The notes beneath the pieces were generated by a model. It was not told the origin of the DNA, ran no database searches, and worked only from the letters and a program-made list of their open reading frames with translations. From assembly GCF_016125515.1 (NCBI RefSeq), contig NZ_WGLO01000008.1:124001-188000 (forward strand): a stretch of DNA of 64,000 bases, read 5' to 3'. The translations under genes were made by a program, and so were the position numbers. Positions 1-64,000 of the stretch are shown in pieces. Every line of letters starts with the position of its first letter. Within the stretch, counting starts at the first letter, position 1. The DNA is from Hyphomonas sp. (lineage in GTDB: Bacteria > Pseudomonadota > Alphaproteobacteria > Caulobacterales > Hyphomonadaceae).

Positions 1-46
1 CGATGGGCTGGCGTTCAGTTAACGTGTCCTTTGCCGAAACGGCCAT
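1..46 (-). CDS. N-terminal fragment of an unidentified protein
   Basis: An ATG on the minus strand at 46 is preceded by a strong GGGAGGAG ribosome site and opens a frame reading MAVSAKDTLTERQPI before the window ends. Only 15 residues are visible, so no family can be named. The good ribosome site and the lack of stops are the only support. Confidence 0.5.
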   Translation of the reverse strand, partial: MAVSAKDTLTERQPI

Positions 47-412
47 GGCGGTCTCCTCCCTCGTCCGGGCGCTTTGGCATCCGGGTTTCTTCCGCCACAT
101 TGATGCATGAATGTCGCACCCGGGTATAGTCGCCCGCAGCCATCACGCTGCGTCAAACCTCGGCGCCCTCTTGTCCTCCCTCGCGTGAGCGGGGGAGGTG
201 GCAGCCGGCAAAGCCGGCTGACGGAGGGCGTCGACGCCCACCCCTAAAAGCAGCCACCTGCGGAGAGGGCATCACCAGCCTCCAGACTACTTCCGTCCCA
301 ACATGCCACTCTCGCCCCAGCCCATTGGACGGAAATCGCCGAAAACCGGCCATCGGCACCCACCGGCGAACGCCCGCGACCTCGACCGGCTTTTCTGCAT
401 GAGCTAGCAGTT
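47..412. other. Intergenic region with REP-like hairpins
   Basis: A 366-base stretch separates the divergent fragment at 1-46 from the TIR gene at 413. It holds a cluster of short hairpins at 176-248 (listed separately). I see no convincing coding frame: the open frames here are short and lack ribosome sites. The promoter of the TIR gene must lie here, but I cannot pick a clear -35/-10 pair. Confidence 0.6.
176..248. repeat. REP-like tandem hairpin element
   Basis: Three small inverted repeats follow each other. The first is CCTCCCTCGC/GCGGGGGAGG around GTGA. The second is the perfect CAGCCGGC/GCCGGCTG around AAA. The third is a GGGCG/CGCCC arm pair. GC-rich elements with GGGGGAGGTGGC-type cores are common between genes in alphaproteobacteria. 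The function is unknown; they may protect RNA ends or be relics of small mobile units. Confidence 0.6.
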
Positions 413-2107
413 ATGCTGAACGTTTATGGGGCGCGCGTGACCGACATCTTCCTCTCCTACAACCGCGAGGATCAGATGCGGGCGAAGCTGTTTGCGGCAG
501 CGTTCGAGGCGCAGGGCTTCAAGGTCTGGTGGGATGTAGGCCTCCGGACGGGCGAGGCCTATGACCAGGTTACCGAGAAGGCCCTTAAGACAGCGAAGGC
601 TGTCGTTGTTCTTTGGTCGAAGAAGTCGGTCGAGAGCCGGTGGGTGCGCGCCGAAGCGACGCTTGCGGACCGCAACAAGACCCTTGTTCCCTGCATGATC
701 GAGCCCTGCGAACGACCGATCATGTTTGAGTTGACGCAGACGGCGGAGCTGAGCCACTGGACGGGGGATGCAACGGACCGGGCATGGGTCGCGTTTCTGG
801 AGGACGTGAAGCGCCTTGTGTCGAAGGAACCCGCACCAGCGGCAGAAGCCCCGGCCACTCCGCTCGCGGCGCCCACGGTCCAGGAAACCCTCAAGCCCGG
901 CCAGAGCGGGTCGGCGCCGTCGCTGGCGGTACTGCCCTTCACCAATCGCTCCAGCCTTCCCGAGGACGAGGTCTTCGCCGAGGGCATGGTAGAGGATGTG
1001 ATTTCGGCGCTTTCGCAAGCTGTAAACGTCCGTGTGCTGGGCTCAACCGCCACCGCGATGCTCAAACGCGCTGCGCTTACTGACGTAGCAGCGCTTGGAC
1101 GCCAGTTGGGCGTGCGCTATCTGCTCGAAGGCAATGTGCGTCGCGTAGGTGCCAATCTGCGCGTCACCACACAGTTGCTGGAGGCGGAGACAGGCACAGC
1201 AATATGGACCGCGAAGTTCGATCGTCCGTTGTCGGAGCTTGCCGAGCTTCAGGAGGAGTTGGTCACAGACATAGCCGCCAGCCTCGATGTTGAGGTTTAC
1301 AGTCAGGAGATGGAAAGGGCGCTCAAGAAACCTGCCGACATTACCGCTTGGGAAGCAGTGGCGCGCAGCATGTCAGTGTATCGCGAATACGACTCTGCCG
1401 CTTTGCAGCGTGGCATTCAAGAAGCCGCACGCGCCGTCGCCATCGCGCCGGATTACGCGCCGGGACATGCCAATCTCGCTGCTGCGCTCTCCGACGCGTA
1501 CTTATTTAGCCCAGACAACCCGGCGGAGGTCCAGCGGATTCGTGCCATCGCAAAGCGCGCGCTGGACCTGGCGCCGGACGATGCGCCTGTGCTCTGCTGG
1601 GTCGGGGAAGCCCTATGCTTCACCGGCTCTCCCGAGGAAGGCGAGCGCTACACTCGACGCGCCGTGCGCAAGGCGCCGGGCAGCGGCTTCTTGCACCTGA
1701 TTCATGGCGCCGCTTGCGCGATGCTCAATCGTCATGCGGAATCATTGTCGCACTGCAATACGGCGGAACGTCTGATGCCCGGCTCATACCTGATGTGGGC
1801 TATCAAGTATGGGCAAGCCCGCGCTTACACAGGACTTGAGCGCTGGGCAGAGGCGAATTCGGCCATTGACGAAAGCCTAGATCTGTATCCGGCACATCCG
1901 CCGCTTCACGTCCTAAAGGCCCACATCTCGATGCAGCTTGGACGCGACACAGATGCGCGCAGGCATATCGAAACGGCTCGCAAGGCAGGGTGGAACCTGA
2001 CGCAGGCGGAGCGGCTATGGCGCCGCAACGAACCAAACAGCCCGACGCTCGAAGCCGACATTGCTACCATTCAGGCGCTCTATGGAGAAACTGAACCGGG
2101 AGCGTGA
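413..2107 (+). CDS. TIR domain protein with TolB-like domain and TPR repeats
   Basis: Predicted cytoplasmic protein of 564 residues with no signal peptide. Residues about 9-130 form a TIR domain (DIFLSYNRED, then SRWVRAEA), with Glu81 at the position of the catalytic Glu of NAD-cleaving TIR domains. A Pro/Ala linker follows. Residues about 170-295 match the TolB/FlgO-like module found in adenylate-cyclase-type proteins (SLAVLPF, GVRYLLEGNVRR). Residues about 315-545 are helical TPR-like repeats. In this family class such proteins sense or signal; NADase activity here is inference. A GTG at 437, behind a GGGG, is an alternative start that begins directly at the TIR domain. The gene stands alone between a REP-like element and a convergent methyltransferase gene. 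Confidence 0.85.
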   Translation: MLNVYGARVTDIFLSYNREDQMRAKLFAAAFEAQGFKVWWDVGLRTGEAYDQVTEKALKTAKAVVVLWSKKSVESRWVRAEATLADRNKTLVPCMIEPCERPIMFELTQTAELSHWTGDATDRAWVAFLEDVKRLVSKEPAPAAEAPATPLAAPTVQETLKPGQSGSAPSLAVLPFTNRSSLPEDEVFAEGMVEDVISALSQAVNVRVLGSTATAMLKRAALTDVAALGRQLGVRYLLEGNVRRVGANLRVTTQLLEAETGTAIWTAKFDRPLSELAELQEELVTDIAASLDVEVYSQEMERALKKPADITAWEAVARSMSVYREYDSAALQRGIQEAARAVAIAPDYAPGHANLAAALSDAYLFSPDNPAEVQRIRAIAKRALDLAPDDAPVLCWVGEALCFTGSPEEGERYTRRAVRKAPGSGFLHLIHGAACAMLNRHAESLSHCNTAERLMPGSYLMWAIKYGQARAYTGLERWAEANSAIDESLDLYPAHPPLHVLKAHISMQLGRDTDARRHIETARKAGWNLTQAERLWRRNEPNSPTLEADIATIQALYGETEPGA

Positions 2108-2252
2108 ACAGGGCGCGATAGCTTGGGCTGGCTAAATGAACGGAACGGGCCAAAACAGGACCTCCCGATCGGCGCCAGCCCATGACCGGACTCTCCCGGT
2201 TCCGGACGTTTGCCAATGCCCTAGGGCATCATGCCAGAGCCCCAAAACACGA

Positions 2253-2280
2253 AAACCGTCCACACGCGTGTGGACGGTTT
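2253..2280 (-). terminator. Perfect palindrome, likely terminator of the minus-strand methyltransferase gene
   Basis: The arms AAACCGTCCACA and TGTGGACGGTTT pair over 12 bases around a CGCG loop. Read on the minus strand, the stem is followed by a T-rich run (TTTTCGTGTTTT), as expected of a Rho-independent terminator for the gene ending at 2311. It also lies between two convergent genes, so it may work both ways. A partial third copy of the arm follows at about 2281. Confidence 0.7.
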
Positions 2281-2310
2281 GTGGACGGGTTCAGGGGTGG
2301 ATCGCGGGCC

Positions 2311-3195
2311 CTATTCCGGCTTGCGGAACTTCAGGGTCATGCGGTCGCTCTCACCGATGGCCTTGTATTTTTCCGGGTCGAAATCGTCCGGCGTGTTGCC
2401 GTCGCGGTCTGCAGCGGCGTTGTTCGGCGGCAGGGTCCATACACCGAACGGGTGGTCGGCCGTGTCGGCTGGGTTGGCGTTGACTTCGCTCGATTCGACA
2501 AATTCGAAGCCGGCCGCAGCTGCCAGAGCCTTCACATAGTCCTCGTGCACATAGCCGCTGGAGGCCTTGGGGTCTTGCGCATGGGTCGAGGGCAGGCGGT
2601 GTTCCACCACGCCCAGCGTGCCGCCGGGCTTCAGCGCGTCATAGGCATCGGCGAAGAATTTCTCGGCATAGCCGGAGGCCATCCAGTTGTGCAGATTGCG
2701 GAAGGTCAGCACGGCGTCGGCCGTGCCGGGCTCGGTCAGCGGGCCGGAAGAGGCTGAAAACACAGTATATTCCATGTTGCCGAATTTCGGATCGGCATAG
2801 GCCGCCTTGAATTCGGCGAGGCGTTCCTCGGTGCGCGCGCGCCGCTCGGGGTCCTCGATCGCGGCTGCGTCGAAGCCGGCTGCCACCAGCGTGCCGCCGC
2901 CCGATCCGATCCAGGGCGCCAGGATGTTGGTGTACCAGCCGCCGCCGGGCCAGACCTCGACCACTTTCTGGGTCGGCTGGAGGCCGAAGAATTCGAGTGT
3001 TTCGACCGGATGGCGCCACGTGTCGCGGGCCTTTTCCTGTTCGCTGCGCAGGTCCGAGGCGACCGCCTCCTGCAGCGTCATCAAGGGCGCTTCAACTACG
3101 GCTTCGGCTTCCACGGAGGCGGGCGCAGGCGTCTTGGCCGGTGTGCAGGCGGCCAATGCGAAGGCCGATGCGGCGATGAACACAAGGTTTTTCAT
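2311..3195 (-). CDS. Exported methyltransferase-like lipoprotein
   Basis: 294 residues. The N-terminus has a signal peptide ending in the lipobox LAAC (Cys17), so the protein should be lipid-anchored. The body is a class I SAM-dependent methyltransferase fold, with a motif I-like VVEVWPGGGWY at about 78-88, a DAVLTFRNLHNW segment and a late ALKPGGTLGVVEHR strand. This resembles the family annotated as predicted methyltransferase (COG4798). The odd point is location: SAM is not expected outside the cytoplasm, so either the fold has another use or the substrate is met before export. It is followed by a hairpin terminator at 2253-2280 and is divergent from the heat-shock gene. Confidence 0.8.
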   Translation of the reverse strand: MKNLVFIAASAFALAACTPAKTPAPASVEAEAVVEAPLMTLQEAVASDLRSEQEKARDTWRHPVETLEFFGLQPTQKVVEVWPGGGWYTNILAPWIGSGGGTLVAAGFDAAAIEDPERRARTEERLAEFKAAYADPKFGNMEYTVFSASSGPLTEPGTADAVLTFRNLHNWMASGYAEKFFADAYDALKPGGTLGVVEHRLPSTHAQDPKASSGYVHEDYVKALAAAAGFEFVESSEVNANPADTADHPFGVWTLPPNNAAADRDGNTPDDFDPEKYKAIGESDRMTLKFRKPE

Positions 3196-3218
3196 TGTCA
3201 GTCTCCATTACGGGGGCT

Positions 3219-3246
3219 CTTGATAGACCCCATACGCTACCCAAAT
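3219..3246 (+). promoter_or_regulatory. Possible sigma-32-like promoter of the Hsp20 gene
   Basis: CTTGATA at 3219-3225 and CTACCCAAAT at 3237-3246 are separated by 11 bases and loosely resemble heat-shock -35 and -10 elements. The spacing and the match are imperfect. It is proposed only because the downstream gene encodes a small heat-shock protein. Confidence 0.25.
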
Positions 3247-3343
3247 AGGTTTTGTCACGGCGCCGGCATCGGGCCGTGACCGGGAGTCTCCTGCCAGTGC
3301 CGTGTTACGGGCTGGCCATGCGGAAACTGCCGAACCTCAATCC

Positions 3344-3387
3344 GGACGGTATGGACCGTCCACAGTCGCTTGAAGCGAAAGGACTGG
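3344..3387 (+). promoter_or_regulatory. Possible RNA thermometer in the Hsp20 leader
   Basis: Two successive hairpins lie just before the Hsp20 start. The first is GGACGGT/ACCGTCC (3344-3350 with 3355-3361). The second pairs CAGTC (3363-3367) with GACTG (3382-3386) around an inner GCT/AGC. The second takes in part of the only Shine-Dalgarno-like AAGGA (3379-3383), 12 bases before ATG 3396. Leaders of small heat-shock genes in alphaproteobacteria often carry ROSE-type thermometers; assignment to that class is inference. Confidence 0.45.
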
Positions 3388-3395
3388 ATATCAAA

Positions 3396-3878
3396 ATGAG
3401 CACTATCGACCTCACCCCCCTTTACCGCACCATGGTTGGCTTTGACCGCCTCGCCGGCATGATCGACCAGGCCTCCCGCCTCGATGGCACGCAGGGCTAT
3501 CCACCCTACAACATTGAGCGCGTTGACGAAAATGCCTTCGCGATCGACATCGCCGTCGCCGGCTTCACCGAAGCCGAGCTGGACATCGAAACTAAGGAAG
3601 GCCTTCTGACCGTCGCCGGCAAGAAAGCCGAGACCGAAGACGCCCCCGGCCGCAACTTCCTCCATCGCGGCATTGCCCAGCGCAGCTTCATCCGCCGGTT
3701 CCAGCTTGCCGATCACGTAATCGTGACCGGGGCGAACCTCGAGCACGGCGTGCTCCGGATCGAGCTCATCCGCGAGATCCCGGAAGAAAAGAAAGCGCGC
3801 AAGATCGAGATCGGCGCCCCGGCCGTGTCCAACGAGCCGCGCCTGATCGGCAAGAAAAAGGCCTCTGACGCCGCCTGA
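3396..3878 (+). CDS. Small heat-shock protein, Hsp20/IbpA family
   Basis: 160 residues from ATG 3396, chosen because it lies behind AAGGA and because the upstream in-frame extension lacks family-like sequence. The opening (DLTPLYRTMVGFDRL) and the alpha-crystallin domain, from about residue 33 (PPYNIERVDENAFAIDIAVAGF) through DIETKEGLLTVAGKK to GVLRIELIREIPEE, are typical of IbpA-type holdases. These bind unfolding proteins and hand them to DnaK/ClpB. The C-terminal tail is Lys-rich and lacks an obvious IxI/V motif. The gene is alone, ends in a strong terminator, and is probably heat-controlled at both promoter and leader. Confidence 0.92.
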   Translation: MSTIDLTPLYRTMVGFDRLAGMIDQASRLDGTQGYPPYNIERVDENAFAIDIAVAGFTEAELDIETKEGLLTVAGKKAETEDAPGRNFLHRGIAQRSFIRRFQLADHVIVTGANLEHGVLRIELIREIPEEKKARKIEIGAPAVSNEPRLIGKKKASDAA

Positions 3879-3902
3879 GCGTAAACCTTCCGAACCCGGA
3901 CG

Positions 3903-3935
3903 AACCCCCGCAGCCCCTCCTGCGGGGGTTTTTCG
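3903..3935 (+). terminator. Rho-independent terminator after the Hsp20 gene
   Basis: The arms AACCCCCGCAG (3903-3913) and CTGCGGGGGTT (3920-3930) pair around CCCCTC and are followed by a T run. It sits between the Hsp20 gene and the convergent DUF2269 gene. Confidence 0.9.
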
Positions 3936-3937
3936 TT

Positions 3938-4414
3938 TCAGCCAACCGTCGGCCGGGTGATCATCAGCCAGACGATGACAAGGATCGCGGCAAAGGCCGG
4001 AATACCGCAGGCAAACCAGATCCGGTAGAGCCGGAAATACGCCTCCGGCAGGGCCTCGCCCGAGGCGGCCGCCGCCCGCGCCAGATCGCGCATCCGGTGC
4101 TGGATCCAGACGACGGGCAGCCAGAAGGCCCCGATCAGGACGTACAGTCCCAGCGAGGCCACGATCCAGAATTCATGGAGCCGCCAGCCCATCGCGCCTG
4201 CCAGTAGCGCGCCCGTCACGGGCTGAAGGACAACGGCAGACGCGGTGAAAATCCAGTCGGCGATGACCACCACCGCGGCTGTGTGCGCGATGATCCGGGC
4301 GTCGCGCGTGCGGTGGGCCATCACCATGAAGAAGGCGATTCCGGCGCCGGTGCCGATCAGCACGGTCGCGCTCAGGATGTGCGCCCAGCGCAGGAGGTGA
4401 ACCCATTCCATCAT
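3938..4414 (-). CDS. DUF2269 family integral membrane protein
   Basis: 158 residues with four hydrophobic helices, near residues 10-30, 45-72, 80-102 and 132-152. The opening MEWVHLLRWAHILSATVLIG and the His and Arg residues facing the membrane (WAHIL, MAHRTRDA) fit the DUF2269 family, whose role is unknown. Its start overlaps the stop of the SDR-DoxX gene by four bases (ATGA), so the two are surely co-translated. Pairing with a DoxX-bearing protein suggests a shared membrane redox or quinone-linked role, but that is inference. Confidence 0.8.
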   Translation of the reverse strand: MMEWVHLLRWAHILSATVLIGTGAGIAFFMVMAHRTRDARIIAHTAAVVVIADWIFTASAVVLQPVTGALLAGAMGWRLHEFWIVASLGLYVLIGAFWLPVVWIQHRMRDLARAAAASGEALPEAYFRLYRIWFACGIPAFAAILVIVWLMITRPTVG

Positions 4415-5703
4415 CGCTCCTCCGTCAGGGCCGCCGTCACCAGTGCCAGCGCCATGGCGGGAAGAACCTTCACCATCGGGCCGAGCGGGTCCAGCCAGAG
4501 ATCGGGCACGAATAGCGTCGCGCCGGCGAGGTAGGCGGCGCTGAGGCCGATGGCGGCCGCGCAGGCAAGACGGGTAAAAGGCCGGAAAAGCAACGCGGCG
4601 CCGATGGCGCAGTCCGCCAGACCGCCGCCGATCACCGCCGCCCCAGCCAGCGGCGCGGGCAGGGCCCCGTCCAGCACCGCCAGTGCCGTCTCGCTGCGGA
4701 CAAGGCCGATCACGCCTGACAGGACCCAGAACAGGGACAGGGTCAGCAGCAGGACCGGGAACACCAGCATGGCGCGGGCGTAGATCCGCTCCTGCAGGGT
4801 CGAATGCAGATCCTGCAGCGACGCGTCAAGGCCGCGCAGGCCCTGTCCGCTTGCAGCTTCCCAGACCGTCGGATCGCCGCGCACATCCGATTGCAGGACT
4901 TTCAGCGCGGTCGACTGAAGCGGAGACCGCCAGCCAAGCCAGCCGCCTATATCCGCGAACAGCGAAAGGGTCCGGCCCGCCCATACCGGCAATTTCAGCA
5001 CGGCGCGCGCTGGCCGGAAGCCGAGCCAAAGGCGCACGCGTGCGACAAGGTCTTCCAGCCGGTGGGCTTCCGGCTCAACGAGATCCGCATCGATCGCGGT
5101 GAGGTCCTGTTCCAATGCCAGCGACACGGCTTGCGCCACATCGTTCACATGCACGGTCTGGATCCGGGATCCGGCCAGCACGAGGGGCTGGACCAGCGGA
5201 AACGCCGCCAACTGACGAAGCAGCGCCGTGCCGCCATAGGCGTGCGGGGAGAGAACCAGTCCGGGCCGGAAGATCACCCAGCGCAGGCCGCTCGCTTTCA
5301 GCGCGCGGTCGGCTTCGCCCTTGGTCCGGAAAAAGGCCGTGTCTGCCTCCGGGCCGGCGCCGGGCGCGGAAATCTGCACGAAGGTGCGCACACCGGCCTG
5401 TTCGCAGGCACCGATCAGCGCCTGGATCGACTGGCTCTGTACGGCGGCTACGCGGTCACGCAGCCCATCCTGCAAGGCGCCGGACGCATTGATGACCGCG
5501 TCGAAGCCCGAAAGGAGCGCGCGCCAATCGTCCGTGGTCAGAAGGCGTGAAAGGTCGGCCTCGATCCAGTCTGCTGCCGGCGCGGCCATCCGGCCCTTGC
5601 GGGCGGAGCGGCCGAGGCCGGTGACGGCGTGGCCAACGCGCAGTAGTTTCCGCGTGATCGCGGTTCCGATCAGGCCGTATCCGCCAAGAACCAGAACCTT
5701 CAA
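4411..5703 (-). CDS. SDR-family NAD(P)-binding protein fused to a DoxX-like membrane domain
   Basis: 430 residues. The N-terminal 290 form an atypical extended SDR: the nucleotide motif GGYGLIG lies at about 8-14, followed by NASGALQD and RWVIFRPGLVLSP. After about residue 300 come four hydrophobic segments (VFPVLLLTLSLFWVLSG to VLPAMALALVTAAL) that look like a DoxX-like domain. The fusion is a known arrangement, usually annotated as an NAD-dependent epimerase or SDR oxidoreductase. The substrate is unknown. The gene is co-translated with the DUF2269 gene. Confidence 0.8.
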   Translation of the reverse strand: MKVLVLGGYGLIGTAITRKLLRVGHAVTGLGRSARKGRMAAPAADWIEADLSRLLTTDDWRALLSGFDAVINASGALQDGLRDRVAAVQSQSIQALIGACEQAGVRTFVQISAPGAGPEADTAFFRTKGEADRALKASGLRWVIFRPGLVLSPHAYGGTALLRQLAAFPLVQPLVLAGSRIQTVHVNDVAQAVSLALEQDLTAIDADLVEPEAHRLEDLVARVRLWLGFRPARAVLKLPVWAGRTLSLFADIGGWLGWRSPLQSTALKVLQSDVRGDPTVWEAASGQGLRGLDASLQDLHSTLQERIYARAMLVFPVLLLTLSLFWVLSGVIGLVRSETALAVLDGALPAPLAGAAVIGGGLADCAIGAALLFRPFTRLACAAAIGLSAAYLAGATLFVPDLWLDPLGPMVKVLPAMALALVTAALTEER

Positions 5704-5724
5704 TCGACGCCCCCTCGGCCTGGC

Positions 5725-6720
5725 CTATTGCTGGAAGTAAGTCAGCGCGCCCGCTGCGTCGAGGAAGGCGGGTAGGGCGGGGTCGCCCATGCGCGCGGCG
5801 ACATCCGCCCGCACCGACGCAAAGGCGCGCGCTGCGTAGGCCTGCGTTGCCTGTTCGAACAGGCCGTCATCGAGTGTTACCGAGAAGCGCTTCTTCTCGC
5901 GGGAGGCGCTTGCCGCATTGGCGAAGGTCCAGGGCAGGTAGGTGCGTGAAACTTCGCCTTCGAAGATCGGCAACAGCGTCGCCGAAAGTTCTTCGAGCGG
6001 TTGGTAACCGCCCGACGGTTTAGGGTCTTCCATGTGTTCGCACCAGGCAACGACGAAGGGCGCACGGTCCTTCAGCCAGATTGCAGGCGTCGGGTCGGTC
6101 AGCATCTGCTGGAACTGCGCGGCGATCGCGAAGTCGGCCGCGCTCGGCCGTCCGCCGAAGAGGAAGAGATGGCTTTGCAGGTGTGTGTTCAGGCGCAGCG
6201 CGAATCGGCGGTAGGAGCTTTCAAGTGTCGGCGCATTGTCCGGTTCGGCGCCGACCAGCGGCAGGCGGGCGAGCATCCGGCTGGCGATCTGCTTGGCCGG
6301 CGCCTTGAAGGCGCGCGGGCGTTTGCCATCATTGAGCTGGATCAGAACACGCAAGGCGGCCGCGTCGCGGTCCGGCTGCTGGCCCCAGCGCTGCTGGAAC
6401 ATGCACTTGTTGAGCCACTCGTCGCCATAATCCTCAAGGATCAGCGCCAAGGCGGCGCAGGCCGGCTCTTCCGGAACCGCTTCCGGTTCGGGGTGCGCGG
6501 CATTGAGCGCGGCGAGGATCAGGGTCGAATCCTGAGCGGGGGCATGGTTCGGCGACAGGAGCAGCGGCACGGTGGGGGTCGCGGCGCTCTTGCGGAATTC
6601 TGCTTCATTGCTCGCCGAGCGTGAGACCCAGTCGAAGGCGAGCCCCTTGTAGCGAAGGGCGGATCGCACCTTCAACGAATAAGGAGACGTCTCTGCGCCG
6701 AAGAGGCGATACGCGGCCAT
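5725..6720 (-). CDS. Glutathione S-transferase family protein
   Basis: 331 residues from ATG 6720. An upstream ATG at 6762 would add 14 residues (MNCLDRREETPGDL) but has a weaker ribosome site. The thioredoxin-like N-terminal domain begins AAYRLFGAETSPYSLKVRSALRYKG, with the SPYS segment at the usual active-site loop and VPLLL before the next strand. A long, all-helical C-terminal domain makes it larger than a typical 200-230-residue GST. It is likely a cytosolic detoxification or redox enzyme; the substrate is unknown. Confidence 0.8.
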   Translation of the reverse strand: MAAYRLFGAETSPYSLKVRSALRYKGLAFDWVSRSASNEAEFRKSAATPTVPLLLSPNHAPAQDSTLILAALNAAHPEPEAVPEEPACAALALILEDYGDEWLNKCMFQQRWGQQPDRDAAALRVLIQLNDGKRPRAFKAPAKQIASRMLARLPLVGAEPDNAPTLESSYRRFALRLNTHLQSHLFLFGGRPSAADFAIAAQFQQMLTDPTPAIWLKDRAPFVVAWCEHMEDPKPSGGYQPLEELSATLLPIFEGEVSRTYLPWTFANAASASREKKRFSVTLDDGLFEQATQAYAARAFASVRADVAARMGDPALPAFLDAAGALTYFQQ

Positions 6721-6861
6721 CAGGTCACCCGGGGTTTCTTCGCGCCTGTCTAGGCAGTTCATGCCGGGCTGCCAAGCGGCGTTTGCCCGCAGCCACTTTC
6801 CCAGCTAATCGCAAAGTTACAGGTTTAAGGCCCCGGTAACGATGACGGGTGGGAGACAGTG

Positions 6862-7911
6862 ATGCGCGTGATGCATGTAATGGCCGGTGCGGATGAGGGC
6901 GGCGCAGAGAATATCATGCTGGAATCCGTGCTTGCCCTTGCCGAGGCGGGGCTGACCCAGCATGTCGTGACGCGGCCGGGCAATACGTTCCGGATCGGCA
7001 AGTTCGAAGACGCCGGCATCGGCGTGACGACGGCGACCTTCAATACCAGCTGGCCGTTTCCCAGCCGCCGTATCATCGACGCGGCGATCACCGAATTCAA
7101 ACCGGATGTAATCGAATACTGGATGGGCCGCGCCGGCCAGTTTGCGCCCGCCGCTTACCGGTCGCGCTCGATTGCCTGGTATGGCGGCTATTACAAGCTC
7201 TCGCGCTTCCGGAATTGTGAATGGCATGTCGGCCTGACGATCGACCTGCTTCGCCATATCCGCGAGCAGGGCGTGCCCGAGGATCGCTCGGTGATCATCC
7301 ACACCTATGCCGATTTCGAAGGCGCCGCGCCGGCGTCACGCGAACGCCAGTCAACGCCGGAGACCGCGCCCGTGGCGCTGGCGCTTGCGCGCCTGCACGA
7401 GAAGAAGGGTCTCGACACGCTGCTCGATGCGGCTGCGCGCCTGCCGGACCTGTTCGTCTGGATCGCGGGGGAGGGGCCGCTTGAAGCGGAACTCAAAGCG
7501 CAGTGCACGCAGCTCGGCCTTGATCACCGCGTACGCTTTCTCGGCTGGCGCAATGATCGCGGCGCGCTGCTGGCGGCATGCGATGTTGTCGCATTCCCCT
7601 CGCGCTATGAGCCTTTCGGCACGGTGACGGTTGATGCCTGGGCGGCCGGGCGTCCGCTGGTGGCGGCTGATGCTGTGGGCCCGGCGGCCTATGTGAAGGA
7701 CGGCGTCAACGGATTGCTGATCGCCAAGAATGATGTCGACGCGCTCGCTTCGGCGCTTGGCCGGGTGATCTATGACAAATCGCTGGCGGCCAAGCTGGTT
7801 GAGGGCGGCCGGGCAAGTTATGAGGCGCAATTCACCAAAACGGTGTTCCAGCGCGACTCGCTGGCGCTGTATGAAAAGATCCGGGCCCATGCCGGACCGT
7901 TCGTAGGCTGA
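6862..7911 (+). CDS. Glycosyltransferase family 4
   Basis: 349 residues from ATG 6862, eight bases behind GGGAG; a GTG directly before it is less likely. This is a GT-B fold enzyme. The N-terminal Rossmann half starts MRVMHVMAGADEGGAENIML. The C-terminal half carries LARLHEKKGLDTLLDAA, IAGEGPLEAEL, and the donor-binding stretch FPSRYEPFGTVTVDAWAAGRPLVAA, in which Glu in EPFG is the usual nucleotide-sugar contact. It probably adds a sugar to a surface polysaccharide or lipopolysaccharide core (WabG-like); the acceptor is unknown. Its stop abuts that of the convergent deaminase gene with no spacer. Confidence 0.88.
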   Translation: MRVMHVMAGADEGGAENIMLESVLALAEAGLTQHVVTRPGNTFRIGKFEDAGIGVTTATFNTSWPFPSRRIIDAAITEFKPDVIEYWMGRAGQFAPAAYRSRSIAWYGGYYKLSRFRNCEWHVGLTIDLLRHIREQGVPEDRSVIIHTYADFEGAAPASRERQSTPETAPVALALARLHEKKGLDTLLDAAARLPDLFVWIAGEGPLEAELKAQCTQLGLDHRVRFLGWRNDRGALLAACDVVAFPSRYEPFGTVTVDAWAAGRPLVAADAVGPAAYVKDGVNGLLIAKNDVDALASALGRVIYDKSLAAKLVEGGRASYEAQFTKTVFQRDSLALYEKIRAHAGPFVG

Positions 7912-8358
7912 TCAGTTTCCAGCCTTGGCAAGGAACCACGCATAGCGGCGTGCGGCGCGCCGAGCGCCGGGCCCGATCAAGATGCCGACGCCGGCCTCAC
8001 GAAGGACACGGATACCATCGCGCGCGGTCGGGTGCGGATCTTCGACAGCCACTACGACGCGGGCAATGCCGGCGTTGACAAGTTTTGCCGAACAGGACGG
8101 CGCGCCGCTGGAGCGTTCGCGGCAAGGCTCCAGAGTGACATAGGCGGTGCCGCCACGGGCCCGGGCCCCGGCTTCCTCAAGCGCGATCTCTTCGGCATGC
8201 GGACGGCCACCATGGCCGGTGACGCCTTCGCCCACGATATGGCCGGCGGCATCGGTAATCACGCAGCCTACGGACGGATTCGGCCCAGTCAGGCCTTGGT
8301 TGAGTCCCGCCAGCGCCAGCGCGCGGCCCATGCGGCGCTGGTCGCGGCGCTTGCTCAC
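7912..8358 (-). CDS. Stand-alone RibD-type deaminase domain protein
   Basis: 148 residues of the cytidine/deoxycytidylate deaminase fold. The zinc site is visible as HAE (His54, Glu56) and [12 protein letters not shown] (Cys79, Cys89). The sequence around it ([21 protein letters not shown]-like, VTLEPC) resembles the N-terminal half of RibD, which deaminates a pyrimidine in riboflavin synthesis. The reductase half of RibD is absent and no other riboflavin gene is near, so the substrate is uncertain. Its ATG overlaps the gpmA stop by four bases, so it is translated from the gpmA message. Confidence 0.8.
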
Positions 8359-9068
8359 GGCAGGGCCGGCAGTTTCTGTGCACGGGCCTGGTCGAGATAG
8401 CGCACCGAGACCGGCTTCAGGCTGGTATTGAGTTCGATCAGCAGGGGATTGCCGGTCGGGATCTCGACGCTGGTAATGGTTTCGTCCGGCACCTTGAAGA
8501 GGTGTTTGACGAGTGCGCGCAGCGAGTTGCCATGCGCAGCGATCAGCGTGTCCTTGCCGGCGGCGAGTTCGGGCGCGATGCGGGCGTCCCAGTAGGGCAG
8601 CACGCGCTCTAGCGTTGTCTTCAGGCTTTCCGTGTTCGGAATCGCGATGCCGCGATAGCGCGGATCGGTCGACAGGTCATACTTGCTGCCGGTTTCCAGC
8701 GGCGGGGGCGGGATGTCGTAACTGCGGCGCCAGACGTGGACCTGCTCCTCGCCGTGCTTTGCCGCCGTCTCGGCCTTGTCGAGGCCGGTGAGGCCGCCAT
8801 AGTGGCGCTCGTTCAGGCGCCAGTCCTTTTCCAGCGGCAGCCAGACGCGCTTCATCTCGGTGAGCGCGAGCCACATGGTGCGGATGGCGCGGGTCTGCAC
8901 GCTGGTGAACCCGGCGCGGAAATCGGCGTCGAGCTCGGCGAGCAGTTTGCCGGAAGCGCGCGCTTCGGCTTCGCCCTGTGCCGTGAGGTCGGCGTCCCAC
9001 CAGCCGGTGAAGCGGTTTTCGAGGTTCCAGGCGGATTGTCCGTGGCGGATAAGAACAAGCTTGGTCAT
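8355..9068 (-). CDS. gpmA: 2,3-bisphosphoglycerate-dependent phosphoglycerate mutase
   Basis: 237 residues, the normal length for GpmA. It interconverts 3- and 2-phosphoglycerate in glycolysis and gluconeogenesis, in the cytoplasm. [18 protein letters not shown] at 8-25 contains the phosphorylated His9. [10 protein letters not shown], the NERHYGGL stretch and [14 protein letters not shown] complete the family pattern. It is the first gene of a two-gene unit with the deaminase. Confidence 0.95.
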
Positions 9069-9129
9069 GCGGATCCTGATCGGTTGGGCGCGGAAGTTGG
9101 CGCCTTATGCGTTCCAAAAGTGAAAGATT

Positions 9130-10272
9130 TCATGCGTCCATGATGCGGATGAGTTCGGCGAAGGCGAGCACGACATGATAGCCGGTGGAGGCGGGCATGT
9201 CCTTGGCGAGTACCGCGCCGTCCGCGCTGAAATGGTCGATCCAGCCGCCGTCTTCGGTGAGGAATTCATCCATCAGCACATCGAAGCTGCGGCAGGCGGC
9301 GGCGGCAAAGCGGGCCTCGCCGCGCTGTTCGAACAGGGTGAGGTGGGCCTTCAGGGCTTCGGTCTGGGGCCAGGTGCGGCGCGAGGCGTCGTGGGGAGCG
9401 CCGTCGCGGGTGACTTCCTGGCAGGCGCGCCCGGCGGCATCGAGGGTGGAGACGCCGAACGTGTAGAGCTGGACAGCCGCCTCCGGCAGCGGCTTCTGGA
9501 CGAGGCGCGACCAGGTGTGCAGCAGCCAGACCCATTCGAACTGGTGGCCGGGCTCGACGATCCGGGCGGCGTCGCCTTCCGGCGCGGACCAGTCGGCCGC
9601 GAATTTCTCACCCAGCAGGCCGCCCGGGCCGGCGGTGAATTTGGTGTCGAACAGGTCGATGATTTCAGCGGCGCGGTTGAGATGGCCGCCGGCCGGGTCC
9701 GACCGGTGCAGTGACAGGCAGGCCTCCAGCAGGTGCATGTGCGGATTCTGCAGGCGCGTGGCGGGGGCGGGCAGGACCTCCGCATAGCCGCCATGGACCG
9801 GGTCGCGGGCCAGCCGGTCCAGCGCGGCGAGGATCTGGCGTGCGGGCGCGAGCGGCGCGTCGCCAAGATCGGCGCTGCGGGCCGCTTCAGCGAGGCCGTA
9901 GAGCACGAAAGCGGTATCGTAGAGATCGGCCGAGGCATCGGCGAGGCCAGCGCCGTTGGTCTGGAGGGTGCGGCCGGGAAGGCCGGTCTGGGCGAGGGCG
10001 GGCCCGGACAGCACCGACACGCCGGCCTGGACAAGACGGGCGGCCGTGTCGCGCTTCCAACCGAGACGCCAGGCTTCGGCGAAAACATAGGTCTGGCGCG
10101 CCTGGACGCGGACGCGGGTCAGGTCGCGGTCCAGCTCGTCATGGTCAAGGCTCAGGACCTCCGGAAACAGGCCGGCCGGGGTCAGCCCGTGCTCCGCCCA
10201 GAGCGGAAAACAGCTGTCGAAAAGCCAGTGGCGGGCTTCCTTGGCGCGGCGGCGAAGGGCGCTTGTCGTCAT
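9130..10272 (-). CDS. AGE family epimerase/isomerase (mannose isomerase-like)
   Basis: 380 residues with the alpha6/alpha6-barrel pattern of N-acylglucosamine 2-epimerases and mannose-6-phosphate or mannose isomerases. Visible markers are RVQARQTYVFAEAWRLG, NPHMHLLEACLSL, EPGHQFEWVWLL, RTWPQTEALKAHL and a late GWIDHFSADG, containing the His and Arg/Glu residues used for sugar isomerisation. There is no signal peptide, so it is cytoplasmic. The sugar cannot be told from sequence alone. It lies 61 bases upstream of gpmA on the same strand. Confidence 0.85.
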   Translation of the reverse strand: MTTSALRRRAKEARHWLFDSCFPLWAEHGLTPAGLFPEVLSLDHDELDRDLTRVRVQARQTYVFAEAWRLGWKRDTAARLVQAGVSVLSGPALAQTGLPGRTLQTNGAGLADASADLYDTAFVLYGLAEAARSADLGDAPLAPARQILAALDRLARDPVHGGYAEVLPAPATRLQNPHMHLLEACLSLHRSDPAGGHLNRAAEIIDLFDTKFTAGPGGLLGEKFAADWSAPEGDAARIVEPGHQFEWVWLLHTWSRLVQKPLPEAAVQLYTFGVSTLDAAGRACQEVTRDGAPHDASRRTWPQTEALKAHLTLFEQRGEARFAAAACRSFDVLMDEFLTEDGGWIDHFSADGAVLAKDMPASTGYHVVLAFAELIRIMDA

Positions 10273-10397
10273 TCTGGTGCAATCTCCCGGTTGCAGGTCC
10301 TGCGCTGCAAATGGCTCGCCAATCTGCCCGCGACCCTGCTAACAGGAGCCTCGAGGCTTGGCCAGCAGGGCAGGCGCCCGAGACGGAGGAAAGCAGC

Positions 10398-10979
10398 ATG
10401 CGCGACCGGATCTTCTTTCCTCTGGCTGGCCTGCTGGTAATCCTGATGGTGTTCCTCGGCCTCCAGCCGGGCATCGGCCAGCTGCCGACCGGCGCCGTGG
10501 CCGGCGACGGGGTCAGCTATGACCGGATCGTCATCGAAGGCGCTTACCTGAATAAGGTGATTGCCGGCGGCGAGGCCCGCACGCGGCTGCAGCGTCTGCC
10601 AGACAAGCGGTATGTGCTGCAGATCGATGCCGAAGCCGATGCGCTGGCCGATGCGCCCGAGCTCGGCCCCCATTTCCGGCTGGCACCCGACATCGAACAG
10701 CAATTCTCCAGCCGGAAGCTCCGCGTGACGGTGCGCGCGCGCCCGGCCGAAAACCAGGGCGCGATGGAGATGAAGGTCAACTATTCAACCGGCCGCGCCG
10801 GCGAATCGGGATGGCACACGTTCGCACTTCAGCCGGACTTTGCCGATTTCAGCTTCGAGTATGACGTGCCGGCCGTCGTCGGCGACCAGGGCGTGGACTA
10901 CATCGCCGTGCGCCCGGTCGTGCCGAACAAGCGGCGCGGCATCCTCGTCGAGCGCATCATACTCGAACGGCTGCCTTGA
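10398..10979 (+). CDS. Membrane-anchored protein of unknown function
   Basis: 193 residues from ATG 10398, which has a clear GGAGGA ribosome site 6-7 bases upstream; the long upstream open frame is a shadow of the opposite gene. One N-terminal hydrophobic segment (residues 6-22, FFPLAGLLVILMVFLGL) anchors a beta-rich domain. That domain alternates strands such as YDRIVIEGAYLNKVI and KLRVTVRARPAENQGAMEM and looks like a jelly-roll or carbohydrate-binding fold. I do not recognise the family. It is divergent from the AGE epimerase gene. Confidence 0.8.
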   Translation: MRDRIFFPLAGLLVILMVFLGLQPGIGQLPTGAVAGDGVSYDRIVIEGAYLNKVIAGGEARTRLQRLPDKRYVLQIDAEADALADAPELGPHFRLAPDIEQQFSSRKLRVTVRARPAENQGAMEMKVNYSTGRAGESGWHTFALQPDFADFSFEYDVPAVVGDQGVDYIAVRPVVPNKRRGILVERIILERLP

Positions 10980-11070
10980 GCGGATTTACAGTGCGACGGC
11001 GCGTTGATTATCAAACGCGCTCTGCGCTTGCCGCTGCCGGGGGCGCATCCCGGAACCCTCAGGACTCCTC

Positions 11071-13236
11071 ATGCGCCTCATTCTTGCGTTCTTCAGCGCT
11101 TTCGCGCTCGCTGCCTGCGTGGCAGGTCCAACCCCGGAGACACTCGTGACCCCAGACATTACGGCCCAAGCGGCTGCCTTCGATCCTGATTCCCATCTCT
11201 GGCTGGAAGCAGTCGAAGGGAAAGATGCCCTCGCCTGGGTCGAGGCGCAGAATGCGCGCACGCTCGCCGACCTGACTGCCGATCCGAATTATGCGGGTTT
11301 CGAAGCGGCGGCGCTCGACGCGCTGAATTCCAGCGAGCGGATTCCCTATGGCACCGTGCGCGACGGTCTCGTTTACAATTTCTGGCAGGACACGACCAAC
11401 GTGCGCGGCCTTTGGCGCCGCACGACGCTGGCCAGCTATGCGACCGACACGCCGGACTGGGAGACCATTCTCGACTTCGACAAACTGGCGGCCGATGAAG
11501 GCCAGAACTGGGTCTACAAGGGCGCGGACTGTTTCCGCCCGAAAGCGGGCGACACGTATCGCTGCCTCATTTCACTGTCGAATGGCGGCAAGGACGCGGT
11601 GATCAACCGCGAGTTCGATCTTGAAACGAAATCGTTCGTGGACGGCGGGTTCGTCACGCCCGAGGCCAAGCAAGGCCTCGCCTGGGCGAGCCCTGACACT
11701 TTGCTGGTCACCACCGATTGGGGCGAGGGCACGCTGACCGAGTCCGGCTATCCCTTCATTGTGAAACGCTGGTCGCGCGGTACGCCGCTGGCAGACGCTG
11801 CGGAACTTCTCCGCGGTGCGCCGACCGATGTCGGCGTGTGGCCGATGACGATTAAGCTGGAAGACGGCCGCGTCCTGCAAGGCGCAGTGCAGGCCGAAAC
11901 CTTCTTCACGTCGAAGTATTTCTGGTTCCCGGACGGTGAGACGGCGGCGGTGCAATGGCCGCTGCCGCCGATGGTCTCGGTCAATGGCGTCTACAAGGGC
12001 CAGCTCCTGTTCTCGCTGCAGCAGGACTGGACGCCGGAAGGTCGGGGCGCATTCAAGGCCGGGGATCTTGTCGCTTTCAACCTCGAAGACTTCCTGAAGA
12101 AGCGCCAGCTGCCCAAGGTGGAGCTGGCCTTCCGTCCCTCTGCCACGCAGGCGGTGGACGGGGTTGCGGTCGCCAAGGGCGCGGCCCTGCTGGCGATCAG
12201 CGACAATGTGGTGGGCAAGGTGCTGCGTCTTGAACCGTCCGCCAGCGGATGGACCACGGCGCCGATCGAGCTGCCGGGCTCCGGACAGGTCGGCATCGCG
12301 TTTGCGGATGAAGACGAGACGGCCGTGTTCCTCAACTACGAGGACTTCCTGACACCGTCCTCGCTGCTGAATTATGACATTGCGAGCAGCGCAGTGACGA
12401 CGCTGAAAAGCCTGCCGGCCAAGTTCGACACGGCGGGCCTGAGGGTCGACCAGTTCTTCGCCACCTCGAAGGACGGCACGCGGGTGCCGTATTTCATCGT
12501 CCACCGCGAGGACATGAAGCTCGACGGCACGACGCCGACGCTGCTCTACGGATATGGCGGCTTCCAGGTGTCGATGACGCCCGGCTACAGCCCGGTCACC
12601 GGACGGCTGTGGCTCGAGAAAGGCGGCGCCTATGTGCTCGCCAATATCCGGGGCGGCGGCGAGTTCGGCCCCAACTGGCACCAGGCCGGCCTCAAACAGA
12701 ACCGCCAGCGCATTTATGACGATTTCATAGCCGTCGGCGAAGACCTTGTTGCGCGAGGCATCACAAGCCCCGAGCATCTCGGCATCATGGGCGGCTCGAA
12801 TGGCGGCCTCCTGATGGGTGTGATCCTGAACCAGCGGCCGGATCTGTGGAACGCGGTTGTGGTCCAGGTGCCGCTGCTCGACATGCTGCGCTACCATCTG
12901 CTGCTGGCGGGCGCGTCCTGGGTGGGCGAGTATGGCTCGCCGGACGTGCCGGAAGAGCGCGCCTTCCTCGAGACGATCTCGCCCTATCAGAACTTCGAGG
13001 CTTCAAAGCCCTATCCGGTGCCCTTCTTCGTGACCTCCACCAAGGACGACCGCGTCCATCCGGGTCATGCCCGGAAGATGGCGAAACGATTCGAAGAGGC
13101 GGGTTTGCCCTTCCTCTATTTCGAGAACACCGACGGCGGCCACGCGGCGGCGGCAGACCAGACAGCGCGCGCCAAACGCTCGGCGCTCGAATTCACCTAC
13201 CTGACGCGCCAGCTGTTTTCGAAGACGGAGGAGTAG
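11071..13236 (+). CDS. Prolyl oligopeptidase family (S9A) lipoprotein
   Basis: 721 residues. The signal peptide ends in the lipobox LAAC (Cys16), so the enzyme should be lipid-anchored in the envelope. An N-terminal beta-propeller precedes an alpha/beta-hydrolase domain. The nucleophile is Ser576 in GGSNGG, the acid Asp659/660 in TKDDRVHP, and the base His691 in DGGHAAAA. It cleaves short peptides after proline or a related residue, supporting peptide scavenging. The opening DSHLWLEAVEGKDALAWVEAQN is typical of S9A. The gene is probably single. Confidence 0.92.
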   Translation: MRLILAFFSAFALAACVAGPTPETLVTPDITAQAAAFDPDSHLWLEAVEGKDALAWVEAQNARTLADLTADPNYAGFEAAALDALNSSERIPYGTVRDGLVYNFWQDTTNVRGLWRRTTLASYATDTPDWETILDFDKLAADEGQNWVYKGADCFRPKAGDTYRCLISLSNGGKDAVINREFDLETKSFVDGGFVTPEAKQGLAWASPDTLLVTTDWGEGTLTESGYPFIVKRWSRGTPLADAAELLRGAPTDVGVWPMTIKLEDGRVLQGAVQAETFFTSKYFWFPDGETAAVQWPLPPMVSVNGVYKGQLLFSLQQDWTPEGRGAFKAGDLVAFNLEDFLKKRQLPKVELAFRPSATQAVDGVAVAKGAALLAISDNVVGKVLRLEPSASGWTTAPIELPGSGQVGIAFADEDETAVFLNYEDFLTPSSLLNYDIASSAVTTLKSLPAKFDTAGLRVDQFFATSKDGTRVPYFIVHREDMKLDGTTPTLLYGYGGFQVSMTPGYSPVTGRLWLEKGGAYVLANIRGGGEFGPNWHQAGLKQNRQRIYDDFIAVGEDLVARGITSPEHLGIMGGSNGGLLMGVILNQRPDLWNAVVVQVPLLDMLRYHLLLAGASWVGEYGSPDVPEERAFLETISPYQNFEASKPYPVPFFVTSTKDDRVHPGHARKMAKRFEEAGLPFLYFENTDGGHAAAADQTARAKRSALEFTYLTRQLFSKTEE

Positions 13237-13328
13237 GGGCGCCCCATAGCCGGATCCTATCGGCCCGGAAGGAATTTCGTATTTGAAGCGTTCGAGCTGA
13301 ATGCCGACCTCTGCCGCGACAACAATGT

Positions 13329-13358
13329 TCCAACGCCGGGCAAAACTGTCCGGCGTTG
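13329..13358 (+). promoter_or_regulatory. Strong hairpin before the Bax1-type gene
   Basis: CCAACGCCGG (13329-13338) pairs with CCGGCGTTGG (13349-13358), and two more inner pairs close an AAAACT loop. No T run follows, so it is not a classic terminator of the upstream peptidase gene. It ends 25 bases before the GTG start and could stabilise the leader or influence translation. Confidence 0.5.
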
Positions 13359-13382
13359 GTGTGTCAGGTAAGGGAGCAAACA

Positions 13383-14120
13383 GTGTCTGACTTTCAGTCC
13401 ATCGCCGCGCGTTCATCGGCGCCTGCCAATATGGCGGTCGATGCCGGGCTGCGGGGTTTCATGCTGGGCATCTACAATAAGATGGCAATGGGCCTCGTCC
13501 TGTCCGCAGCGATTGCGGGCGCGATCGGAAGCTCAGACGCCCTCTCTGCGCTCGTGTTCGGCACGCCGCTGCGCTATGTCGTGATGTTCGGCCCGTTGGC
13601 CTTGCTGCTGGTTTCGGCCTTCGCGATGCGGCGTCCGTCACCGCTGGGGGCCGGTCTCGTCTACTGGACCGTGACGGCGCTCATCGGCGCGAGCCTGGGC
13701 GCGTGGGTCATGGCGGCGCGGGCGGGCGTTGGCGTTGATTTCCTGACCATCGCGAAGGCCTTCTTCATCACGGCGACGGCCTTCGGCGCCTTGAGCCTGT
13801 GGGGCTACACGACCCGCCGGGACCTCTCCGGCTTCGGGACGTTCCTTCTCATGGGCGTTGTCGGGTTGGTTCTTGCCTCGCTCGTCAACCTGTTCTTCGC
13901 GTCCTCGGTGCTGGGCTTTGCGATCTCGTTGCTCGGCGTGCTGATCTTTTCGGGCCTGACGGCGTTCGATACGCAGCGCCTCAAGAACGATTACTACGCG
14001 TTGCAGGGCGACCAGCGCTCCATGGCGGTCGCGACGACGCTGGGCGCTTTGTCGCTGTACCTGAACTTCGTGAACCTGTTCCAGTTCATCCTTTCGATGA
14101 TGTCCGGGCGGGAAGAATAA
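13383..14120 (+). CDS. Bax inhibitor-1/YccA family membrane protein
   Basis: 245 residues from GTG 13383, chosen because AAGGGAG lies six to seven bases upstream; a GTG at 13356 is less well placed. Seven hydrophobic segments run from about residue 27 to the C-terminus. The family pattern appears in GFMLGIYNKMAMGLVLSA, LSLWGYTTRRDLSGFGTFL, SGLTAFDTQRLKNDY and ALSLYLNFVNLFQFILSMM, where Asp in TAFDTQ is the conserved loop residue. Members associate with FtsH-type quality control or act as pH-gated leaks. The function here is not known in detail. Confidence 0.92.
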   Translation: MSDFQSIAARSSAPANMAVDAGLRGFMLGIYNKMAMGLVLSAAIAGAIGSSDALSALVFGTPLRYVVMFGPLALLLVSAFAMRRPSPLGAGLVYWTVTALIGASLGAWVMAARAGVGVDFLTIAKAFFITATAFGALSLWGYTTRRDLSGFGTFLLMGVVGLVLASLVNLFFASSVLGFAISLLGVLIFSGLTAFDTQRLKNDYYALQGDQRSMAVATTLGALSLYLNFVNLFQFILSMMSGREE

Positions 14121-14151
14121 GAAACCATCCATCCCCTTGCTGACTCTCCAG

Positions 14152-14185
14152 CCCCGCGGACCCAGGTGCCGCGGGGTCTTTTTTT
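14152..14185 (+). terminator. Rho-independent terminator after the Bax1-type gene
   Basis: CCCCGCGG (14152-14159) pairs with CCGCGGGG (14169-14176) around a nine-base loop and is followed by TC and seven Ts. Confidence 0.92.
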
Positions 14186-14271
14186 AGTGCCTTCCGGCCA
14201 TTTCGGGCAGCGTGCCCGGGTCGCGCCCATGTGAATTGTCCGGCCGCCCCGATTATGGCACGACTTGCGCC

Positions 14272-14862
14272 ATGAAACTGGATGCGCCCGGACTTGAGGT
14301 TGCTGGTGTACGGCTGGACCTGCTGACGGAGGCCCACCGGGCTGCGCTGGCCGACTCGGGCGCCGTCGAGGCGATGTGGCAGTGGATGCCGGTCATCCCG
14401 ACAGGGACCAATTTTACGGCCTATTTCGATCACACGCTGGCCGACGCCCGGGACGGTCGCTCGATTCCCTTCGCGGTGACCCGTCTGTCGGATGGCGCCT
14501 TTGCGGGTGTGGCGGCGTATCTCGATATCTCGCGTACCCACCGGCGCCTGCGGATCGGCTATCAGTGGCATCCGCAATCGATGCGCAGCGGGATCGTGCC
14601 GGCGGCCACCGCGCTGGCGCTGATTACCCGGGCGCGGCTCTGCCGGATCCGGCGGATCGAATTCCAGATCGATGAGGAGAACGTGGCGGCCACCAAATCG
14701 GTGGAGCGGCTGGGCGCGACACGCGAAGGCGTGTTGCGCAGCTATATGCGGGCCGCCAAGGGCACCTGGGCCAATATGGCGATCTACGCCCTTGTTGATA
14801 ATGAGATTCGTACCGCCATGACGTTGCTCCAGGACCGGGTCGAGGCCCTCCAGACGGCTTGA
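14272..14862 (+). CDS. GNAT family N-acetyltransferase (RimJ/RimL-like)
   Basis: 196 residues from ATG 14272. The upstream extension lacks a ribosome site and is not family-like. The fold is that of acetyltransferases of the RimJ/RimL group: PFAVTRLSDGAFAGVAAYLDI, the RIGYQWHP strand, and the C-terminal NVAATKSVERLGATREGVLRS that packs against acetyl-CoA. Such enzymes acetylate protein N-termini or small amines. The substrate here is unknown. No neighbour hints at it. Confidence 0.85.
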   Translation: MKLDAPGLEVAGVRLDLLTEAHRAALADSGAVEAMWQWMPVIPTGTNFTAYFDHTLADARDGRSIPFAVTRLSDGAFAGVAAYLDISRTHRRLRIGYQWHPQSMRSGIVPAATALALITRARLCRIRRIEFQIDEENVAATKSVERLGATREGVLRSYMRAAKGTWANMAIYALVDNEIRTAMTLLQDRVEALQTA

Positions 14863-14949
14863 CCTGTGGAATACAGCGTGCTTTACGCGCCGCACATCTC
14901 GCGCAATCCAATAAGCGCGCCCTGACTGGCCCATGAGGCAAGCGGGGCC

Positions 14950-14984
14950 CCCCGCCCGGCGAAGTTTCGCTCAGCGGGGCTTTT
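14950..14984 (+). terminator. Hairpin with T run before ffh
   Basis: CCCCGC (14950-14955) pairs with GCGGGG (14974-14979), with a three-base internal loop and an inner GCGAA/TTCGC stem, then C and TTTT. It probably ends the acetyltransferase message, and it separates that gene from ffh. Confidence 0.65.
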
Positions 14985-15015
14985 CGGCTTTGCGCGTCAT
15001 GAGGAGACGGAAGCG

Positions 15016-16503
15016 ATGTTCGACACCCTGAGCGAACGCCTTGGCAGTATTTTCGACGGCCTGACCGGTCGCGGCGCGCTGTCCGAAAAGGACGTGAACG
15101 AGGCGCTGCGCGAAATCCGTGTTGCGCTGCTCGAGGCCGATGTCGCGTTGCCGGTGGTGAAGGATTTCATCGACAGCGTCCGCAGCCGCGCGGTGGGCGA
15201 AGAGGTGATCCGTTCGGTCCGCCCGGGCCAGCAGGTGATCAAGATCGTCTACGACGCCCTCGTCGACATGCTGGGGGCGGACGAAGCGGAATCCCATCTT
15301 CGCGTCGATGTTCCGCCTGCTGTCGTGATGATGGCCGGCCTTCAGGGTTCGGGCAAAACCACAACGACCGGCAAGATTGCCAAGCGCCTCGCTGATCGCG
15401 GCAAGAAGCGCGTTCTGGTCGCCTCGCTCGACGTGCGCCGCCCGGCTGCTATGGAACAGCTGGCGATCCTCGCGCAGCAGGCCGGGCCGAACGTTGCGTC
15501 GTTGCCGATCATCGCAGGCCAGCTGCCGGCGGACATTGCTCGGCGCGCCGTGCAGGCCGCCAAGATCGGCGGCTATGACGTCCTCTTCCTAGACACCGCA
15601 GGCCGCACCTCGATCGACGAACAGATGATGAGCGAAGCGGCCGAGATCGCCGCCATCGCTAATCCGTCAGAAGTGCTGCTGGTCGCCGACGCGCTGACCG
15701 GCCAGGACGCGGTGGAGACGGCGCGCCGCTTCCACGAACGCCTGCCGCTGACCGGACTTGTCCTGACACGGATGGACGGCGACGGACGCGGCGGCGCGGC
15801 GCTGTCGATGCGCGCGGTCACCGGCCTGCCGATCAAGTTCCTCGGCGTCGGCGAGAAGCTGGACGGTCTCGACGCTTTCGATGCCAAGCGCGTTGCCGGC
15901 CGCATCCTCGGGCAGGGGGACATTGTCTCGCTGGTCGAGAAGGCCGCCGAGCAGATGGACGCCGAAAAAGCCGAGCGGATGGCCGCGAAGCTTAAGAAGG
16001 GCGAATTCGATCTCGACGACCTCGCCGACCAGCTTCGCCAGATGCAGCGCATGGGCGGACTTGGTGGCATCATGGGCATGATGCCCGGCGCGCGCAAAGC
16101 CAAGGAAGCGATGGCCAACGCCAATCTCGATGACCGCGTGCTGAAGCGTCAGGAAGCGATCATCCTGTCGATGACAAAGGCCGAGCGCCGCAAGCCTGCG
16201 CTGCTGAACGCCTCGCGACGCAAACGGATTGCGGCCGGCGCCGGTGTGGATGTGTCAGACGTCAACAAACTGCTGAAGATGCACCTGCAGATGTCGACCA
16301 TGATGAAGAAGATGCGCACCAAGGGCGGCATGAAGAGCATGATGGGCGCCGCGCAGGCGGCCGGTATCAGCCCGGCTGACCTGGCCAAGATGGGCGGCGG
16401 CATGGGCGGAGGCCTGCCGGGTCTCGGCGGACCGTCCGCTGGCGGATTACCCGGCCTCGGCGGCGGATCGCTGCCCGGCCTTCCCGGGAGCAAGAAGAAA
16501 TGA
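15016..16503 (+). CDS. ffh: Signal recognition particle protein Ffh (SRP54)
   Basis: 495 residues. Ffh binds 4.5S RNA and hydrophobic signal sequences and delivers ribosomes to FtsY at the membrane. The N domain (1-90) is followed by the G domain, with P-loop GLQGSGKTTTTGK at about 109-121, DTAGR, and TRMDGDGRGGAAL. The Met-rich M domain (MQRMGGLGGIMGMMPG, MHLQMSTMMKKMR) is followed by a Gly/Pro/Leu-rich tail with repeated GLPGLGG. A GAGGAGACGG ribosome site precedes the ATG. It overlaps the chorismate mutase start by four bases. Confidence 0.97.
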   Translation: MFDTLSERLGSIFDGLTGRGALSEKDVNEALREIRVALLEADVALPVVKDFIDSVRSRAVGEEVIRSVRPGQQVIKIVYDALVDMLGADEAESHLRVDVPPAVVMMAGLQGSGKTTTTGKIAKRLADRGKKRVLVASLDVRRPAAMEQLAILAQQAGPNVASLPIIAGQLPADIARRAVQAAKIGGYDVLFLDTAGRTSIDEQMMSEAAEIAAIANPSEVLLVADALTGQDAVETARRFHERLPLTGLVLTRMDGDGRGGAALSMRAVTGLPIKFLGVGEKLDGLDAFDAKRVAGRILGQGDIVSLVEKAAEQMDAEKAERMAAKLKKGEFDLDDLADQLRQMQRMGGLGGIMGMMPGARKAKEAMANANLDDRVLKRQEAIILSMTKAERRKPALLNASRRKRIAAGAGVDVSDVNKLLKMHLQMSTMMKKMRTKGGMKSMMGAAQAAGISPADLAKMGGGMGGGLPGLGGPSAGGLPGLGGGSLPGLPGSKKK

Positions 16504-16811
16504 CCAACCCCGACCAGACCCTCGCCCTGTTCCAGCTGAACCAGCTGCGCGCGTCCATCGACAACATGGACTCGATCCTGATCCACACGCTGGCCGAGCG
16601 CTTCAAGCTGACCCAGGAAGTGGGCAAGCTGAAAGCGCTGCACAATCTTCCGCCTGCGGACAAGGCGCGCGAAGCCCAGCAGATCGCGCGGCTCACCTCG
16701 CTGGCGCATGAGTCCGGGCTCGACCCGGCCTTCGCCGAGAAAATCATCGCCTTCATCGTGGCGGAAGTGATCCGCCACCATGAACAGATCCGTGGCCATG
16801 AGGCCGAATAG
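16500..16811 (+). CDS. AroQ-class chorismate mutase
   Basis: 103 residues, all helical, the size of a monofunctional AroQ chorismate mutase, which converts chorismate to prephenate for phenylalanine and tyrosine. LNQLRASIDNMDSILIHTLAERFKLTQEVGKLKA contains the usual Arg, Asp and Lys residues of the first helix. KIIAFIVAEVIRHHEQI is the last helix, where a Gln or Glu is normally present. Its ATGA overlap with ffh means it is co-translated with Ffh, an unusual partner that nevertheless recurs in alphaproteobacteria. Confidence 0.9.
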   Translation: MTNPDQTLALFQLNQLRASIDNMDSILIHTLAERFKLTQEVGKLKALHNLPPADKAREAQQIARLTSLAHESGLDPAFAEKIIAFIVAEVIRHHEQIRGHEAE

Positions 16812-16851
16812 AACAAGAACCCCGAGAGACAAGACTTAACAGGAGATCCCC

Positions 16852-17256
16852 ATGTCACTCAAAATCAGGCTCGCCCGCGGCGGGTCCAAGAAACGCCCCT
16901 TCTACTCGATCGTCGTTGCCGACGCCCGCGCGCCGCGTGACGGCCGCTTCATTGAGAAGATCGGCACCTATGATCCGCGCCTCGCCAAGGATTCGGCCGA
17001 GCGCGTGAAGGTCGATGCCGTCAAGGCTGCCGACTGGATCAAGAAAGGCGCCCAGCCGACCGACCGCGTGCTGCGCTTCCTCTCGAAAGTCGAAGTCGAC
17101 GGCAAGCCGGTCGCCACCTGGACCAACAGCAACAACCCGAACAAGGGCGCCCCGGGCAAGAAAGCCCAGGAGCGCGCGAAAGAGCGCGCCGACAAGGCCG
17201 CTGCCAAAGCCGCCGCTGCCGCTGAACCGGCTGCTGAAGAGTCTGCCGAAGCCTGA
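16852..17256 (+). CDS. rpsP: 30S ribosomal protein S16 with Ala-rich tail
   Basis: 134 residues behind an AACAGGAG ribosome site. The first 80 residues are a standard S16 ([39 protein letters not shown]..., given here in part as [19 protein letters not shown]). The remaining 50 residues are a Lys/Ala/Glu-rich extension ([16 protein letters not shown]) that is longer than in E. coli S16 and is probably disordered. It lies in the ffh-chorismate mutase-rpsP unit and is followed by a terminator. Confidence 0.97.
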
Positions 17257-17288
17257 GCGGACCGGCGATTATCGCCATGTCTGGAACA

Positions 17289-17319
17289 GCCAGCGCTCCC
17301 TCCGGGGCGCTGGCTTTTT
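17289..17319 (+). terminator. Rho-independent terminator after rpsP
   Basis: GCCAGCGC (17289-17296) pairs with GCGCTGGC (17307-17314), followed by five Ts. It separates rpsP from the crystallin gene and rimM, so the downstream genes need their own promoter or read-through. Confidence 0.9.
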
Positions 17320-17403
17320 CATGTGAACGGATGCCAACGGCCCGCGCATGGGCCGTTCAGGCGCGCGGCAGCAAAACAGTCCGCGTTATCTGGAGACTGT
17401 GCC

Positions 17404-18273
17404 ATGCCCCGTGATTTTCTCGCTCAAACCCTTCTGGCCGCTGCCTTCCTGGTGATCGCTGCAGCGCCCGGCGCCAGCGCCCAGAAGAGCGATGTCGAAG
17501 CCCATCGGCGCAGCCCGCCGCCGGCCAGCGGCCCGGCAGAGATCACCTTCTATTCCGGCACCAGCCTGCGCGGCACGGCAGTGACCCTGGTCGGCAATGA
17601 GCAGAGCTTCGCCAGCCTGCGCTTCAACGACAAGGCCCGCAGCGTGGAAGTGAAAGGCGGTGTCTGGCAGCTCTGCTCAGATTCCGGCCTGCGCGGCCAC
17701 TGCGAATATGTCGATCGCACAGTCAGCAATCTCGGCGAGATCGGCCTGTCCGGAAACATCTCCTCGGCCCAGCTCACCTCGTATGACCGCAGCCCGCGCG
17801 GCTATGACATCACCTTCTTCGCCAACGGCAACTATCGCGGCGCCTTTGTGGGGTTCGACGAGGGCGAGGCGAGCTTCGCGCCGTTCCGGTTCAACGACAC
17901 CGCCAGTTCGGTGATGATCAATCGCGGCACCTGGCTCGTTTGCGAACATGCGGACTATCGCGGCCGGTGCGAATTGCTCGACGCCTCGGTCAGCGATCTC
18001 AGCGCTATCGGAATGAACGATGCGATCACCTCGTTCCGGCGCTACGACGTCCGCCGCGAAGGCCCGTGGCGTCCGCCGGTGCCGGCGCCGGGCCATGGCG
18101 GAGCAGGGGGCTTCGAAGGCGAGCAGTCGGTCTTCTTCCCGGCGCCGACCGTTCGCGGTGCCCGCATCAGCAACCGGGACGGGGCGGCCACCCGCTTCTG
18201 CCAGGAGAACGGTTTCGACGAAGCCGCATATAAAGCACCGGGCCCTGTTCTCTCGGACGTGCTCTGCCGCTAG
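17404..18273 (+). CDS. Secreted two-domain beta/gamma-crystallin-like protein
   Basis: 289 residues from ATG 17404. A signal peptide (hydrophobic 9-24, cut after ASA) is followed by two beta/gamma-crystallin-like domains at about 45-127 and 134-214. Each has the Greek-key pattern, with ITFYSGTSLRG and ITFFANGNYRG openings. Each also has a calcium-signature-like FNDxAxSV (FNDKARSV, and FNDTASSV, which matches the N/D-N/D-x-x-S-S pattern better). Each carries a matching Cys pair (91/100, 180/189) that could form disulfides in the periplasm. A Pro/Gly linker leads to a short C-terminal domain with two Cys. Its role is unknown; calcium-dependent envelope stabilisation is inference. It lies ten bases upstream of rimM. 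Confidence 0.85.
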   Translation: MPRDFLAQTLLAAAFLVIAAAPGASAQKSDVEAHRRSPPPASGPAEITFYSGTSLRGTAVTLVGNEQSFASLRFNDKARSVEVKGGVWQLCSDSGLRGHCEYVDRTVSNLGEIGLSGNISSAQLTSYDRSPRGYDITFFANGNYRGAFVGFDEGEASFAPFRFNDTASSVMINRGTWLVCEHADYRGRCELLDASVSDLSAIGMNDAITSFRRYDVRREGPWRPPVPAPGHGGAGGFEGEQSVFFPAPTVRGARISNRDGAATRFCQENGFDEAAYKAPGPVLSDVLCR

Positions 18274-18282
18274 AAGCGGCGC

Positions 18283-18840
18283 ATGCCAGCCAAGACCGAT
18301 GACAGATTGATTGCCGTGGGCGTCCTCAAAGGCGCCCATGGTGTGCGCGGCGAAGTCCGCGTGAAGAGCTACACAGCCGACCCCGAAGCCCTGTTCGGCT
18401 ACGGGCCGCTGACTGATGAATATGGCGCTGTGGTGCTGACGCCCAAATCGGCCCGGCCCGGCAAGGACCATTTCATCGTCCGCCCTAAGGAAATGAAGCA
18501 GAAGGAAGACTGGGACGCGCTGCGCGGCCGCTTGCTGTACGTGCCCCGCGCGCGCCTGCCGGCGGCCGAGGAAGACGAGTTCTACATCGAGGATCTTGCC
18601 GGGCTGGACGTCTATGCCGGCGGAGAGGCGCCCGCAGGCCGGATCAGGTCCGTGCAGAATTTCGGGTCCGGCGACCTGCTCGAAGTGGAGGTGCCCGGCC
18701 TGCCATCGACTGTCTTCGTGCCGTTCACCCGCGCGGATGTGCCGGTCGTCGATATGGCGGCGCGGCGCGTGATGATCCCGGAACTCCAGATGTGGAGCGA
18801 GCCGGGCACTCGCCCCGAAGAGGAATCCGGCGACGAATAG
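18283..18840 (+). CDS. rimM: Ribosome maturation factor RimM
   Basis: 185 residues. RimM binds S19 and helps assemble the 30S head. The N-terminal barrel opens IAVGVLKGAHGVRGEVRVKSYT. The C-terminal PRC-barrel carries EDEFYIEDLAGLDVYAGGE, GSGDLLEVEVPG and FVPFTRADVPVVDMAARRV. It is separated from its usual neighbours rpsP and trmD by crystallin and other genes. The ten-base spacing from the crystallin gene suggests that the two share a message. Confidence 0.95.
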   Translation: MPAKTDDRLIAVGVLKGAHGVRGEVRVKSYTADPEALFGYGPLTDEYGAVVLTPKSARPGKDHFIVRPKEMKQKEDWDALRGRLLYVPRARLPAAEEDEFYIEDLAGLDVYAGGEAPAGRIRSVQNFGSGDLLEVEVPGLPSTVFVPFTRADVPVVDMAARRVMIPELQMWSEPGTRPEEESGDE

Positions 18841-18918
18841 CAGTTTGGCGGGCGCGTGTTGCGGAGGGTTCATATCCCCCGTGTCATTTTGACGGTGTAA
18901 TGGACGAAAGGAGTCCGC

Positions 18919-20304
18919 ATGCGCCGCTTATCCCTGCGCGCCGTCGTTGCCTTGACGGTTCCCGCTTTCCTCGCCTCGCCGTCTGCGCTCGCGCAGTACG
19001 CGGCCGACTATGGACGCGGCGGTGACGATCCGCCGGCCGCCATCGCGTTGTTCAGCCAGGAGAACTTCTATGGTGATGTGCGGGATGTCTACGATCCCTT
19101 CAGTACGCTTAAGGATCTCGGCTTCAGCGACCGGGCGCGTTCGGTTGCGGTCTTCGCCGGACAATGGGAATTGTGCGAGCACTGGAACTTCACCGGCCGC
19201 TGCGTGTTCATCCGCGAGGATGTCAGCGATCTCGGCTGGTTCGGTCTCGCCGGCAAGGTCACCTCGGTGCGTCCGGTCTTTGAATATACCGAGGCCCAGC
19301 ATGGCCTCATGTTCACCCGCGACAAGTATGGCTACATCCGATACGCGGACAATGAGGTCTACGGCTACGACACCTGGAGCCATGGCTATGCCAGCTCCTG
19401 GGGAATCAGCGTTTCACACTATGGATATTCGTCGGACTACTACCGGTACGGCTATTACAGCCCGACCTGGGGCTACGATCCCTACGGCTTCGCCTGGGGC
19501 CCGCGCGGCTCGATCCGCTACACCACGACCACCTATCGCCGTCTGCCGCGGCCGGTGGTGATCAATCCCTACTGGTCGGGATGGGACTATCGCCGCGCCG
19601 ATTGGCGGCGGGGTCATTGGAGCTGGCGCGGTAGTGATGACTGGCGCGACCATCGCGATCGCCGCGGAGACGGTCATGGGGGCGGCCGTGGTGATGGCCA
19701 CGGAGGCGGTGACTGGCGTCCGGGTGACACGGGCGGCGGCGGTGATCGTCCGCGCCGGGATGTTCCGGGCGACCGTTGGGGTCCGGGTGCCGGTGGGTCC
19801 GGCGCCGTGGCGCCTGTGCCGACAGATCCGCGCCCCGGCCGGGGCGGCGGTGACCGGCGTGGCCGCGATAGCGTAACCACACCCGTACCGTCCGATCCCG
19901 GCACGGGACGCGGCGGACGGGGTGACCGGGACGGACGGGGTGGACGCGGCAGCGGCGGCGGTTTCTCGCCAGGTACGCCTGCTGTGGCACCAACCGATAG
20001 TCCGCGTCCGGACGGCCGCCTGCGCGATGGCGAACCGGGCAGCCTGCTGGGTGGTCCGTCTACGGTTGTTTCAGATCCACCGGGCGACCGCGATGGCTGG
20101 CGGCGCGGCCGGGGTGGTGATGGAGATCGCGGTGGACGCAGCGATAGCGGCTCTGGCCGCCGGTCCGATCCGCCCCCGGCAACCTATTCGCCGCCTCCGC
20201 CTCCGCCCCCTGCGGCAGCGCCACCCTCACGTCCGGAAGTCAGCCGCGACAAGCCGCGTGACAGTGGCAAGGGTGGGTTCCGCCGCCGTAATGGCGACGA
20301 CTAG
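18919..20304 (+). CDS. Secreted beta/gamma-crystallin protein with Tyr-rich and Gly/Arg-rich regions
   Basis: 461 residues behind AAAGGAG. The signal peptide ends at ALA-Q (residue 25/26). One crystallin-like domain spans about 40-120 (IALFSQENFYGD, FSDRARSV, and a Cys pair in WELCEHWNFTGRC, as in the protein at 17404). Residues about 130-220 are rich in Tyr, Trp and Gly (DYYRYGYYSPTWGYDPYG). Residues about 220-461 are low-complexity Gly/Asp/Arg (RGDGHGGGRGDGHGGGDW), ending in a proline run and a basic tail. The tail is probably disordered and could bind polyanions or minerals; that is inference. It is likely a paralogue of the upstream crystallin gene. Confidence 0.82.
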   Translation: MRRLSLRAVVALTVPAFLASPSALAQYAADYGRGGDDPPAAIALFSQENFYGDVRDVYDPFSTLKDLGFSDRARSVAVFAGQWELCEHWNFTGRCVFIREDVSDLGWFGLAGKVTSVRPVFEYTEAQHGLMFTRDKYGYIRYADNEVYGYDTWSHGYASSWGISVSHYGYSSDYYRYGYYSPTWGYDPYGFAWGPRGSIRYTTTTYRRLPRPVVINPYWSGWDYRRADWRRGHWSWRGSDDWRDHRDRRGDGHGGGRGDGHGGGDWRPGDTGGGGDRPRRDVPGDRWGPGAGGSGAVAPVPTDPRPGRGGGDRRGRDSVTTPVPSDPGTGRGGRGDRDGRGGRGSGGGFSPGTPAVAPTDSPRPDGRLRDGEPGSLLGGPSTVVSDPPGDRDGWRRGRGGDGDRGGRSDSGSGRRSDPPPATYSPPPPPPPAAAPPSRPEVSRDKPRDSGKGGFRRRNGDD

Positions 20305-20325
20305 GCCGAACTGAACTGGAGCTGG

Positions 20326-21075
20326 CTAGCCGCCGCGTGGATCGTTCCACTCGGCGGCGACGCCGTATCCGCCCCGGCGTACCAGCCAGAACATGCCGAT
20401 CAGATCGAAGATCCCAGCGCCGAGGCGGCCGAGGAAACCGTATTTTGACTGACCGGCCAGGCGCGGTCGGTCGTTGACGCGTTCCTCGCTGACCTCCCAG
20501 CCCGCTCGCTTGATCAGCGCCGGCAGGAAACGGTGCATCGAGGCGAAGAAGGGCAGGTCGCGGAAAGCGGCCGTACGGATCAGTTTCCAGCCGCAGCCGG
20601 TATCGGTCGCGTCATCCTGCAACACGAAACGGCGAACGCCATTGGCGACACGCGACTGGACCCATTTGAACCCGGAATCGTTCCGGCTGTTGCGCTTGCC
20701 GGCGATGATGCCGAGACGCGGCGGCGCGCCGGGCGCAATCCGCGCGTGCCAGATGCGGGCCGTATCCGCCGGGTCGTTCTGTCCGTCGCCGTCCAGCAGC
20801 TGCACCCAGGTGCCGCGCACTTCCCGGAGACCGGTGAAGAGGGCGGCTGATTTCCCGCGCCGCGCGATGTGGGTCAGCACACGGACCGTGCCCGGCCGCA
20901 TTGCCATGGCCTCGGCCAGCTCGGCGCCGGTTGCATCGCCCGAACAGTCATTGACGCAGACGATCTCGAAATCGATGCCCGAAAGCGCAGCGTGCACCTC
21001 GTCGAGAACGGGGTGCACGTTGCCGGCTTCGTTGAAGAAGGGAATCAGCACGGACAGGGCAGGGGCTTGGGTCAT
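20326..21075 (-). CDS. Glycosyltransferase family 2 (dolichol-phosphate mannose synthase-like)
   Basis: 249 residues. This is a GT-A fold enzyme opening with LSVLIPFFNEAGNVHPVLDEV, then IVCVNDCSGDATG, VRVLTHIARRGKSAALFTGL and the metal-binding QLLDGDGQNDPAD. TDTGCGWKLIR and SKYGFLGRLGAGIFDL near the end fit the group that uses polyprenyl-phosphate acceptors. It probably charges undecaprenyl phosphate with a sugar for an envelope polymer. It is convergent with the crystallin gene, with a 21-base gap. Confidence 0.88.
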   Translation of the reverse strand: MTQAPALSVLIPFFNEAGNVHPVLDEVHAALSGIDFEIVCVNDCSGDATGAELAEAMAMRPGTVRVLTHIARRGKSAALFTGLREVRGTWVQLLDGDGQNDPADTARIWHARIAPGAPPRLGIIAGKRNSRNDSGFKWVQSRVANGVRRFVLQDDATDTGCGWKLIRTAAFRDLPFFASMHRFLPALIKRAGWEVSEERVNDRPRLAGQSKYGFLGRLGAGIFDLIGMFWLVRRGGYGVAAEWNDPRGG

Positions 21076-21126
21076 GCGGCTCTTGCCTAGTCCAGCCCGC
21101 GCCGGATTCCAATTGGCGACAGCGGA

Positions 21127-21564
21127 TCAGCCCGCGAAGACCTGTTCGCCGGCATGACGGGTCAGCTCGGCGCGCAGCACGGCCGGGCTCTCGACCGGAC
21201 GGCTTACCAGGTCCGAAATCGCGAACGGGGCCTTGTAGCCGTAGGTTTCGGTCCAGACGCTGTTGAGGCGGGCTTCGGTCAGGTCACCGGCAAAGGCCAC
21301 CTCCTTCACCTCGGTCGCGTCCGAGCGGCGGCCGCTGCCTGGCAGGTAGATCGTGCCATTCGAGAAATCGACCGCGAAGGCGATCACGCCCGGGACAAGG
21401 AACAGGAGCAGGCCGATGCCGTCGAGGATCGCGACCGTGGGATCGATCTTGCCGTCGATCTGGCCTTTGCGTTCGGGATACATGATCGTGCCGCAGGCGC
21501 TGAGTGAGACGGCGGCAAGGGTAAGGCCGGTACCGGCCAGAAGTTGACGGCGTGACGGGTTCAT
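21127..21564 (-). CDS. Conserved lipoprotein of unknown function
   Basis: 145 residues. The N-terminus combines a twin-arginine-like SRRQLLAG with a lipobox LSAC (Cys24). Mature sequence starts GTIMYPERKGQ, and a hydrophobic segment ILDGIGLLLFLVPGVIAFAVDF follows at about 46-67, ending in NGTIYLPG. This arrangement recurs in small envelope lipoproteins of proteobacteria whose function is unknown. The C-terminal half is soluble and has no recognisable motif. It is 50 bases from the GT2 gene on the same strand, so both may share a message. Confidence 0.75.
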   Translation of the reverse strand: MNPSRRQLLAGTGLTLAAVSLSACGTIMYPERKGQIDGKIDPTVAILDGIGLLLFLVPGVIAFAVDFSNGTIYLPGSGRRSDATEVKEVAFAGDLTEARLNSVWTETYGYKAPFAISDLVSRPVESPAVLRAELTRHAGEQVFAG

Positions 21565-21713
21565 TAAGCGTCTCCTTTTGGTCTGACGGCCTAGTATGAG
21601 CCAGAATCCTGCTAAGTCCTAACTCAACGATATGTAATATTGTCCGTTCCGCCCCTTGCGTTTGCGACAACACAGCGGCGCTGTAAGGTTCACAGGTGAT
21701 CGAGGAGACCCGC

Positions 21714-23516
21714 ATGGCAGTCGAATCCCACGGGCCGGATCTCGGCGCCATCGTCATCCTTCTGGGCTCGGCCGTGCTGGCTGTACCGGTCTTCAAACGG
21801 ATCGGCTTCGGCTCGGTGCTCGGCTACCTGGCCGCAGGCCTCGTGATCGGCCCTTTTGGTTTCCGGGTGTTCACCGAACCGGAAGCGATCCTGCATGTCG
21901 CCGAACTGGGTGTCGTGATGTTCCTCTTCATCATCGGACTCGAGATGCAGCCCTCGCGGCTCTGGTCGATGCGCAAGGAAATCTTCGGGCTCGGCCTGGT
22001 TCAGGTGCTCACCTGCATCCTGCTTCTGTCCTGGGTCGGAGTTGCGCTCGGCTACTCGCCGCGCGTGTCCCTGATCGCCGGCACCGGCTTTGTCCTCACC
22101 TCCACGGCCATCGTCATGCAGATGCTGCAGGAGCGGGGGGATCTCGCCAAGGAGAAGGGCCAGCGGATCATTTCCATCCTGCTGCTGGAAGACCTTGCGA
22201 TCGTGCCGCTGCTGGCACTGGTCGCCTTCCTGGCGCCGGGCGGGGGAGAGGTGTCGATGGCCGAGCGCCTGCACGGCGTGGCAGTCGGGCTCGGCGCGAT
22301 TGCCGCGCTGGTGGTGGCGGGCCGCTACCTTCTGAACCCGATCTTCCGGCTGCTGGCGGCGGCGCGGGCGCGCGAGGTGATGACCGCAGCGGCGCTGCTC
22401 ATCGTGCTCGGCGCGGCCTGGGGCATGCAGCTCGGCGGGCTGTCCACGGCGATGGGCGCTTTCCTCGCCGGCGTGCTGCTGTCGGAATCGTCCTACCGCC
22501 ATGAACTTGAAGCCGATGTTGAGCCCTTCCGCGGCATCCTGCTCGGCCTCTTCTTTCTCGCCGTCGGGATGTCGCTCGATCTTGATGTCGTCGTGCAGAA
22601 CTGGCGGCTGATCGCGATCAGTGTTGTCGCGTTCACAATCCTCAAGGCGATCGGCGTCTACGGCGTCGCGCGCCTGTTTAAAGCCAATCACCGCGAAGCG
22701 GTCGAACGCACGGTGCTGATGACGCAAGGCGGCGAGTTCGCCTTCGTGCTCTATGGCGCAGCGCTCGGCGTCGGGCTGATCGATACCGAGGGCAGCGCCA
22801 TCCTGACGGCCATCATTATCGTCTCAATGGTGATGACGCCGCTGATGGTGGTCATCCACGACCGCCTGATGCCGGAAGTCGAGATTGACGACAGCGGCAT
22901 GGAAACCCCGAAGGATGCGGTGGGAACGGCCTTGCTGATCGGCTTCGGCCGTTTCGGCCAGATCGTCAGCCAACCGCTGCTCGCGCGCGGCTATTCGGTC
23001 ACCACCATCGACAATGATCCGGACATGATCCGCGTCGCGGCGTCTTTCGGCTTCAAGGTCTATTTCGGCGATGGCGCGCGGCTGGACATCCTCCACGCGG
23101 CCGGCGCGGGCAACGCCTCGCTGATCCTCGTCTGCGTCGATGACCGTGCGGCGGCGACCCGAATGGTCGAGCTGGTGCGCCATGAATTCCCGAACGCCCT
23201 GCTGCTCGCCCGCGCCTATGATCGGGAACACGGCCTGGAACTGGTGAAGGCCGGGGTGGACTATCCGGTCCGCGAAACCTTCGAATCCGCAATCAAGTTC
23301 GCCCGCGCCGCGCTCGACCGGCTGGGCGAACCCGAGGACGCCATCGACGATGCGATCGATGAACTGCGCCGCCGCGACGAGGAGCGTTTCGCCCTCCAGC
23401 TCACCGGCGGCAGGCATGCCGGCCGTGAACTGATGGTCGGCAATGGCGGGACGGACCAGCCAAAAGACGTGGACGCGCCGGAAATCAAGCCGGACGAAAG
23501 CACGATTGGCGGATGA
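21714..23516 (+). CDS. Kef-type monovalent cation:proton antiporter (CPA2)
   Basis: 600 residues from ATG 21714, with GAGGAG seven bases upstream; a GTG at 21696 is less likely. About twelve membrane segments fill residues 10-380. Family marks are GYLAAGLVIGPFGFRVF, FIIGLEMQPSRLW, STAIVMQMLQE and SEFAFVLYG-like QGGEFAFVLYG. A TrkA-N (RCK_N) Rossmann domain follows at about 405-520 (ALLIGFGRFGQIVSQPLLARG, TTIDNDPDMI). It exchanges potassium for protons and is gated by NAD(H) or glutathione adducts. There is no KefF/KefG-type partner nearby. It lies just upstream of trmD. Confidence 0.93.
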   Translation: MAVESHGPDLGAIVILLGSAVLAVPVFKRIGFGSVLGYLAAGLVIGPFGFRVFTEPEAILHVAELGVVMFLFIIGLEMQPSRLWSMRKEIFGLGLVQVLTCILLLSWVGVALGYSPRVSLIAGTGFVLTSTAIVMQMLQERGDLAKEKGQRIISILLLEDLAIVPLLALVAFLAPGGGEVSMAERLHGVAVGLGAIAALVVAGRYLLNPIFRLLAAARAREVMTAAALLIVLGAAWGMQLGGLSTAMGAFLAGVLLSESSYRHELEADVEPFRGILLGLFFLAVGMSLDLDVVVQNWRLIAISVVAFTILKAIGVYGVARLFKANHREAVERTVLMTQGGEFAFVLYGAALGVGLIDTEGSAILTAIIIVSMVMTPLMVVIHDRLMPEVEIDDSGMETPKDAVGTALLIGFGRFGQIVSQPLLARGYSVTTIDNDPDMIRVAASFGFKVYFGDGARLDILHAAGAGNASLILVCVDDRAAATRMVELVRHEFPNALLLARAYDREHGLELVKAGVDYPVRETFESAIKFARAALDRLGEPEDAIDDAIDELRRRDEERFALQLTGGRHAGRELMVGNGGTDQPKDVDAPEIKPDESTIGG

Positions 23517-23540
23517 GCGCCCGCGCGTTACACCCCGCCC

Positions 23541-24266
23541 ATGTTCACCGCCACCTGCATCACCCTAGTGCCAGACGCCTATCCGGGCCCGCTGGGCGTC
23601 TCGATCCTCGGGCGGTCCCGCGCCGAAGGATTGTGGGCGCTGGAGACGGTCGACCTGCGCACCTTCGGCCTCGGCAAGCATCGCAAGGTCGATGACACCC
23701 CGGCCGGAGGCGGGGCCGGGCTGGTCCTGCGCGCGGATGTGGCCTGCGCCGCCATTGACAGCGTCGGGCGTGGCGGGCGTCCGCTGGTTTACCTTTCCCC
23801 GCGCGGGCCCCGGTTTGATCAGGCAATGGCCCGCCAATGGGCGGCCGGGCCCGGCGTCGTGATGTTCTGCGGCCGGTTCGAGGGTCTCGATGAACGCGCC
23901 ATCGAGGCGCGGGGCATGCAGGAAGTCTCACTCGGCGACTTTGTGCTCGCCGGCGGCGATGTGGCGGCCATGGCCATGGTTGAGGCGGCGGTGCGCCTGC
24001 TGCCCGGCGTTGCGGGTAATTCGGCTTCGCTGACCGGGGAGTCCTTCGAGACCGGGCTGCTCGAATACCCCCAATATACCGCCCCCCGGGAGTGGGAAGG
24101 GCAGGGGATTCCGGAGATTCTCCTCTCCGGCGACCACAAGCGCATAGAAGAGTGGCGTTTGAGCCGCTCAAAGGCGTTGACTTTTGATCGCCGCCCCGAT
24201 TTATACGCCGCTTACTCCGAACCCCCGACACCTACTGCGCCGGAGACTGGCGATGAACCTGATTAA
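23541..24266 (+). CDS. trmD: tRNA (guanine-N1)-methyltransferase TrmD
   Basis: 241 residues. TrmD methylates G37 next to the anticodon, preventing frameshifts. The trefoil-knot SPOUT domain shows [47 protein letters not shown] and [19 protein letters not shown], and the C-terminal domain has [25 protein letters not shown]. It overlaps the rplS start by 14 bases, so the two are translationally coupled. It lies 24 bases after the antiporter stop. Confidence 0.96.
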
Positions 24267-24813
24267 AGAGCTTGAGACGGCCGAAATGGCCCGCGTCCTC
24301 GGCGACAAGAAAATTCCGAATTTCTCGCCCGGCGACACGCTGGCGGTGAACGTGAAGATCAAGGAAGGCGACCGTGAGCGCGTGCAGCGCTATGAAGGCG
24401 TGTGCATTGCCCGCGCCGGTCAGGGCCTCAACGAGAGCTTCACGGTTCGCAAGATTTCCTTCGGTGAAGGCGTCGAGCGCGTGTTCCCGGTTGTTTCGCC
24501 CTCGATCGACTCGATCGAAGTGGTCCGAAAGGGCCGCGTCCGCCGTGCGAAACTCTACTATCTGCGCGACCTGCGCGGCAAAGGTGCCCGTATCGCCGAG
24601 CGCACCACGGGCCACGGCATCGAGACCCAGGAAGTGGCTGTCTCGAAAACCGAGCGACGCCGCCAGAAGGACGCCGAAAAGGCCGCCCGCAAGGACACGG
24701 CTGCAAAAGCCCGCGCTGAAGCGGCCGAAGCCGCTGCGGCCGCTGAGGCTGTCGCGGCCGCCGAAGCCGCTGCTGCGGAAGCCGCCGCGGCTGAGAAGCC
24801 CGCCGAGGAATAG
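24253..24813 (+). CDS. rplS: 50S ribosomal protein L19 with Ala/Glu-rich tail
   Basis: 186 residues from ATG 24253, inside the end of trmD. The first 120 residues are standard L19 ([75 protein letters not shown]). It sits at the 30S-50S interface. The remaining 65 residues are Lys-rich and then almost pure Ala/Glu ([18 protein letters not shown]), parallel to the tail on S16 in the same block. It is followed by a terminator. Confidence 0.96.
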
Positions 24814-24841
24814 GATTTCCGGCTACGGCCTGGATTTCACG

Positions 24842-24874
24842 AAACGCCCCTGCCATCCGGCGGGGGCGTTTTCC
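24842..24874 (+). terminator. Rho-independent terminator after rplS
   Basis: AAACGCCCC (24842-24850) pairs with GGGGCGTTT (24863-24871) around a 12-base loop, with a short T run at the end of the stem. Confidence 0.88.
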
Positions 24875-24888
24875 GTTCTGGCGGCATT

Positions 24889-24947
24889 CAGGCAAGCTTT
24901 GCCTGCCGGATGCCGGTTCGGGCCGCCTCGCGCAATAAATTTGCGCA
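24889..24947 (+). promoter_or_regulatory. Two hairpins in the region before leuC
   Basis: CAGGCAA (24889-24895) pairs with TTGCCTG (24900-24906), and GCGCAA (24931-24936) pairs with TTGCGC (24942-24947). They precede leuC by about 80 bases. No leader peptide rich in leucine codons is evident, so a classical attenuator is not supported. They may be leader structures or operator sites. Confidence 0.3.
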
Positions 24948-25028
24948 ATGGAGCCATGCGCAGGCCCGCGCCGGGCTTTCCTCCGGCGCATCAGCCGCTA
25001 TTGTGCGCCGCGCAACAGAGAGGCCGCC

Positions 25029-26426
25029 ATGCCGGGCAAGACACTCTACGACAAGATCTGGGACACGCACGTCGTCCACACGGACCCCGCCTCTGGCGAG
25101 AGCCTTCTCTATATCGACCTTCACCTGATCCATGAGGTGACGACGCCTCAGGCCTTCGACGGGCTGAAGGCCGCTGGCCGCCGGGTGCGCCGCCCGGAGC
25201 TGACGCTGGCCGTCGCCGACCACAACACGCCCACCGAGAACCAGGCTGCCGGTCTTGCGGGCGTGAAAGATCCTGAAGCGCGCAACCAGCTGGAAACGCT
25301 GACGCGCAATGTCGCTGAATACGGCATCGAATATTTCCCGATGGGCGACCTGCGCAATGGCATCGTCCATGTCGTCGGCCCGGAGCAGGGGCGGACCCAG
25401 CCGGGCATGACCATCGTGTGCGGTGACAGCCACACCTCGACCCACGGAGCCTTCGGCGCGCTGGCGCACGGCATCGGCACGTCCGAAGTGGAGCACGTGC
25501 TGGCGACGCAGACGCTCCGCGCGCGGAAGATGCAGAACATGGCGGTCGAGGTGTCGGGCGAGCTGCGCCCCGGCGTGACCGCCAAGGATCTGGCCCTTCA
25601 CATCATCGCGATCACCGGCACAGCAGGGGGCACCGGCTGCGTGATCGAGTATCGCGGCGATACGGTTCGTGCCCTGTCGATGGAAGGGCGCATGACGCTG
25701 TGCAACCTGTCGATCGAGGGCGGCGCGCGCGCCGGCCTCGTGGCGCCGGACGAAAAGACCTTCGCCTATGTGAAAGGCCGTCCCGCCGCGCCGAAGGGCG
25801 ACGCCTGGGACGCCGCGGTGCGCTACTGGCAGACCCTGTTCTCCGACGACGACGCCGTGTTCGACCATGTGCTGCACATCAAGGGCGAAGACGTCGAGCC
25901 GACGATCACCTGGGGCACCAGCCCGGAGCAGGCGATCGCGTTGTCCGGACTCATTCCGCGTCCGGAGGATTTTTCTGATCCGGTCAAGGCGGGCGCCTGC
26001 GAACGCGCGCTGGCCTATATGGGCCTAGAGGGCGGAAAGCCGATTGCCGGCATACCGGTGCAGCGCGTGTTCATCGGCTCGTGCACCAACAGCCGTATCG
26101 AGGATCTGCGGGCGGCCGCCGAAGTCGCGAAGACCGGCAAGGTCGCGCCGGGTGTGCGCGCCATGGTCGTGCCTGGCTCGGGGATCGTGCGCAAACAGGC
26201 CGAGGCCGAAGGCCTCGACCAGGTTTTCCTGGCCGCCGGCTTCGAATGGCGCGAGCCCGGATGTTCGATGTGTCTTGGCATGAACCCCGACATCCTCGCG
26301 CCCGGCGAACGTTGCGCCTCCACCTCGAACCGCAACTTTGAAGGCCGTCAGGGCCGCGGCGGACGCACTCATCTCATGAGCCCTGCGCTCGCCGCCCGCG
26401 CCGCCCTCAATGGCGTGATCGGATAA
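25029..26426 (+). CDS. leuC: 3-isopropylmalate dehydratase large subunit
   Basis: 465 residues from ATG 25029 behind AGAGAGG; the upstream in-frame extension is not family-like. With LeuD it isomerises 2- to 3-isopropylmalate in leucine synthesis. The aconitase fold shows [15 protein letters not shown] at the start and [25 protein letters not shown]. The three Fe-S ligands are Cys352 ([10 protein letters not shown]), Cys412 and Cys415 (CSMCLGMN). Its partner leuD lies 5 kb downstream, with bioB, cysK and three other genes between, which is unusual. Confidence 0.97.
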
Positions 26427-26452
26427 TCAGACTACAAATCGAGGACAAGACC

Positions 26453-27412
26453 ATGACGACGGATCTCTTGCCGCGCCAGAACTGGACGCGGGCCGAAATC
26501 GCTGCGGTGTATGAACTCCCGCTCGACCAGCTGATGGCCAGGGCGCTGGCCGTGAAGGCGGCCAACTGGGCCGACGGCGCCGTGCAGAAGTCTCAGCTCC
26601 TGTCGATCAAGACCGCCGGCTGTCCGGAAGATTGTGGCTATTGCAGCCAGTCCGCTAAGTTCGACACCGGCCTCAAGGCCGAAAAGCTCATGCCGCTGGA
26701 CGAAGTGGTCGAGACGGCCCGCCGCGCCAAGGCCAATGGGGCCGACCGGTTCTGCATGGGCGCCGCCTGGCGGTCGCTGAAGGACCGTGATCTGCCGAAA
26801 GTCGCCGAGATGATCACGGCCGTGAAGGCGGAAGGCCTCGAAACCTGCGTCACGCTCGGCATGCTCGAAGATGGCCAGGCCGAAGCGCTGAAGGCGGCCG
26901 GCCTCGACTATTACAACCACAACCTCGACACCTCGCGCGAGTACTATGGCGAAGTCGTCAGCACACGCACCTATGACGACCGGCTCGAAACCCTCGGCCG
27001 CGCCCGTCAGGCTGGCATCAAGCTGTGCTGCGGCGGCATCCTCGGCATGGGCGAGACGCGCGACGACCGGATCGGCCTGATCCACGAGCTGTCGAAACTG
27101 ACCCCGCATCCGGAAAGCGTTCCGGTCAACAAGCTTGTCCCGATCAAGGGCACGCCGCTCGGCGGCAGCGAGGAAATTGATTCCATCGAGCTGGCCCGCG
27201 CCATTGCCACGTGTCGCATCGTGTTCCCGAAAAGCTGGGTGCGCCTCTCGGCGGGCCGCGAACAGATGAGCCCCGAGGGCCAGGCGCTCTGCCTGCTGGC
27301 CGGGGCGAACTCCATCTTCGTCGGCGACCGGCTTCTGACCACACCGCTGCCCGGCGCCGACAAGGACGCCCGTCTTCTGGAATCCGTCGGCGGCGGCTGT
27401 TCGAAGGGCTGA
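26453..27412 (+). CDS. bioB: Biotin synthase
   Basis: 319 residues behind GAGGA. A radical-SAM enzyme that inserts sulfur into dethiobiotin. The 4Fe-4S ligands are Cys57, Cys61 and Cys64 in [11 protein letters not shown]. Further family marks are [22 protein letters not shown] and [18 protein letters not shown], with the Arg and Cys of the 2Fe-2S site. It is 26 bases from leuC and may be read from the leuC message. Other biotin genes are not in the window. Confidence 0.97.
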
Positions 27413-27497
27413 GTGCCGGAGGAGGGTTCGCGCAGGCGGGCTCAACCGGGCATCAGTTCCTCTAAACCGGCCCTTCGGTTGTCTTTCTGCGGGCACA

Positions 27498-27534
27498 GGC
27501 CGATATTCGGCCCTTCAAGATCATCTCTGAAGGG
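27498..27534 (+). promoter_or_regulatory. Competing hairpins masking the cysK ribosome site
   Basis: GGCCGA/TCGGCC (27498-27503 with 27507-27512) forms one hairpin. CCCTTCA (27511-27517) pairs with TGAAGGG (27528-27534) to form another that covers the AAGGG ribosome site of cysK. The two share bases 27511-27512, so they compete. This looks like a simple translational switch; the signal is unknown. Confidence 0.45.
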
Positions 27535-27543
27535 AAGAAACAT

Positions 27544-28527
27544 ATGTCCGGGACCGTGAAACTCGATGGCGGCATTGCGCTCGATGGCCCCCGTGGCCGC
27601 GTCTATGGCTCCATCCTCGAAACCATTGGCGCCACCCCGCTCGTTCGGGCGGAGAAGTTCGCAAAGGCCGAAGGTGTCGGCGCAGACCTCCTGTTCAAGC
27701 TCGAATTCTTCAACCCGCTGGCCAGCGTGAAGGACCGCATCGCGCTCGCCATGGTGCTCGCGCTGGAAGCGTCCGGCAAGCTGAAGCCCGGCGGCACGCT
27801 GATCGAGCCGACCTCGGGCAATACCGGCATCGGCCTCGCCTTCGTTGCGGCCCAGCGCGGTTACCGCCTGATCCTTACCATGCCGGAATCGATGTCGATC
27901 GAGCGGCGAAAGATGCTGGCCTTCCTCGGCGCCGAACTGGAACTCACCCCGAAGGAAAAAGGCATGGGCGGCGCCATCGCCAAGGCGAAGGAATTGCTGG
28001 ACTCGATCCCCGGCTCGGTCAGCCCCAGCCAGTTCGACAATCCGGCCAACCCCGCCATCCATGAGAACACGACCGCCGAGGAGATCTGGGCCGACACGGC
28101 CGGCGCCGTCGATGCGGTCATCTCGGGCATCGGCACGGGCGGCACGTTCACCGGCATCGGCCGCGTGCTGAAGCCGCGCAAGCCGGGCCTCAAGATGTAT
28201 GCTGTGGAGCCGGCGGCCTCGCCGGTGCTCTCCGGCGGCGCGCCCGGCCCGCACATGATCCAGGGTATCGGGGCCGGCTTCGTGCCCGCCAATGCCGATA
28301 CATCCCTGATCGACGAAGTGCTGAAAGTCTCGAACGAAGACGCCCTCGCCACAGCCCGCAAGCTTGCGAAGATGGAAGGCATTCCCGGCGGCATCTCGTC
28401 CGGCGCGGCGGCCCATGCGGCCGTCCAGCTCGGCAAGCGTCCCGAGATGGCCGGCAAGACCATCGTCGTCATCCTCGCCAGCTTCGCCGAGCGCTATGTC
28501 TCGACGGCGCTGTTCGAAGGGCTGTGA
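27544..28527 (+). CDS. cysK: Cysteine synthase A (O-acetylserine sulfhydrylase)
   Basis: 327 residues, PLP-dependent. It makes cysteine from O-acetylserine and sulfide. Lys63 in [12 protein letters not shown] binds [19 protein letters not shown] is the Asn-containing substrate loop, and [15 protein letters not shown] holds the phosphate. [12 protein letters not shown] and GGISSGAAA complete the pattern. The N-terminal 18 residues extend a little beyond most CysK proteins. The AAGGGAAG ribosome site is caught in a possible hairpin. It is convergent with the secreted protein gene, with six bases between. Confidence 0.96.
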
Positions 28528-28533
28528 CGCGGG

Positions 28534-29838
28534 CTACTTCTTCGGCGGCAATTGCGGGGCGAGCACGGCGACCGGACACATCGCCGCCTCGTCCGGCGTC
28601 ACGGTGCCGGCCGGCATCGGGTGCGGTAGTGTCGGGGTGGGGCTGAAGGCGGGCATTACGCGCGCATCGCTAAGGCCGAGGTCGTCGGCGTTCGGTCTGC
28701 CACGCTTTTCCGCGCTGCGCTCTTCGTCGGTCAAGGCGTCTGCGCCGATCTGTGCGGCGTAAAAGGCGAGGTCACGGCCCAGACGATCGGCGACCACCGC
28801 CTTGTTCGATGCGCGCACATTGAGTGCAATGTGACGGCGCACGTCTGCCGGGGAGGGCGGCCAGGCTTCGCCTCGTTCAGCCTTCAGTGTACGGAGCGCG
28901 CTGGTCAGCGCCGGGCCAGAAATGCTCATCTGCGTAGAGCGGTCGACGAAGAAAGCATGGTCGATCTCGGTGACCGGCAGGGCAAATTCCGGAGAGGTCC
29001 ACACCTTGTAGAAGGTTGCGATCTTACCCCCATCGAAGGACTGCGACTGGTACACATCCCGGTAGATCTCCCCGACGGCCGGGATCGTTCCAAACGTCTT
29101 GAAGCCCACCTTCCACGCCGCGCGCCGCGCTGGGTCCATCCACACACCGCACAGGTAGATTTCGAGGGGTGAGTCCGCGTTCGCGTCGTTCAGTTCCAGC
29201 ATGCGCCGCACCGCTGGCGCCTCGCTGCCAAACGCGGCGTCGAGTTCCGCTCCGCTCGTTTCCGGCTTCGCGGCGAGAAACGCATTCAGAATGGCCTGCA
29301 CTTCGCGCCCATGCCCCGCCGTCGCGCCGTTCGGCCCCCATGTGATGTAGGAGGCGCGGTCATTGGAATAGCAGACCGGCTGGCCTTCTTCCGGATTGTA
29401 GCGCGGCGAACTCTGGCAATAGTTCCATTCCATGCGGTCATAGTCGGTCGCTTCGAAGGTCAGCTTCAGCGCGGCGGCCCGTGTGTCTACATCCGGCAAC
29501 GGCGTGCCCGGCAGCAGGACCTGCCACAGCGCCGCCGTGATCGCGCCGCTTCGGGCCGGGCTGTCCGGTTCAAGACGGGCGGAAACGGCTTCGCATGCGC
29601 TCAGCTGCGTGATGGCGCTGCGCGTGCCGGGCCCGAAGGCACCGTCCGGCTGAAGGACCTTGTCGATGCCGCAGGCTGCCAGCGCCGGGTTCATCGCTGC
29701 CTGGAGCTGCGCCACCGCGCCGGACGCGCCATCCCGGATCATGCCGGCTCGGTACTGGTAGAGCACGGCGTCTTCAGCCGAGGCCGACGGCGCAAAGGCA
29801 GCTACGGCAAAGGCCAGAGCCAGAAGCCTGCTTTTCAT
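28534..29838 (-). CDS. Secreted protein with N-terminal peptidoglycan-binding-like motif, function unknown
   Basis: 434 residues from ATG 29838, eight bases behind GGAGGAC; an ATG at 29844 is too close to that site. The signal peptide ends near ASA (residue 21). Residues about 30-85 carry a pattern like peptidoglycan-binding domains (VAQLQAAM, PDGAFGPGTRSAITQL). The middle has two Cys-bearing stretches (MEWNYCQSS, GQPVCYSNDR) and a Gly-rich TWGPNGATAGHGREVQAIL. The acidic/Gly motif layout could suit a wall hydrolase, but I do not recognise a named family. The C-terminus is proline-rich. Confidence 0.78.
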   Translation of the reverse strand: MKSRLLALAFAVAAFAPSASAEDAVLYQYRAGMIRDGASGAVAQLQAAMNPALAACGIDKVLQPDGAFGPGTRSAITQLSACEAVSARLEPDSPARSGAITAALWQVLLPGTPLPDVDTRAAALKLTFEATDYDRMEWNYCQSSPRYNPEEGQPVCYSNDRASYITWGPNGATAGHGREVQAILNAFLAAKPETSGAELDAAFGSEAPAVRRMLELNDANADSPLEIYLCGVWMDPARRAAWKVGFKTFGTIPAVGEIYRDVYQSQSFDGGKIATFYKVWTSPEFALPVTEIDHAFFVDRSTQMSISGPALTSALRTLKAERGEAWPPSPADVRRHIALNVRASNKAVVADRLGRDLAFYAAQIGADALTDEERSAEKRGRPNADDLGLSDARVMPAFSPTPTLPHPMPAGTVTPDEAAMCPVAVLAPQLPPKK

Positions 29839-29989
29839 GGACATGTCCTCCGTCCGTACCCGTCAGGCGGTGCGGCTCGCTGGGAGTGTAGCGCCGCGAT
29901 CCCGTGCTGCCAGCCCCCAATCCCCCTACGGCATGATTTCCATTTTCCGCCATTGCTTGCATAAGGTGGCCTGCAAACAGGAGTTCCCG

Positions 29990-30625
29990 ATGGCCCGTTT
30001 TACACTGCACGGTATTTTCGCGTCCGGCCCCACCTACAAGGTCGGCCTGATGCTGCGCCTCACCGCTACGCCGTTCAATTATGAGCATGTCGACCTCCGG
30101 GCCGGCGCGCACAAGGCCGACGCCTTCCTGATCAAGAACCGTTATGGCCAGGTGCCCGTGCTGGAAGACAGCCAGACCGATTACTGCCTTTGCCAATCCT
30201 CGGTGATCCTGGACTATCTCGCAGACGAGACCGGCCAGTTCGGTGGCAAGGACCGGGGTGAGCGCCTGCGCGCCCGCGAATGGCAGCTCTGGGGCGCGGG
30301 TACGCTGACCACAGGCATCTATCGCACGCGCGCGGCAAAGCTCGGCTTCTTCAAGTTTCCCGAACAGGTCGCCGAGGCGAACCTGCAGCTCGCCCTCGGC
30401 GGGCTGAAGGAACTGAACTCGCTGCTGGACGGCCGCGACTGGCTGGTGGGGAAGGGCCCCACCATCGCCGACATCGATATCTACGGCATCGCCGCCTATT
30501 CGGGCCAGGCCGGCATTGACCTGCAACCCTATCCGAACGTGCGCAAATGGATGGCCCGGGTCGAGGCCCTGCCGGGCTTCAAGGACGTCAACACCTGCCT
30601 GCCGCAGGCGAGCGTGGCGGCATGA
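29990..30625 (+). CDS. Glutathione S-transferase
   Basis: 211 residues from ATG 29990 behind ACAGGAG, the usual GST length. The thioredoxin-like domain opens ARFTLHGIFASGPTYKVGLML and holds the cis-Pro motif QVPVLEDSQ and the gamma-Glu contact QSSVILDYLAD. The helical domain ends with PTIADIDIYGIAAYS and PNVRKWMARVEALPGFKD. Cytosolic conjugating or isomerase role; substrate unknown. Its stop overlaps the start of the VOC protein by four bases, suggesting a shared detoxification task. Confidence 0.9.
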   Translation: MARFTLHGIFASGPTYKVGLMLRLTATPFNYEHVDLRAGAHKADAFLIKNRYGQVPVLEDSQTDYCLCQSSVILDYLADETGQFGGKDRGERLRAREWQLWGAGTLTTGIYRTRAAKLGFFKFPEQVAEANLQLALGGLKELNSLLDGRDWLVGKGPTIADIDIYGIAAYSGQAGIDLQPYPNVRKWMARVEALPGFKDVNTCLPQASVAA

Positions 30626-31470
30626 TCAACGGCGTCGATCACATCGTGATCCTCGCGCCGGAGATCGAGGCCGGCACGGCGGTCTATGCCGCGCTGCTCG
30701 GCCGTGCGCCGGATTGGCAGGCGACGAGCGAGGCGGGCATCGCAACCGCGCTGTTCCAGCTTGGCAATACGGCGCTTGAACTCGTTGCCCCCGCCGGCGA
30801 CACGCCTGCGGCCGATCACCTGCGCGAACGCATTACCTCAGAAGGCCCGGGCCTCAAGTCGCTCGCCTTCCGCTCGGGCGACCTCGCCGGCGATCACCGC
30901 GCGCTCAGCCGCCTCGCCCTGGCGCCCACCGCCATCGAAGAGGGTGCCAGCAGGCATGCCGCGAGCGGAGTGACCCGCACCTGGCGCCGCTTCCGCTGCC
31001 CGCCGGAGCACACGGCGGGTGTGCGCTGGTTCTTCGTCGAGCCGGTCGACGGCGCCCCGGAGCCGGCCGAAGTGCCGCTCGGTTCCGTCCATGCGCTCGA
31101 CCATCTGGTGATCAACACGCCCAACCCTGACCGCGCGATGGCGCTCTATGGCGCCAAGCTCGGCCTGCGCCTCGCGCTGGACCGCTCCGCGCCGGAATGG
31201 GGCGTACGCCTTATCTTCTTCCGCACCGGTGGCCTTACGGTCGAGATTGCCCATCGCCTCAGTCAGGACGAAGATGCCGCCGGGCCGGACAGTTTCTGGG
31301 GCCTTACCTGGCGCGTCGGCGATATCGCGGCCGCCCATGCCCGCCTTGCGGGTCAGGGCTTTAATGTCTCGGATGTGCGCACAGGCCGGCGTGCCGGCAC
31401 GCAGGTCTTCACCGTCCGCGACGGTACCCTGAACGTGCCCACCCTGTTCATTTCCGGCGTGGCGGATTAA
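30622..31470 (+). CDS. VOC (glyoxalase-like) protein with two modules
   Basis: 282 residues from ATG 30622, overlapping the GST stop (ATGA). Two vicinal-oxygen-chelate modules follow each other, each opening with a metal-type His: [15 protein letters not shown] at the start and [16 protein letters not shown] at about 157. The first resembles the Glyoxalase-like (PF13468) group. The metal set appears incomplete, so binding rather than catalysis is possible. The coupling with a GST suggests glutathione-linked detoxification, which is inference. Confidence 0.82.
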
Positions 31471-31480
31471 AAGCAGCTCC

Positions 31481-32110
31481 ATGACCCCATTCACATCCCT
31501 CACCGGAACTGCCGCGCCCCTGCTCGAGAAGGGCAAGCCGATGTCGAATGTCGACACCGACATGATCATCCCAAAACAGTTCCTGAAGACGACGACGCGC
31601 ACCGGGCTCGCCACGGGCCTGTTCCATGAGCTGAAAACCAAGGCGGATGGCTCGCCCAATCCGGACTTCGTGCTGAACAAGCCGGCCTATGCCAAGGCCT
31701 CGATCCTGATCGCGGGGGAGAATTTCGGCTGTGGCTCCTCGCGCGAACACGCCCCCTGGGCGCTGCTCGACCAGGGCATCACCTGCGTGATCGCCCCATC
31801 CTTCGCCGATATCTTCCACAACAACTGCTACAAGAACGGCATCCTGCCGGTCCGCTTGCCGGTTGATGTGTGCGAGAAGCTCGCCAAGGCCGCCGGCGGC
31901 GCCAACCATGTCTTCACGGTGGACCTTGCCACGCAGACCGTCACCACGCCCGACGGCGAGACCTTCCGGTTCGATGTCGATCCGGGGCGCAAGTCCAACC
32001 TGATGGCCGGCCTCGACGAGATCGGCGCGTCGCTGACCGCCGCGCCGGAGATCGACCGGTTCGAACAGCAGCGCCGCGCTGCCACGCCCTGGCTCGAACC
32101 CGCCCGCTAG
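31481..32110 (+). CDS. leuD: 3-isopropylmalate dehydratase small subunit
   Basis: 209 residues, the swivelling domain partner of LeuC. Marks are [35 protein letters not shown] and [20 protein letters not shown]. The ribosome site is weak. It stands 5 kb from leuC and 570 bases before leuB, so the leucine genes here are interleaved with others. Confidence 0.96.
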
Positions 32111-32131
32111 CGCCCGATGGGAGACAACGCC

Positions 32132-32314
32132 ATGATCCGCCCCGCCCGCCTGATCCTGCCGCTGCTCCTCCTGTCTGCGCTCGGCGCCTGTCACAACGAT
32201 CCCTTCAGTATCAAGCCTGAAGTGCCCGGCGTGAAAATTCCGGAGAAGACTGCGCCCGCCGATGCGGACGCGCCGGACGGGGATGCCGAACCGGCGCCGG
32301 ACACCGCTGAATGA
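32132..32314 (+). CDS. Small lipoprotein
   Basis: 60 residues from ATG 32132, eight bases behind GGGAG; an in-frame ATG at 32117 has no site. A basic start and hydrophobic run end in the lipobox LGAC (Cys at about 20). The mature part of 40 residues is acidic and rich in Pro, Ala and Asp. It has no domain and may be a spacer or a LptM-like small envelope protein. Its stop overlaps the next start by four bases. Confidence 0.75.
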   Translation: MIRPARLILPLLLLSALGACHNDPFSIKPEVPGVKIPEKTAPADADAPDGDAEPAPDTAE

Positions 32315-32607
32315 TTGTCATCGAGGGCACGGTCCGCATTCCGCCGGAAAATCTAGAGGCCGCCCGCCCGGTGATGGAGCAGATGATCCGCGCCAGCCGC
32401 GCCGAGGCGGGGTGTATCGACTATGCCTACAGCATTGACGTGCTTGACCCCGGCCTGATCCGTGTCACCGAGCGCTGGGAAAGCCGCGAGGTGCTCGCCG
32501 CGCATTTCAAGACGGCGCATATGGCAACCTGGCGCGCCTTCTTCCCGCAGCTCGGCATCACGGGCCGCGACCTGCGCCTTTACGAGGCGGCCCCCGAGCC
32601 GATCTGA
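32311..32607 (+). CDS. Antibiotic biosynthesis monooxygenase (ABM) domain protein
   Basis: 98 residues of the dimeric alpha/beta-barrel type: MIVIEGTVRIPPENLEAARP, SRAEAGCIDYAYSIDVLDPG, RVTERWESREVLAAHFKTAH. Members include YgiN-type quinol monooxygenases and small cofactor-free oxygenases. Glu, Trp and His of the WES...HF stretch fit this group. The substrate is unknown. It is translationally coupled to the lipoprotein upstream by ATGA. Confidence 0.88.
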   Translation: MIVIEGTVRIPPENLEAARPVMEQMIRASRAEAGCIDYAYSIDVLDPGLIRVTERWESREVLAAHFKTAHMATWRAFFPQLGITGRDLRLYEAAPEPI

Positions 32608-32678
32608 CCCCGGTTGCGCGCGGGCCCCCGGCTCGCTACTGACCCCGTCAACTGTGATGTGCGCGGAGAGCCCGACCC

Positions 32679-33731
32679 ATGAAGAAGAAACTCCTCCTCC
32701 TGCCCGGCGACGGCATCGGCCCTGAAGTCACCGCCCAGGCGCGCCGCATCGCCGAACTGCTCGTGCCCGACATCGAGATCGAGACCGGCCTGGTTGGCGG
32801 CGCCAGCTTCGATGCGCATGGCACCCCGCTGACAGACGAGACGCTGGAGCGCGCCCGGCATTCGGACGCCGTCCTGCTCGGCGCTGTCGGCGGCCCGAAA
32901 TGGACCGGCACTGCCCGCGACAAGCGCCCCGAAGCCGGCCTCCTCGCTCTGCGCAAGGGGCTCGATGTATTCGCAAACCTGCGCCCCGCCTTCTGCTTCC
33001 CGGCCCTGGTCGACGCGTCGAGCCTGAAGCGCGACAAGGTCGAAGGCCTCGACCTGATGATCGTCCGTGAGCTGACGGGAGGCGTCTATTTCGGCCAACC
33101 GCGCGGCATCGACGAAGCCGGCGGCCTGCGCCGCGGCTATGACACCGCCATCTACACCCATCCGGAAATCGAGCGCGTCGCCCGCGTCGCGTTCGATATT
33201 GCCCGCGGCCGCACCGGCCGTGTCCTATCGGTCGAGAAATCGAACGTCATGGAATCGGGCCTCTTCTGGCGTCAGGAAGTCACCCTCGCACACGCCGAGT
33301 TCGGCGGCGGCGTATCCCTCGCCCACATGTACGCTGATGCCTGCGCGATGGAACTCGTCCGCGCGCCGAAACAGTTCGACGTGATCCTCGCCGACAACCT
33401 CTTCGGAGACCTGCTCTCCGATGAAGCGGCCATGCTCACCGGCTCGATCGGCATGCTGCCCTCGGCCTCGCTCGGCGCGCCCGGCACGCCGGGCCTCTAC
33501 GAACCGGTCCATGGCTCCGCGCCGGACATTGCGGGGCAGGGCATCGCCAATCCCTGCGCTGCCATCCTCTCGCTGGAAATGGCGCTGCGCTGGTCGCTGG
33601 GCAAGGAAAAGGCGGCCGACGCCCTCTTCGCCGCCGTCGGCAAGGCGCTCGACCGGGGCGCCCGCACGCGCGACCTCGGCGGCGAGCTCACCACCAGCCA
33701 GATGGCCGACGCGATCATCGCCGCACTCTGA
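32679..33731 (+). CDS. leuB: 3-isopropylmalate dehydrogenase
   Basis: 350 residues. It oxidises and decarboxylates 3-isopropylmalate with NAD in the third step of leucine synthesis. Family marks are [80 protein letters not shown] and [18 protein letters not shown] with the metal and NAD contacts. The ribosome site GGAGAG is modest. Confidence 0.97.
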
Positions 33732-33791
33732 TCCGGCTGGACAAGCCGCCCGTCTGTGACATCCTCTGCAAAAAAGTGCGGAGGAAATGAA

Positions 33792-34982
33792 ATGTCGTAT
33801 GCTGCCGGGCGTCTGATCCATGACGCCGACTCCCATCTCATGGAAATGACGGACGTGCTCGATCCGTATTTCGAGGCGCGCCTTCAGGCCCGCTACCATG
33901 ACCTGCCGATCTACAAGGCCAAGCACGCCCACGCGTCCTGGATGAACAAGGAACGCGCCCGCCACGAGGACCAAGCCTACCGCGCCGCTGCGAGCGAGGC
34001 GATCCTGCTGAAGAAGAATTACGAAGCCCTCGGATCTTTCCGGCGCGAAGACCGGCCCGCCGCGCTCGACCGGCTGGGCTTCGCCAGCCAGCTTGTCTTT
34101 ACCACCTTCTGTCTCGGCAATTTCGGCCTCGACCAGTCCGGCGATATGGAGCTCTGCTACGCCGCCGCCGATGCGCACAACCGCATGATGACCGATTTCT
34201 GCGCCGTCGATCCGCGCCTGCTGGCGGTCGCCTATGTGCCGCTGGAGGATTTCGCCCGCGCCGAGGCCACGGTCAAACTCGCCATCAGGCTTGGCGCGAA
34301 GGGCATCATGGTTCCATCCGCATGCCCACAGAAACACTCACCCAGCCATATTGGCCTCGACCCCGTCTGGCGCGCGGCGGAAGAGGCGGGCCTGCCCATC
34401 CTCCTGCATGTCGGCGGCGAGGAGAAGCTGAACCCCGTCTACAAGGAAAACGGCCTGCCGCCGGTGCCGGATTTCCATGGCGGCGACGACAATTTTACCT
34501 CCGTCTCCTACATGCCCATCCCGCAATCGGCGATGCAGACGCTCGCCACGTTGATCTTCGACGGCGTGTTCGACCGGTTTCCGCGTCTCAAATGGGGCGC
34601 CATCGAACTCGGCGCCGCCTGGGTGCCGGGTTGGATGCGCTCCATGGATTCGGCCGCGCACGCCTTCATCCGCAATGAGGAACGCCTGCAGAAACTCTCG
34701 GCCAGGCCCTCCGAGATCGTCCGCCGCCAGTTCCGCGCCGCGCCTTATCCGCACGAGGATGCTGGCTGGATCATCCGCAATTCGGGCGACGAGATCTGCC
34801 TCTTCTCTTCCGACTACCCGCACGTCGAAGGCGGCCGCAATCCGCTCAAACGCTTCGACGAAACGCTCTCCGGCTGCACCCCCACCCAGATCACGAACTT
34901 CTACTCGGAAAACTTCATCGACCTGATGGGAGAAGGCCTCGCGCCGGAACTGCGTCGGCCGCAAATGAAAGAGAGCGCCTAG
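33792..34982 (+). CDS. Amidohydrolase family protein (amidohydrolase 2 type)
   Basis: 396 residues from ATG 33792 behind GGAGGAAA. A TIM-barrel metal enzyme of the ACMSD/decarboxylase branch. The metal-binding DADSHLME sits at about 11-18, PILLHVGG in the middle, and FSSDYPHVEGG near the end supplies the late Asp. The usual N-terminal HxH is represented by DADSH, as in many members of this branch. It may be a decarboxylase or hydrolase of a ring compound; the substrate is unknown. Its last bases overlap the convergent NTF2-like gene by four. Confidence 0.88.
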   Translation: MSYAAGRLIHDADSHLMEMTDVLDPYFEARLQARYHDLPIYKAKHAHASWMNKERARHEDQAYRAAASEAILLKKNYEALGSFRREDRPAALDRLGFASQLVFTTFCLGNFGLDQSGDMELCYAAADAHNRMMTDFCAVDPRLLAVAYVPLEDFARAEATVKLAIRLGAKGIMVPSACPQKHSPSHIGLDPVWRAAEEAGLPILLHVGGEEKLNPVYKENGLPPVPDFHGGDDNFTSVSYMPIPQSAMQTLATLIFDGVFDRFPRLKWGAIELGAAWVPGWMRSMDSAAHAFIRNEERLQKLSARPSEIVRRQFRAAPYPHEDAGWIIRNSGDEICLFSSDYPHVEGGRNPLKRFDETLSGCTPTQITNFYSENFIDLMGEGLAPELRRPQMKESA

Positions 34983-35350
34983 CTATAATCCGCAATCCGG
35001 CAGAGCAGGGGGCCGCGGAACTCGAAAAAGCTGGCCCCGCGCACCTTCACGGTCTCGCCTGCGCGCACGCCGTTCGGCAGATCCACGGCGGCGCGGCCCT
35101 CGAACTCGATTTCGGCGGCGGCCTTGCCGGTTCCTGTGACAATATTGATCAGCCGCTGGCGGCGGTAGGAGAAGGCATTGCCGGACACTTCCGCCACCTG
35201 GCGCATCATCGCCTTGCCATCCAGGCGCATCGACTGGCCGGCATTTGAGATGTTCTCGAACACGACATCATCGGTCACACAGGCCAGCATCGCGTCGATG
35301 TCACGGTCATTATAGCTTGCGATATAACGGCGGATGATCTCGTCCAGCAC
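34979..35350 (-). CDS. NTF2-like (SnoaL-type) protein
   Basis: 123 residues from GTG 35350, ten bases after AAAGGGA; a longer frame from 35410 adds a basic, non-family stretch. The cone fold is seen in LDEIIRRYIASYNDRDIDAMLACVTDDVVFEN and GETVKVRGASFFEFRG. Such proteins bind small hydrophobic ligands or catalyse isomerisations; the role here is unknown. It is convergent with the amidohydrolase gene, and the tails overlap. Confidence 0.7.
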   Translation of the reverse strand: MLDEIIRRYIASYNDRDIDAMLACVTDDVVFENISNAGQSMRLDGKAMMRQVAEVSGNAFSYRRQRLINIVTGTGKAAAEIEFEGRAAVDLPNGVRAGETVKVRGASFFEFRGPLLCRIADYS

Positions 35351-35474
35351 GGCGCGCAGATCCCTTTTTGAGTGGTTCCCCCTCCTGCCAGCCAGGGGCG
35401 GATTGCACAAGCCGCTTTAAGCCGGGGGCGAGATGCGCCATATAGCCCCCCTGTCATTGGAACTGGAGACACTC

Positions 35475-36515
35475 ATGGGCACGCGGATCGCGGTTGTCGG
35501 CGCAACGGGCAATGTGGGGCGCGAGCTCTTCAACATTCTGGACGAGCGTCTCTTCCCGGCGGACGAAGTCTTCGCCGTCGCCTCGCGCCGTTCGATCGGC
35601 AAGGAAATCTCCTATGGCGACCGCACGTTGAAGTGCCACGACCTGGAACAGTTCGACTTTTCGCGCGTCGACCTCGTGCTGATGTCGGCCGGCGGCAAGG
35701 TGTCCAAGCAGTGGGCACCGAAGATCGCCAAGGCCGGCGCCATCGTGATCGACAATTCGTCCACCTGGCGGATGGATCCGGACGTGCCGCTGGTCGTGCC
35801 GGAAGTGAACGCTGAGGCCGTCATGGGTTATGCGAAGAAGAACATCATCGCCAACCCCAACTGCTCCACCGCCCAGCTCGTCGTCGCGCTGAAGCCCATC
35901 CACGATGCAGTTGGCATCAAACGCGTTGTCGTGTCGACCTACCAGTCCGTTTCCGGCGCCGGCAAGGAGGCCATGGACGAGCTCTGGAACCAGACGCGCG
36001 GCGTGTTCGTAAACGACGAGCCGGTGATGGAAGTCTTCCAGAAGGAGATCGCCTTCAATGTCATCCCGCAGATCGACGTGTTCATGGAGGACGGCTTCAC
36101 CAAGGAAGAGTGGAAGATGACCGTCGAGACCAAGAAGATCCTCGACCCCGCCATCGAACTGGTCGCCACCTGCGTGCGCGTGCCGGTCTTCGTCGGCCAT
36201 TCCGAAGCTGTCCACATCGAGATGAATGGCCCGCTCAGCGCCAAGCAGGCCCGCGCCCTGCTGCGCGAAAGCCCGGGCCTGATGGTCGTTGATGATCCGG
36301 CCGAAGACCTCTACATCACGCCGAAGGAATGTGTCGGCGAATGGGCGACCTATGTCAGCCGCATCCGTACCGACAAGACGGTCGAGCATGGCCTTGCCTT
36401 CTGGTGCGTCGCAGACAACCTGCGTAAGGGCGCCGCCCTCAACGCGGTCCAGATCGCCGAGGAACTCCTGAACCGCGGCATCCTAAAACCCGCAACCGCA
36501 AAAGCCCGCGTCTGA
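35475..36515 (+). CDS. asd: Aspartate-semialdehyde dehydrogenase
   Basis: 346 residues from ATG 35475 behind GGAG. It makes aspartate semialdehyde for lysine/diaminopimelate, threonine and methionine. The NADP motif is RIAVVGATGNVGREL. The catalytic Cys130 is in NPNCSTAQLV. EMNGPLSAKQA (His/Arg region) and the late WCVADNLRKGAA complete the pattern. An upstream in-frame start at 35433 lacks a ribosome site. It is followed by a long palindromic repeat. Confidence 0.96.
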   Translation: MGTRIAVVGATGNVGRELFNILDERLFPADEVFAVASRRSIGKEISYGDRTLKCHDLEQFDFSRVDLVLMSAGGKVSKQWAPKIAKAGAIVIDNSSTWRMDPDVPLVVPEVNAEAVMGYAKKNIIANPNCSTAQLVVALKPIHDAVGIKRVVVSTYQSVSGAGKEAMDELWNQTRGVFVNDEPVMEVFQKEIAFNVIPQIDVFMEDGFTKEEWKMTVETKKILDPAIELVATCVRVPVFVGHSEAVHIEMNGPLSAKQARALLRESPGLMVVDDPAEDLYITPKECVGEWATYVSRIRTDKTVEHGLAFWCVADNLRKGAALNAVQIAEELLNRGILKPATAKARV

Positions 36516-36523
36516 CCTTAAAC

Positions 36524-36576
36524 ACCCGTCCCGCGTGCGGGAGAGGGCGGACCGGTCCGATCGGGCCGGGACGGGT
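36524..36576. repeat. Palindromic REP-like element with GTGAGGG end
   Basis: ACCCGTCCCG (36524-36533) pairs perfectly with CGGGACGGGT (36567-36576), with smaller palindromes between, and GTGAGGG follows. It lies between the convergent asd and prolyl-tRNA editing genes. Similar GTGAGGGG-bearing elements occur at 37890-38007. Confidence 0.6.
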
Positions 36577-36587
36577 GAGGGCCTTGC

Positions 36588-37085
36588 TCAAAGCACGCTG
36601 AAATCCAACACCTCGAATCCATGCCCTGTCGCCTCCACGAAGCGGCGGAAATCGGCTTGTGAAATCGCGGTCGTACCGGTGTTCACCAGCGGGTGGAAGT
36701 TCACCATCTCCGCCGCTGCCAGCACGGCGTCCACCAGGAATCGCACGCGCCCCGCCTTGTCGTTCATCAGCGCAAACGCCGTCACCGAGCCCGGCACCAC
36801 GCCCAGGACCTCGGTCATCAGCCCCGGCGCTCCAAAGGACAGCCGCGCCGTTCCGATCAGCTTGTGCAGCTGGTTCAGGCGGATCGATCCATGTGCTTCC
36901 GCCGCGATCAGCACCAGCTGTCCGTCCTTGTCCTTCAGGAACAGGTTCTTGGTGTGCGCGCCCGGCATGTCCGCCTTCAGCGCGGAGGACTGCTCGACCG
37001 TGAACATGGCCTCGTGCCACACGGTCGAATGGGCAATGCCGAGGGCATCGAGATAGGCGAACAGGTCATCAGGGCTTGCAGGCAT
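36588..37085 (-). CDS. YbaK/ProX-type prolyl-tRNA editing domain protein
   Basis: 165 residues from ATG 37085; an upstream frame to 37142 adds 19 residues without better support. The INS/YbaK fold shows VEQSSALKADMPGAHTKNLFLKDKDG, where Lys in HTKN is the key residue, and GSVTAFALMNDKAGRVRFLVDAVLA, FHPLVNTGTTAIS. It removes wrong amino acids (Ala or Cys) from tRNA-Pro in trans. It is divergent from the DUF6065 gene with 55 bases between starts. Confidence 0.88.
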   Translation of the reverse strand: MPASPDDLFAYLDALGIAHSTVWHEAMFTVEQSSALKADMPGAHTKNLFLKDKDGQLVLIAAEAHGSIRLNQLHKLIGTARLSFGAPGLMTEVLGVVPGSVTAFALMNDKAGRVRFLVDAVLAAAEMVNFHPLVNTGTTAISQADFRRFVEATGHGFEVLDFSVL

Positions 37086-37140
37086 GGCGCCCATTCGCCA
37101 AGACTTGCCCGTCCCGTCAAGAAACGATTGCCAAGCTGAC

Positions 37141-37878
37141 ATGCGCCTCGAATGCTACAAGATCTACGATGTCGCCCCGGAGATTGTCCCCGGCCGGTCT
37201 GACCGGGCCTGGATGGACGCGTTCGTGGACCGCCACCCCTATCGCTGCCTGCCGCTCACCATGGCGAACTCCACGGGCTGGGAAATCCTCTGCCCGATCG
37301 ATATCAAGGTCATCTGGAATGGCGGCCCGCGCAACGAAGACATCATCCTGAAAACCACCGGCGATCCGGCCGCCATCGCCAGCTTCGCCGACGCCCATTT
37401 CATGCGCGGCATCGTCACCTTCCACACAGGCCACCTGTTCCGTACCCCGCCTGGCTGGGGCGTCTGGGTCACCGGCCCGCCGAACTGGCCGAAGGACGGC
37501 ATCGCCCCGCTCACCGGCCTTGTCGAAACCGACTGGCTGCCTTTCCCGTTCACGATGAACTGGCAGATGACCCGCCCCGGCGAAGTCATTTTCCGCAAGG
37601 GTGAGCCTTTCGCCTTCATAACGCTGATGGAACACAAGCGCCTCGAGGAGATCGAGCCGGAGCGCAAGCTGATGCGCACGAATCCCGAGCTTGTCGAAGA
37701 ATACAACGCCTGGCGCGACAGCCGCGCGGACTTCAACACCCGCCTCAAATCCGGCGAACAGACCGCCATGAAAGAACGCTGGCAACGCCACTACATGCGC
37801 GGCGAAAAACCCACCGGCGACAAAGCCGACGCCCACCAGACCAAACGCCGCCTGAAGCCCCCGAAAGAGGTGAAGTAG
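37141..37878 (+). CDS. DUF6065 family protein
   Basis: 245 residues from ATG 37141; the upstream extension of 19 residues overlaps the divergent gene. The start MRLECYKIYDVAPEIVPG and the middle NSTGWEILCPIDIKVIWNGG, IVTFHTGHLFRTPPGWG and WGVWVTGPPNWPKDGI fit DUF6065. No catalytic motif is obvious. The C-terminal 50 residues are basic and charged (TKRRLKPPKEVK). Cytoplasmic. Function unknown. Confidence 0.75.
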   Translation: MRLECYKIYDVAPEIVPGRSDRAWMDAFVDRHPYRCLPLTMANSTGWEILCPIDIKVIWNGGPRNEDIILKTTGDPAAIASFADAHFMRGIVTFHTGHLFRTPPGWGVWVTGPPNWPKDGIAPLTGLVETDWLPFPFTMNWQMTRPGEVIFRKGEPFAFITLMEHKRLEEIEPERKLMRTNPELVEEYNAWRDSRADFNTRLKSGEQTAMKERWQRHYMRGEKPTGDKADAHQTKRRLKPPKEVK

Positions 37879-37889
37879 GGTTGCGTCCA

Positions 37890-38007
37890 CGCCCTCCGCC
37901 CAGTCGGTGAGGGGAGGGCGGCGCCTCGCTTTTTGGGATAGGCGGACAGGCCGACGTTGATTGGCATGTTTGCTCCCCGCTTGCGGGCAGGCTCGGGGTG
38001 AGGGGCC
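37890..38007. repeat. Tandem REP-like hairpins
   Basis: CGCCCTCC (37890-37897) pairs with GGAGGGCG (37913-37920). CCCGC/GCGGG follows at 37976-37987. GTGAGGGG occurs at about 37907 and again at about 37998. The elements fill the gap between convergent DUF6065 and hisE genes and resemble the one at 36524. Confidence 0.55.
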
Positions 38008-38014
38008 GAACGGT

Positions 38015-38362
38015 CTAGCCGTTCCGCCCTGCCTTCTCGTCGATTCCGCTGGTGCCCTGCCGGGCCTCCAGCGCCGCGGCCACATCATCCAGGCTCACGC
38101 CGCGCGACCGGAGCGCCACGAAGACATGGTAGAGCACATCCGCCGCCTCGCTCGCGACCCGTGCATCGCTCTCGCCTCGCACGGCGTCCGCCAGCTCGCC
38201 GCCTTCCTCGGCCACCTTGGCCGCGCAGGCGTCCGGCCCCTTGGCGAGAAGTCGCGCGGTCCAGCTCTTGCCGGCATCGCCTTCGGCGGCGCGCGCATCG
38301 ATCGTTTCGGCCAGGTGGGCCAGCACCGCGCCGAGGCGGGCAGGGGAGGCAAGGGCGGTCAT
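38015..38362 (-). CDS. hisE: Phosphoribosyl-ATP diphosphatase
   Basis: 115 residues behind CAGGAG. It hydrolyses phosphoribosyl-ATP to phosphoribosyl-AMP, the second step of histidine synthesis. The helical MazG-like core KVAEEGGELADAVR followed by SEAADVLYHVFVAL carries the metal-binding Glu and Asp residues. It is the last his gene of the series, separated from hisF by a plus-strand crotonase gene. Confidence 0.94.
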   Translation of the reverse strand: MTALASPARLGAVLAHLAETIDARAAEGDAGKSWTARLLAKGPDACAAKVAEEGGELADAVRGESDARVASEAADVLYHVFVALRSRGVSLDDVAAALEARQGTSGIDEKAGRNG

Positions 38363-38479
38363 GGGTCAGTCTCCTGTTCCCCGCCGTTTAGCGCCCCGGC
38401 GGTCCCGCGTCACCCGGCAACGCTTGACGTCCCCAGCGGAAGGGCGCCAGCTTCAGGCACAGGATCCGGAGGAAATGCC

Positions 38480-39289
38480 ATGAAAGACCGCGTCACGATT
38501 ACCATGCTTGAAGACGGCGTTGCCGATGTGCGCCTCGTGCGCATGGACAAGATGAACGCCCTCGACAACCTGATGTTCGCCGGCATCGCCGAGGCGATTG
38601 CCCAGCTGAAGGAAACCAATGGCCTGCGCGTGGTCGTGCTGTCCGGCGAAGGCCGCGCCTTCTGCGCCGGGCTGGACCTCTCCTCCATGGCCCAGCCGGG
38701 CGACGGCAAGAAGCAGGGCGAAGGCGCCACCGGCAGTCTCGGCAGCCGCAGCCATGGCATCGCCAACCTCGCGCAATATGTCGCCTGGGGCTGGCGCGAG
38801 CTTCCGGTGCCGGTCATCGCGGCCGTGCACGGCGTCGCCTTCGGCGGCGGGTTCCAGATCATGTCGGGCGCTGACATCCGCATCATCCATCCCGATACGC
38901 GCTGCGCCATCATGGAAATGAAGTGGGGCCTTGTGCCGGACATGGCGGGCTTCCCGCTTTGGCGCGGCAATGTGCGCGACGATGTGATCCGTGAGCTGAC
39001 CTATACGAACCGCGAGTTCAAGGGCCGCGAAGCGCACGAACTCGGCTTCGCCACCCAGGTTTCCGACACGCCGCTGGAAGATGCGCTGTGGCTCGCGAAG
39101 CTCATGGCCGGCAAACACCCGGCCGCGATGTGCGGGGCCAAACGGCTCTGCAATGCGATGGCCGATGCCACCGACGCCGAGCTGCTCGCCCTTGAAAGCA
39201 CCGAGCAGCTGAAGGTCATCCGCACACCGAACCAGATCGAAGCGGTGATGGCCGAGATGCAGAAGCGCCGCCCGTCCTTCGCCGATTAG
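38480..39289 (+). CDS. Crotonase/enoyl-CoA hydratase family protein
   Basis: 269 residues from ATG 38480 behind CGGAGGAAA; the long upstream frame is a shadow of hisE. The crotonase fold shows VVLSGEGRAFCAGLDLSSM and the oxyanion loop VHGVAFGGGFQIM. A Glu in MEMKWGLVPD sits at a catalytic position. It acts on a CoA thioester, perhaps in fatty-acid or amino-acid breakdown; the exact substrate is unknown. It stands between hisE and hisF on the opposite strand, and its stop abuts that of hisF. Confidence 0.9.
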   Translation: MKDRVTITMLEDGVADVRLVRMDKMNALDNLMFAGIAEAIAQLKETNGLRVVVLSGEGRAFCAGLDLSSMAQPGDGKKQGEGATGSLGSRSHGIANLAQYVAWGWRELPVPVIAAVHGVAFGGGFQIMSGADIRIIHPDTRCAIMEMKWGLVPDMAGFPLWRGNVRDDVIRELTYTNREFKGREAHELGFATQVSDTPLEDALWLAKLMAGKHPAAMCGAKRLCNAMADATDAELLALESTEQLKVIRTPNQIEAVMAEMQKRRPSFAD

Positions 39290-40048
39290 TCAGACCGTCC
39301 GCACCGGCGCGCCGGCCTTGTTCAGCGCGCCGCGTGCCTCAGCGAGGGTGGCTTCGCCGAAATGGAAGATCGACGCGGCCAGCACCGCGCTCGCGCCGCC
39401 TTCCAGAACGGCCGGGGCGAAATCGTTCACGCTGCCCGCGCCGCCGGACGCGATGACGGGAATGGTGACTGCCGAGGACACCGCCTTCAGTAGCGCGATG
39501 TCGTAGCCGGACTTGGTGCCGTCGCGGTCCATCGAGGTGAGGAGGATTTCGCCCGCGCCGCGCCGGGCGGCTTCGCGGGCAAATTCCACCGCGTCGATGC
39601 CGGTTGCCTTGCGTCCGCCATGGGTGAAGATCTCCCATCCTTCGCCGGACTTGCGCGCGTCGATGGCAACCACCACACATTGCCGGCCGGCTTTTGCCGC
39701 GCAGGCGGAGATCAGCGCCGGGTCGGCAACGGCGGCGGAATTGATCGCCACCTTGTCCGCGCCCGCCCGCAGGAGGGCCACCATGTCCTCCACCGAGCGC
39801 ACGCCGCCGCCCACCGTCAGCGGCATGAAACACGCCTCGGCCGTGCGGCTCACCGTGTCCAGCAGCGTGCCGCGGCCTTCATGGCTGGCCGTGATGTCGA
39901 GGAAGCAGAGCTCGTCCGCCCCTTGCGCATCATAGGCGCGCGCCAGCGCCACGGGGTCGCCGGCATCTTTCAGGTCGACGAAATTGACGCCCTTCACGGT
40001 GCGGCCGTCCTTCACATCGAGACAGGGGATGATGCGCGTCTTCAGCAT
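39290..40048 (-). CDS. hisF: Imidazole glycerol phosphate synthase subunit HisF
   Basis: 252 residues. The cyclase half of the HisH-HisF enzyme, a (beta/alpha)8 barrel. [23 protein letters not shown] carries the first catalytic Asp. GGVRSVEDM and [17 protein letters not shown] with the second Asp, and [13 protein letters not shown] with the phosphate site, complete it. The ribosome site GGGAGG lies about 13 bases upstream. It is separated from hisA by about 2.6 kb of other genes. Confidence 0.97.
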
Positions 40049-40246
40049 GCGCGCGGTTTAGCCTCCCGGCGCCGCGTGCGCCATCCCCAATCCGGCCCAA
40101 TCAACCGAGAAACATAAAATGAACAAAGCGGCGGAGTCACGCCAGGTCCTGCACGCCGCTGAAGCCGATCGGTGAAATTGCGCCGATCGTCCGGAGGCGG
40201 ATTTAACCCGTCCCAGGTACAAAAAGGTCAACAAAGGGGAGTGAGA

Positions 40247-41008
40247 ATGCGCCTGTCTGCCGATCTGCGAAGAGGCCTCGTATCCGGGGGACTGATCACG
40301 GCGTTCTCCGTCTTCGCCTCGGTCGTGCCGACTTATATCTGGCTGCAGATCGACCCCGTGATCCGCGCGCCTGATGTCCTGCTCAGCGCCCTGGTGCTGC
40401 CGATGCTGATCGCGCCGAGCTGTGCCTTCTACATCATCCGCGCCCGTTTGCGCGCCGACCAGCTGGCGCGGCAAAACCACCGGCTGGCCAATGTCGACGA
40501 GTTGACCGGCCTGCCCAACCGGCGCGCCTTCTTCGCCGCGGCCCAGGGCCTGCAGGCGGCGGCCGGCCAGAACCGCGTCTTCGTCTGCGCTATCGCCGAC
40601 ATCGACAATTTCAAACAGGTTAACGACACGTTCGGCCACGAGGCTGGCGACCGCGTGCTGAAAACCGTAGGCGGAATATTCCGGTCCATGACGCCCGGCT
40701 CCGGCATCATCGCGCGCCTCGGCGGCGAGGAATTCGCCATGGCCGGCGTGTTCGGCGACCGCTATGCCGCGCAGGTGTTCTGCGAGCAGATGGTCGCGCG
40801 GGTGGCCGCCGAAGCCGGCCTTGCCATCGAGCGTCAGGGCCGCCTCACCATCAGCCTCGGTTTCTGCATCGCGGCGCCGGGCGAAACCGTCTCCACCCTG
40901 CTCAGCCGCGCCGACCATGCGCTCTACCAGGCCAAGCTCGCCGGCAAGAACTGCGCGCTCGACGCCGAGGTTACGTGGACACAGCGCGCCCAGGCGGCAA
41001 ACCACTAG
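40247..41008 (+). CDS. Membrane-bound diguanylate cyclase (GGEEF)
   Basis: 253 residues from ATG 40247 behind AAAGGGGAG. Two hydrophobic helices (about 11-30 and 44-66) anchor a short coiled coil and a GGDEF domain at about 80-245. The site is GGEEF at 159-163, a working variant, with ADIDNFKQVNDTFGHEAGD for metal and base binding. No RxxD inhibitory site is present, so product feedback is unlikely. It makes cyclic di-GMP. No sensor domain is visible beyond the membrane helices. Confidence 0.92.
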   Translation: MRLSADLRRGLVSGGLITAFSVFASVVPTYIWLQIDPVIRAPDVLLSALVLPMLIAPSCAFYIIRARLRADQLARQNHRLANVDELTGLPNRRAFFAAAQGLQAAAGQNRVFVCAIADIDNFKQVNDTFGHEAGDRVLKTVGGIFRSMTPGSGIIARLGGEEFAMAGVFGDRYAAQVFCEQMVARVAAEAGLAIERQGRLTISLGFCIAAPGETVSTLLSRADHALYQAKLAGKNCALDAEVTWTQRAQAANH

Positions 41009-41077
41009 CCCGGGCAAAAAAGGTTTCCGGATTGCCGGAACGGCAGGTAGGCTCGCGGGCCGGAAGGGGACGCTACC

Positions 41078-41665
41078 ATGAAAGTACTGATCACTTGCCT
41101 GTTCAGCGTGCTCCTGTCGGGCTCGCTGGGCGCAGCGGCACAAGGTTGCTCGGTGGACCAACGCATCGAGCTGGCGAAGGCCGGCTACGACAAGGCCGAG
41201 GTCGAGGTCCTGTGCGCGACGGATATGTCCGCGCCGGCGGTTGCCACTCCCACCCGCACACCGGACGAAGTGCTGTCAGCCGCGAGCTACGACGCGGATG
41301 ATGACGGTCCGCTCAAGCGCATTTTTTCCAGGCGTGAAAAGTGTGAATTCCTTTCCGACATGGTCCGGGTCAATAACAACAAGAAGACCTTCGGCGGTTA
41401 TTATTCAAAGCTGATGCGCTACGGAATTTTTGATGTCGGCAAACACCAGGCCCAGCTCGTGTCTGACCGTGGTGCCGGAACTTTGTCGGCCTCGATTTCG
41501 ATGACGGCCTGGGGCCTCGGCGCCGCAAACGAGACCTGCTACGCCTTGCTCATCCGCCGTCAGGATATTGCGCCGGAAGCCTTCGACGCCGCGGTGGCCG
41601 AAGCGCAGGCGGAGTTTGACGCCGTGCGCGGCGCGCTCATTGCAAAAGGCGTTGAGTTCGATTGA
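41078..41665 (+). CDS. Secreted protein of unknown function
   Basis: 195 residues behind GGAAGGGG. The signal peptide (hydrophobic 4-15) is cut near GAAA-Q. The mature start GCSVDQRIELAKAGYDKAEVEVLC resembles the short helical motif that often starts SHOCT-like segments. A Pro/Thr linker follows, then a domain with REKCEFLSDMVRVNNNKKTFGGYYSKLMRYGIFD and a regular C-terminal helix. I do not recognise the family. It may share a message with the cyclase 69 bases upstream. Confidence 0.75.
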   Translation: MKVLITCLFSVLLSGSLGAAAQGCSVDQRIELAKAGYDKAEVEVLCATDMSAPAVATPTRTPDEVLSAASYDADDDGPLKRIFSRREKCEFLSDMVRVNNNKKTFGGYYSKLMRYGIFDVGKHQAQLVSDRGAGTLSASISMTAWGLGAANETCYALLIRRQDIAPEAFDAAVAEAQAEFDAVRGALIAKGVEFD

Positions 41666-41760
41666 AGCGCCCGGCCCGTTTGGGGCGGGGCCGTGTTTCT
41701 GCTATAGAGGCGCGGGGGTCTTGAAACAGAAGGGCGCAGCGCGCCCGGGAAAGGAAAGAC

Positions 41761-41955
41761 ATGAGCCTGAAACGTGAAACCCTGAAAGCCGCCGAGCGGA
41801 TCCGCCAGGACGACACTGAGAACCTCTGCCGCCTCGCTGCGCGGCTCACCCAGCTGCAGGCCGATGCCGGCACGCCGGACGAAACCGAAACCGACCTCGC
41901 CCACGCCCTGCGCAACCGCCGTATGCTGCGCCGGCCGCTCTCCTCCGCGCGCTAG
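41761..41955 (+). CDS. Small charged protein of unknown function
   Basis: 64 residues behind AAAGGAAAG. Mostly helical and rich in Arg, Glu and Leu (LCRLAARLTQLQADA), ending in a basic tail (NRRMLRRPLSSAR). No domain is visible. Its stop overlaps the convergent membrane-protein gene by four bases. Support is the ribosome site and codon use like that of its neighbours. Confidence 0.65.
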   Translation: MSLKRETLKAAERIRQDDTENLCRLAARLTQLQADAGTPDETETDLAHALRNRRMLRRPLSSAR

Positions 41956-42326
41956 CGCCGGAAGAAAATCCGGTCCGCCATCAGCGCGAGCGGCACAGGC
42001 ACGGCAGCGGCCAGCATCAGCGGCCAATACGGATGAAGCGCTGGCACAGCGTTCCATGCGGCTTCCGACATGGGCAGAATGAGCGCGGCGCCGATAATTC
42101 CCGTCAGCACGATGAGTGTATCGAGAACCAGCCGGGGCAGGATGACCATCAGCGCCAGCACGGACCAGACCGAGCCGATGGCGGCCAGCCACAGCGCGGC
42201 CAGCCCGCACAGCAGGAAGAGTCCGGCCACTACGAAAATCGGCAGCTTGGCCAACGCGGGGCGCACCAAAGGCAGCTGAGGTGGGCTAAGCACCAGAGGC
42301 GGTGCACGGGGCGGCTCGACGAGCAT
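41952..42326 (-). CDS. Small membrane protein of unknown function
   Basis: 124 residues from ATG 42326. Three to four hydrophobic segments (IFVVAGLFLLCGLAALWLAA, VLALMVILPRLVLDTLIVLTG, PLMLAAAVPVPLALMA) follow a Pro-rich cytoplasmic head. I know no family for it. There is no ribosome site, and a promoter at 42333-42362 predicts transcription beginning at or next to the ATG, so it may be leaderless. A longer frame starts at 42362 inside that promoter and is rejected. Confidence 0.7.
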   Translation of the reverse strand: MLVEPPRAPPLVLSPPQLPLVRPALAKLPIFVVAGLFLLCGLAALWLAAIGSVWSVLALMVILPRLVLDTLIVLTGIIGAALILPMSEAAWNAVPALHPYWPLMLAAAVPVPLALMADRIFFRR

Positions 42327-42627
42327 GTGAAGAACATAACACGAACACGATAAAAAAGTCAAAGCCGTGGGCGATGAAATTCCGGTTAGGGTTATGCAGC
42401 TTCGATCCGTTTACGGATGAGCAAAGGCGTGATGGACTACAGCTTAAACTATCCCACCAAATCGCTCGCTACTCCAGAAATTCCGGAATAAATTTTCAAC
42501 CTTGTCAAAGGTTACCTCAATTCCGCCGCTCGCAGCTTCCGGTCGGCGACAATATTGCAAACGGGCGCCAACCGGCTCTGATCTTTCTTTGTCATCATGA
42601 GCCGATTCGCCTTGTAAATGTTAAACT
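42327..42627. other. Lower-GC intergenic stretch between a membrane gene and hisA
   Basis: About 300 bases that are clearly richer in A and T than the flanks. A plus-strand frame from ATG 42375 could encode about 85 residues, but it has no ribosome site and an atypical composition. The promoter of the minus-strand gene lies at its left end. The rest shows no gene I can support, and hisA ends at its right edge without a clear terminator. Confidence 0.5.
42333..42362 (-). promoter_or_regulatory. Sigma-70-type promoter for the leaderless membrane-protein gene
   Basis: On the minus strand TTGACT (42362-42357) and TATGTT (42338-42333) are 18 bases apart. The predicted start of transcription, about seven bases on, falls at the ATG of the gene (42326). 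Confidence 0.5.
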
Positions 42628-43365
42628 TTAGAGATTCTTGGAAGCTACCTCAACAGCCTCCGCCACCTCAATATCGCCGTCATACAGCGCGCGGCCCAGG
42701 ATTGTGCCTTCGATGGGGGTGCCAGGGGCGGCGCGCAGGCGCCGGATGTCGTCCACGCTGGCAACCCCGCCCGAGGCAATGATTGGTATACGGACGGTAT
42801 TGGCGAGGCCCGAGGTGAAGGCCACGTTCACGCCGGTCTTCAGGCCGTCGCGGCTGATATCGGTGGCGATGATCGCGGCCACGCCGCAATCCTCGAAGGC
42901 GCGGGCGAGGTCCACCGCCGCCATGTCGCTCGTCTCGGCCCAGCCTTCCACCGCCACCATGCCGTCCTTCGCGTCGATGCCCACCACGATCCGGCCGGGC
43001 AGGGCGCGGGCAGCAGTCTTCACCAGTTCCGGATCGCGCAGGGCCACCGTGCCGAGGATGACGCGCGAGATGCCGGCCTCCAGCCAGGCGTCGATCTGCG
43101 CGCGCGTGCGGATGCCGCCGCCGAGCTGAACCGGAGCGGGCGTGGATTTCAGGATCGAGGCGACCGCGTCGCGGTTAACCGGCGCGCCCGCAAAGGCGCC
43201 GTTCAGGTCCACCACATGCAGATGGGTGAAGCCCATCGCGTGAAAGGCGGCGGCCTGGTTGCCGGGATCGGTGTTGAACACCGTGGCCGCGTCCATCTCG
43301 CCGCGCAGCAGGCGCACGCAGGCGCCGTCCTTAAGGTCGATGGCGGGGTAGAGGGTGAAGGTCAT
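42628..43365 (-). CDS. hisA: Phosphoribosylformimino-5-aminoimidazole carboxamide ribotide isomerase
   Basis: 245 residues from ATG 43365, overlapping the hisH stop by four bases; the longer frame is rejected. It opens the ring of ProFAR in the fourth step of histidine synthesis. Marks are [20 protein letters not shown] with the first catalytic Asp, [41 protein letters not shown] with the second Asp, and [16 protein letters not shown]. It is co-translated with hisH. Confidence 0.96.
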
Positions 43366-43994
43366 GGGGTCCAGTTCAGGAAATTGCCGAGCAGTGCCAG
43401 CCCCACCTTCTGGCTCTTCTCCGGGTGGAACTGCGTGCCGAACAGGTTGTCGCGGGCAACCGCCGCCGCGAAGGGCGAGCCGTAATCGCACCAGGCGGCG
43501 ACATCGGCCTCGTTTTCCGGGCGGAAGACATAAGAGTGGGTGAAATAGGCATGCGTGCCCGCGCCGAGCCCGGCGAGCACGGGGTGCGCGTCCGGGAAGG
43601 CGAGCTCGTTCCAGCCGACATGCGGCACCGGCAGGCCGGGCGCGGGCACCAGCCCCTCGACCAGCCCGTGGATCCAGCCGAGGCCGCGCGTCTCGCCGTC
43701 CTCAAGGCCAAGGTCCGCCATCAGCTGCATGCCGACACAGATGCCGAGGAACGGGCGCGCGCGCTTCAGCACGGCGTCTTCCAGCGCTTCGATCATGCCC
43801 GGAACGGCGCGCAGGGCGCCCGCACAGTCGGCAAAGTGGCCGACGCCCGGCAGCACGATCCGGTCGGCGGCGGCGAGGTCGTCCGGCCGGGCGGTGATCT
43901 GGATGTCGTGCGCGCCGGCGGCGGCGGCCACAAGGGCGCGCCCGCACGAGTGCAGGTTGCCGGAGCCATAGTCGATGAGCGCAACGCGGGACAT
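43362..43994 (-). CDS. hisH: Imidazole glycerol phosphate synthase subunit HisH
   Basis: 210 residues from ATG 43994; ATG 44006 would add four residues, and the frame to 44063 adds a non-family head. The class I glutamine amidotransferase gives ammonia to His[21 protein letters not shown] opens it, the nucleophile Cys is in [11 protein letters not shown], and [14 protein letters not shown] holds the His and Glu. It is the first gene of the hisH-hisA pair; hisF is 3 kb away. Confidence 0.94.
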
Positions 43995-44085
43995 GGCCGG
44001 GCTCATAGCGGCGCGGGCGGGCCGTGGCAATTGAGAGGTGTTTGGGGTAATCTGCTGGTCCACGCCGCAAATGCGAGGCTGACCT

Positions 44086-45879
44086 ATGGGGACGAAACCG
44101 AACCAGCCCGCCGGCCCGGCTTCTGCGCCCGGCCCCGCTACGGAATCCGCGAAGGTGTTCCTCTCCTATTCGCGCAAGGACGCTGCCTTTGCCGACGAAC
44201 TGGTGGCCGGCCTGCAGGCCTGCGGCTTCGAGGCCTATATCGACCGGGAAGACATCGCGCCCGGCGAAGCCTGGGAAACGCGACTGTCGGGCCTGATCGC
44301 GGAGGCCGATACGGTCATCTATGTGATCTCGCCGCATTCGGTGAATTCCGAACAATGCCATTGGGAAGTGTCCGAGACGCTGCGGATGTCGAAACGGCTG
44401 TTGCCGGTCGTGTGGGCGCCGGTGCCGGAAACGCAGATGCCGAAGGAACTATCGCGGCTGAATTTCGTGTTCTTCGATGGCGGCAAGAGTTTCGCGCGCG
44501 GTCTCGCCGATCTGGCGCAGGCGTTGCGGGTGGATGTCGGCTGGATCCGCGAGCATTCACGCCTCGGCGCGCTCGCCCGGCGCTGGGATGCACGCGGGCG
44601 GCCGGACGAAGCGCTGCTGCGCGGCGAGGAGCTGAACGCGGCGCGCGACTGGGCGGCGGCCCGGCCGCCCAGCGCGCCGGCGCTGACCGATCTGCACTCG
44701 GATCATATTGCCGCAAGCCTTGCCGCGCGTGAGGCCGCCGAGCGCGAGGCCCGGGTCAAACGGCGCGGCGCGGTGGTCCTGTCGATGCTGGTCGCAGGCG
44801 CCATGACGCTGCTGGCAGCCGGGGCTGGCTGGCAGGCCCTCGAGGCGCTCGAGGCGAAGAAGGTCCAGGAGAACCTGAAGGTGCAGGCCATCGCGGCACT
44901 CGATGCGCTGGACGTGAAAACAAACGAGCTGGAGAAATCAAACCTACGTCTGTCTGCGGACATTGCGCTGCGCGCGCCGCCCTCGGGCGCGAGATACGTG
45001 ACGATCCAGGGCGGCTGGTTTCCGCTGGCTGCGAAGTTCTCCGGCGCCATCGCCAAGGTCGAGCGGCAGGATGCGGAGGGCCGGCTCGCCGCCGCTCAGT
45101 CCGGCATGCTGATCGATGGCAGCCTGCTGCGCGGCGGCGATACCGGCACCTATCTCCTCGTGCCCGCCATGCGCAGCGTGGCGGAGGATGCCGCCGCATT
45201 CGTGCTGCCCAACGCCTTCGTTCCCGGTGCGGACGAGTCCAGCCCGCCGGTCGAAGATGGATTCGAAGCCGGCGAAGTGCCGCTGGATGCACCGCCGCTG
45301 GAACAGAAAATTGTCAATTTCACGTCTGCCGGGCCGCCGGTCAGCCTGCGTGCGCTGTTCCCGGTGCTCGATGGCGAGACCTGGATCAAGGGGGCGGAGC
45401 TGATCTGGTCGACGCCCATGCACATGAGCGGGGTAGATCCGTTCGAACTCTGGCGGCTCGACGCGCCGCCGCCCTTCGGCGCGCGGCCGCTGGTAAGCGA
45501 AGACATCGCCTGTAGCATCCTGGAAGGGGAGGTGAGCCCGGCCAACATGCCGGGCCGGCCGCTGGCCCTTTACGGCATCGGCGACGCCGCCTTGGGCGGG
45601 CAGGCGGTCACCCTTTTCGTGTCGGAGCTCGAAGACGCGTCTGATCCGTACAGGATCTATTATGCCCATTCGACCACGCTTGGCGCCTTCGGTGCGCCAG
45701 TGTTCGACCTGACCAGCGGGCAGGTCGTTGCCGTGCATATCGGCTCGGTTCCCGGAATCCGGCTCGACAGTCCGCGCAGCGGGTTCGGCGTGGCCCTGCC
45801 GATGATCCTCGACCAGATCCGGCAGGAGATCGACCCGGCCGAGGGCACCACGCCGCTCGACCTGATCTGCCCCGCCTGA
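44086..45879 (+). CDS. TIR-transmembrane protein with degenerate trypsin-like C-terminal domain
   Basis: 597 residues. The TIR domain spans about 22-150 (KVFLSYSRKDAAFADELV, SPHSVNSEQCHWEVSET), with Glu94 as the likely NADase Glu. A charged linker (GRPDEALLRGEELNAARDW) of a type common in TIR/repeat proteins leads to one membrane helix (229-249) and a coiled coil (250-295). The C-terminal 300 residues fit a trypsin-type fold. YLLVPAMR at 356-363 aligns with the TNAHV strand, DPFELWRLDAPPP near 451 with the Asp strand, and GAFGAPVF at 533-540 with GSSGSPVF. The catalytic His is then Met362 and the Ser Phe535, so it would be a pseudo-protease. It lies between hisH and the CNNM gene. Function unknown. 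Confidence 0.85.
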   Translation: MGTKPNQPAGPASAPGPATESAKVFLSYSRKDAAFADELVAGLQACGFEAYIDREDIAPGEAWETRLSGLIAEADTVIYVISPHSVNSEQCHWEVSETLRMSKRLLPVVWAPVPETQMPKELSRLNFVFFDGGKSFARGLADLAQALRVDVGWIREHSRLGALARRWDARGRPDEALLRGEELNAARDWAAARPPSAPALTDLHSDHIAASLAAREAAEREARVKRRGAVVLSMLVAGAMTLLAAGAGWQALEALEAKKVQENLKVQAIAALDALDVKTNELEKSNLRLSADIALRAPPSGARYVTIQGGWFPLAAKFSGAIAKVERQDAEGRLAAAQSGMLIDGSLLRGGDTGTYLLVPAMRSVAEDAAAFVLPNAFVPGADESSPPVEDGFEAGEVPLDAPPLEQKIVNFTSAGPPVSLRALFPVLDGETWIKGAELIWSTPMHMSGVDPFELWRLDAPPPFGARPLVSEDIACSILEGEVSPANMPGRPLALYGIGDAALGGQAVTLFVSELEDASDPYRIYYAHSTTLGAFGAPVFDLTSGQVVAVHIGSVPGIRLDSPRSGFGVALPMILDQIRQEIDPAEGTTPLDLICPA

Positions 45880-45929
45880 CCGCGAATCGGCTTGGAGGCG
45901 GCGGCGCAATCGTGCGATAGGCGTGGCCC

Positions 45930-47237
45930 ATGGACCTCATCATTCTTCTTGCGCTGATCGCGCTGAACGGCCTGTTCGCTCTGTCCGAACTCGCCATCGT
46001 GTCTTCCCGCCACACGCGGCTGCAGTTGCGCGCCGAAAAGGGCGACCGGGGCGCCAAGGCCGCGCTGCGCCTGCAGGCCGATCCTTCGCGCTTCCTGTCC
46101 ACTGTGCAGGTAGGCATCACGCTGATCGGCATTATTGCGGGCGCCTATGGCGCCACCGCCCTGGCCGAGGATCTCGCGCCCTGGATCGCGCGGACGATGC
46201 CGCCGCTGCAGCATCAGGCCGGGCTGATCGCTTTCGGTGTGGTGATCGCGGCGACGACCTACCTGTCGCTCGTCATCGGCGAGCTGGTGCCGAAGCGGAT
46301 CGCGATGACCGCGCCGGAAGCCTTCGCCTGCGCGATTGCGCCGCCCATGGCCTTACTCTCGCGGGTAGCCTTTCCGCTCGTGTTCGTCTTGCGTGGCTCG
46401 ACCAACCTGATCCTCGGCATCTTGGGTCTGGCGAAGGTCAACACCCATCAGGTCACGGAAGAAGAGATCGAAAGCGTGATCGAGGAAGGCGCCGCGAGCG
46501 GCGCGATCGAAGACGGCGAGCGCACGATGATCCGCAGCGTGATGCGCCTCGCCGACCGCGACGTGCGCTCGATCATGACCTCGCGCAAGGATGTGGTCTG
46601 GCTCGACCTTGACGATCCGCCGCAGGACCTGCTGAAGCGGATGGCAGAGAGCGGCCATTCCCGTTTTCCGGTCGCGCGCGATGACCTCGAGAAAGTGATC
46701 GCAATCGTTCAGACCAAGGATCTTCTGGCGCAATCCGGCGGCTGCCGGATACCGGACTTCGAGGCGGCCGGGCATCCGCCCTTGTTCGTGCCGGATACGA
46801 TGACGGTCCTGAACCTGCTCGAGAATCTCCAGAAAAGCCCGGTACAGCTCGCACTGGTCGTTGATGAGCTGGGACACGTCGAAGGCATCGTGACGGCCGC
46901 CGATGTGCTCGGCGCGATTGCCGGCGATGTCGCCTTCTCGGACGGTGATGGCCTGGCGCGCCCGCAGAAGCGCGAAGACGGCTCCTGGCTGATCGACGGA
47001 CGCATGGCGCTGGAGGATCTGGAGATCGTTCTCGGCACGGATGTCCGGAGCGAGGAGGACGCCTCCTTCGCCACCGCCGCCGGCCTCGTGATCCATCATC
47101 TCCAGCGCGTGCCGCAGTTGTCCGACACGATCGTCTCGAACGGCTGGCGGTTCGAAGTGATCGACATGGATGACCGGCGGATCGACAAGCTGCTGCTGTC
47201 GCGCCTGCCGGCCCGTGACGAAGACCCGACCGGCTGA
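45930..47237 (+). CDS. CNNM/HlyC-CorC family membrane protein
   Basis: 435 residues. The N-terminal DUF21 domain has four hydrophobic segments starting LIILLALIALNGLFALSELAIVSSR. Two CBS domains follow at about 205-325 (MTSRKDVVWLDLDD, HSRFPVARDDLEKVIAIVQTKDLL, LALVVDELGHVEGIVTAADVLG). A CorC_HlyC domain ends the protein (SWLIDGRMALEDLEIVLG). Members move or sense Mg/Co ions. It is a paralogue of the protein at 58626. It may follow the TIR gene on one message, and its stop is two bases from the convergent carotenoid oxygenase stop. Confidence 0.93.
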   Translation: MDLIILLALIALNGLFALSELAIVSSRHTRLQLRAEKGDRGAKAALRLQADPSRFLSTVQVGITLIGIIAGAYGATALAEDLAPWIARTMPPLQHQAGLIAFGVVIAATTYLSLVIGELVPKRIAMTAPEAFACAIAPPMALLSRVAFPLVFVLRGSTNLILGILGLAKVNTHQVTEEEIESVIEEGAASGAIEDGERTMIRSVMRLADRDVRSIMTSRKDVVWLDLDDPPQDLLKRMAESGHSRFPVARDDLEKVIAIVQTKDLLAQSGGCRIPDFEAAGHPPLFVPDTMTVLNLLENLQKSPVQLALVVDELGHVEGIVTAADVLGAIAGDVAFSDGDGLARPQKREDGSWLIDGRMALEDLEIVLGTDVRSEEDASFATAAGLVIHHLQRVPQLSDTIVSNGWRFEVIDMDDRRIDKLLLSRLPARDEDPTG

Positions 47238-47239
47238 GG

Positions 47240-48676
47240 TTAGCCCAGCGGGATCCAGTTGCCGTGGAAGCCCGGCGGGATGCGGTGCGGAATGGTCACC
47301 GCCGCCACCGGCGCGCGGGTAAAGTCCTGCGCGTCCAGGATGACGAGATCGGTGGTGTCGGTGTTCGTGTCGATCACGTAGCCGACCAGCCAGCCCTCGT
47401 CTTCGCCTGCCGTCGCATGGGCCGGCACGAAGACGAATTCGCCCGGCACGCGGCCCGAACCGAAATCATGGACCTCGCGCGTCCTCGCGCCAAGATCATG
47501 CTTGTAGATACAGGTCGCGCCCATCCATTCGGCCACGCCGGCCGGGGGCAGGGCGACCGTGTAGGCGAAGCGGTAGGGTTGGCCGATCCGGCGTTCGTCC
47601 GGACGCGGAAATTCCTGCGGCGCGGCGTCGATGACGGTGCGCGTGACCTTGTGGGTGACCGGGTTGATCTCGAGGCTTTCGAAATCGGTAACCGGTGCAT
47701 TCGGGCCTTTCTGTCCGTCGTCGAACACGCGCGAATGCACCGCCGCGTCCATGATCACCGTGCCGTCTTCCGTTTCGTAGGCGTTGGCCGGGTGGAAGAT
47801 GTAGCAGGGTTCGACATCGCACCAGATGATATCGTTGCCTTTCCCGGATCGGAGGAGGAGTCCGATCCGGGCAGCGTGCTTCGGGTTCCAGCGGAAGGGG
47901 AAGTTTTCGCCGGCCACGAGGGCGGACATAGAGAAGGTGACCGGCAGGTCCATGACGATCACATAGTTTTTCGTCAGCATGCAGTCATGGATCGAGGGGC
48001 CGTCCTGCACGGCGATGGGCTCATGGCGGATTACCTGGCCGTCCTTGCCGATCACGGTGTGCCACACAGTGGTCTGTTCCATCGCATTGTAGCAGATGGC
48101 GTGGGTCTCGCCGGTTAGCGGATCCTCGTGCGGGTGGGCGGTGAAGCCCTTGGCCAGCAGGCCGCCGAAATCGTTGCGGGCGCGGCTTTCAAGGTCTTCG
48201 GAGACTTCGACGGGCAGGCCGCCGGCTTCGACGATCGCCCAGATCTTGCCGGCCATCGCCACGACGTTCGTGTTCGGACTTTCAAAACGAGTCGCCGGTC
48301 CGGGGATGGTCGCTTCGCCGAGCGCCTTGCTGATCGCGGCCGAGCGGACCCAGCGATTGCGGTACCAGAGTGCCTTGCCGCCTTCGAGGCGCACGCCGTG
48401 CAGCATGCCGTCGCCGGCAAACCAGTGATGGGTAGCAGGGTTGGGCGGGGCGAAGGGGTTCGGGCCATTGCGCAGGTAGAGGCCGTTCAGCCCCGCCGGG
48501 ATCGTGCCGGTGACTTTCAGGTCCGTGAAGGTCTGCTCGGCGCTCAGCGGGGTGTGGATTCCGGTCAGGTAGGGGTTCGGCTCCTTCGCCTTGCGATGGG
48601 TCCGGTTGAAGTTCGCGACCGTCATGATCCCTTGGGTGACGACACCGCGGATGGCAGTTTCAACGGGGCTGGGCAT
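47240..48676 (-). CDS. Carotenoid oxygenase family protein
   Basis: 478 residues from ATG 48676 behind CAGGAG. A seven-bladed propeller iron enzyme that cleaves carotenoids or stilbenes at a double bond. The four iron-binding His are visible in TAHPHEDPLTG, TTVWHTVIG, PSIHDCMLTKN and PGFHGNWIPLG. TGIHTPLSAEQTF, LYLRNGPNPF and HHWFAGDGMLHGV are family starts. It is divergent from a TetR regulator across 63 bases with two matching operator-like sites, so it is probably repressed until a substrate-like ligand appears. Confidence 0.94.
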   Translation of the reverse strand: MPSPVETAIRGVVTQGIMTVANFNRTHRKAKEPNPYLTGIHTPLSAEQTFTDLKVTGTIPAGLNGLYLRNGPNPFAPPNPATHHWFAGDGMLHGVRLEGGKALWYRNRWVRSAAISKALGEATIPGPATRFESPNTNVVAMAGKIWAIVEAGGLPVEVSEDLESRARNDFGGLLAKGFTAHPHEDPLTGETHAICYNAMEQTTVWHTVIGKDGQVIRHEPIAVQDGPSIHDCMLTKNYVIVMDLPVTFSMSALVAGENFPFRWNPKHAARIGLLLRSGKGNDIIWCDVEPCYIFHPANAYETEDGTVIMDAAVHSRVFDDGQKGPNAPVTDFESLEINPVTHKVTRTVIDAAPQEFPRPDERRIGQPYRFAYTVALPPAGVAEWMGATCIYKHDLGARTREVHDFGSGRVPGEFVFVPAHATAGEDEGWLVGYVIDTNTDTTDLVILDAQDFTRAPVAAVTIPHRIPPGFHGNWIPLG

Positions 48677-48723
48677 GGAAGGCTCCTGTGACGAAGTGTG
48701 CGGGTTGAACGGGCGCGGAATAA

Positions 48724-48767
48724 TGTTTACACCGATAACATGCCCGAGAATGATAACACTGTCAACA
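48724..48767. promoter_or_regulatory. Paired operator sites for the TetR regulator
   Basis: TGTTTACACCGATAACA (48724-48740) and TGATAACACTGTCAACA (48751-48767) agree at 12 of 17 positions, lie 27 bases apart in the same orientation, and are each imperfect palindromes. They cover the start of the TetR gene and the promoter of the oxygenase. They are the best candidates for the regulator's binding sites. Confidence 0.6.
48735..48765 (-). promoter_or_regulatory. Promoter of the carotenoid oxygenase gene
   Basis: On the minus strand TTGACA (48765-48760) and TGTTAT (48740-48735) are 19 bases apart, a little long. Both elements lie inside the two operator-like repeats, so a bound repressor would block RNA polymerase. 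Confidence 0.45.
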
Positions 48768-49345
48768 TACCATCCGACAAAAGTCGCTACCATCATGGCG
48801 ATCTGCGCGCCGCGTTGATTGCCGAAGGCCTGAAACTGATCGACTCAGGCCCGGCCGAAGCGCTGAGCCTGCGCGAGATTGCGCGCAATGCAGGCGTGTC
48901 GGCGACCGCGGTCTACCGGCACTTCCCGGACAAGGCCGCGCTTCTGGGCGCGCTGTGTGCGGAAGGCCAGGTGATGCTGGCCCGCGCGTTCCGCAATGCG
49001 ATGCAGGCGGCCCAGCCGGGCTTGGAGGCGTTCAATGCCATGGGCCGGGCTTACGTCCATTTCGCCCTCGACCATCCTTCGCTTTTCCGTCTGATGATGG
49101 CGCAGCCGGGAAGCGGTCCCGTGCCGGTGCCCGGGCTGGGGGAGGGGACGGACCATAACGGCATGCAGATGCTGGTCGATGCAATCGACGGCGTCTTCGG
49201 CGCCGAAATGCCCAAGCATGTGCGCGAGGCACGCCGGCTGAAAGCCTGGTCGCTGGTGCACGGCCTCGCCATGTTGATGCTCGACGGCCAGGTGCCGGCT
49301 GACCGCGCGCTGATCCCGGCGGTCGTCGACGCCCGGATGATCTAA
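48740..49345 (+). CDS. TetR/AcrR family regulator with WHG-type C-terminal domain
   Basis: 201 residues from ATG 48740; no clear ribosome site. The DNA-binding head is RYHHGDLRAALIAEGLKLI followed by the helix-turn-helix LSLREIARNAGVSATAVYRHF. The C-terminal ligand domain ends with AWSLVHGLAMLMLDGQVP, the WHG (TetR_C_33) motif. It is divergent from the carotenoid oxygenase gene, with two similar sites near both starts, so it probably represses itself and the oxygenase. The ligand is unknown. Confidence 0.9.
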   Translation: MPENDNTVNIPSDKSRYHHGDLRAALIAEGLKLIDSGPAEALSLREIARNAGVSATAVYRHFPDKAALLGALCAEGQVMLARAFRNAMQAAQPGLEAFNAMGRAYVHFALDHPSLFRLMMAQPGSGPVPVPGLGEGTDHNGMQMLVDAIDGVFGAEMPKHVREARRLKAWSLVHGLAMLMLDGQVPADRALIPAVVDARMI

Positions 49346-49366
49346 GGCCCTGTATTCAGGGCGTTT

Positions 49367-49963
49367 CTATAGGCTGCCCTTGGTGCTGGCCGGCTTGCCG
49401 CCGAGCTTCGGATCGACCGCGATCGCCGTCCGCAGGGCCCGCGCTGTGGCCTTGAAACAGCTTTCGGCGATGTGGTGGCAGTTCTCGCCGTAGAGGTTTT
49501 CCACATGCAGGCACATGCCGCCATTGCCGGCGAGGGCATGGAAGAACTCCTTGAAGAGTTCGGTGTCCATTTCGCCGATCTTGTCGCGCGAGAAGCTGAC
49601 TTTCCAGATCAGGTAAGGCCGTTTGCACAGATCCAGGCTCGACCGGGTCAGCGTCTCGTCCATCGGGATATAGGCATGGCCGAAGCGCGTGATGCCGGCG
49701 AAATCGCCCAGCGCCTTCAGGATGGCCTGGCCGATGACGATGCCGGTATCCTCAACAGAGTGGTGCATGTCGATGTGCAGGTCGCCCTTGCACCGCACGG
49801 TCAGGTCGATTGCCGAGTGGCGCGACAGGCTGTCGAGCATGTGATCGAAGAAACCGATCCCGGTGTCGATATCGGATTTGCCGGTTCCGTCCAGGTCAAC
49901 GGTGACAGTGATGTCCGTTTCCTTGGTCTTTCGGGTGATCGTGGCGGTGCGGGTCTTGGTCAT
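49367..49963 (-). CDS. hisB: Imidazoleglycerol-phosphate dehydratase
   Basis: 198 residues from ATG 49963; ATG 49972 is possible and the frame beyond is a shadow. A manganese enzyme dehydrating imidazole glycerol phosphate, without the phosphatase half found in enteric HisB. Metal-binding His clusters are [23 protein letters not shown] and [17 protein letters not shown]. It is the first his gene of the minus-strand series and is separated from hisH by the TIR, CNNM, oxygenase and TetR genes. Confidence 0.96.
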
Positions 49964-50039
49964 GGCAGGCATATAGTCCGTAGCGAACATTACAGCTAGC
50001 GCAGGATGTTCACAGATTCCTAAACATCTATGCCGCAGT

Positions 50040-51851
50040 TTGCAGGGGATTTTCCGAATCGGGGCCCCAGGCGGCATTGGATTGAAACGCGTAACCTTCC
50101 TCGGCCGGTTGACCGGTAGCCTTTCGATTACGGCCTTCGCCGCAATCGCGGGCGCCTCTTTGGCCTTCATCCTGTACAGCGTCGCGCTGCTCGCGGTCAT
50201 GAGTTACAGGGCCTTCGTGCTGGGCCTGCCGTTCGGGTTGGCCGTGCCCTGGCAGGTCTGGTCGACACTGCTCTTCGTTTGCACCGTGCTCTCAGCTGCC
50301 GGTGCCTATGTCACGGCCAAGCCGCTGCAGGACCTGTTCAACCGTTTCACCGCCTACATGCTGACCGACCGGCTGGACGCCCAGGCCGAACTCGACTCGC
50401 TGCAGTTTCCCGAGCTGCGCCGTCTGCGGGTTGCGAGCACCCGGGCGGTCCGCAAGCTGCGCCGCGAAAACGAAGTGCTGCGCCACATTGCCTACAAGGA
50501 TGGCCGCACCAACCTGCCGAACGCGATTGCGCTGGAACGCCATGTCAACGCGACCCTGCCTGAGGCGAGCTTCGACTATCCGGCTGCGTTCCTGCTGCTC
50601 GACATCGACCGGTTCGGCCAGCTTCTCGAACAGGTTGGCGCGGCCAATGGCGACGCTCTGCTGGAAGCGGCTTCGAAGCGCTTGACCCGCGCCCTGGCCG
50701 AGCTCGGCGATCCGGCGGCGGTCGCCTTGCGAGGCAGCATGCTGGCGGCGATCTCGGCGGACAAGTTTGCGCTCTACCTGCCTTCGGCCATCAACCGTGA
50801 CCATGTCATCTCCATCGCCCGCGCCGTCCGGGCAGCGTTCGCTGAACCGTTCGACCTGCCGACCCGGCAGGTGACGATGTCGATCTCTGGCGGCATCGTG
50901 ATGGCACCGGAGGATGCGGAGTCCTTCCCGAAACTGATGCAGAACGCGAAGCTGGCCGTGCGGCTTGTGCGTTCAGAAGCGCAGTCCGGCTTCCGCTTCT
51001 TCACGCCGCGCCTGACGCGGATCGTGCAAGGCCGCTACCGGTTCGAGGCCGAGCTGCGCGACGCGGTGGGCAACAAGGAATTCAAGGCCGTCTTCCAGCC
51101 GAAGATCGACTTCCAGACCGGCCGGATCACCGGCGCCGAGGCATTGGCCCGCTGGCGCCGGCCGAACGGCAAACTGATCTCGCCCGCGACCTTCATTCCG
51201 GTGGCCGAGCAGGCCGGGCTGATCGATGCGATCGGCATGCAGATCCTCGAAGCGGCGTGCGAAGCCGCGCGCACCTGGCAGCTCGAAGGCTTCGACCTGA
51301 CCGTTGCCGTGAACGTTTCGCCGAGCCAGTTCCAGCGCCACGACCTGACCGACTCGATCATGGCGGTGTTGCGCCGCACCGGTCTGCATCCGAACCGGCT
51401 GGAGCTGGAGATCACCGAGAGCATGGCGGTGTCTGATCCGGCGCGCGTGGCCGAGTTCATCTCGCCGCTGCGTGCGATGGGCACCAAGCTCGCGATCGAC
51501 GATTTCGGGACCGGCCATTCGAACCTTGCGACGCTGACCCAGTTGCCCTTCGACGTGTTCAAGATCGACCGGCAGTTCGTCTCCGCGCTTGAAACCGACA
51601 AGCAGGCGCCGGCGATTGTCGAGATGATCCTCGCGATGGCCGAAACGCTTGGCCTGAAGACGGTGGCCGAAGGCGTCGAGACGACCAAGCAGGCCGAGTT
51701 CCTGCGGCGGCGCGGTTGCACGATGGCGCAGGGCTTCCTCTACAGCCCCGGCCTGCCGGAAGCGGCCTTCCTGGATTTCCTGCGCGCCTGGAACCCTTCG
51801 GCGACCAGCCAGATCCAGGACTTCCAGGAACGTCAGGCGCCGCGCCGGTAA
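50040..51851 (+). CDS. Membrane GGDEF/EAL protein with degenerate GGDEF, likely c-di-GMP phosphodiesterase
   Basis: 603 residues if it starts at TTG 50040; a TTG at 50082 is an alternative and no ATG is suitable, so the start is uncertain. Two membrane helices (about 28-58 and 68-92) are followed by a HAMP-like/coiled segment. A GGDEF domain follows whose signature has become SADKF (239-243), so it should not make c-di-GMP. The EAL domain looks complete: [59 protein letters not shown] and VAEGVET. It likely hydrolyses c-di-GMP, with GTP binding by the dead GGDEF as a possible control. Its 3' end overlaps the convergent acetyltransferase gene by 19 bases. Confidence 0.88.
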
Positions 51852-52351
51852 GTGTTCACGCGTTCGCCGCCAAGCAGGGTCTCACCGGTCTGCACATAAC
51901 CCATTTTCGCAGCGACCTTCGCCGAGGCGATATTGGCCGGCTCGATCACGCAGCTGCTGATGCCGGGCCGGTTTGCGTCCAGCCATTCATGCATCGCTCC
52001 GACCGCTTCGGAGGCGATGCCGCGTCCCCAGGCGGCGGGCGCAAAGGCCCAGCCGGCTTCCGGGCCGGGGACAAGGTGTTCGGGCAGGCCGCGTTTGAAT
52101 TCCGCAAAGCCGCCTTCGCCGAGGAATTCGCCGGTCGCCCGGTCGGTGACCACCCAATAGCCATGGCCGACCATGGCCCAAAGACCGGCGCCGCGCAGCA
52201 GCGCGAACCAGACCTCCTGGCGTGAGCGTGGCTTGCCGCCGATGAAGCGCACAACGCCCTCATCGGCCCACATGGCGGCAGCCGGCTCAAGGTCGGCACG
52301 TTCGGCCGGACGCAGGCAAAGCCGTTCGGTTTCGAGGACGGGTGCCTTCAC
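51833..52351 (-). CDS. GNAT family N-acetyltransferase
   Basis: 172 residues from GTG 52351, whose GTGA overlaps the stop of the upstream NTF2-like gene. ETERLCLRPAERADLEPAAAMWAD opens a RimJ/RimL-type fold. EAGWAFAPAAWGRGIASEAVGAMHEWLD carries the acetyl-CoA loop, and NIASAKVAAKMGYVQTGET closes it. The frame continues upstream to 52540 as an out-of-frame shadow of the neighbour. The substrate is unknown. It is translationally coupled to the NTF2-like protein. Confidence 0.86.
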   Translation of the reverse strand: MKAPVLETERLCLRPAERADLEPAAAMWADEGVVRFIGGKPRSRQEVWFALLRGAGLWAMVGHGYWVVTDRATGEFLGEGGFAEFKRGLPEHLVPGPEAGWAFAPAAWGRGIASEAVGAMHEWLDANRPGISSCVIEPANIASAKVAAKMGYVQTGETLLGGERVNTYRRGA

Positions 52352-52776
52352 GCGCCGGCTTTCATCTTCGCCAGCATCGCGCCCATGGCGGCGTGAACGG
52401 TCTGGATGGCCTTCAGGGGACGGACCATCACCTTGAAGTCCATGATCTGGCCGGCGGCGTTCCACTCGATCATGTCGACGCCGTTGACGAGGATGCCGTC
52501 CATCTCGGTCTCGAATTCCAGCACCGCCCGGTCGCCGCAATCGAAAACGCGGGTATAGCGGAAACTGTCATTGCCCAGCGTTTCGCCGGCCGCGAGCAGG
52601 TAGCCCATTGTGATCATCTTGCCTTGCTGCGGCGTGTGGACGACCGGGCTTTTGAAGACGACGTCATCGGCGAGCAGGGGCGCAAGGCCGCCGGGCGAGT
52701 GGTCGCGGTCCATCCAGTCGAACCAGGCCTGCAGGTTCGGGCTGTGGCCGGTGGTCGGGATCAGGTGCTTTGCCAT
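52348..52776 (-). CDS. NTF2-like (SnoaL-type) protein
   Basis: 142 residues behind GGAGGACC. The cone fold shows LQAWFDWMDRDHSPGGLAPLLADDVVFKSPVV and DRAVLEFETEMDGILVNGVDMIEWNAAGQI. Such proteins bind or isomerise small molecules. The ligand is unknown. It is co-translated with the acetyltransferase downstream (GTGA) and lies 65 bases from the hydrolase gene on the same strand. Confidence 0.85.
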   Translation of the reverse strand: MAKHLIPTTGHSPNLQAWFDWMDRDHSPGGLAPLLADDVVFKSPVVHTPQQGKMITMGYLLAAGETLGNDSFRYTRVFDCGDRAVLEFETEMDGILVNGVDMIEWNAAGQIMDFKVMVRPLKAIQTVHAAMGAMLAKMKAGA

Positions 52777-52841
52777 TATGAGGTCCTCCGGCGCGCGAGA
52801 TTAAACGGGGCAGGGCAGCGCCACAATCGGAGTTTTCGGAC

Positions 52842-53597
52842 TCACGCGTACCCGAGAAAGGACAGAATCCTTGCGAGCACGCCGCGGTCAAGACAGAGCT
52901 CGCGGTGGTCGAGACCCGTGACACCGTGGACTTCGGCCCCGGGCAAGCTTGCGGCGACACGCGAGATTTCGTCAAGCGGACAGCCAACGTCTGCCTCGGA
53001 GCCGATGAACAGAAGCTTGCCCTTGAAACCGCCGAGGGCGCCGGCAAAGTCGAACGGACCAAGTTCGCCGCCGCCGTTTGCGCGGATGATCTCAAGCGCG
53101 CGCTCGAGCACGGCAGGATCGGTGCCCTGCCGGCGCTTGGCTTCGGCCCAGCCGAGCACAGGCGGAGCAATGAGGATGACATAGTCCGCGCGCGCACCAT
53201 TCCGGATGGCGTTGGCTGTCGCGACGCAGCCGAACGAATGCGCGATGATCGTGTCAATGGGCGCTTCGGCAGTGCAGACTTCGAGCACCGACTTTCCGGC
53301 GACCTCGCCGCCATATTCCATCAGTTTCGAGGCGCCATGTGCGGGCAGGTCCATCAGGAGGACTGGACGCGAGCTTGCGAGGAAGTCCTGTGCGAACTGG
53401 CGCCAGATGCGGTGCGTGTCGTTCCAGCCATGGACGAACAGCGTCGCGGGGCCCGTATGTCCGCGCCAGAGTGGGGTATCGCCGACATCGCAGCGCGCAT
53501 TCGGCGGCAGCATGTTCTGGCCGGGCGCGGCGCTGATCGGACTCGGGGTCAGTTCGTCAAGCAGCGCGCGAACGTCCTCGTTGATCTGCTCTGACAT
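52842..53597 (-). CDS. Alpha/beta hydrolase
   Basis: 251 residues behind GGTGGGAGAAA. The fold is clear: ATLFVHGWNDTHRIWRQF (oxyanion loop), VLLMDLPAHGASK, the nucleophile in IIAHSFGCVATANAI, FIGSEADVGCPLDEI with the acid, and VTGLDHRELC with the catalytic His. It is a cytosolic esterase or related hydrolase; the substrate is unknown. It lies between the malyl-CoA lyase-like gene and the NTF2-like gene, in one orientation. Confidence 0.88.
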   Translation of the reverse strand: MSEQINEDVRALLDELTPSPISAAPGQNMLPPNARCDVGDTPLWRGHTGPATLFVHGWNDTHRIWRQFAQDFLASSRPVLLMDLPAHGASKLMEYGGEVAGKSVLEVCTAEAPIDTIIAHSFGCVATANAIRNGARADYVILIAPPVLGWAEAKRRQGTDPAVLERALEIIRANGGGELGPFDFAGALGGFKGKLLFIGSEADVGCPLDEISRVAASLPGAEVHGVTGLDHRELCLDRGVLARILSFLGYA

Positions 53598-53657
53598 GGC
53601 GTTTCTCCCACCGGTATCTTCATTGCAGCAGCGGGAGACGTCAATGCGCGGCGAGTA

Positions 53658-54713
53658 TCAAGCGGCGTAGGCGGCCGCGAGGTCGGGGTCTTTCGAGGCC
53701 ACGAGGTCGGCGAGGTCGGAGATGACTTTGGCCTGTTTCCAGGTGGCGTCGTCCTGCATCTTGCCGTCGATCATGGCCACGCCGGTGCCGTCCGGCATGG
53801 CGGCGAGGATCTTGCGGGCGAACTTCACTTCCTCCGGGTCCGGAGAGAAGACGCGCTTGGCGATGGCGATCTGGTTCGGGTGGAGCGACCAGGCGCCGGA
53901 ACAGCCGAGCAGGAAGGCATTGCGGAACTGCTGCTCGCAGGCATCGAGATCGGAGATGTCGCCGAACGGGCCGTAGAAAGCGTTGATGCCAGCCATGCGG
54001 CAGGCGTCGACCATGCGGGCGATCGTGTAGTGCCAGAGGTCCTGCTGGGCGTTGGCGCGCGCGCTTCCATCCGTATGCGGATCTTCCAGCACGCGGTAGA
54101 AGGGGTGACCGCCGCCGACGCGGGTGGTTTTCATCTTGCGGTCTGCGGCCAGGTCTGCCGGGCCGAGCGAGATGCCCTGCATACGGGGGGAGGCGAGGGC
54201 AATCTCCTCGACGCGCGCCATGCCCTGCGCGGTTTCGAGGATGGCGTGAAACAGGATCGGGCGCGTCAGGCCGGCTTTGGCTTCGAGCTGGGCGACGTAC
54301 TGGTCGGCGAAGTGAATATCCCACGGGCCTTCGACCTTCGGCAGCATGATGACGTCGAGCTGGTGGCCGGCCTTGAGGACCAGTTCGGAGACATCGTCCT
54401 GGAACCAGGGTGAGTTCAGCGGGTTCACGCGGCTCCAGAATCCGGTGCCGGATTTCTGCCAGTCGCGCATGTTCGCCATCTCGACGGCGCCTGCGCGGGC
54501 GGCGTCCTTGGCGTCGGCGGGGATCGCGTCCTCGAGATTGGCCAGGATCACGTCCACCTGCTTGGCCATCTCCGGCACCTTGGGGCGGATCTTTTCGTTA
54601 TGGCCGGGGACGAAATGGATCATCCGCTCGAGGCGGATGGGCAGGTCGCGCATCGGTTCGGGCGCGCCGATGGCGAGCGGCTTGAAGAAATTGCGCGGCG
54701 TTTTCTGAGACAT
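53658..54713 (-). CDS. HpcH/HpaI-type CoA ester lyase (malyl-CoA lyase-like)
   Basis: 351 residues behind GGAGGGGG. A TIM-barrel Mg enzyme of the CitE/malyl-CoA lyase group. [55 protein letters not shown] (Arg), [13 protein letters not shown] (Glu) and [17 protein letters not shown] with [12 protein letters not shown] (Glu and Asp for metal) are all visible. It cleaves malyl-CoA or beta-methylmalyl-CoA to glyoxylate and an acyl-CoA. Length is near that of Mcl1. It may share a message with the hydrolase 60 bases downstream. Confidence 0.9.
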
Positions 54714-54796
54714 GCTGGCCCCCTCCGGTTATGCCAGAGGAATAGGCGTCATGTTGCGCTGCGTCAAAGGGCGGGGGCGGCCTGCGGCGGCAAGCC

Positions 54797-55030
54797 TCAG
54801 CTGGACGAGGACAGGCCAGCTTCGATGCGACGCTCGGCGGCCAGGGCGCGCCGGAAGACCACAACGCCGATGGCCAGCACGATCACGGCCGCAATGCCCT
54901 CGCCGCCGAAGATGATCGGCTGGCTGGCGTGCAGCTCGGACAGGATGGCCCAGGTGGAGGTTCCGAAAAAGATTGCGGCGATCTCGACCATGAGAAGCGT
55001 GGCAATCAGGGCACGAAGTGTGCGGCCCAT
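54797..55030 (-). CDS. Small membrane protein with two helices
   Basis: 77 residues from ATG 55030, six bases behind GGGG; ATG 55048 is less likely. Helices span about 5-24 (LRALIATLLMVEIAAIFFG) and 39-58 (GIAAVIVLAIGVVVFRRAL), with a short loop between and a charged, Ser-rich tail. No family is recognised. It stands alone between the lyase and lipoprotein genes. Confidence 0.68.
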   Translation of the reverse strand: MGRTLRALIATLLMVEIAAIFFGTSTWAILSELHASQPIIFGGEGIAAVIVLAIGVVVFRRALAAERRIEAGLSSSS

Positions 55031-55129
55031 GCAATTCCCCGAAGGCAAACACCAGCACGCGCTGGCACAATTGCCCGTATCTCACGGCGAAAATCGTCCC
55101 GCAATGGGTGTTTTACCGCTGGCGGCGGC

Positions 55130-55540
55130 TCAGCGCGTGAACGTGTAGGCGTTGCGCTGGAAGGCGGTTGCTTCACCGTCCGGATCGATCGTCTTGCGGA
55201 TCGAAAAACGGGTCTCGCCGAGCGTGTAGGTGTGGGTGCACACGGCCGGGAGGTCGTTGTCCTCGCAAAGTCCCCGCGTTTCGACCACGACATCGCCATT
55301 CGCGAGAACCTCGCGCGACATGACAGGCTCGCCGTCGATCGCGGTTCCGCCGGGGTCGATCAGGTAGGTGGAAGGGCCGTCAGCGGAGGGCTCGTCCAGG
55401 TACCGGAAGAAGATTTCGAGGCCGCCCTCAATGCGGCGAACCTCGGCGGCGGTGCGCAGGGGCACTTCGCCGAAGGGCGGCGAGGCAGAGACGCAGGCCG
55501 ACAGCGCGGCAGCAAGCGACAGGGCAGCGCGGCGGAACAT
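55130..55540 (-). CDS. Lipoprotein of unknown function
   Basis: 136 residues behind CCGGAGGA. The signal peptide ends in the lipobox LSAC (Cys16). The mature part is beta-rich, with short strands (GLEIFFRYLDEPSADG, GDVVVETRG, TYTLGETRFSIRKTID) and a Cys pair (residues about 91 and 100) that could form a disulfide. I do not recognise the family. It lies 33 bases from xerD on the same strand, likely downstream of it. Confidence 0.75.
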   Translation of the reverse strand: MFRRAALSLAAALSACVSASPPFGEVPLRTAAEVRRIEGGLEIFFRYLDEPSADGPSTYLIDPGGTAIDGEPVMSREVLANGDVVVETRGLCEDNDLPAVCTHTYTLGETRFSIRKTIDPDGEATAFQRNAYTFTR

Positions 55541-55573
55541 GGCAATCCTCCGGAGGTTGCCCTGACTACGGGT

Positions 55574-56470
55574 TCAGCCTGCCATCGGATGGGCGGTCTC
55601 GAGCAATTCCTGGAGTTCGTCAGTGAGGACGTGGGTGTAGATCTGCGTCGTCGCGATGTCGGCGTGGCCTAGCAGCATCTGCACGGCGCGCAGGTCCGCG
55701 CCGCCTTGTAGCAGGTGGGTCGCATAGGCGTGGCGCAGGGCGTGCGGGTGGACGCGCGCGGGGTCGAGTCGGGCTTCGACCGCGAGGCCTTCCAGCAACT
55801 GGCCGAGACGGCGGCGCGTCAGGTGGCCGCTCGCGCCGCGCGAGGGGAAGACGTAGTCCTCGGCGCGGGCCGGGGCTTTCTCCCTGGTGCGAGTCGCCAA
55901 CCAGTCGGCGAGGGCCTCCAGTGCGGGCCGGCCGAGGGGGCAGAGGCGTTCCTTGCCGCCCTTGCCGCGGATGATGATGTCGCTGGTCACCCAGCGCGGC
56001 CCCTTGCGGCGGGGCAGGCTGCCGAGGGTGAGGGAGACGAGTTCGGAGGCGCGCAGGCCGGCGCCGTAGAGCAGTTCCACCAGGCAGCGCAGGCGCGTGT
56101 CGTCCCCGCAGGCGAAGATCAGGGCCTTCATCTCCTCGCGGCTCAGCACGTCCGGCACGTCGCGTGTGGGGGAGGGGCCGTCAAGGCGGGCGGTGGGGTC
56201 GTCCTTGCGGTCGCCTTCCTCAAAAAGGAAGCGGAAGAAACGGCGCAACGCCGACAGCTTGCGGGCCTGCGAGGCAGGGGCGAGGCCGCGCTCGGCGAGG
56301 TCGTTGACCCAGGCGCTGAGTTCGGCGGCTTTCACCCGGGTCAGGCGACCGCGGCAGAATTCGGACGCATCGATCAGGTCGCGGCCATAAGCATCGAGCG
56401 TGTTGGGGCTGGCGCCCCGCTCGGCGGACATCATTTCGAGGAAGGCGCCGATGCGCTGGCGGTCTGACAT
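55574..56470 (-). CDS. xerD: Tyrosine recombinase XerD
   Basis: 298 residues. With XerC it resolves chromosome dimers at dif. The SAM-like N-terminal domain (FLEMMSAERGASPNTLDAY) is followed by the catalytic domain, with Arg in LLYGAGLRASELVSL, Lys in IRGKGGKERLCPLG, HALRHAYATHLL, LGHADIATTQIYTHV and the nucleophilic Tyr of IYTH. It is a housekeeping gene, not part of a mobile element: there is no att-like repeat or cargo. The spacing and company with aroK are typical of this group. Confidence 0.95.
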   Translation of the reverse strand: MSDRQRIGAFLEMMSAERGASPNTLDAYGRDLIDASEFCRGRLTRVKAAELSAWVNDLAERGLAPASQARKLSALRRFFRFLFEEGDRKDDPTARLDGPSPTRDVPDVLSREEMKALIFACGDDTRLRCLVELLYGAGLRASELVSLTLGSLPRRKGPRWVTSDIIIRGKGGKERLCPLGRPALEALADWLATRTREKAPARAEDYVFPSRGASGHLTRRRLGQLLEGLAVEARLDPARVHPHALRHAYATHLLQGGADLRAVQMLLGHADIATTQIYTHVLTDELQELLETAHPMAG

Positions 56471-56543
56471 GCCGGCAAGGCTAGGCCATCCGGTTTAAGG
56501 GCGCGTGAAGCGGCAGATACTGACGCCCGGGCGGACCGGGCTT

Positions 56544-56585
56544 CTATTTCTGCGCGGGACGACGCGCAGATTAAGATAGAAATAG
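56544..56585. repeat. Compound inverted repeat between xerD and a miniprotein gene
   Basis: CTATTTCT (56544-56551) pairs with AGAAATAG (56578-56585), and the inner CTGCGCG (56550-56556) pairs with CGCGCAG (56563-56569). Eight unpaired bases (ATTAAGAT) remain on one side. The AT-rich outer arms and GC-rich inner arms are unlike the REP-like elements. Function unknown. Confidence 0.5.
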
Positions 56586-56666
56586 GCGCGGGCGATTTGG
56601 GGTTTCAGCGCGCACGAGTCGCTGCGTCAGGCGCCGTTTACCCTGAGGTTCACCGAAAGAAAGCGG

Positions 56667-56801
56667 CTAGAAAACGCCTTCGACGGGAATCCGGGTCTCG
56701 GTGTCCGGCGGCGGGTTCTTGACGGCCTGCTGCCCCAGCCACCACATGCCGCCCAGTGCCGCCACGAGGAGCACGACGAAGCCGATCAGGTATTTGCGCA
56801 T
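56667..56801 (-). CDS. Membrane miniprotein of 44 residues
   Basis: The frame reads MRKYLIGFVVLLVAALGG then MWWLGQQAVKNPPPDTE and ends PVEGVF. A basic start, one clear membrane helix (about 5-22) and a short acidic, Pro-rich outer tail suggest a single-pass protein. The ribosome site is weak (GGGGCAGAA). It is too short for ordinary gene finding but has codon use like its neighbours. Function unknown. Confidence 0.6.
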   Translation of the reverse strand: MRKYLIGFVVLLVAALGGMWWLGQQAVKNPPPDTETRIPVEGVF

Positions 56802-56907
56802 GGATTTCTGCCCCGAAAGCTGATTTTGCGAGCGAATCCTGCCGCCCGAATGCGCCGTCTATGTGGCAGGTCTAGGACATGCGTGCAACGCCGGGTAAGA
56901 GAGAGAC

Positions 56908-57480
56908 ATGCCGGACGAAACTGACCCTTCAAGGCCCGACACGATAACGGGCCCCGCCTATGCCGGGCGCACGATCGCGCTTGTGGGGCTGATGGGCGCC
57001 GGGAAGTCGACCGTCGGGCGCCGGCTGGCGGAAAAGCTGGGACGCGCCTTCTATGACAGCGATGCCGAAATCGAGAAGGCGGCGGGCCTGTCCATCTCCG
57101 ACATCTTCGCCCTGCATGGCGAGGCGGACTTCCGACGCGGCGAGAAACAGGTGCTCAAACGCCTGCTGGACCTGCCGCCGCATGTTCTGGCGACCGGCGG
57201 CGGGGCCTTCCTCGACGCCGAGACGCGCGCCGTCATGAAGGAGAAGGCGGTCAGCGTCTGGCTGAACGCCGATCTGGAGACGCTGTGGCGGCGCGTTCAG
57301 AAGCGCGACAACCGGCCCTTGCTGAAGCGCGCCGACGCCAAGGCGCACCTTTCCAATCTCGTGGCCGAGCGCCAGCCTTTCTATTCCCAGGCCGACCTGC
57401 ATGTCCTGTCCAAGGACGGCCCGCACACCAATACTGTCAACGCCATCCTCAAGGCGCTGCAAACCTGGACGCCTGCATGA
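56908..57480 (+). CDS. aroK: Shikimate kinase
   Basis: 190 residues. It phosphorylates shikimate with ATP in aromatic synthesis. After an N-terminal extension of about 20 residues, [23 protein letters not shown] holds the P-loop. [35 protein letters not shown] and [13 protein letters not shown] contact shikimate and ATP. Its stop overlaps the aroB start (ATGA), so the two enzymes are made together. A divergent membrane miniprotein gene lies upstream. Confidence 0.95.
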
Positions 57481-58607
57481 CCCCGTCTTTGCCCCTGGAA
57501 ACCGTTCGCGTCGCGCTGGACGCGCGCAGCTATGACATTCTCGTCGGCCATGGTGCCCTGTCGGCGCTGGGCGAGCGGCTGTCTGCGCTTGTCAAGCGCC
57601 CGCGCGCCTTCGTGCTGACGGATGAGACGGTCATGCGCCTGCACAAGCCGCGGCTCCAAGCGGCCGTCGCCAAGGCCGGCATCGCGCTCGACTGGCGTGC
57701 CGTGCCGCCCGGCGAGCAGACGAAGACCTTCGCGCAGCTGGAAGGCGTGCTCGACTGGCTGCTGGCGGGGGGGGCAGACCGGGGCGATGTGCTGATCGCG
57801 TTCGGCGGCGGCGTGATCGGCGACATGGGCGGCCTGGCAGCCAGCCTGATGAAGCGTGGCATGGGGTTTGTACAGGTGCCGACGACCCTGCTGGCGCAGG
57901 TCGATTCCTCCGTGGGCGGAAAGACGGGCGTGAACACGCCGCGCGGGAAAAACCTGGTCGGCGCCTTCTACCAGCCGCGCCTCGTGATCGCCGATACCGA
58001 GTTGCTCTCCACCTTGCCGGAACGAGAGCTCAAAGCCGGCTATGCCGAGATCCTCAAATACGGCCTGATCAATGACGCCCCTTTCTTCGCCTGGCTGGCG
58101 CAGCAGGGCAGCCGGGTGCTGGCGCTGGAGCCGGACGCTGCGCGGGAGGCAGTCGCGCGGTCGTGTGCCTCCAAGGCGGCGATCGTCGCCGAGGACGAGA
58201 CTGAAACCGGCGTACGCCAGCTGCTGAACCTCGGCCATACGTTTGGCCATGCGCTGGAAGCGGCGAACGGCTATGGACCGGACTTGCTGCACGGCGAGGC
58301 CGTGGCGCTGGGCATGGCACTGGCCTTCCGGTACGGCGCAGAGCTGGGCGTCACCCCGGCGGCGGACGCCGCGCATGTGGCGAATGTCATCGAAGCCTCC
58401 GGCCTGCCGGTCAGCCTTGCCGGACGCGACCGCGCCCGGTTTACCGCCAAACGGCTTGCCGAACTTATGCAGCAGGACAAGAAGGCGCGCGGCGGCCGCG
58501 TTCCGCTGATTCTCGCCCGCGGCATCGGCGCCGCCTATATTCATCCGGATGCGGATCTTGCGTCCATCGAAGCCTTCCTCGACCGAGAACTCCTTGAAAC
58601 AGCCTGA
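57477..58607 (+). CDS. aroB: 3-dehydroquinate synthase
   Basis: 376 residues from ATG 57477; the longer upstream frame is the aroK shadow. It makes 3-dehydroquinate, the second step of the shikimate pathway, using NAD and zinc. Marks are [81 protein letters not shown] and [13 protein letters not shown] with the zinc-binding Glu and His residues. It is co-translated with aroK and 18 bases from the CNNM gene. Confidence 0.97.
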
Positions 58608-58625
58608 AGAGACCTTTTACCCGAC

Positions 58626-59888
58626 ATGATTGCCGGTTACCTGATTGCCATCGCCCTGCTGCTTTGCTTGTCTGGATTTTTTTCCGGCTCCGAGACGGCG
58701 CTAACGGCTGCCTCCCGCGCACGGATGCACCAACTGGACAAGGAAGGCGACAAGCGCGCCCGTGCGGTAAACCGGTTGCTGGCCAATCGCGAGGATTTCA
58801 TCGGCGCGATCCTGCTGGGCAACAACCTCGTCAACATCCTGGCATCGGTTCTGGCTACGACGATGTTCACCGCGCTGTTCGGGCAGGGCGGGCTGGCGCT
58901 GGCGATCGCGACGGCGGTCATGACCATCACGGTGCTGATCTTTTCGGAAGTGATGCCGAAGACCTATGCGATCTCGCGCCCGGACAGTGTCGCGCTGGTC
59001 GTGGCCCGGCCCATCGGGCTTCTGGTGCGGGTCGCCTCATGGATCATCAAGCTGATCCAGTTCATCGTGAACTTCATCCTTTCGGTCCTGGGTCTCGGCA
59101 CGCCGGCGAGACCTGTTTCGGCGGAAGAGGAGATCCGCGGGGCCATCGATCTGCACGCCATGGAAGGCGGAGTGGAACAGGAAGACCGCCTGCGCCTCGT
59201 CGGCGCGCTCGACCTGAAGGAACTTACCGTCGAAGACGTGATGATCCATCGCAAGAACATCCAGATGCTGAACGCCGATCTCGACCGGCGCCAGCTGGTG
59301 ATGAAGGCGCTGGCCAGTCCGCACACGCGCCTGCCGCTTTACCGGGGCGAGAAGGAAGAGATCATCGGGATCCTCCATGCCAAGGACCTGCTGCGTGCGG
59401 CATTGCCGCTCGGAGGAGACCTTTCGAAGCTCGATCTCGACACGATCCTGCGCAAGCCATGGTTCGTGCCGGAGACGACGCCGGTGAAGGACCAGCTCGA
59501 CCAGTTCCTGTCCAAGGGCCAGCATTTTGCGCTCGTGATCGACGAGTATGGCGAGTTGCAGGGGATGATCACGCTGGAAGACATCCTCGAAGAGATCGTC
59601 GGGGCGATCCATGACGAGCATGATGTCCAGATCCAGGGTGTGCGCGTGCAGGCAGACGGATCGGTGAATGTCGATGGCTGGGTACCGATCCGCGATCTCA
59701 ACCGGGCAACCGGCTGGAATCTGCCGGATGAAGAAGCCGTCACCGTGGCGGGTCTCGTGATCCACGAAGCGCAGACCATTCCGGAGACCGGACAGAGCTT
59801 CGTCTTCTACGGCTACCGGTTCAACATCCTGCGCCGCGCCCGCAACCAGGTGACCGGGCTCAACGTGTCAAAGGCCGAAGTCAGTTGA
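58626..59888 (+). CDS. CNNM/HlyC-CorC family membrane protein
   Basis: 420 residues. The DUF21 domain (IAIALLLCLSGFFSGSETAL, NRLLANREDFIGAILLGNNL) has four membrane segments. Two CBS domains follow (VEDVMIHRKNIQMLNAD, LPLYRGEKEEIIGILHAKDLL, FALVIDEYGELQGMITLEDIL). A CorC_HlyC domain ends it (DGSVNVDGWVPIRDLNRA). The length and the GSETALTAAS start fit the YfjD/CorB group of divalent-cation transporters or sensors. It is 18 bases after aroB and its stop abuts that of bolA. A paralogue lies at 45930. Confidence 0.94.
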   Translation: MIAGYLIAIALLLCLSGFFSGSETALTAASRARMHQLDKEGDKRARAVNRLLANREDFIGAILLGNNLVNILASVLATTMFTALFGQGGLALAIATAVMTITVLIFSEVMPKTYAISRPDSVALVVARPIGLLVRVASWIIKLIQFIVNFILSVLGLGTPARPVSAEEEIRGAIDLHAMEGGVEQEDRLRLVGALDLKELTVEDVMIHRKNIQMLNADLDRRQLVMKALASPHTRLPLYRGEKEEIIGILHAKDLLRAALPLGGDLSKLDLDTILRKPWFVPETTPVKDQLDQFLSKGQHFALVIDEYGELQGMITLEDILEEIVGAIHDEHDVQIQGVRVQADGSVNVDGWVPIRDLNRATGWNLPDEEAVTVAGLVIHEAQTIPETGQSFVFYGYRFNILRRARNQVTGLNVSKAEVS

Positions 59889-60173
59889 TCAGGGATTTGC
59901 TGCCGGCGCACTGGCCTTCAGCGCGAGGGCGTGCAGGCCGGTGTCGAATTCCTTCTGCAGCACCATCATGATGGTGCGCTGGATCTGAACCCGCGACAGA
60001 CCTTCGAACGCTTCGGCGACGATCTCAACCGAATAATGCGTTTCGCCTTCGGGTGACGCGCCGGCATGGCCCGCATGTTTGGCGCTGTCATCGCTGACTT
60101 TGAGCGAAACCGGCGCGAAGGCTTCGGTCAGGGCCTCTTCAATTCGCGTCTGTCTGTCACTTGGTTGTGGCAT
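59889..60173 (-). CDS. BolA family protein
   Basis: 94 residues from ATG 60173. An upstream ATG at 60206 would overlap the divergent J-domain start and is less likely. The KH-like alpha/beta fold is seen in IEEALTEAFAPVSLKVSDDSAKHAGHAG and the conserved HYSVEIVAEAFEGLSRVQIQRTIMMVL. The His (GETHYSVEI) and the usual Cys/His positions bind Fe-S clusters with monothiol glutaredoxins. It acts in iron or stress responses. Confidence 0.92.
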   Translation of the reverse strand: MPQPSDRQTRIEEALTEAFAPVSLKVSDDSAKHAGHAGASPEGETHYSVEIVAEAFEGLSRVQIQRTIMMVLQKEFDTGLHALALKASAPAANP

Positions 60174-60204
60174 CTTTAAGCGGTGCTCCCTATTATCACA
60201 GGCC

Positions 60205-60828
60205 ATGTCCGACAGCGATCCCTTCCGCTACCGCGTTAAGTTCAAGGATATACGCGTGAAACCTCCCGCGGACGAGGCGTCGCGTGAGCGCGCCAAGCAG
60301 ACGCGTGTGTGCGACGAACCGGGTTGCGATCTGGAAGGGGCCCATCCAGCGCCGCGCCGGAATGGCAAGGGACGGCATTTCTTCTGCGAGCAGCACGTCT
60401 CCGAATACAATCGCCGGTTCAACTTCTTCGAAGGCATGAGCGAGGCCGAAGCTGCCGCCTTCGTGCGGTCGGAGCGCTATGGACACAAGCGGACCTGGCG
60501 GTTCGGCAGCGGGCCAGTGGGCGGCAAGCGCAGCGCGCAGGTGCATGATCCGCGCCGTTGGGCCGGACGCGGCTTCTTCGATCTGGATGACATGCCGGCC
60601 GCCGAAGCCAATGTCGCCAAGCACCGTTCCAGCCTGCAGGTGCGGGCGCTGCGCGAACTCGACCTGGAGCCGGACGCCGCGCCGCCAGAGATCCGGGCGC
60701 GCTATGCCGAATATGTCCGGCGTTTCCATCCGGACTCGAACAAGGGCGACCGGTCCAGCGAGCACAAGCTGCAGCGCGTGATCCGGGCCGGCAAGCTGCT
60801 GAAGGCCTCCGGCCTGATGCGGTCCTGA
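60205..60828 (+). CDS. J-domain protein with N-terminal zinc-like segment
   Basis: 207 residues from ATG 60205. The C-terminal part is a J domain: LRELDLEPDAAPPEIRARYAEYVRRFHPDSNKGD with the HPD motif that stimulates DnaK. The N-terminal 60 residues carry CDEPGCDLEGAHPAPRRNG and FFCEQHVSEYN, with Cys and His residues that could bind zinc. The middle, rich in Phe and Arg (FNFFEGMSEAEAAAF, YGHKRTW), is typical of DnaJ-like proteins in alphaproteobacteria. It is divergent from bolA with a 31-base gap between starts. Confidence 0.88.
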   Translation: MSDSDPFRYRVKFKDIRVKPPADEASRERAKQTRVCDEPGCDLEGAHPAPRRNGKGRHFFCEQHVSEYNRRFNFFEGMSEAEAAAFVRSERYGHKRTWRFGSGPVGGKRSAQVHDPRRWAGRGFFDLDDMPAAEANVAKHRSSLQVRALRELDLEPDAAPPEIRARYAEYVRRFHPDSNKGDRSSEHKLQRVIRAGKLLKASGLMRS

Positions 60829-60946
60829 CGGGCCTGCCGCGCGCGCCGCGCATGCCGCATGGACAGGGGCAAGGTTCCTGTGGTCAAAGGCGACTGAATC
60901 TGGCAATCGCGGCGCCTGTAAGGGCGGCCGGCAAGAGGCATCGGGC

Positions 60947-61936
60947 ATGAGCAAGGGATTGGTCACGGTTTTTGGCGGGTCGGGCTTCATTGGCCGCTAC
61001 ACCGCCCGGACTCTGGTGGAGCAAGGCTGGCGCGTGCGCGTCGCCTGCCGCAGGGTCCACACTGCGATTGACGTACGCCTCGCCGGACCGCCGGGCTGGG
61101 TCGATATCGTGCAGGCCAATGTGCGTGATCGCGCCTCGGTCGACCGGGCGCTGGACGGCGCCGATGCGGTGATCAATCTCGTGGGCATCCTCTACGAAAG
61201 CGGCAAGCAGACCTTCACAGGCGCCCATGTCGATGGCGCGGCCCTCGTGGCGGAAGCGGCAGCGGCCAAGGGCATCACGCGGTTCATCCAGGTCTCGGCC
61301 ATCGGCGCCAGCGAAACCTCGAAGTCGCCCTACGCGAAGAGCAAGGCGGCCGGTGAGGCGGCGGTGCGTGAGGCGATTCCCACCGCGACGATCCTGCGCC
61401 CGTCCATCGTGTTTGGGCCGGAAGACGATTTCTTCAACCGCTTTGCCGGTATGGCCCAATCGGCACCGATGCTGCCCGCCATCGGCGGCGGCAAGACGAA
61501 GTTCCAACCGATCTATGCGGGCAATGTCGCCGAGGCGATTGCGGCCGCTGTCAGTTCAGAGGCGGCCGACGGCAAGACCTTCGAACTGGGCGGGCCGTCG
61601 GTCTACACGTTCAACGAGCTGTTCGACGTGATCCTGAAAACCATCGACGAGAAGCGTTTCAAGATCGGTCTGCCGTTCTTCATCGCCCAGCCGCTCGGCT
61701 ACCTGGCCGGCGCGGTGTGGCGGTATATGCCGCCCTTTTCGTGGGGCATGCTGGGCGGCCCGCCGGTGACCGGCTCGCAGATCGAACTGCTCAAGACCGA
61801 CAATGTGGTGGGCGAAGGCGCGCTGACGATTGCTGATCTCGGCGTCACCGGGCTTGAAACGGTCGAGGCGATCGTGCCGCGCTACCTGTGGCGCTTCCGC
61901 AGCTACGGCGAGTTCCACAAGCCCAGCGAAGCCTGA
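60947..61936 (+). CDS. NDUFA9-type NAD(P)-binding protein of complex I
   Basis: 329 residues. An extended SDR of the NDUFA9/complex I accessory group. The nucleotide motif is VTVFGGSGFIGRYTARTL. INLVGILYESGKQTF, QVSAIGASETSKSPYAKSK and ILRPSIVFGPEDDFFNRFA are characteristic. The normal catalytic Tyr/Lys is in SPYAKSK. In alphaproteobacteria this protein either stabilises complex I or acts as an unlinked oxidoreductase. It is convergent with uppP, with seven bases between. Confidence 0.9.
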   Translation: MSKGLVTVFGGSGFIGRYTARTLVEQGWRVRVACRRVHTAIDVRLAGPPGWVDIVQANVRDRASVDRALDGADAVINLVGILYESGKQTFTGAHVDGAALVAEAAAAKGITRFIQVSAIGASETSKSPYAKSKAAGEAAVREAIPTATILRPSIVFGPEDDFFNRFAGMAQSAPMLPAIGGGKTKFQPIYAGNVAEAIAAAVSSEAADGKTFELGGPSVYTFNELFDVILKTIDEKRFKIGLPFFIAQPLGYLAGAVWRYMPPFSWGMLGGPPVTGSQIELLKTDNVVGEGALTIADLGVTGLETVEAIVPRYLWRFRSYGEFHKPSEA

Positions 61937-61943
61937 GACAGGC

Positions 61944-62795
61944 TCAGACGACCGGCACCGGCATCATTGCGATGAGGGCGATGCCCAGCAGGATGCGGTA
62001 GGCGACGAAGGGCAGGAAGCTCATTCGGCGCACCAGCGACATCAGGATGTAGATCGCGACCAGGCCGGACAGGGCCGAGCCGATGCCGATCGCAATGGCT
62101 TCGGAGGCAGTGACCGTGACGGAGCCGACTTCGCTGCCGAAGAAGAATTCCGCGATCATGTACAGCCCGACCGCCGAGAGGACCGGCGCGCCGACCAGCA
62201 TGCCGAACTTGGCAGCGTCCGGCCGTGAATAGCCGAGGGCCCGCGCGGTGGTCATGGTGATGCCGGACCGCGAGGTGCCGGGCAGGACGGCTGCGATCAC
62301 CTGGACCGCACCGATCATCATCGCATGGACAGGCGTCAGGTCGTCGAGCGTGCGGGTACGCTTGCCGAACATGTCGGCAAGGCCGAGCAGGATGCCGAAG
62401 CCGATCAGCGGGATGGCGACGCCGTGCACCGAACGGACGGCCGCGTTCATCTCGTCGGACACAAGAAGCTTGGCGGCGGCGAGGCCGACGATGGTCAGCG
62501 GCAGGGAGGCGAGCAGGTTCATCGCCAGGCGCTCACCGGAGCTGAGCGGGCGTTTTTCCTTCAGCGCGGCCGGAAGGGCGAAAACGCCGAAGATCGCCTC
62601 GCCGATCTCCTTGCGGAAATAAATCAGCATCGAGGCGACCGTGCCGAAATTGGCGACCGCGTTGATCAAGAGCTCGTCCCGGCCGACATAACCGAAATAG
62701 TCTGCCGCGATCAGCACGTGGGCGGAGGAGGAGACCGGCAGCCATTCCGTGATGCCTTGGACGATCGAGATGATGAGGATCTGGAGAAGGGACAT
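61944..62795 (-). CDS. uppP: Undecaprenyl-diphosphatase UppP (BacA)
   Basis: 283 residues from ATG 62795; the longer frame is a shadow. An integral membrane enzyme that recycles the lipid carrier for peptidoglycan and other polymers. The active site is split over GITEWLPVSSSAHVLIA near the start and PGTSRSGITMTTARALG in the middle, with conserved Glu, Ser and Arg. Eight or so hydrophobic segments fill the chain. It works with the GT2 and other carrier-dependent enzymes. Confidence 0.96.
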   Translation of the reverse strand: MSLLQILIISIVQGITEWLPVSSSAHVLIAADYFGYVGRDELLINAVANFGTVASMLIYFRKEIGEAIFGVFALPAALKEKRPLSSGERLAMNLLASLPLTIVGLAAAKLLVSDEMNAAVRSVHGVAIPLIGFGILLGLADMFGKRTRTLDDLTPVHAMMIGAVQVIAAVLPGTSRSGITMTTARALGYSRPDAAKFGMLVGAPVLSAVGLYMIAEFFFGSEVGSVTVTASEAIAIGIGSALSGLVAIYILMSLVRRMSFLPFVAYRILLGIALIAMMPVPVV

Positions 62796-63111
62796 GGACC
62801 GGGCACCGCTGACAGCAAACAGTTCTGCCCTTAGCGCAGAAAGGTGAACGATTGAATCGTTTGCGGCTGCGCCCGATGTGAAAACCCCGCAGGGCCGGCT
62901 GGCCCATGCCCTCAGAAATCCAAATATCAAAATGATACTAGATTTTTGACAAGCAGCTGCAAATTGTATTCCAGCACACAGAAAATGGCCATTAAGATAT
63001 CAATATGGTATTGTTCTCTGAAATCGCACTTGGCGTGTGGGCGGCGGCGCTCTAACAGCAGGGCTCCGCGTGCGCCCATGTGGGATTGTGCGACGACAGG
63101 GAGAAGCCGGT
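62796..63111. other. Intergenic region before gltD with AT-rich core
   Basis: 316 bases divergent between uppP and gltD. The middle (about 62930-63030) is AT-rich. TTGACA at 62946-62951 and TATTCC at 62967-62972 are only 15 bases apart, so the promoter match is doubtful. I see no coding frame, repeat or RNA gene in this stretch; it most likely holds the control region of gltD. Confidence 0.5.
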
Positions 63112-64000
63112 ATGGCGGAGCGTATGCTGCAATTCACGAAAGTGTCCCGGTCGATGCCGGACAAGCGCCCTGCGCCGGTGCGCGCGGCCGATTTCGATGA
63201 GATCTATGCAGACTTCTCGCCCGAGGCCGCGCATGCGCAGGCCAGCCGCTGTTCGCAATGCGGCGTGCCGTTCTGCCAGCAAGGTTGCCCTTTGCAGAAT
63301 AATATTCCGGATTGGCTGAAGCTGGCGGCAGAAGACCGGCTTGAGGAAGCCTGGCGCGTTTCCTCGGCCACCAACAACATGCCGGAAATCTGCGGCCGTA
63401 TCTGCCCGCAGGACCGGCTGTGCGAAGGCATCTGCACGATCGAGCAATCGGGCCATGGCACGGTGACCATCGGTTCGATCGAGAAATACATCACGGACAC
63501 GGCCTGGGCCGAAGGCTGGGTCCAGCCGATCAAGCCGCCGCGCGAACGTACGCAGTCGGCTGGCATCATTGGGGCGGGGCCGGGTGGCCTTGCTGCGGCG
63601 GAGCAGCTGCGCCGCAAGGGCTATCAGGTCACAGTGTACGACGCCTATGACCGGGGCGGCGGCTTGCTGATGTACGGCATTCCGGGTTTCAAGCTGGAAA
63701 AAGATGTCGTCGAGCGCCGCATCGCGCATCTCGAAGCCTCCGGCATCACCTTCAAGTTCAATACCCGCGTCGGCAAGGACGTGAAGCTTGCGGCCCTGCG
63801 CGTCGAGCATGACACGCTGCTGATCGCGACGGGCGTCTATGCCGCGAAGGATCTCAAGTGCCCGGGCAGCGGCTCTGACGGCGTGCTGGCCGCCCTCGAC
63901 TATCTGACCGCCTCGAACCGCAAGGGTCTTGGCGACGAGGTTCCCGGATTCGACTCCGGCGACCTGAATGCCGAAGGCAAACGCGTGGTTGTGATCGGCG
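63112..64000 (+). CDS. gltD: Glutamate synthase small subunit (cut by the window end)
   Basis: The frame opens at ATG 63112 behind CAGGGAGAA and runs off the window after 296 residues. MLQFTKVSRSMPDKR begins it. The Cys clusters CSQCGVPFCQQGCPLQNN and CGRICPQDRLCEGICT bind 4Fe-4S clusters. SAGIIGAGPGGLAAAEQL is the FAD motif, with YGIPGFKLEKDVVERRI after it. With GltB it makes glutamate from glutamine and 2-oxoglutarate using NADPH. It is preceded by an AT-rich intergenic region. Confidence 0.94.
   Translation, partial: MAERMLQFTKVSRSMPDKRPAPVRAADFDEIYADFSPEAAHAQASRCSQCGVPFCQQGCPLQNNIPDWLKLAAEDRLEEAWRVSSATNNMPEICGRICPQDRLCEGICTIEQSGHGTVTIGSIEKYITDTAWAEGWVQPIKPPRERTQSAGIIGAGPGGLAAAEQLRRKGYQVTVYDAYDRGGGLLMYGIPGFKLEKDVVERRIAHLEASGITFKFNTRVGKDVKLAALRVEHDTLLIATGVYAAKDLKCPGSGSDGVLAALDYLTASNRKGLGDEVPGFDSGDLNAEGKRVVVIG

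Follow-up and report, generated by a model that had tools for sequence, protein, structure and literature searches.

A membrane protein of a marine bacterium, Hyphomonas sp., joins an inner half that resembles NAD-cutting immune enzymes to an outer half that has the shape of trypsin and is dead as a protease; because the residues that do the cutting are lost in every relative we found, the outer half is probably a sensor. The gene lies in a 64,000-nucleotide stretch of DNA, analysed as a whole and here called the window, and its reading frame of 597 amino acids and residue numbering agree with the sequence-only reading that had drawn attention to it (Table 1). Upstream stands hisH, a divergent neighbour that is outside the system and is surrounded by further his genes, as judged by sequence; the CNNM/CorC-type gene found downstream directly adjoins hisH in several genomes of Hyphomonas that lack the TIR gene. 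The gene sits among such housekeeping genes, with no obvious defence island, and a promoter and terminator scan found nothing. Recent foreign origin, considered on compositional grounds, was rejected, as GC and GC3 of the gene match those of its neighbours. The window also holds a second TIR protein (248-2104, + strand), with an N-terminal TIR domain (PF13676, E 2.5e-21) followed by TPR repeats.

Table 1. Positions within the window of the gene, its parts and its two neighbours.
Feature	Residues	Position	Strand	Remarks
hisH (imidazole glycerol phosphate synthase glutaminase subunit)		43362..44063	-	PF00117, E 3.2e-21
Whole gene: TIR - linker - TM - coiled stalk - trypsin-fold pseudoprotease		44086..45879	+	
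TIR domain	24-142	44155..44511	+	PF13676, E 2.8e-24
Glu94 codon	94	44365-44367	+	SARM1-type Glu by alignment; invariant
Conserved helical linker	~151-222	44536..44751	+	Common to other TIR-TM proteins
Single transmembrane helix	~229-247	44770..44826	+	Kyte-Doolittle scan
Fast-evolving stalk	~253-287	44842..44946	+	Predicted helical
First beta-barrel	~288-364	44947..45177	+	
His position, Met362	362	45169-45171	+	First barrel
Disordered, acidic, proline-rich insert	~365-410	45178..45315	+	pLDDT <50
Second beta-barrel and C-terminal helix	~411-597	45316..45876	+	
Cys476 codon	476	45511-45513	+	Invariant
Ser position, Phe535	535	45688-45690	+	Second barrel
His551 codon	551	45736-45738	+	Invariant
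Cys595 codon	595	45868-45870	+	Invariant
CNNM/CorC-type membrane protein		45930..47237	+	PF01595, CBS, CorC_HlyC; downstream neighbour

Several lines of comparison support well the assignment of the C-terminal domain to the two-barrel trypsin fold (chymotrypsin-like, S1), as predicted from models and profiles. A single-sequence search matched Pfam Trypsin_2 (PF13365) weakly, at E 0.07 for the whole protein and 0.032 for the C-terminal half alone (15.4 bits, under the cut-off of 27.6), and 7 of 11 relatives also match it, with a best E of 0.0011. A profile of 11 relatives, by contrast with the single sequence, retrieves genuine Trypsin_2 proteases, with both catalytic motifs aligned at the expected places: around the His, GLVIDGELLHPAYAGKALLLTPAF pairs with GFVVDGEVLNPDWAGRSLIVSNHHV (L054), placing LLTPAF opposite SNHHV/TNAHV, and around the Ser, YTHSTLKGATGAPVFDLTTGKVVAVH pairs with YRTPSMPGSSGSPVFEAGTWKLVGVH, placing GATGAPVF opposite GSSGSPVF/GNSGSPVF. 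An AlphaFold2 model of residues 284-597, of moderate confidence (9 sequences; mean pLDDT 65.5, core blocks ~80-87, pTM 0.71) bears out the trypsin-type layout that had been read from the letters: its best Foldseek matches in the PDB are trypsin-fold proteins, namely DegS, DegP, Deg1, MarP and RsgI9 (E ~1e-8, probability 1.00), with a TM-score of up to 0.73 when normalised to the DegS and MarP protease domains. A separate full-length model was poor (mean pLDDT 56.8); its C-terminal half matches V8 and Spl proteases and its N-terminal half TIR domains. HtrA proteins usually carry PDZ domains; no PDZ domain was detected in this protein, which, with catalysis also lost, falls outside the HtrA (DegS/DegP) group.

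The same profile alignment with genuine proteases upholds the proposal that Met362 replaces the catalytic His and Phe535 the Ser. Whether relatives retain these residues had been left as a check, and none does: the 12 intact members show M,M,I,-,-,F,F,E,D,F,F,F at the position of the His and F,L,M,G,T,F,F,G,G,T,T,F at that of the Ser, giving 0 of 12 for either residue, and no relative with a full triad on the same TIR-TM module occurs among the 12 family members. The loss of His and Ser is therefore well supported, on these alignments, as a family-wide and ancestral trait and not the fate of a single decayed copy. Asp451 had been noted as remaining, but its column (D,D,Y,Y,K,E,P,R,E,P,A,P) is unconserved in the 12 members and stands at the 93rd percentile of variability, so the Asp is coincidental and carries no weight; as a catalytic remnant it is rejected. 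The catalytic His, Asp and Ser that define an active S1/Trypsin_2 peptidase are accordingly not present as a set. Directly after the lost His position lies the disordered insert, whose length varies across the alignment.

Loss of catalysis has not released the domain from constraint. Despite identities of 22-75%, 22 columns of the C-terminal domain are invariant across the 12 members, among them W311, W441, G465, R467, D473, C476, Y526, G536, V539, H551 and C595, of which G536, V539 and H551 lie beside the lost catalytic sites. Compared with the closest orthologue, from another Hyphomonas genome (75% identity), the two barrel halves give dN/dS (NG86) values of 0.23-0.27, the TIR domain 0.15 and the whole gene 0.25 (589 codons). 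Taken together, the invariant columns and the low dN/dS lend good support, at the sequence level, to the conclusion that the domain is under purifying selection though dead, being maintained without catalysis. Part of what is maintained may be the substrate pocket. H551 aligned with the His of V8/Spl-type proteases in a weak PDB profile search covering the Ser region only, and in glutamyl endopeptidases the S1 pocket is formed by His213 with Thr/Ser190 (PMC5508998); the column of T530, five positions ahead of the lost Ser, holds Thr in 9 of the 12 members and Val in 3. H551 is a probable S1-pocket His by this alignment, and the pocket would then appear to have been kept; since active relatives also carry H551, it may instead be structural or inherited.

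At the other end of the protein, the TIR domain scores 86.4 bits against the PF13676 cut-off of 28. The claim of an intact TIR with a likely NADase residue at Glu94 holds: the Glu is invariant in the 11 aligned family members and occupies the SARM1 catalytic position in an alignment made through a relative (L058), whose equivalent residue pairs with the Glu of HKEIVTAL. That Glu is the catalytic E642 of SARM1. In the full-length model the TIR half matches the NADase TIRs of SPARTA and SARM1 and also scaffold TIRs, and the TIR profile matches scaffold TIRs (TLR, MyD88) as well as it does NADase TIRs. Two members from one genus, g6 (L011 and L013), have a strongly diverged TIR in which the Glu is retained. 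Because scaffold TIRs match too and the domain has diverged in that genus, NADase activity is likely, and we would put it no higher. In L011 and L013 the SYSRKD and REDIAPGE motifs are gone while the Glu is kept, and these two proteins are possibly a pseudo-TIR joined to a pseudoprotease. The window's genome (G000, 3.2 Mb) contains at least 11 TIR domain matches and looks like a rich TIR repertoire.

Between the two domains, the membrane helix that had been proposed is predicted as a single transmembrane segment with a positive-inside charge pattern: net charge is +3 on the N-side and -1 on the C-side in the window protein, and the N-side is the more positive in 11 of 11 members scanned. This pattern suggests a topology with the TIR domain cytoplasmic and the C-terminal domain periplasmic. 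All 11 members scanned have exactly two cysteines beyond the helix, and the full set of 12 conserves both without exception, a pattern expected of a disulfide outside the cytoplasm; they are candidates for a periplasmic disulfide with each other. The stalk, which leads into a C-terminal domain of 300 residues, shares 31% amino-acid identity with the closest orthologue, and residues 247-296 form a helix in the full-length model, at low confidence.

The family appears to be confined and patchy. A family profile run over 105 genomes of Hyphomonadaceae identified 12 intact genes in 6 of 10 genera, a count that leaves out weak matches to other trypsins and one decayed copy; named records among the close relatives are Hyphomonas and Hyphomonadaceae. 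A search for spread outside the Hyphomonadaceae, in 385 class-level and 398 phylum-level genomes, gave no new member, and a single-protein search for plasmid or phage carriage gave no match. In the window's genome and in G020 the gene occupies the hisH-CorC junction, from which it is cleanly absent in at least 10 Hyphomonas (L095-L099, L103, L104, L107-L109), and a sister Hyphomonas, G014, has a broken copy at the same site, split into several frames with its middle missing (L100; L068:6400-8504). L058, L059, L061, L065 and L070 have the gene close to a pair of GT2/PMT-like glycosyltransferases, at what their shared neighbours indicate is one and the same locus. Scattered presence, the broken copy and the clean absences mark it, on comparative grounds, as an accessory gene with gain and loss, set amid housekeeping genes and of host-like composition. 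Family neighbourhoods in general are of the housekeeping kind and vary by genus (his genes, CorC, GT2/PMT-like glycosyltransferases, rimM/trmD, groEL, P450). No conserved partner gene was seen in the neighbourhoods examined, comprising the window and related loci (retrieved with a 6-row subset of the 11-row alignment), which fits a sensor and effector combined in one chain.

The TIR-linker-TM module is not restricted to this family. In these bacteria it recurs with beta-propeller ectodomains (L012, L017, L087) and with ectodomains that have no Pfam name (L020, L123-L127), and the C-domain profile matches none of 11 other module-bearing proteins. With different ectodomains on one TIR-linker-TM, the arrangement looks like a modular inside-out receptor and resembles, as far as its domain composition tells, a receptor module with interchangeable ectodomains. 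Another protease fold also follows the membrane helix in L018:1462-3153, where the module carries a caspase-like ectodomain (PF00656, E 1.8e-10, partial).

In several Hyphomonas genomes, the window's own included, a TIR-TM-WD40 gene adjoins a TPR-S-trypsin gene, and from this one locus type a functional link between TIR-TM proteins and trypsins is plausible. The copy in the window's genome (L087:4369-13013; G000:C25) runs from TIR-TM-WD40 to TPR-S-trypsin and a DUF1353 gene, and its trypsin keeps TNDHV and GNSGSPV. The locus is kept in several Hyphomonas (L088-L090), while L092 is without the TIR gene in the stretch read. Two versions encode an additional small protein that begins with a TIR and ends in an OmpA-type domain (L088:8471-9553 and L090:8559-9611; PF00691, E 1.5e-11, scanned in L088), and another places a separate GH108/peptidoglycan-binding protein between the TIR and trypsin genes (L089:5539-7428). 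At 1e-4 no PADLOC model recognises the locus, which may represent a conflict system not yet described.

We consider the chances even that the window protein is a single-pass, one-protein receptor in which ligand sensing by a periplasmic pseudoprotease controls a TIR NADase in the cytoplasm. On this account, with the TIR on the cytoplasmic and the C-terminal domain on the periplasmic side, as the topology implies, the catalytic His and Ser would have been lost before the family diverged, the fold and the probable substrate-pocket residues being kept, as the predicted fold and alignments suggest. The old substrate cleft of the domain would receive a ligand, a peptide or protein being the likeliest; binding would rearrange the helical stalk, membrane helix and linker so that TIR domains assemble; and the assembled TIRs, if they behave as others of their family do, would cleave NAD through Glu94, the loss of NAD or a resulting signal then stopping or killing the cell upon envelope attack or phage infection. 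A role in defence or envelope stress is what we infer. As to the ligand, a glycan, for which RsgI9 and its protease-like domain provide a parallel, would fit as well as a damaged protein, and so would a protein of phage or bacterial origin. An outer sensor is consistent with the purifying selection, the invariant H551, the two invariant cysteines and the interchangeable ectodomains. A narrower version, an inside-out Toll-like receptor in which a non-cutting peptide receptor with its pocket kept switches on a TIR NADase as one of a set with interchangeable ectodomains, we put forward tentatively, as a possibility somewhat short of even.

What the outer domain binds is the point on which two alternatives part from this proposal. 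It might be a glycan or cell-wall sensor using a new binding surface as in RsgI9, the TIR answering wall damage or polysaccharide and not peptide; the S1C-NTF2 structure of RsgI9 (7sjy) is among the best structural matches, and GH108 is one of the peptidoglycan-active domains also encoded at TIR/trypsin loci in sister genomes. We think this unlikely, for the conserved or nearly conserved cleft-side H551 and T530 fit peptide binding more directly and no carbohydrate-binding module was detected in the protein. Or the dead domain could be a guarded decoy that mimics the genome's active trypsins, so that a phage's or competitor's inhibitor of these would bind it and trip the TIR. Inactive copies have been proposed as decoys in conflict systems (PMC7159879), outside the family the profile's nearest matches are for the most part trypsins of the conflict type (TPR-S-trypsin, NucA-trypsin), and next to its TIR-TM-WD40 gene the same genome has a TPR-S-trypsin whose motifs are intact; yet the genes for the pseudoprotease and the TPR-S-trypsin are unlinked there, identity between their domains is low, and active conflict trypsins of the TPR-S type, with no visible membrane anchor here, may act in the cytoplasm. 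We regard such a decoy as quite improbable.

Other alternatives concern whether either domain works as supposed. That the TIR is a scaffold, recruiting another TIR or signalling protein upon ligand binding, gains from the equally good profile matches to TLR and MyD88, from the many typical residues lost in one genus and from the possible partners among the genome's TIR proteins, but the catalytic-position Glu is invariant even in that diverged genus, and we judge a scaffold role a poor prospect. A protease with shifted residues might be suspected from L004, L008 and L009, where a Ser stands one residue upstream of the lost one, in A-S-G-G-(A/S)-P; these three still have no His, however, no member has a His at the His column, most have no Ser nearby, and a variable disordered insert directly follows the His position, so that surviving proteolysis is very hard to credit. 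Equally hard to sustain is a decaying, functionless former TIR-protease: the broken copy in G014 and the empty sites elsewhere would suit it, but the frame is open in 12 genomes, dN/dS is well below 1 in both domains and the 22 invariant C-domain residues persist across the family's range of identity.

Were the receptor proposal true, a dead protease gating a TIR across the membrane would amount to a bacterial receptor with the layout of an animal Toll receptor, and transmembrane signalling by a bacterial TIR would be directly testable within one protein; the family also offers a clear example of a protease fold that selection has retained although all members lost catalysis. To our knowledge, the bacterial TIR NADases whose trigger has been worked out detect infection from within the cell. 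The SARM1 and SPARTA NADases share with the window protein the TIR fold and the Glu at the catalytic position; they are gated by ARM/SAM or Argonaute domains, whereas here a membrane-bound pseudoprotease is the proposed gate. For Thoeris, no ThsA stands next door, the neighbours being hisH and the CorC-type gene, and ThsB_TIR scores 15.9 bits against a cut-off of 21.2; the NCBIfam model ThcB4 scores 45 against a cut-off of 220. Among PADLOC anti-phage models none matches at full length, the TIR part alone matching.

Catalysis-lost trypsin folds in conflict-type bacterial proteins, proposed to be peptide binders or dominant negatives, were described in 2020 (PMC7159879) and share with the present domain the fold, the loss of catalysis and that type of protein; they are fused to a vWA component with MoxR/vWA neighbours, unlike the domain here, which follows a TIR, linker and membrane helix. 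The neighbours examined, from the window and from related loci and partly profile-scanned, include no MoxR AAA+/vWA gene of the MoxR-vWA ternary systems, and in the same loci no NucA with an active trypsin-like neighbour, as in Kaur system 3, was recognised; L042, a NucA-trypsin protein that the C-domain profile matches weakly, is unlinked. Membrane-anchored HtrA-type proteases and MarP (Rv3671c) likewise have a TM segment followed by a periplasmic trypsin-fold domain, but are catalytically active and have no TIR. In module order the closest likeness is to TIR-TM-WD40 proteins (for example L087:4369-7989), with an N-terminal TIR, linker, one TM and a C-terminal ectodomain, there a beta-propeller, encoded in Hyphomonas beside the TPR-S-trypsin gene. 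RsgI9 of Clostridium thermocellum (PDB 7sjy), a close structural match, is a single-pass transmembrane sensor whose protease-like outer domain is able to bind cellulose (PMC12203970); on the inside it has an anti-sigma module in place of a TIR, and it includes an extra NTF2-like domain. Toll-like receptors, compared only for how they work, also couple a ligand-binding ectodomain through a single TM to a cytoplasmic TIR; the window protein is reversed, with its TIR N-terminal, has no LRRs and carries an unrelated ectodomain. The sequence-only reading had known of no description of this form, and we found none in the open-access literature for a TIR, membrane helix and pseudoprotease in one protein. 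Both trypsins without catalysis in conflict systems and sensor ectodomains that resemble proteases are already known; what is apparently new is their combination with a TIR domain through a membrane helix.
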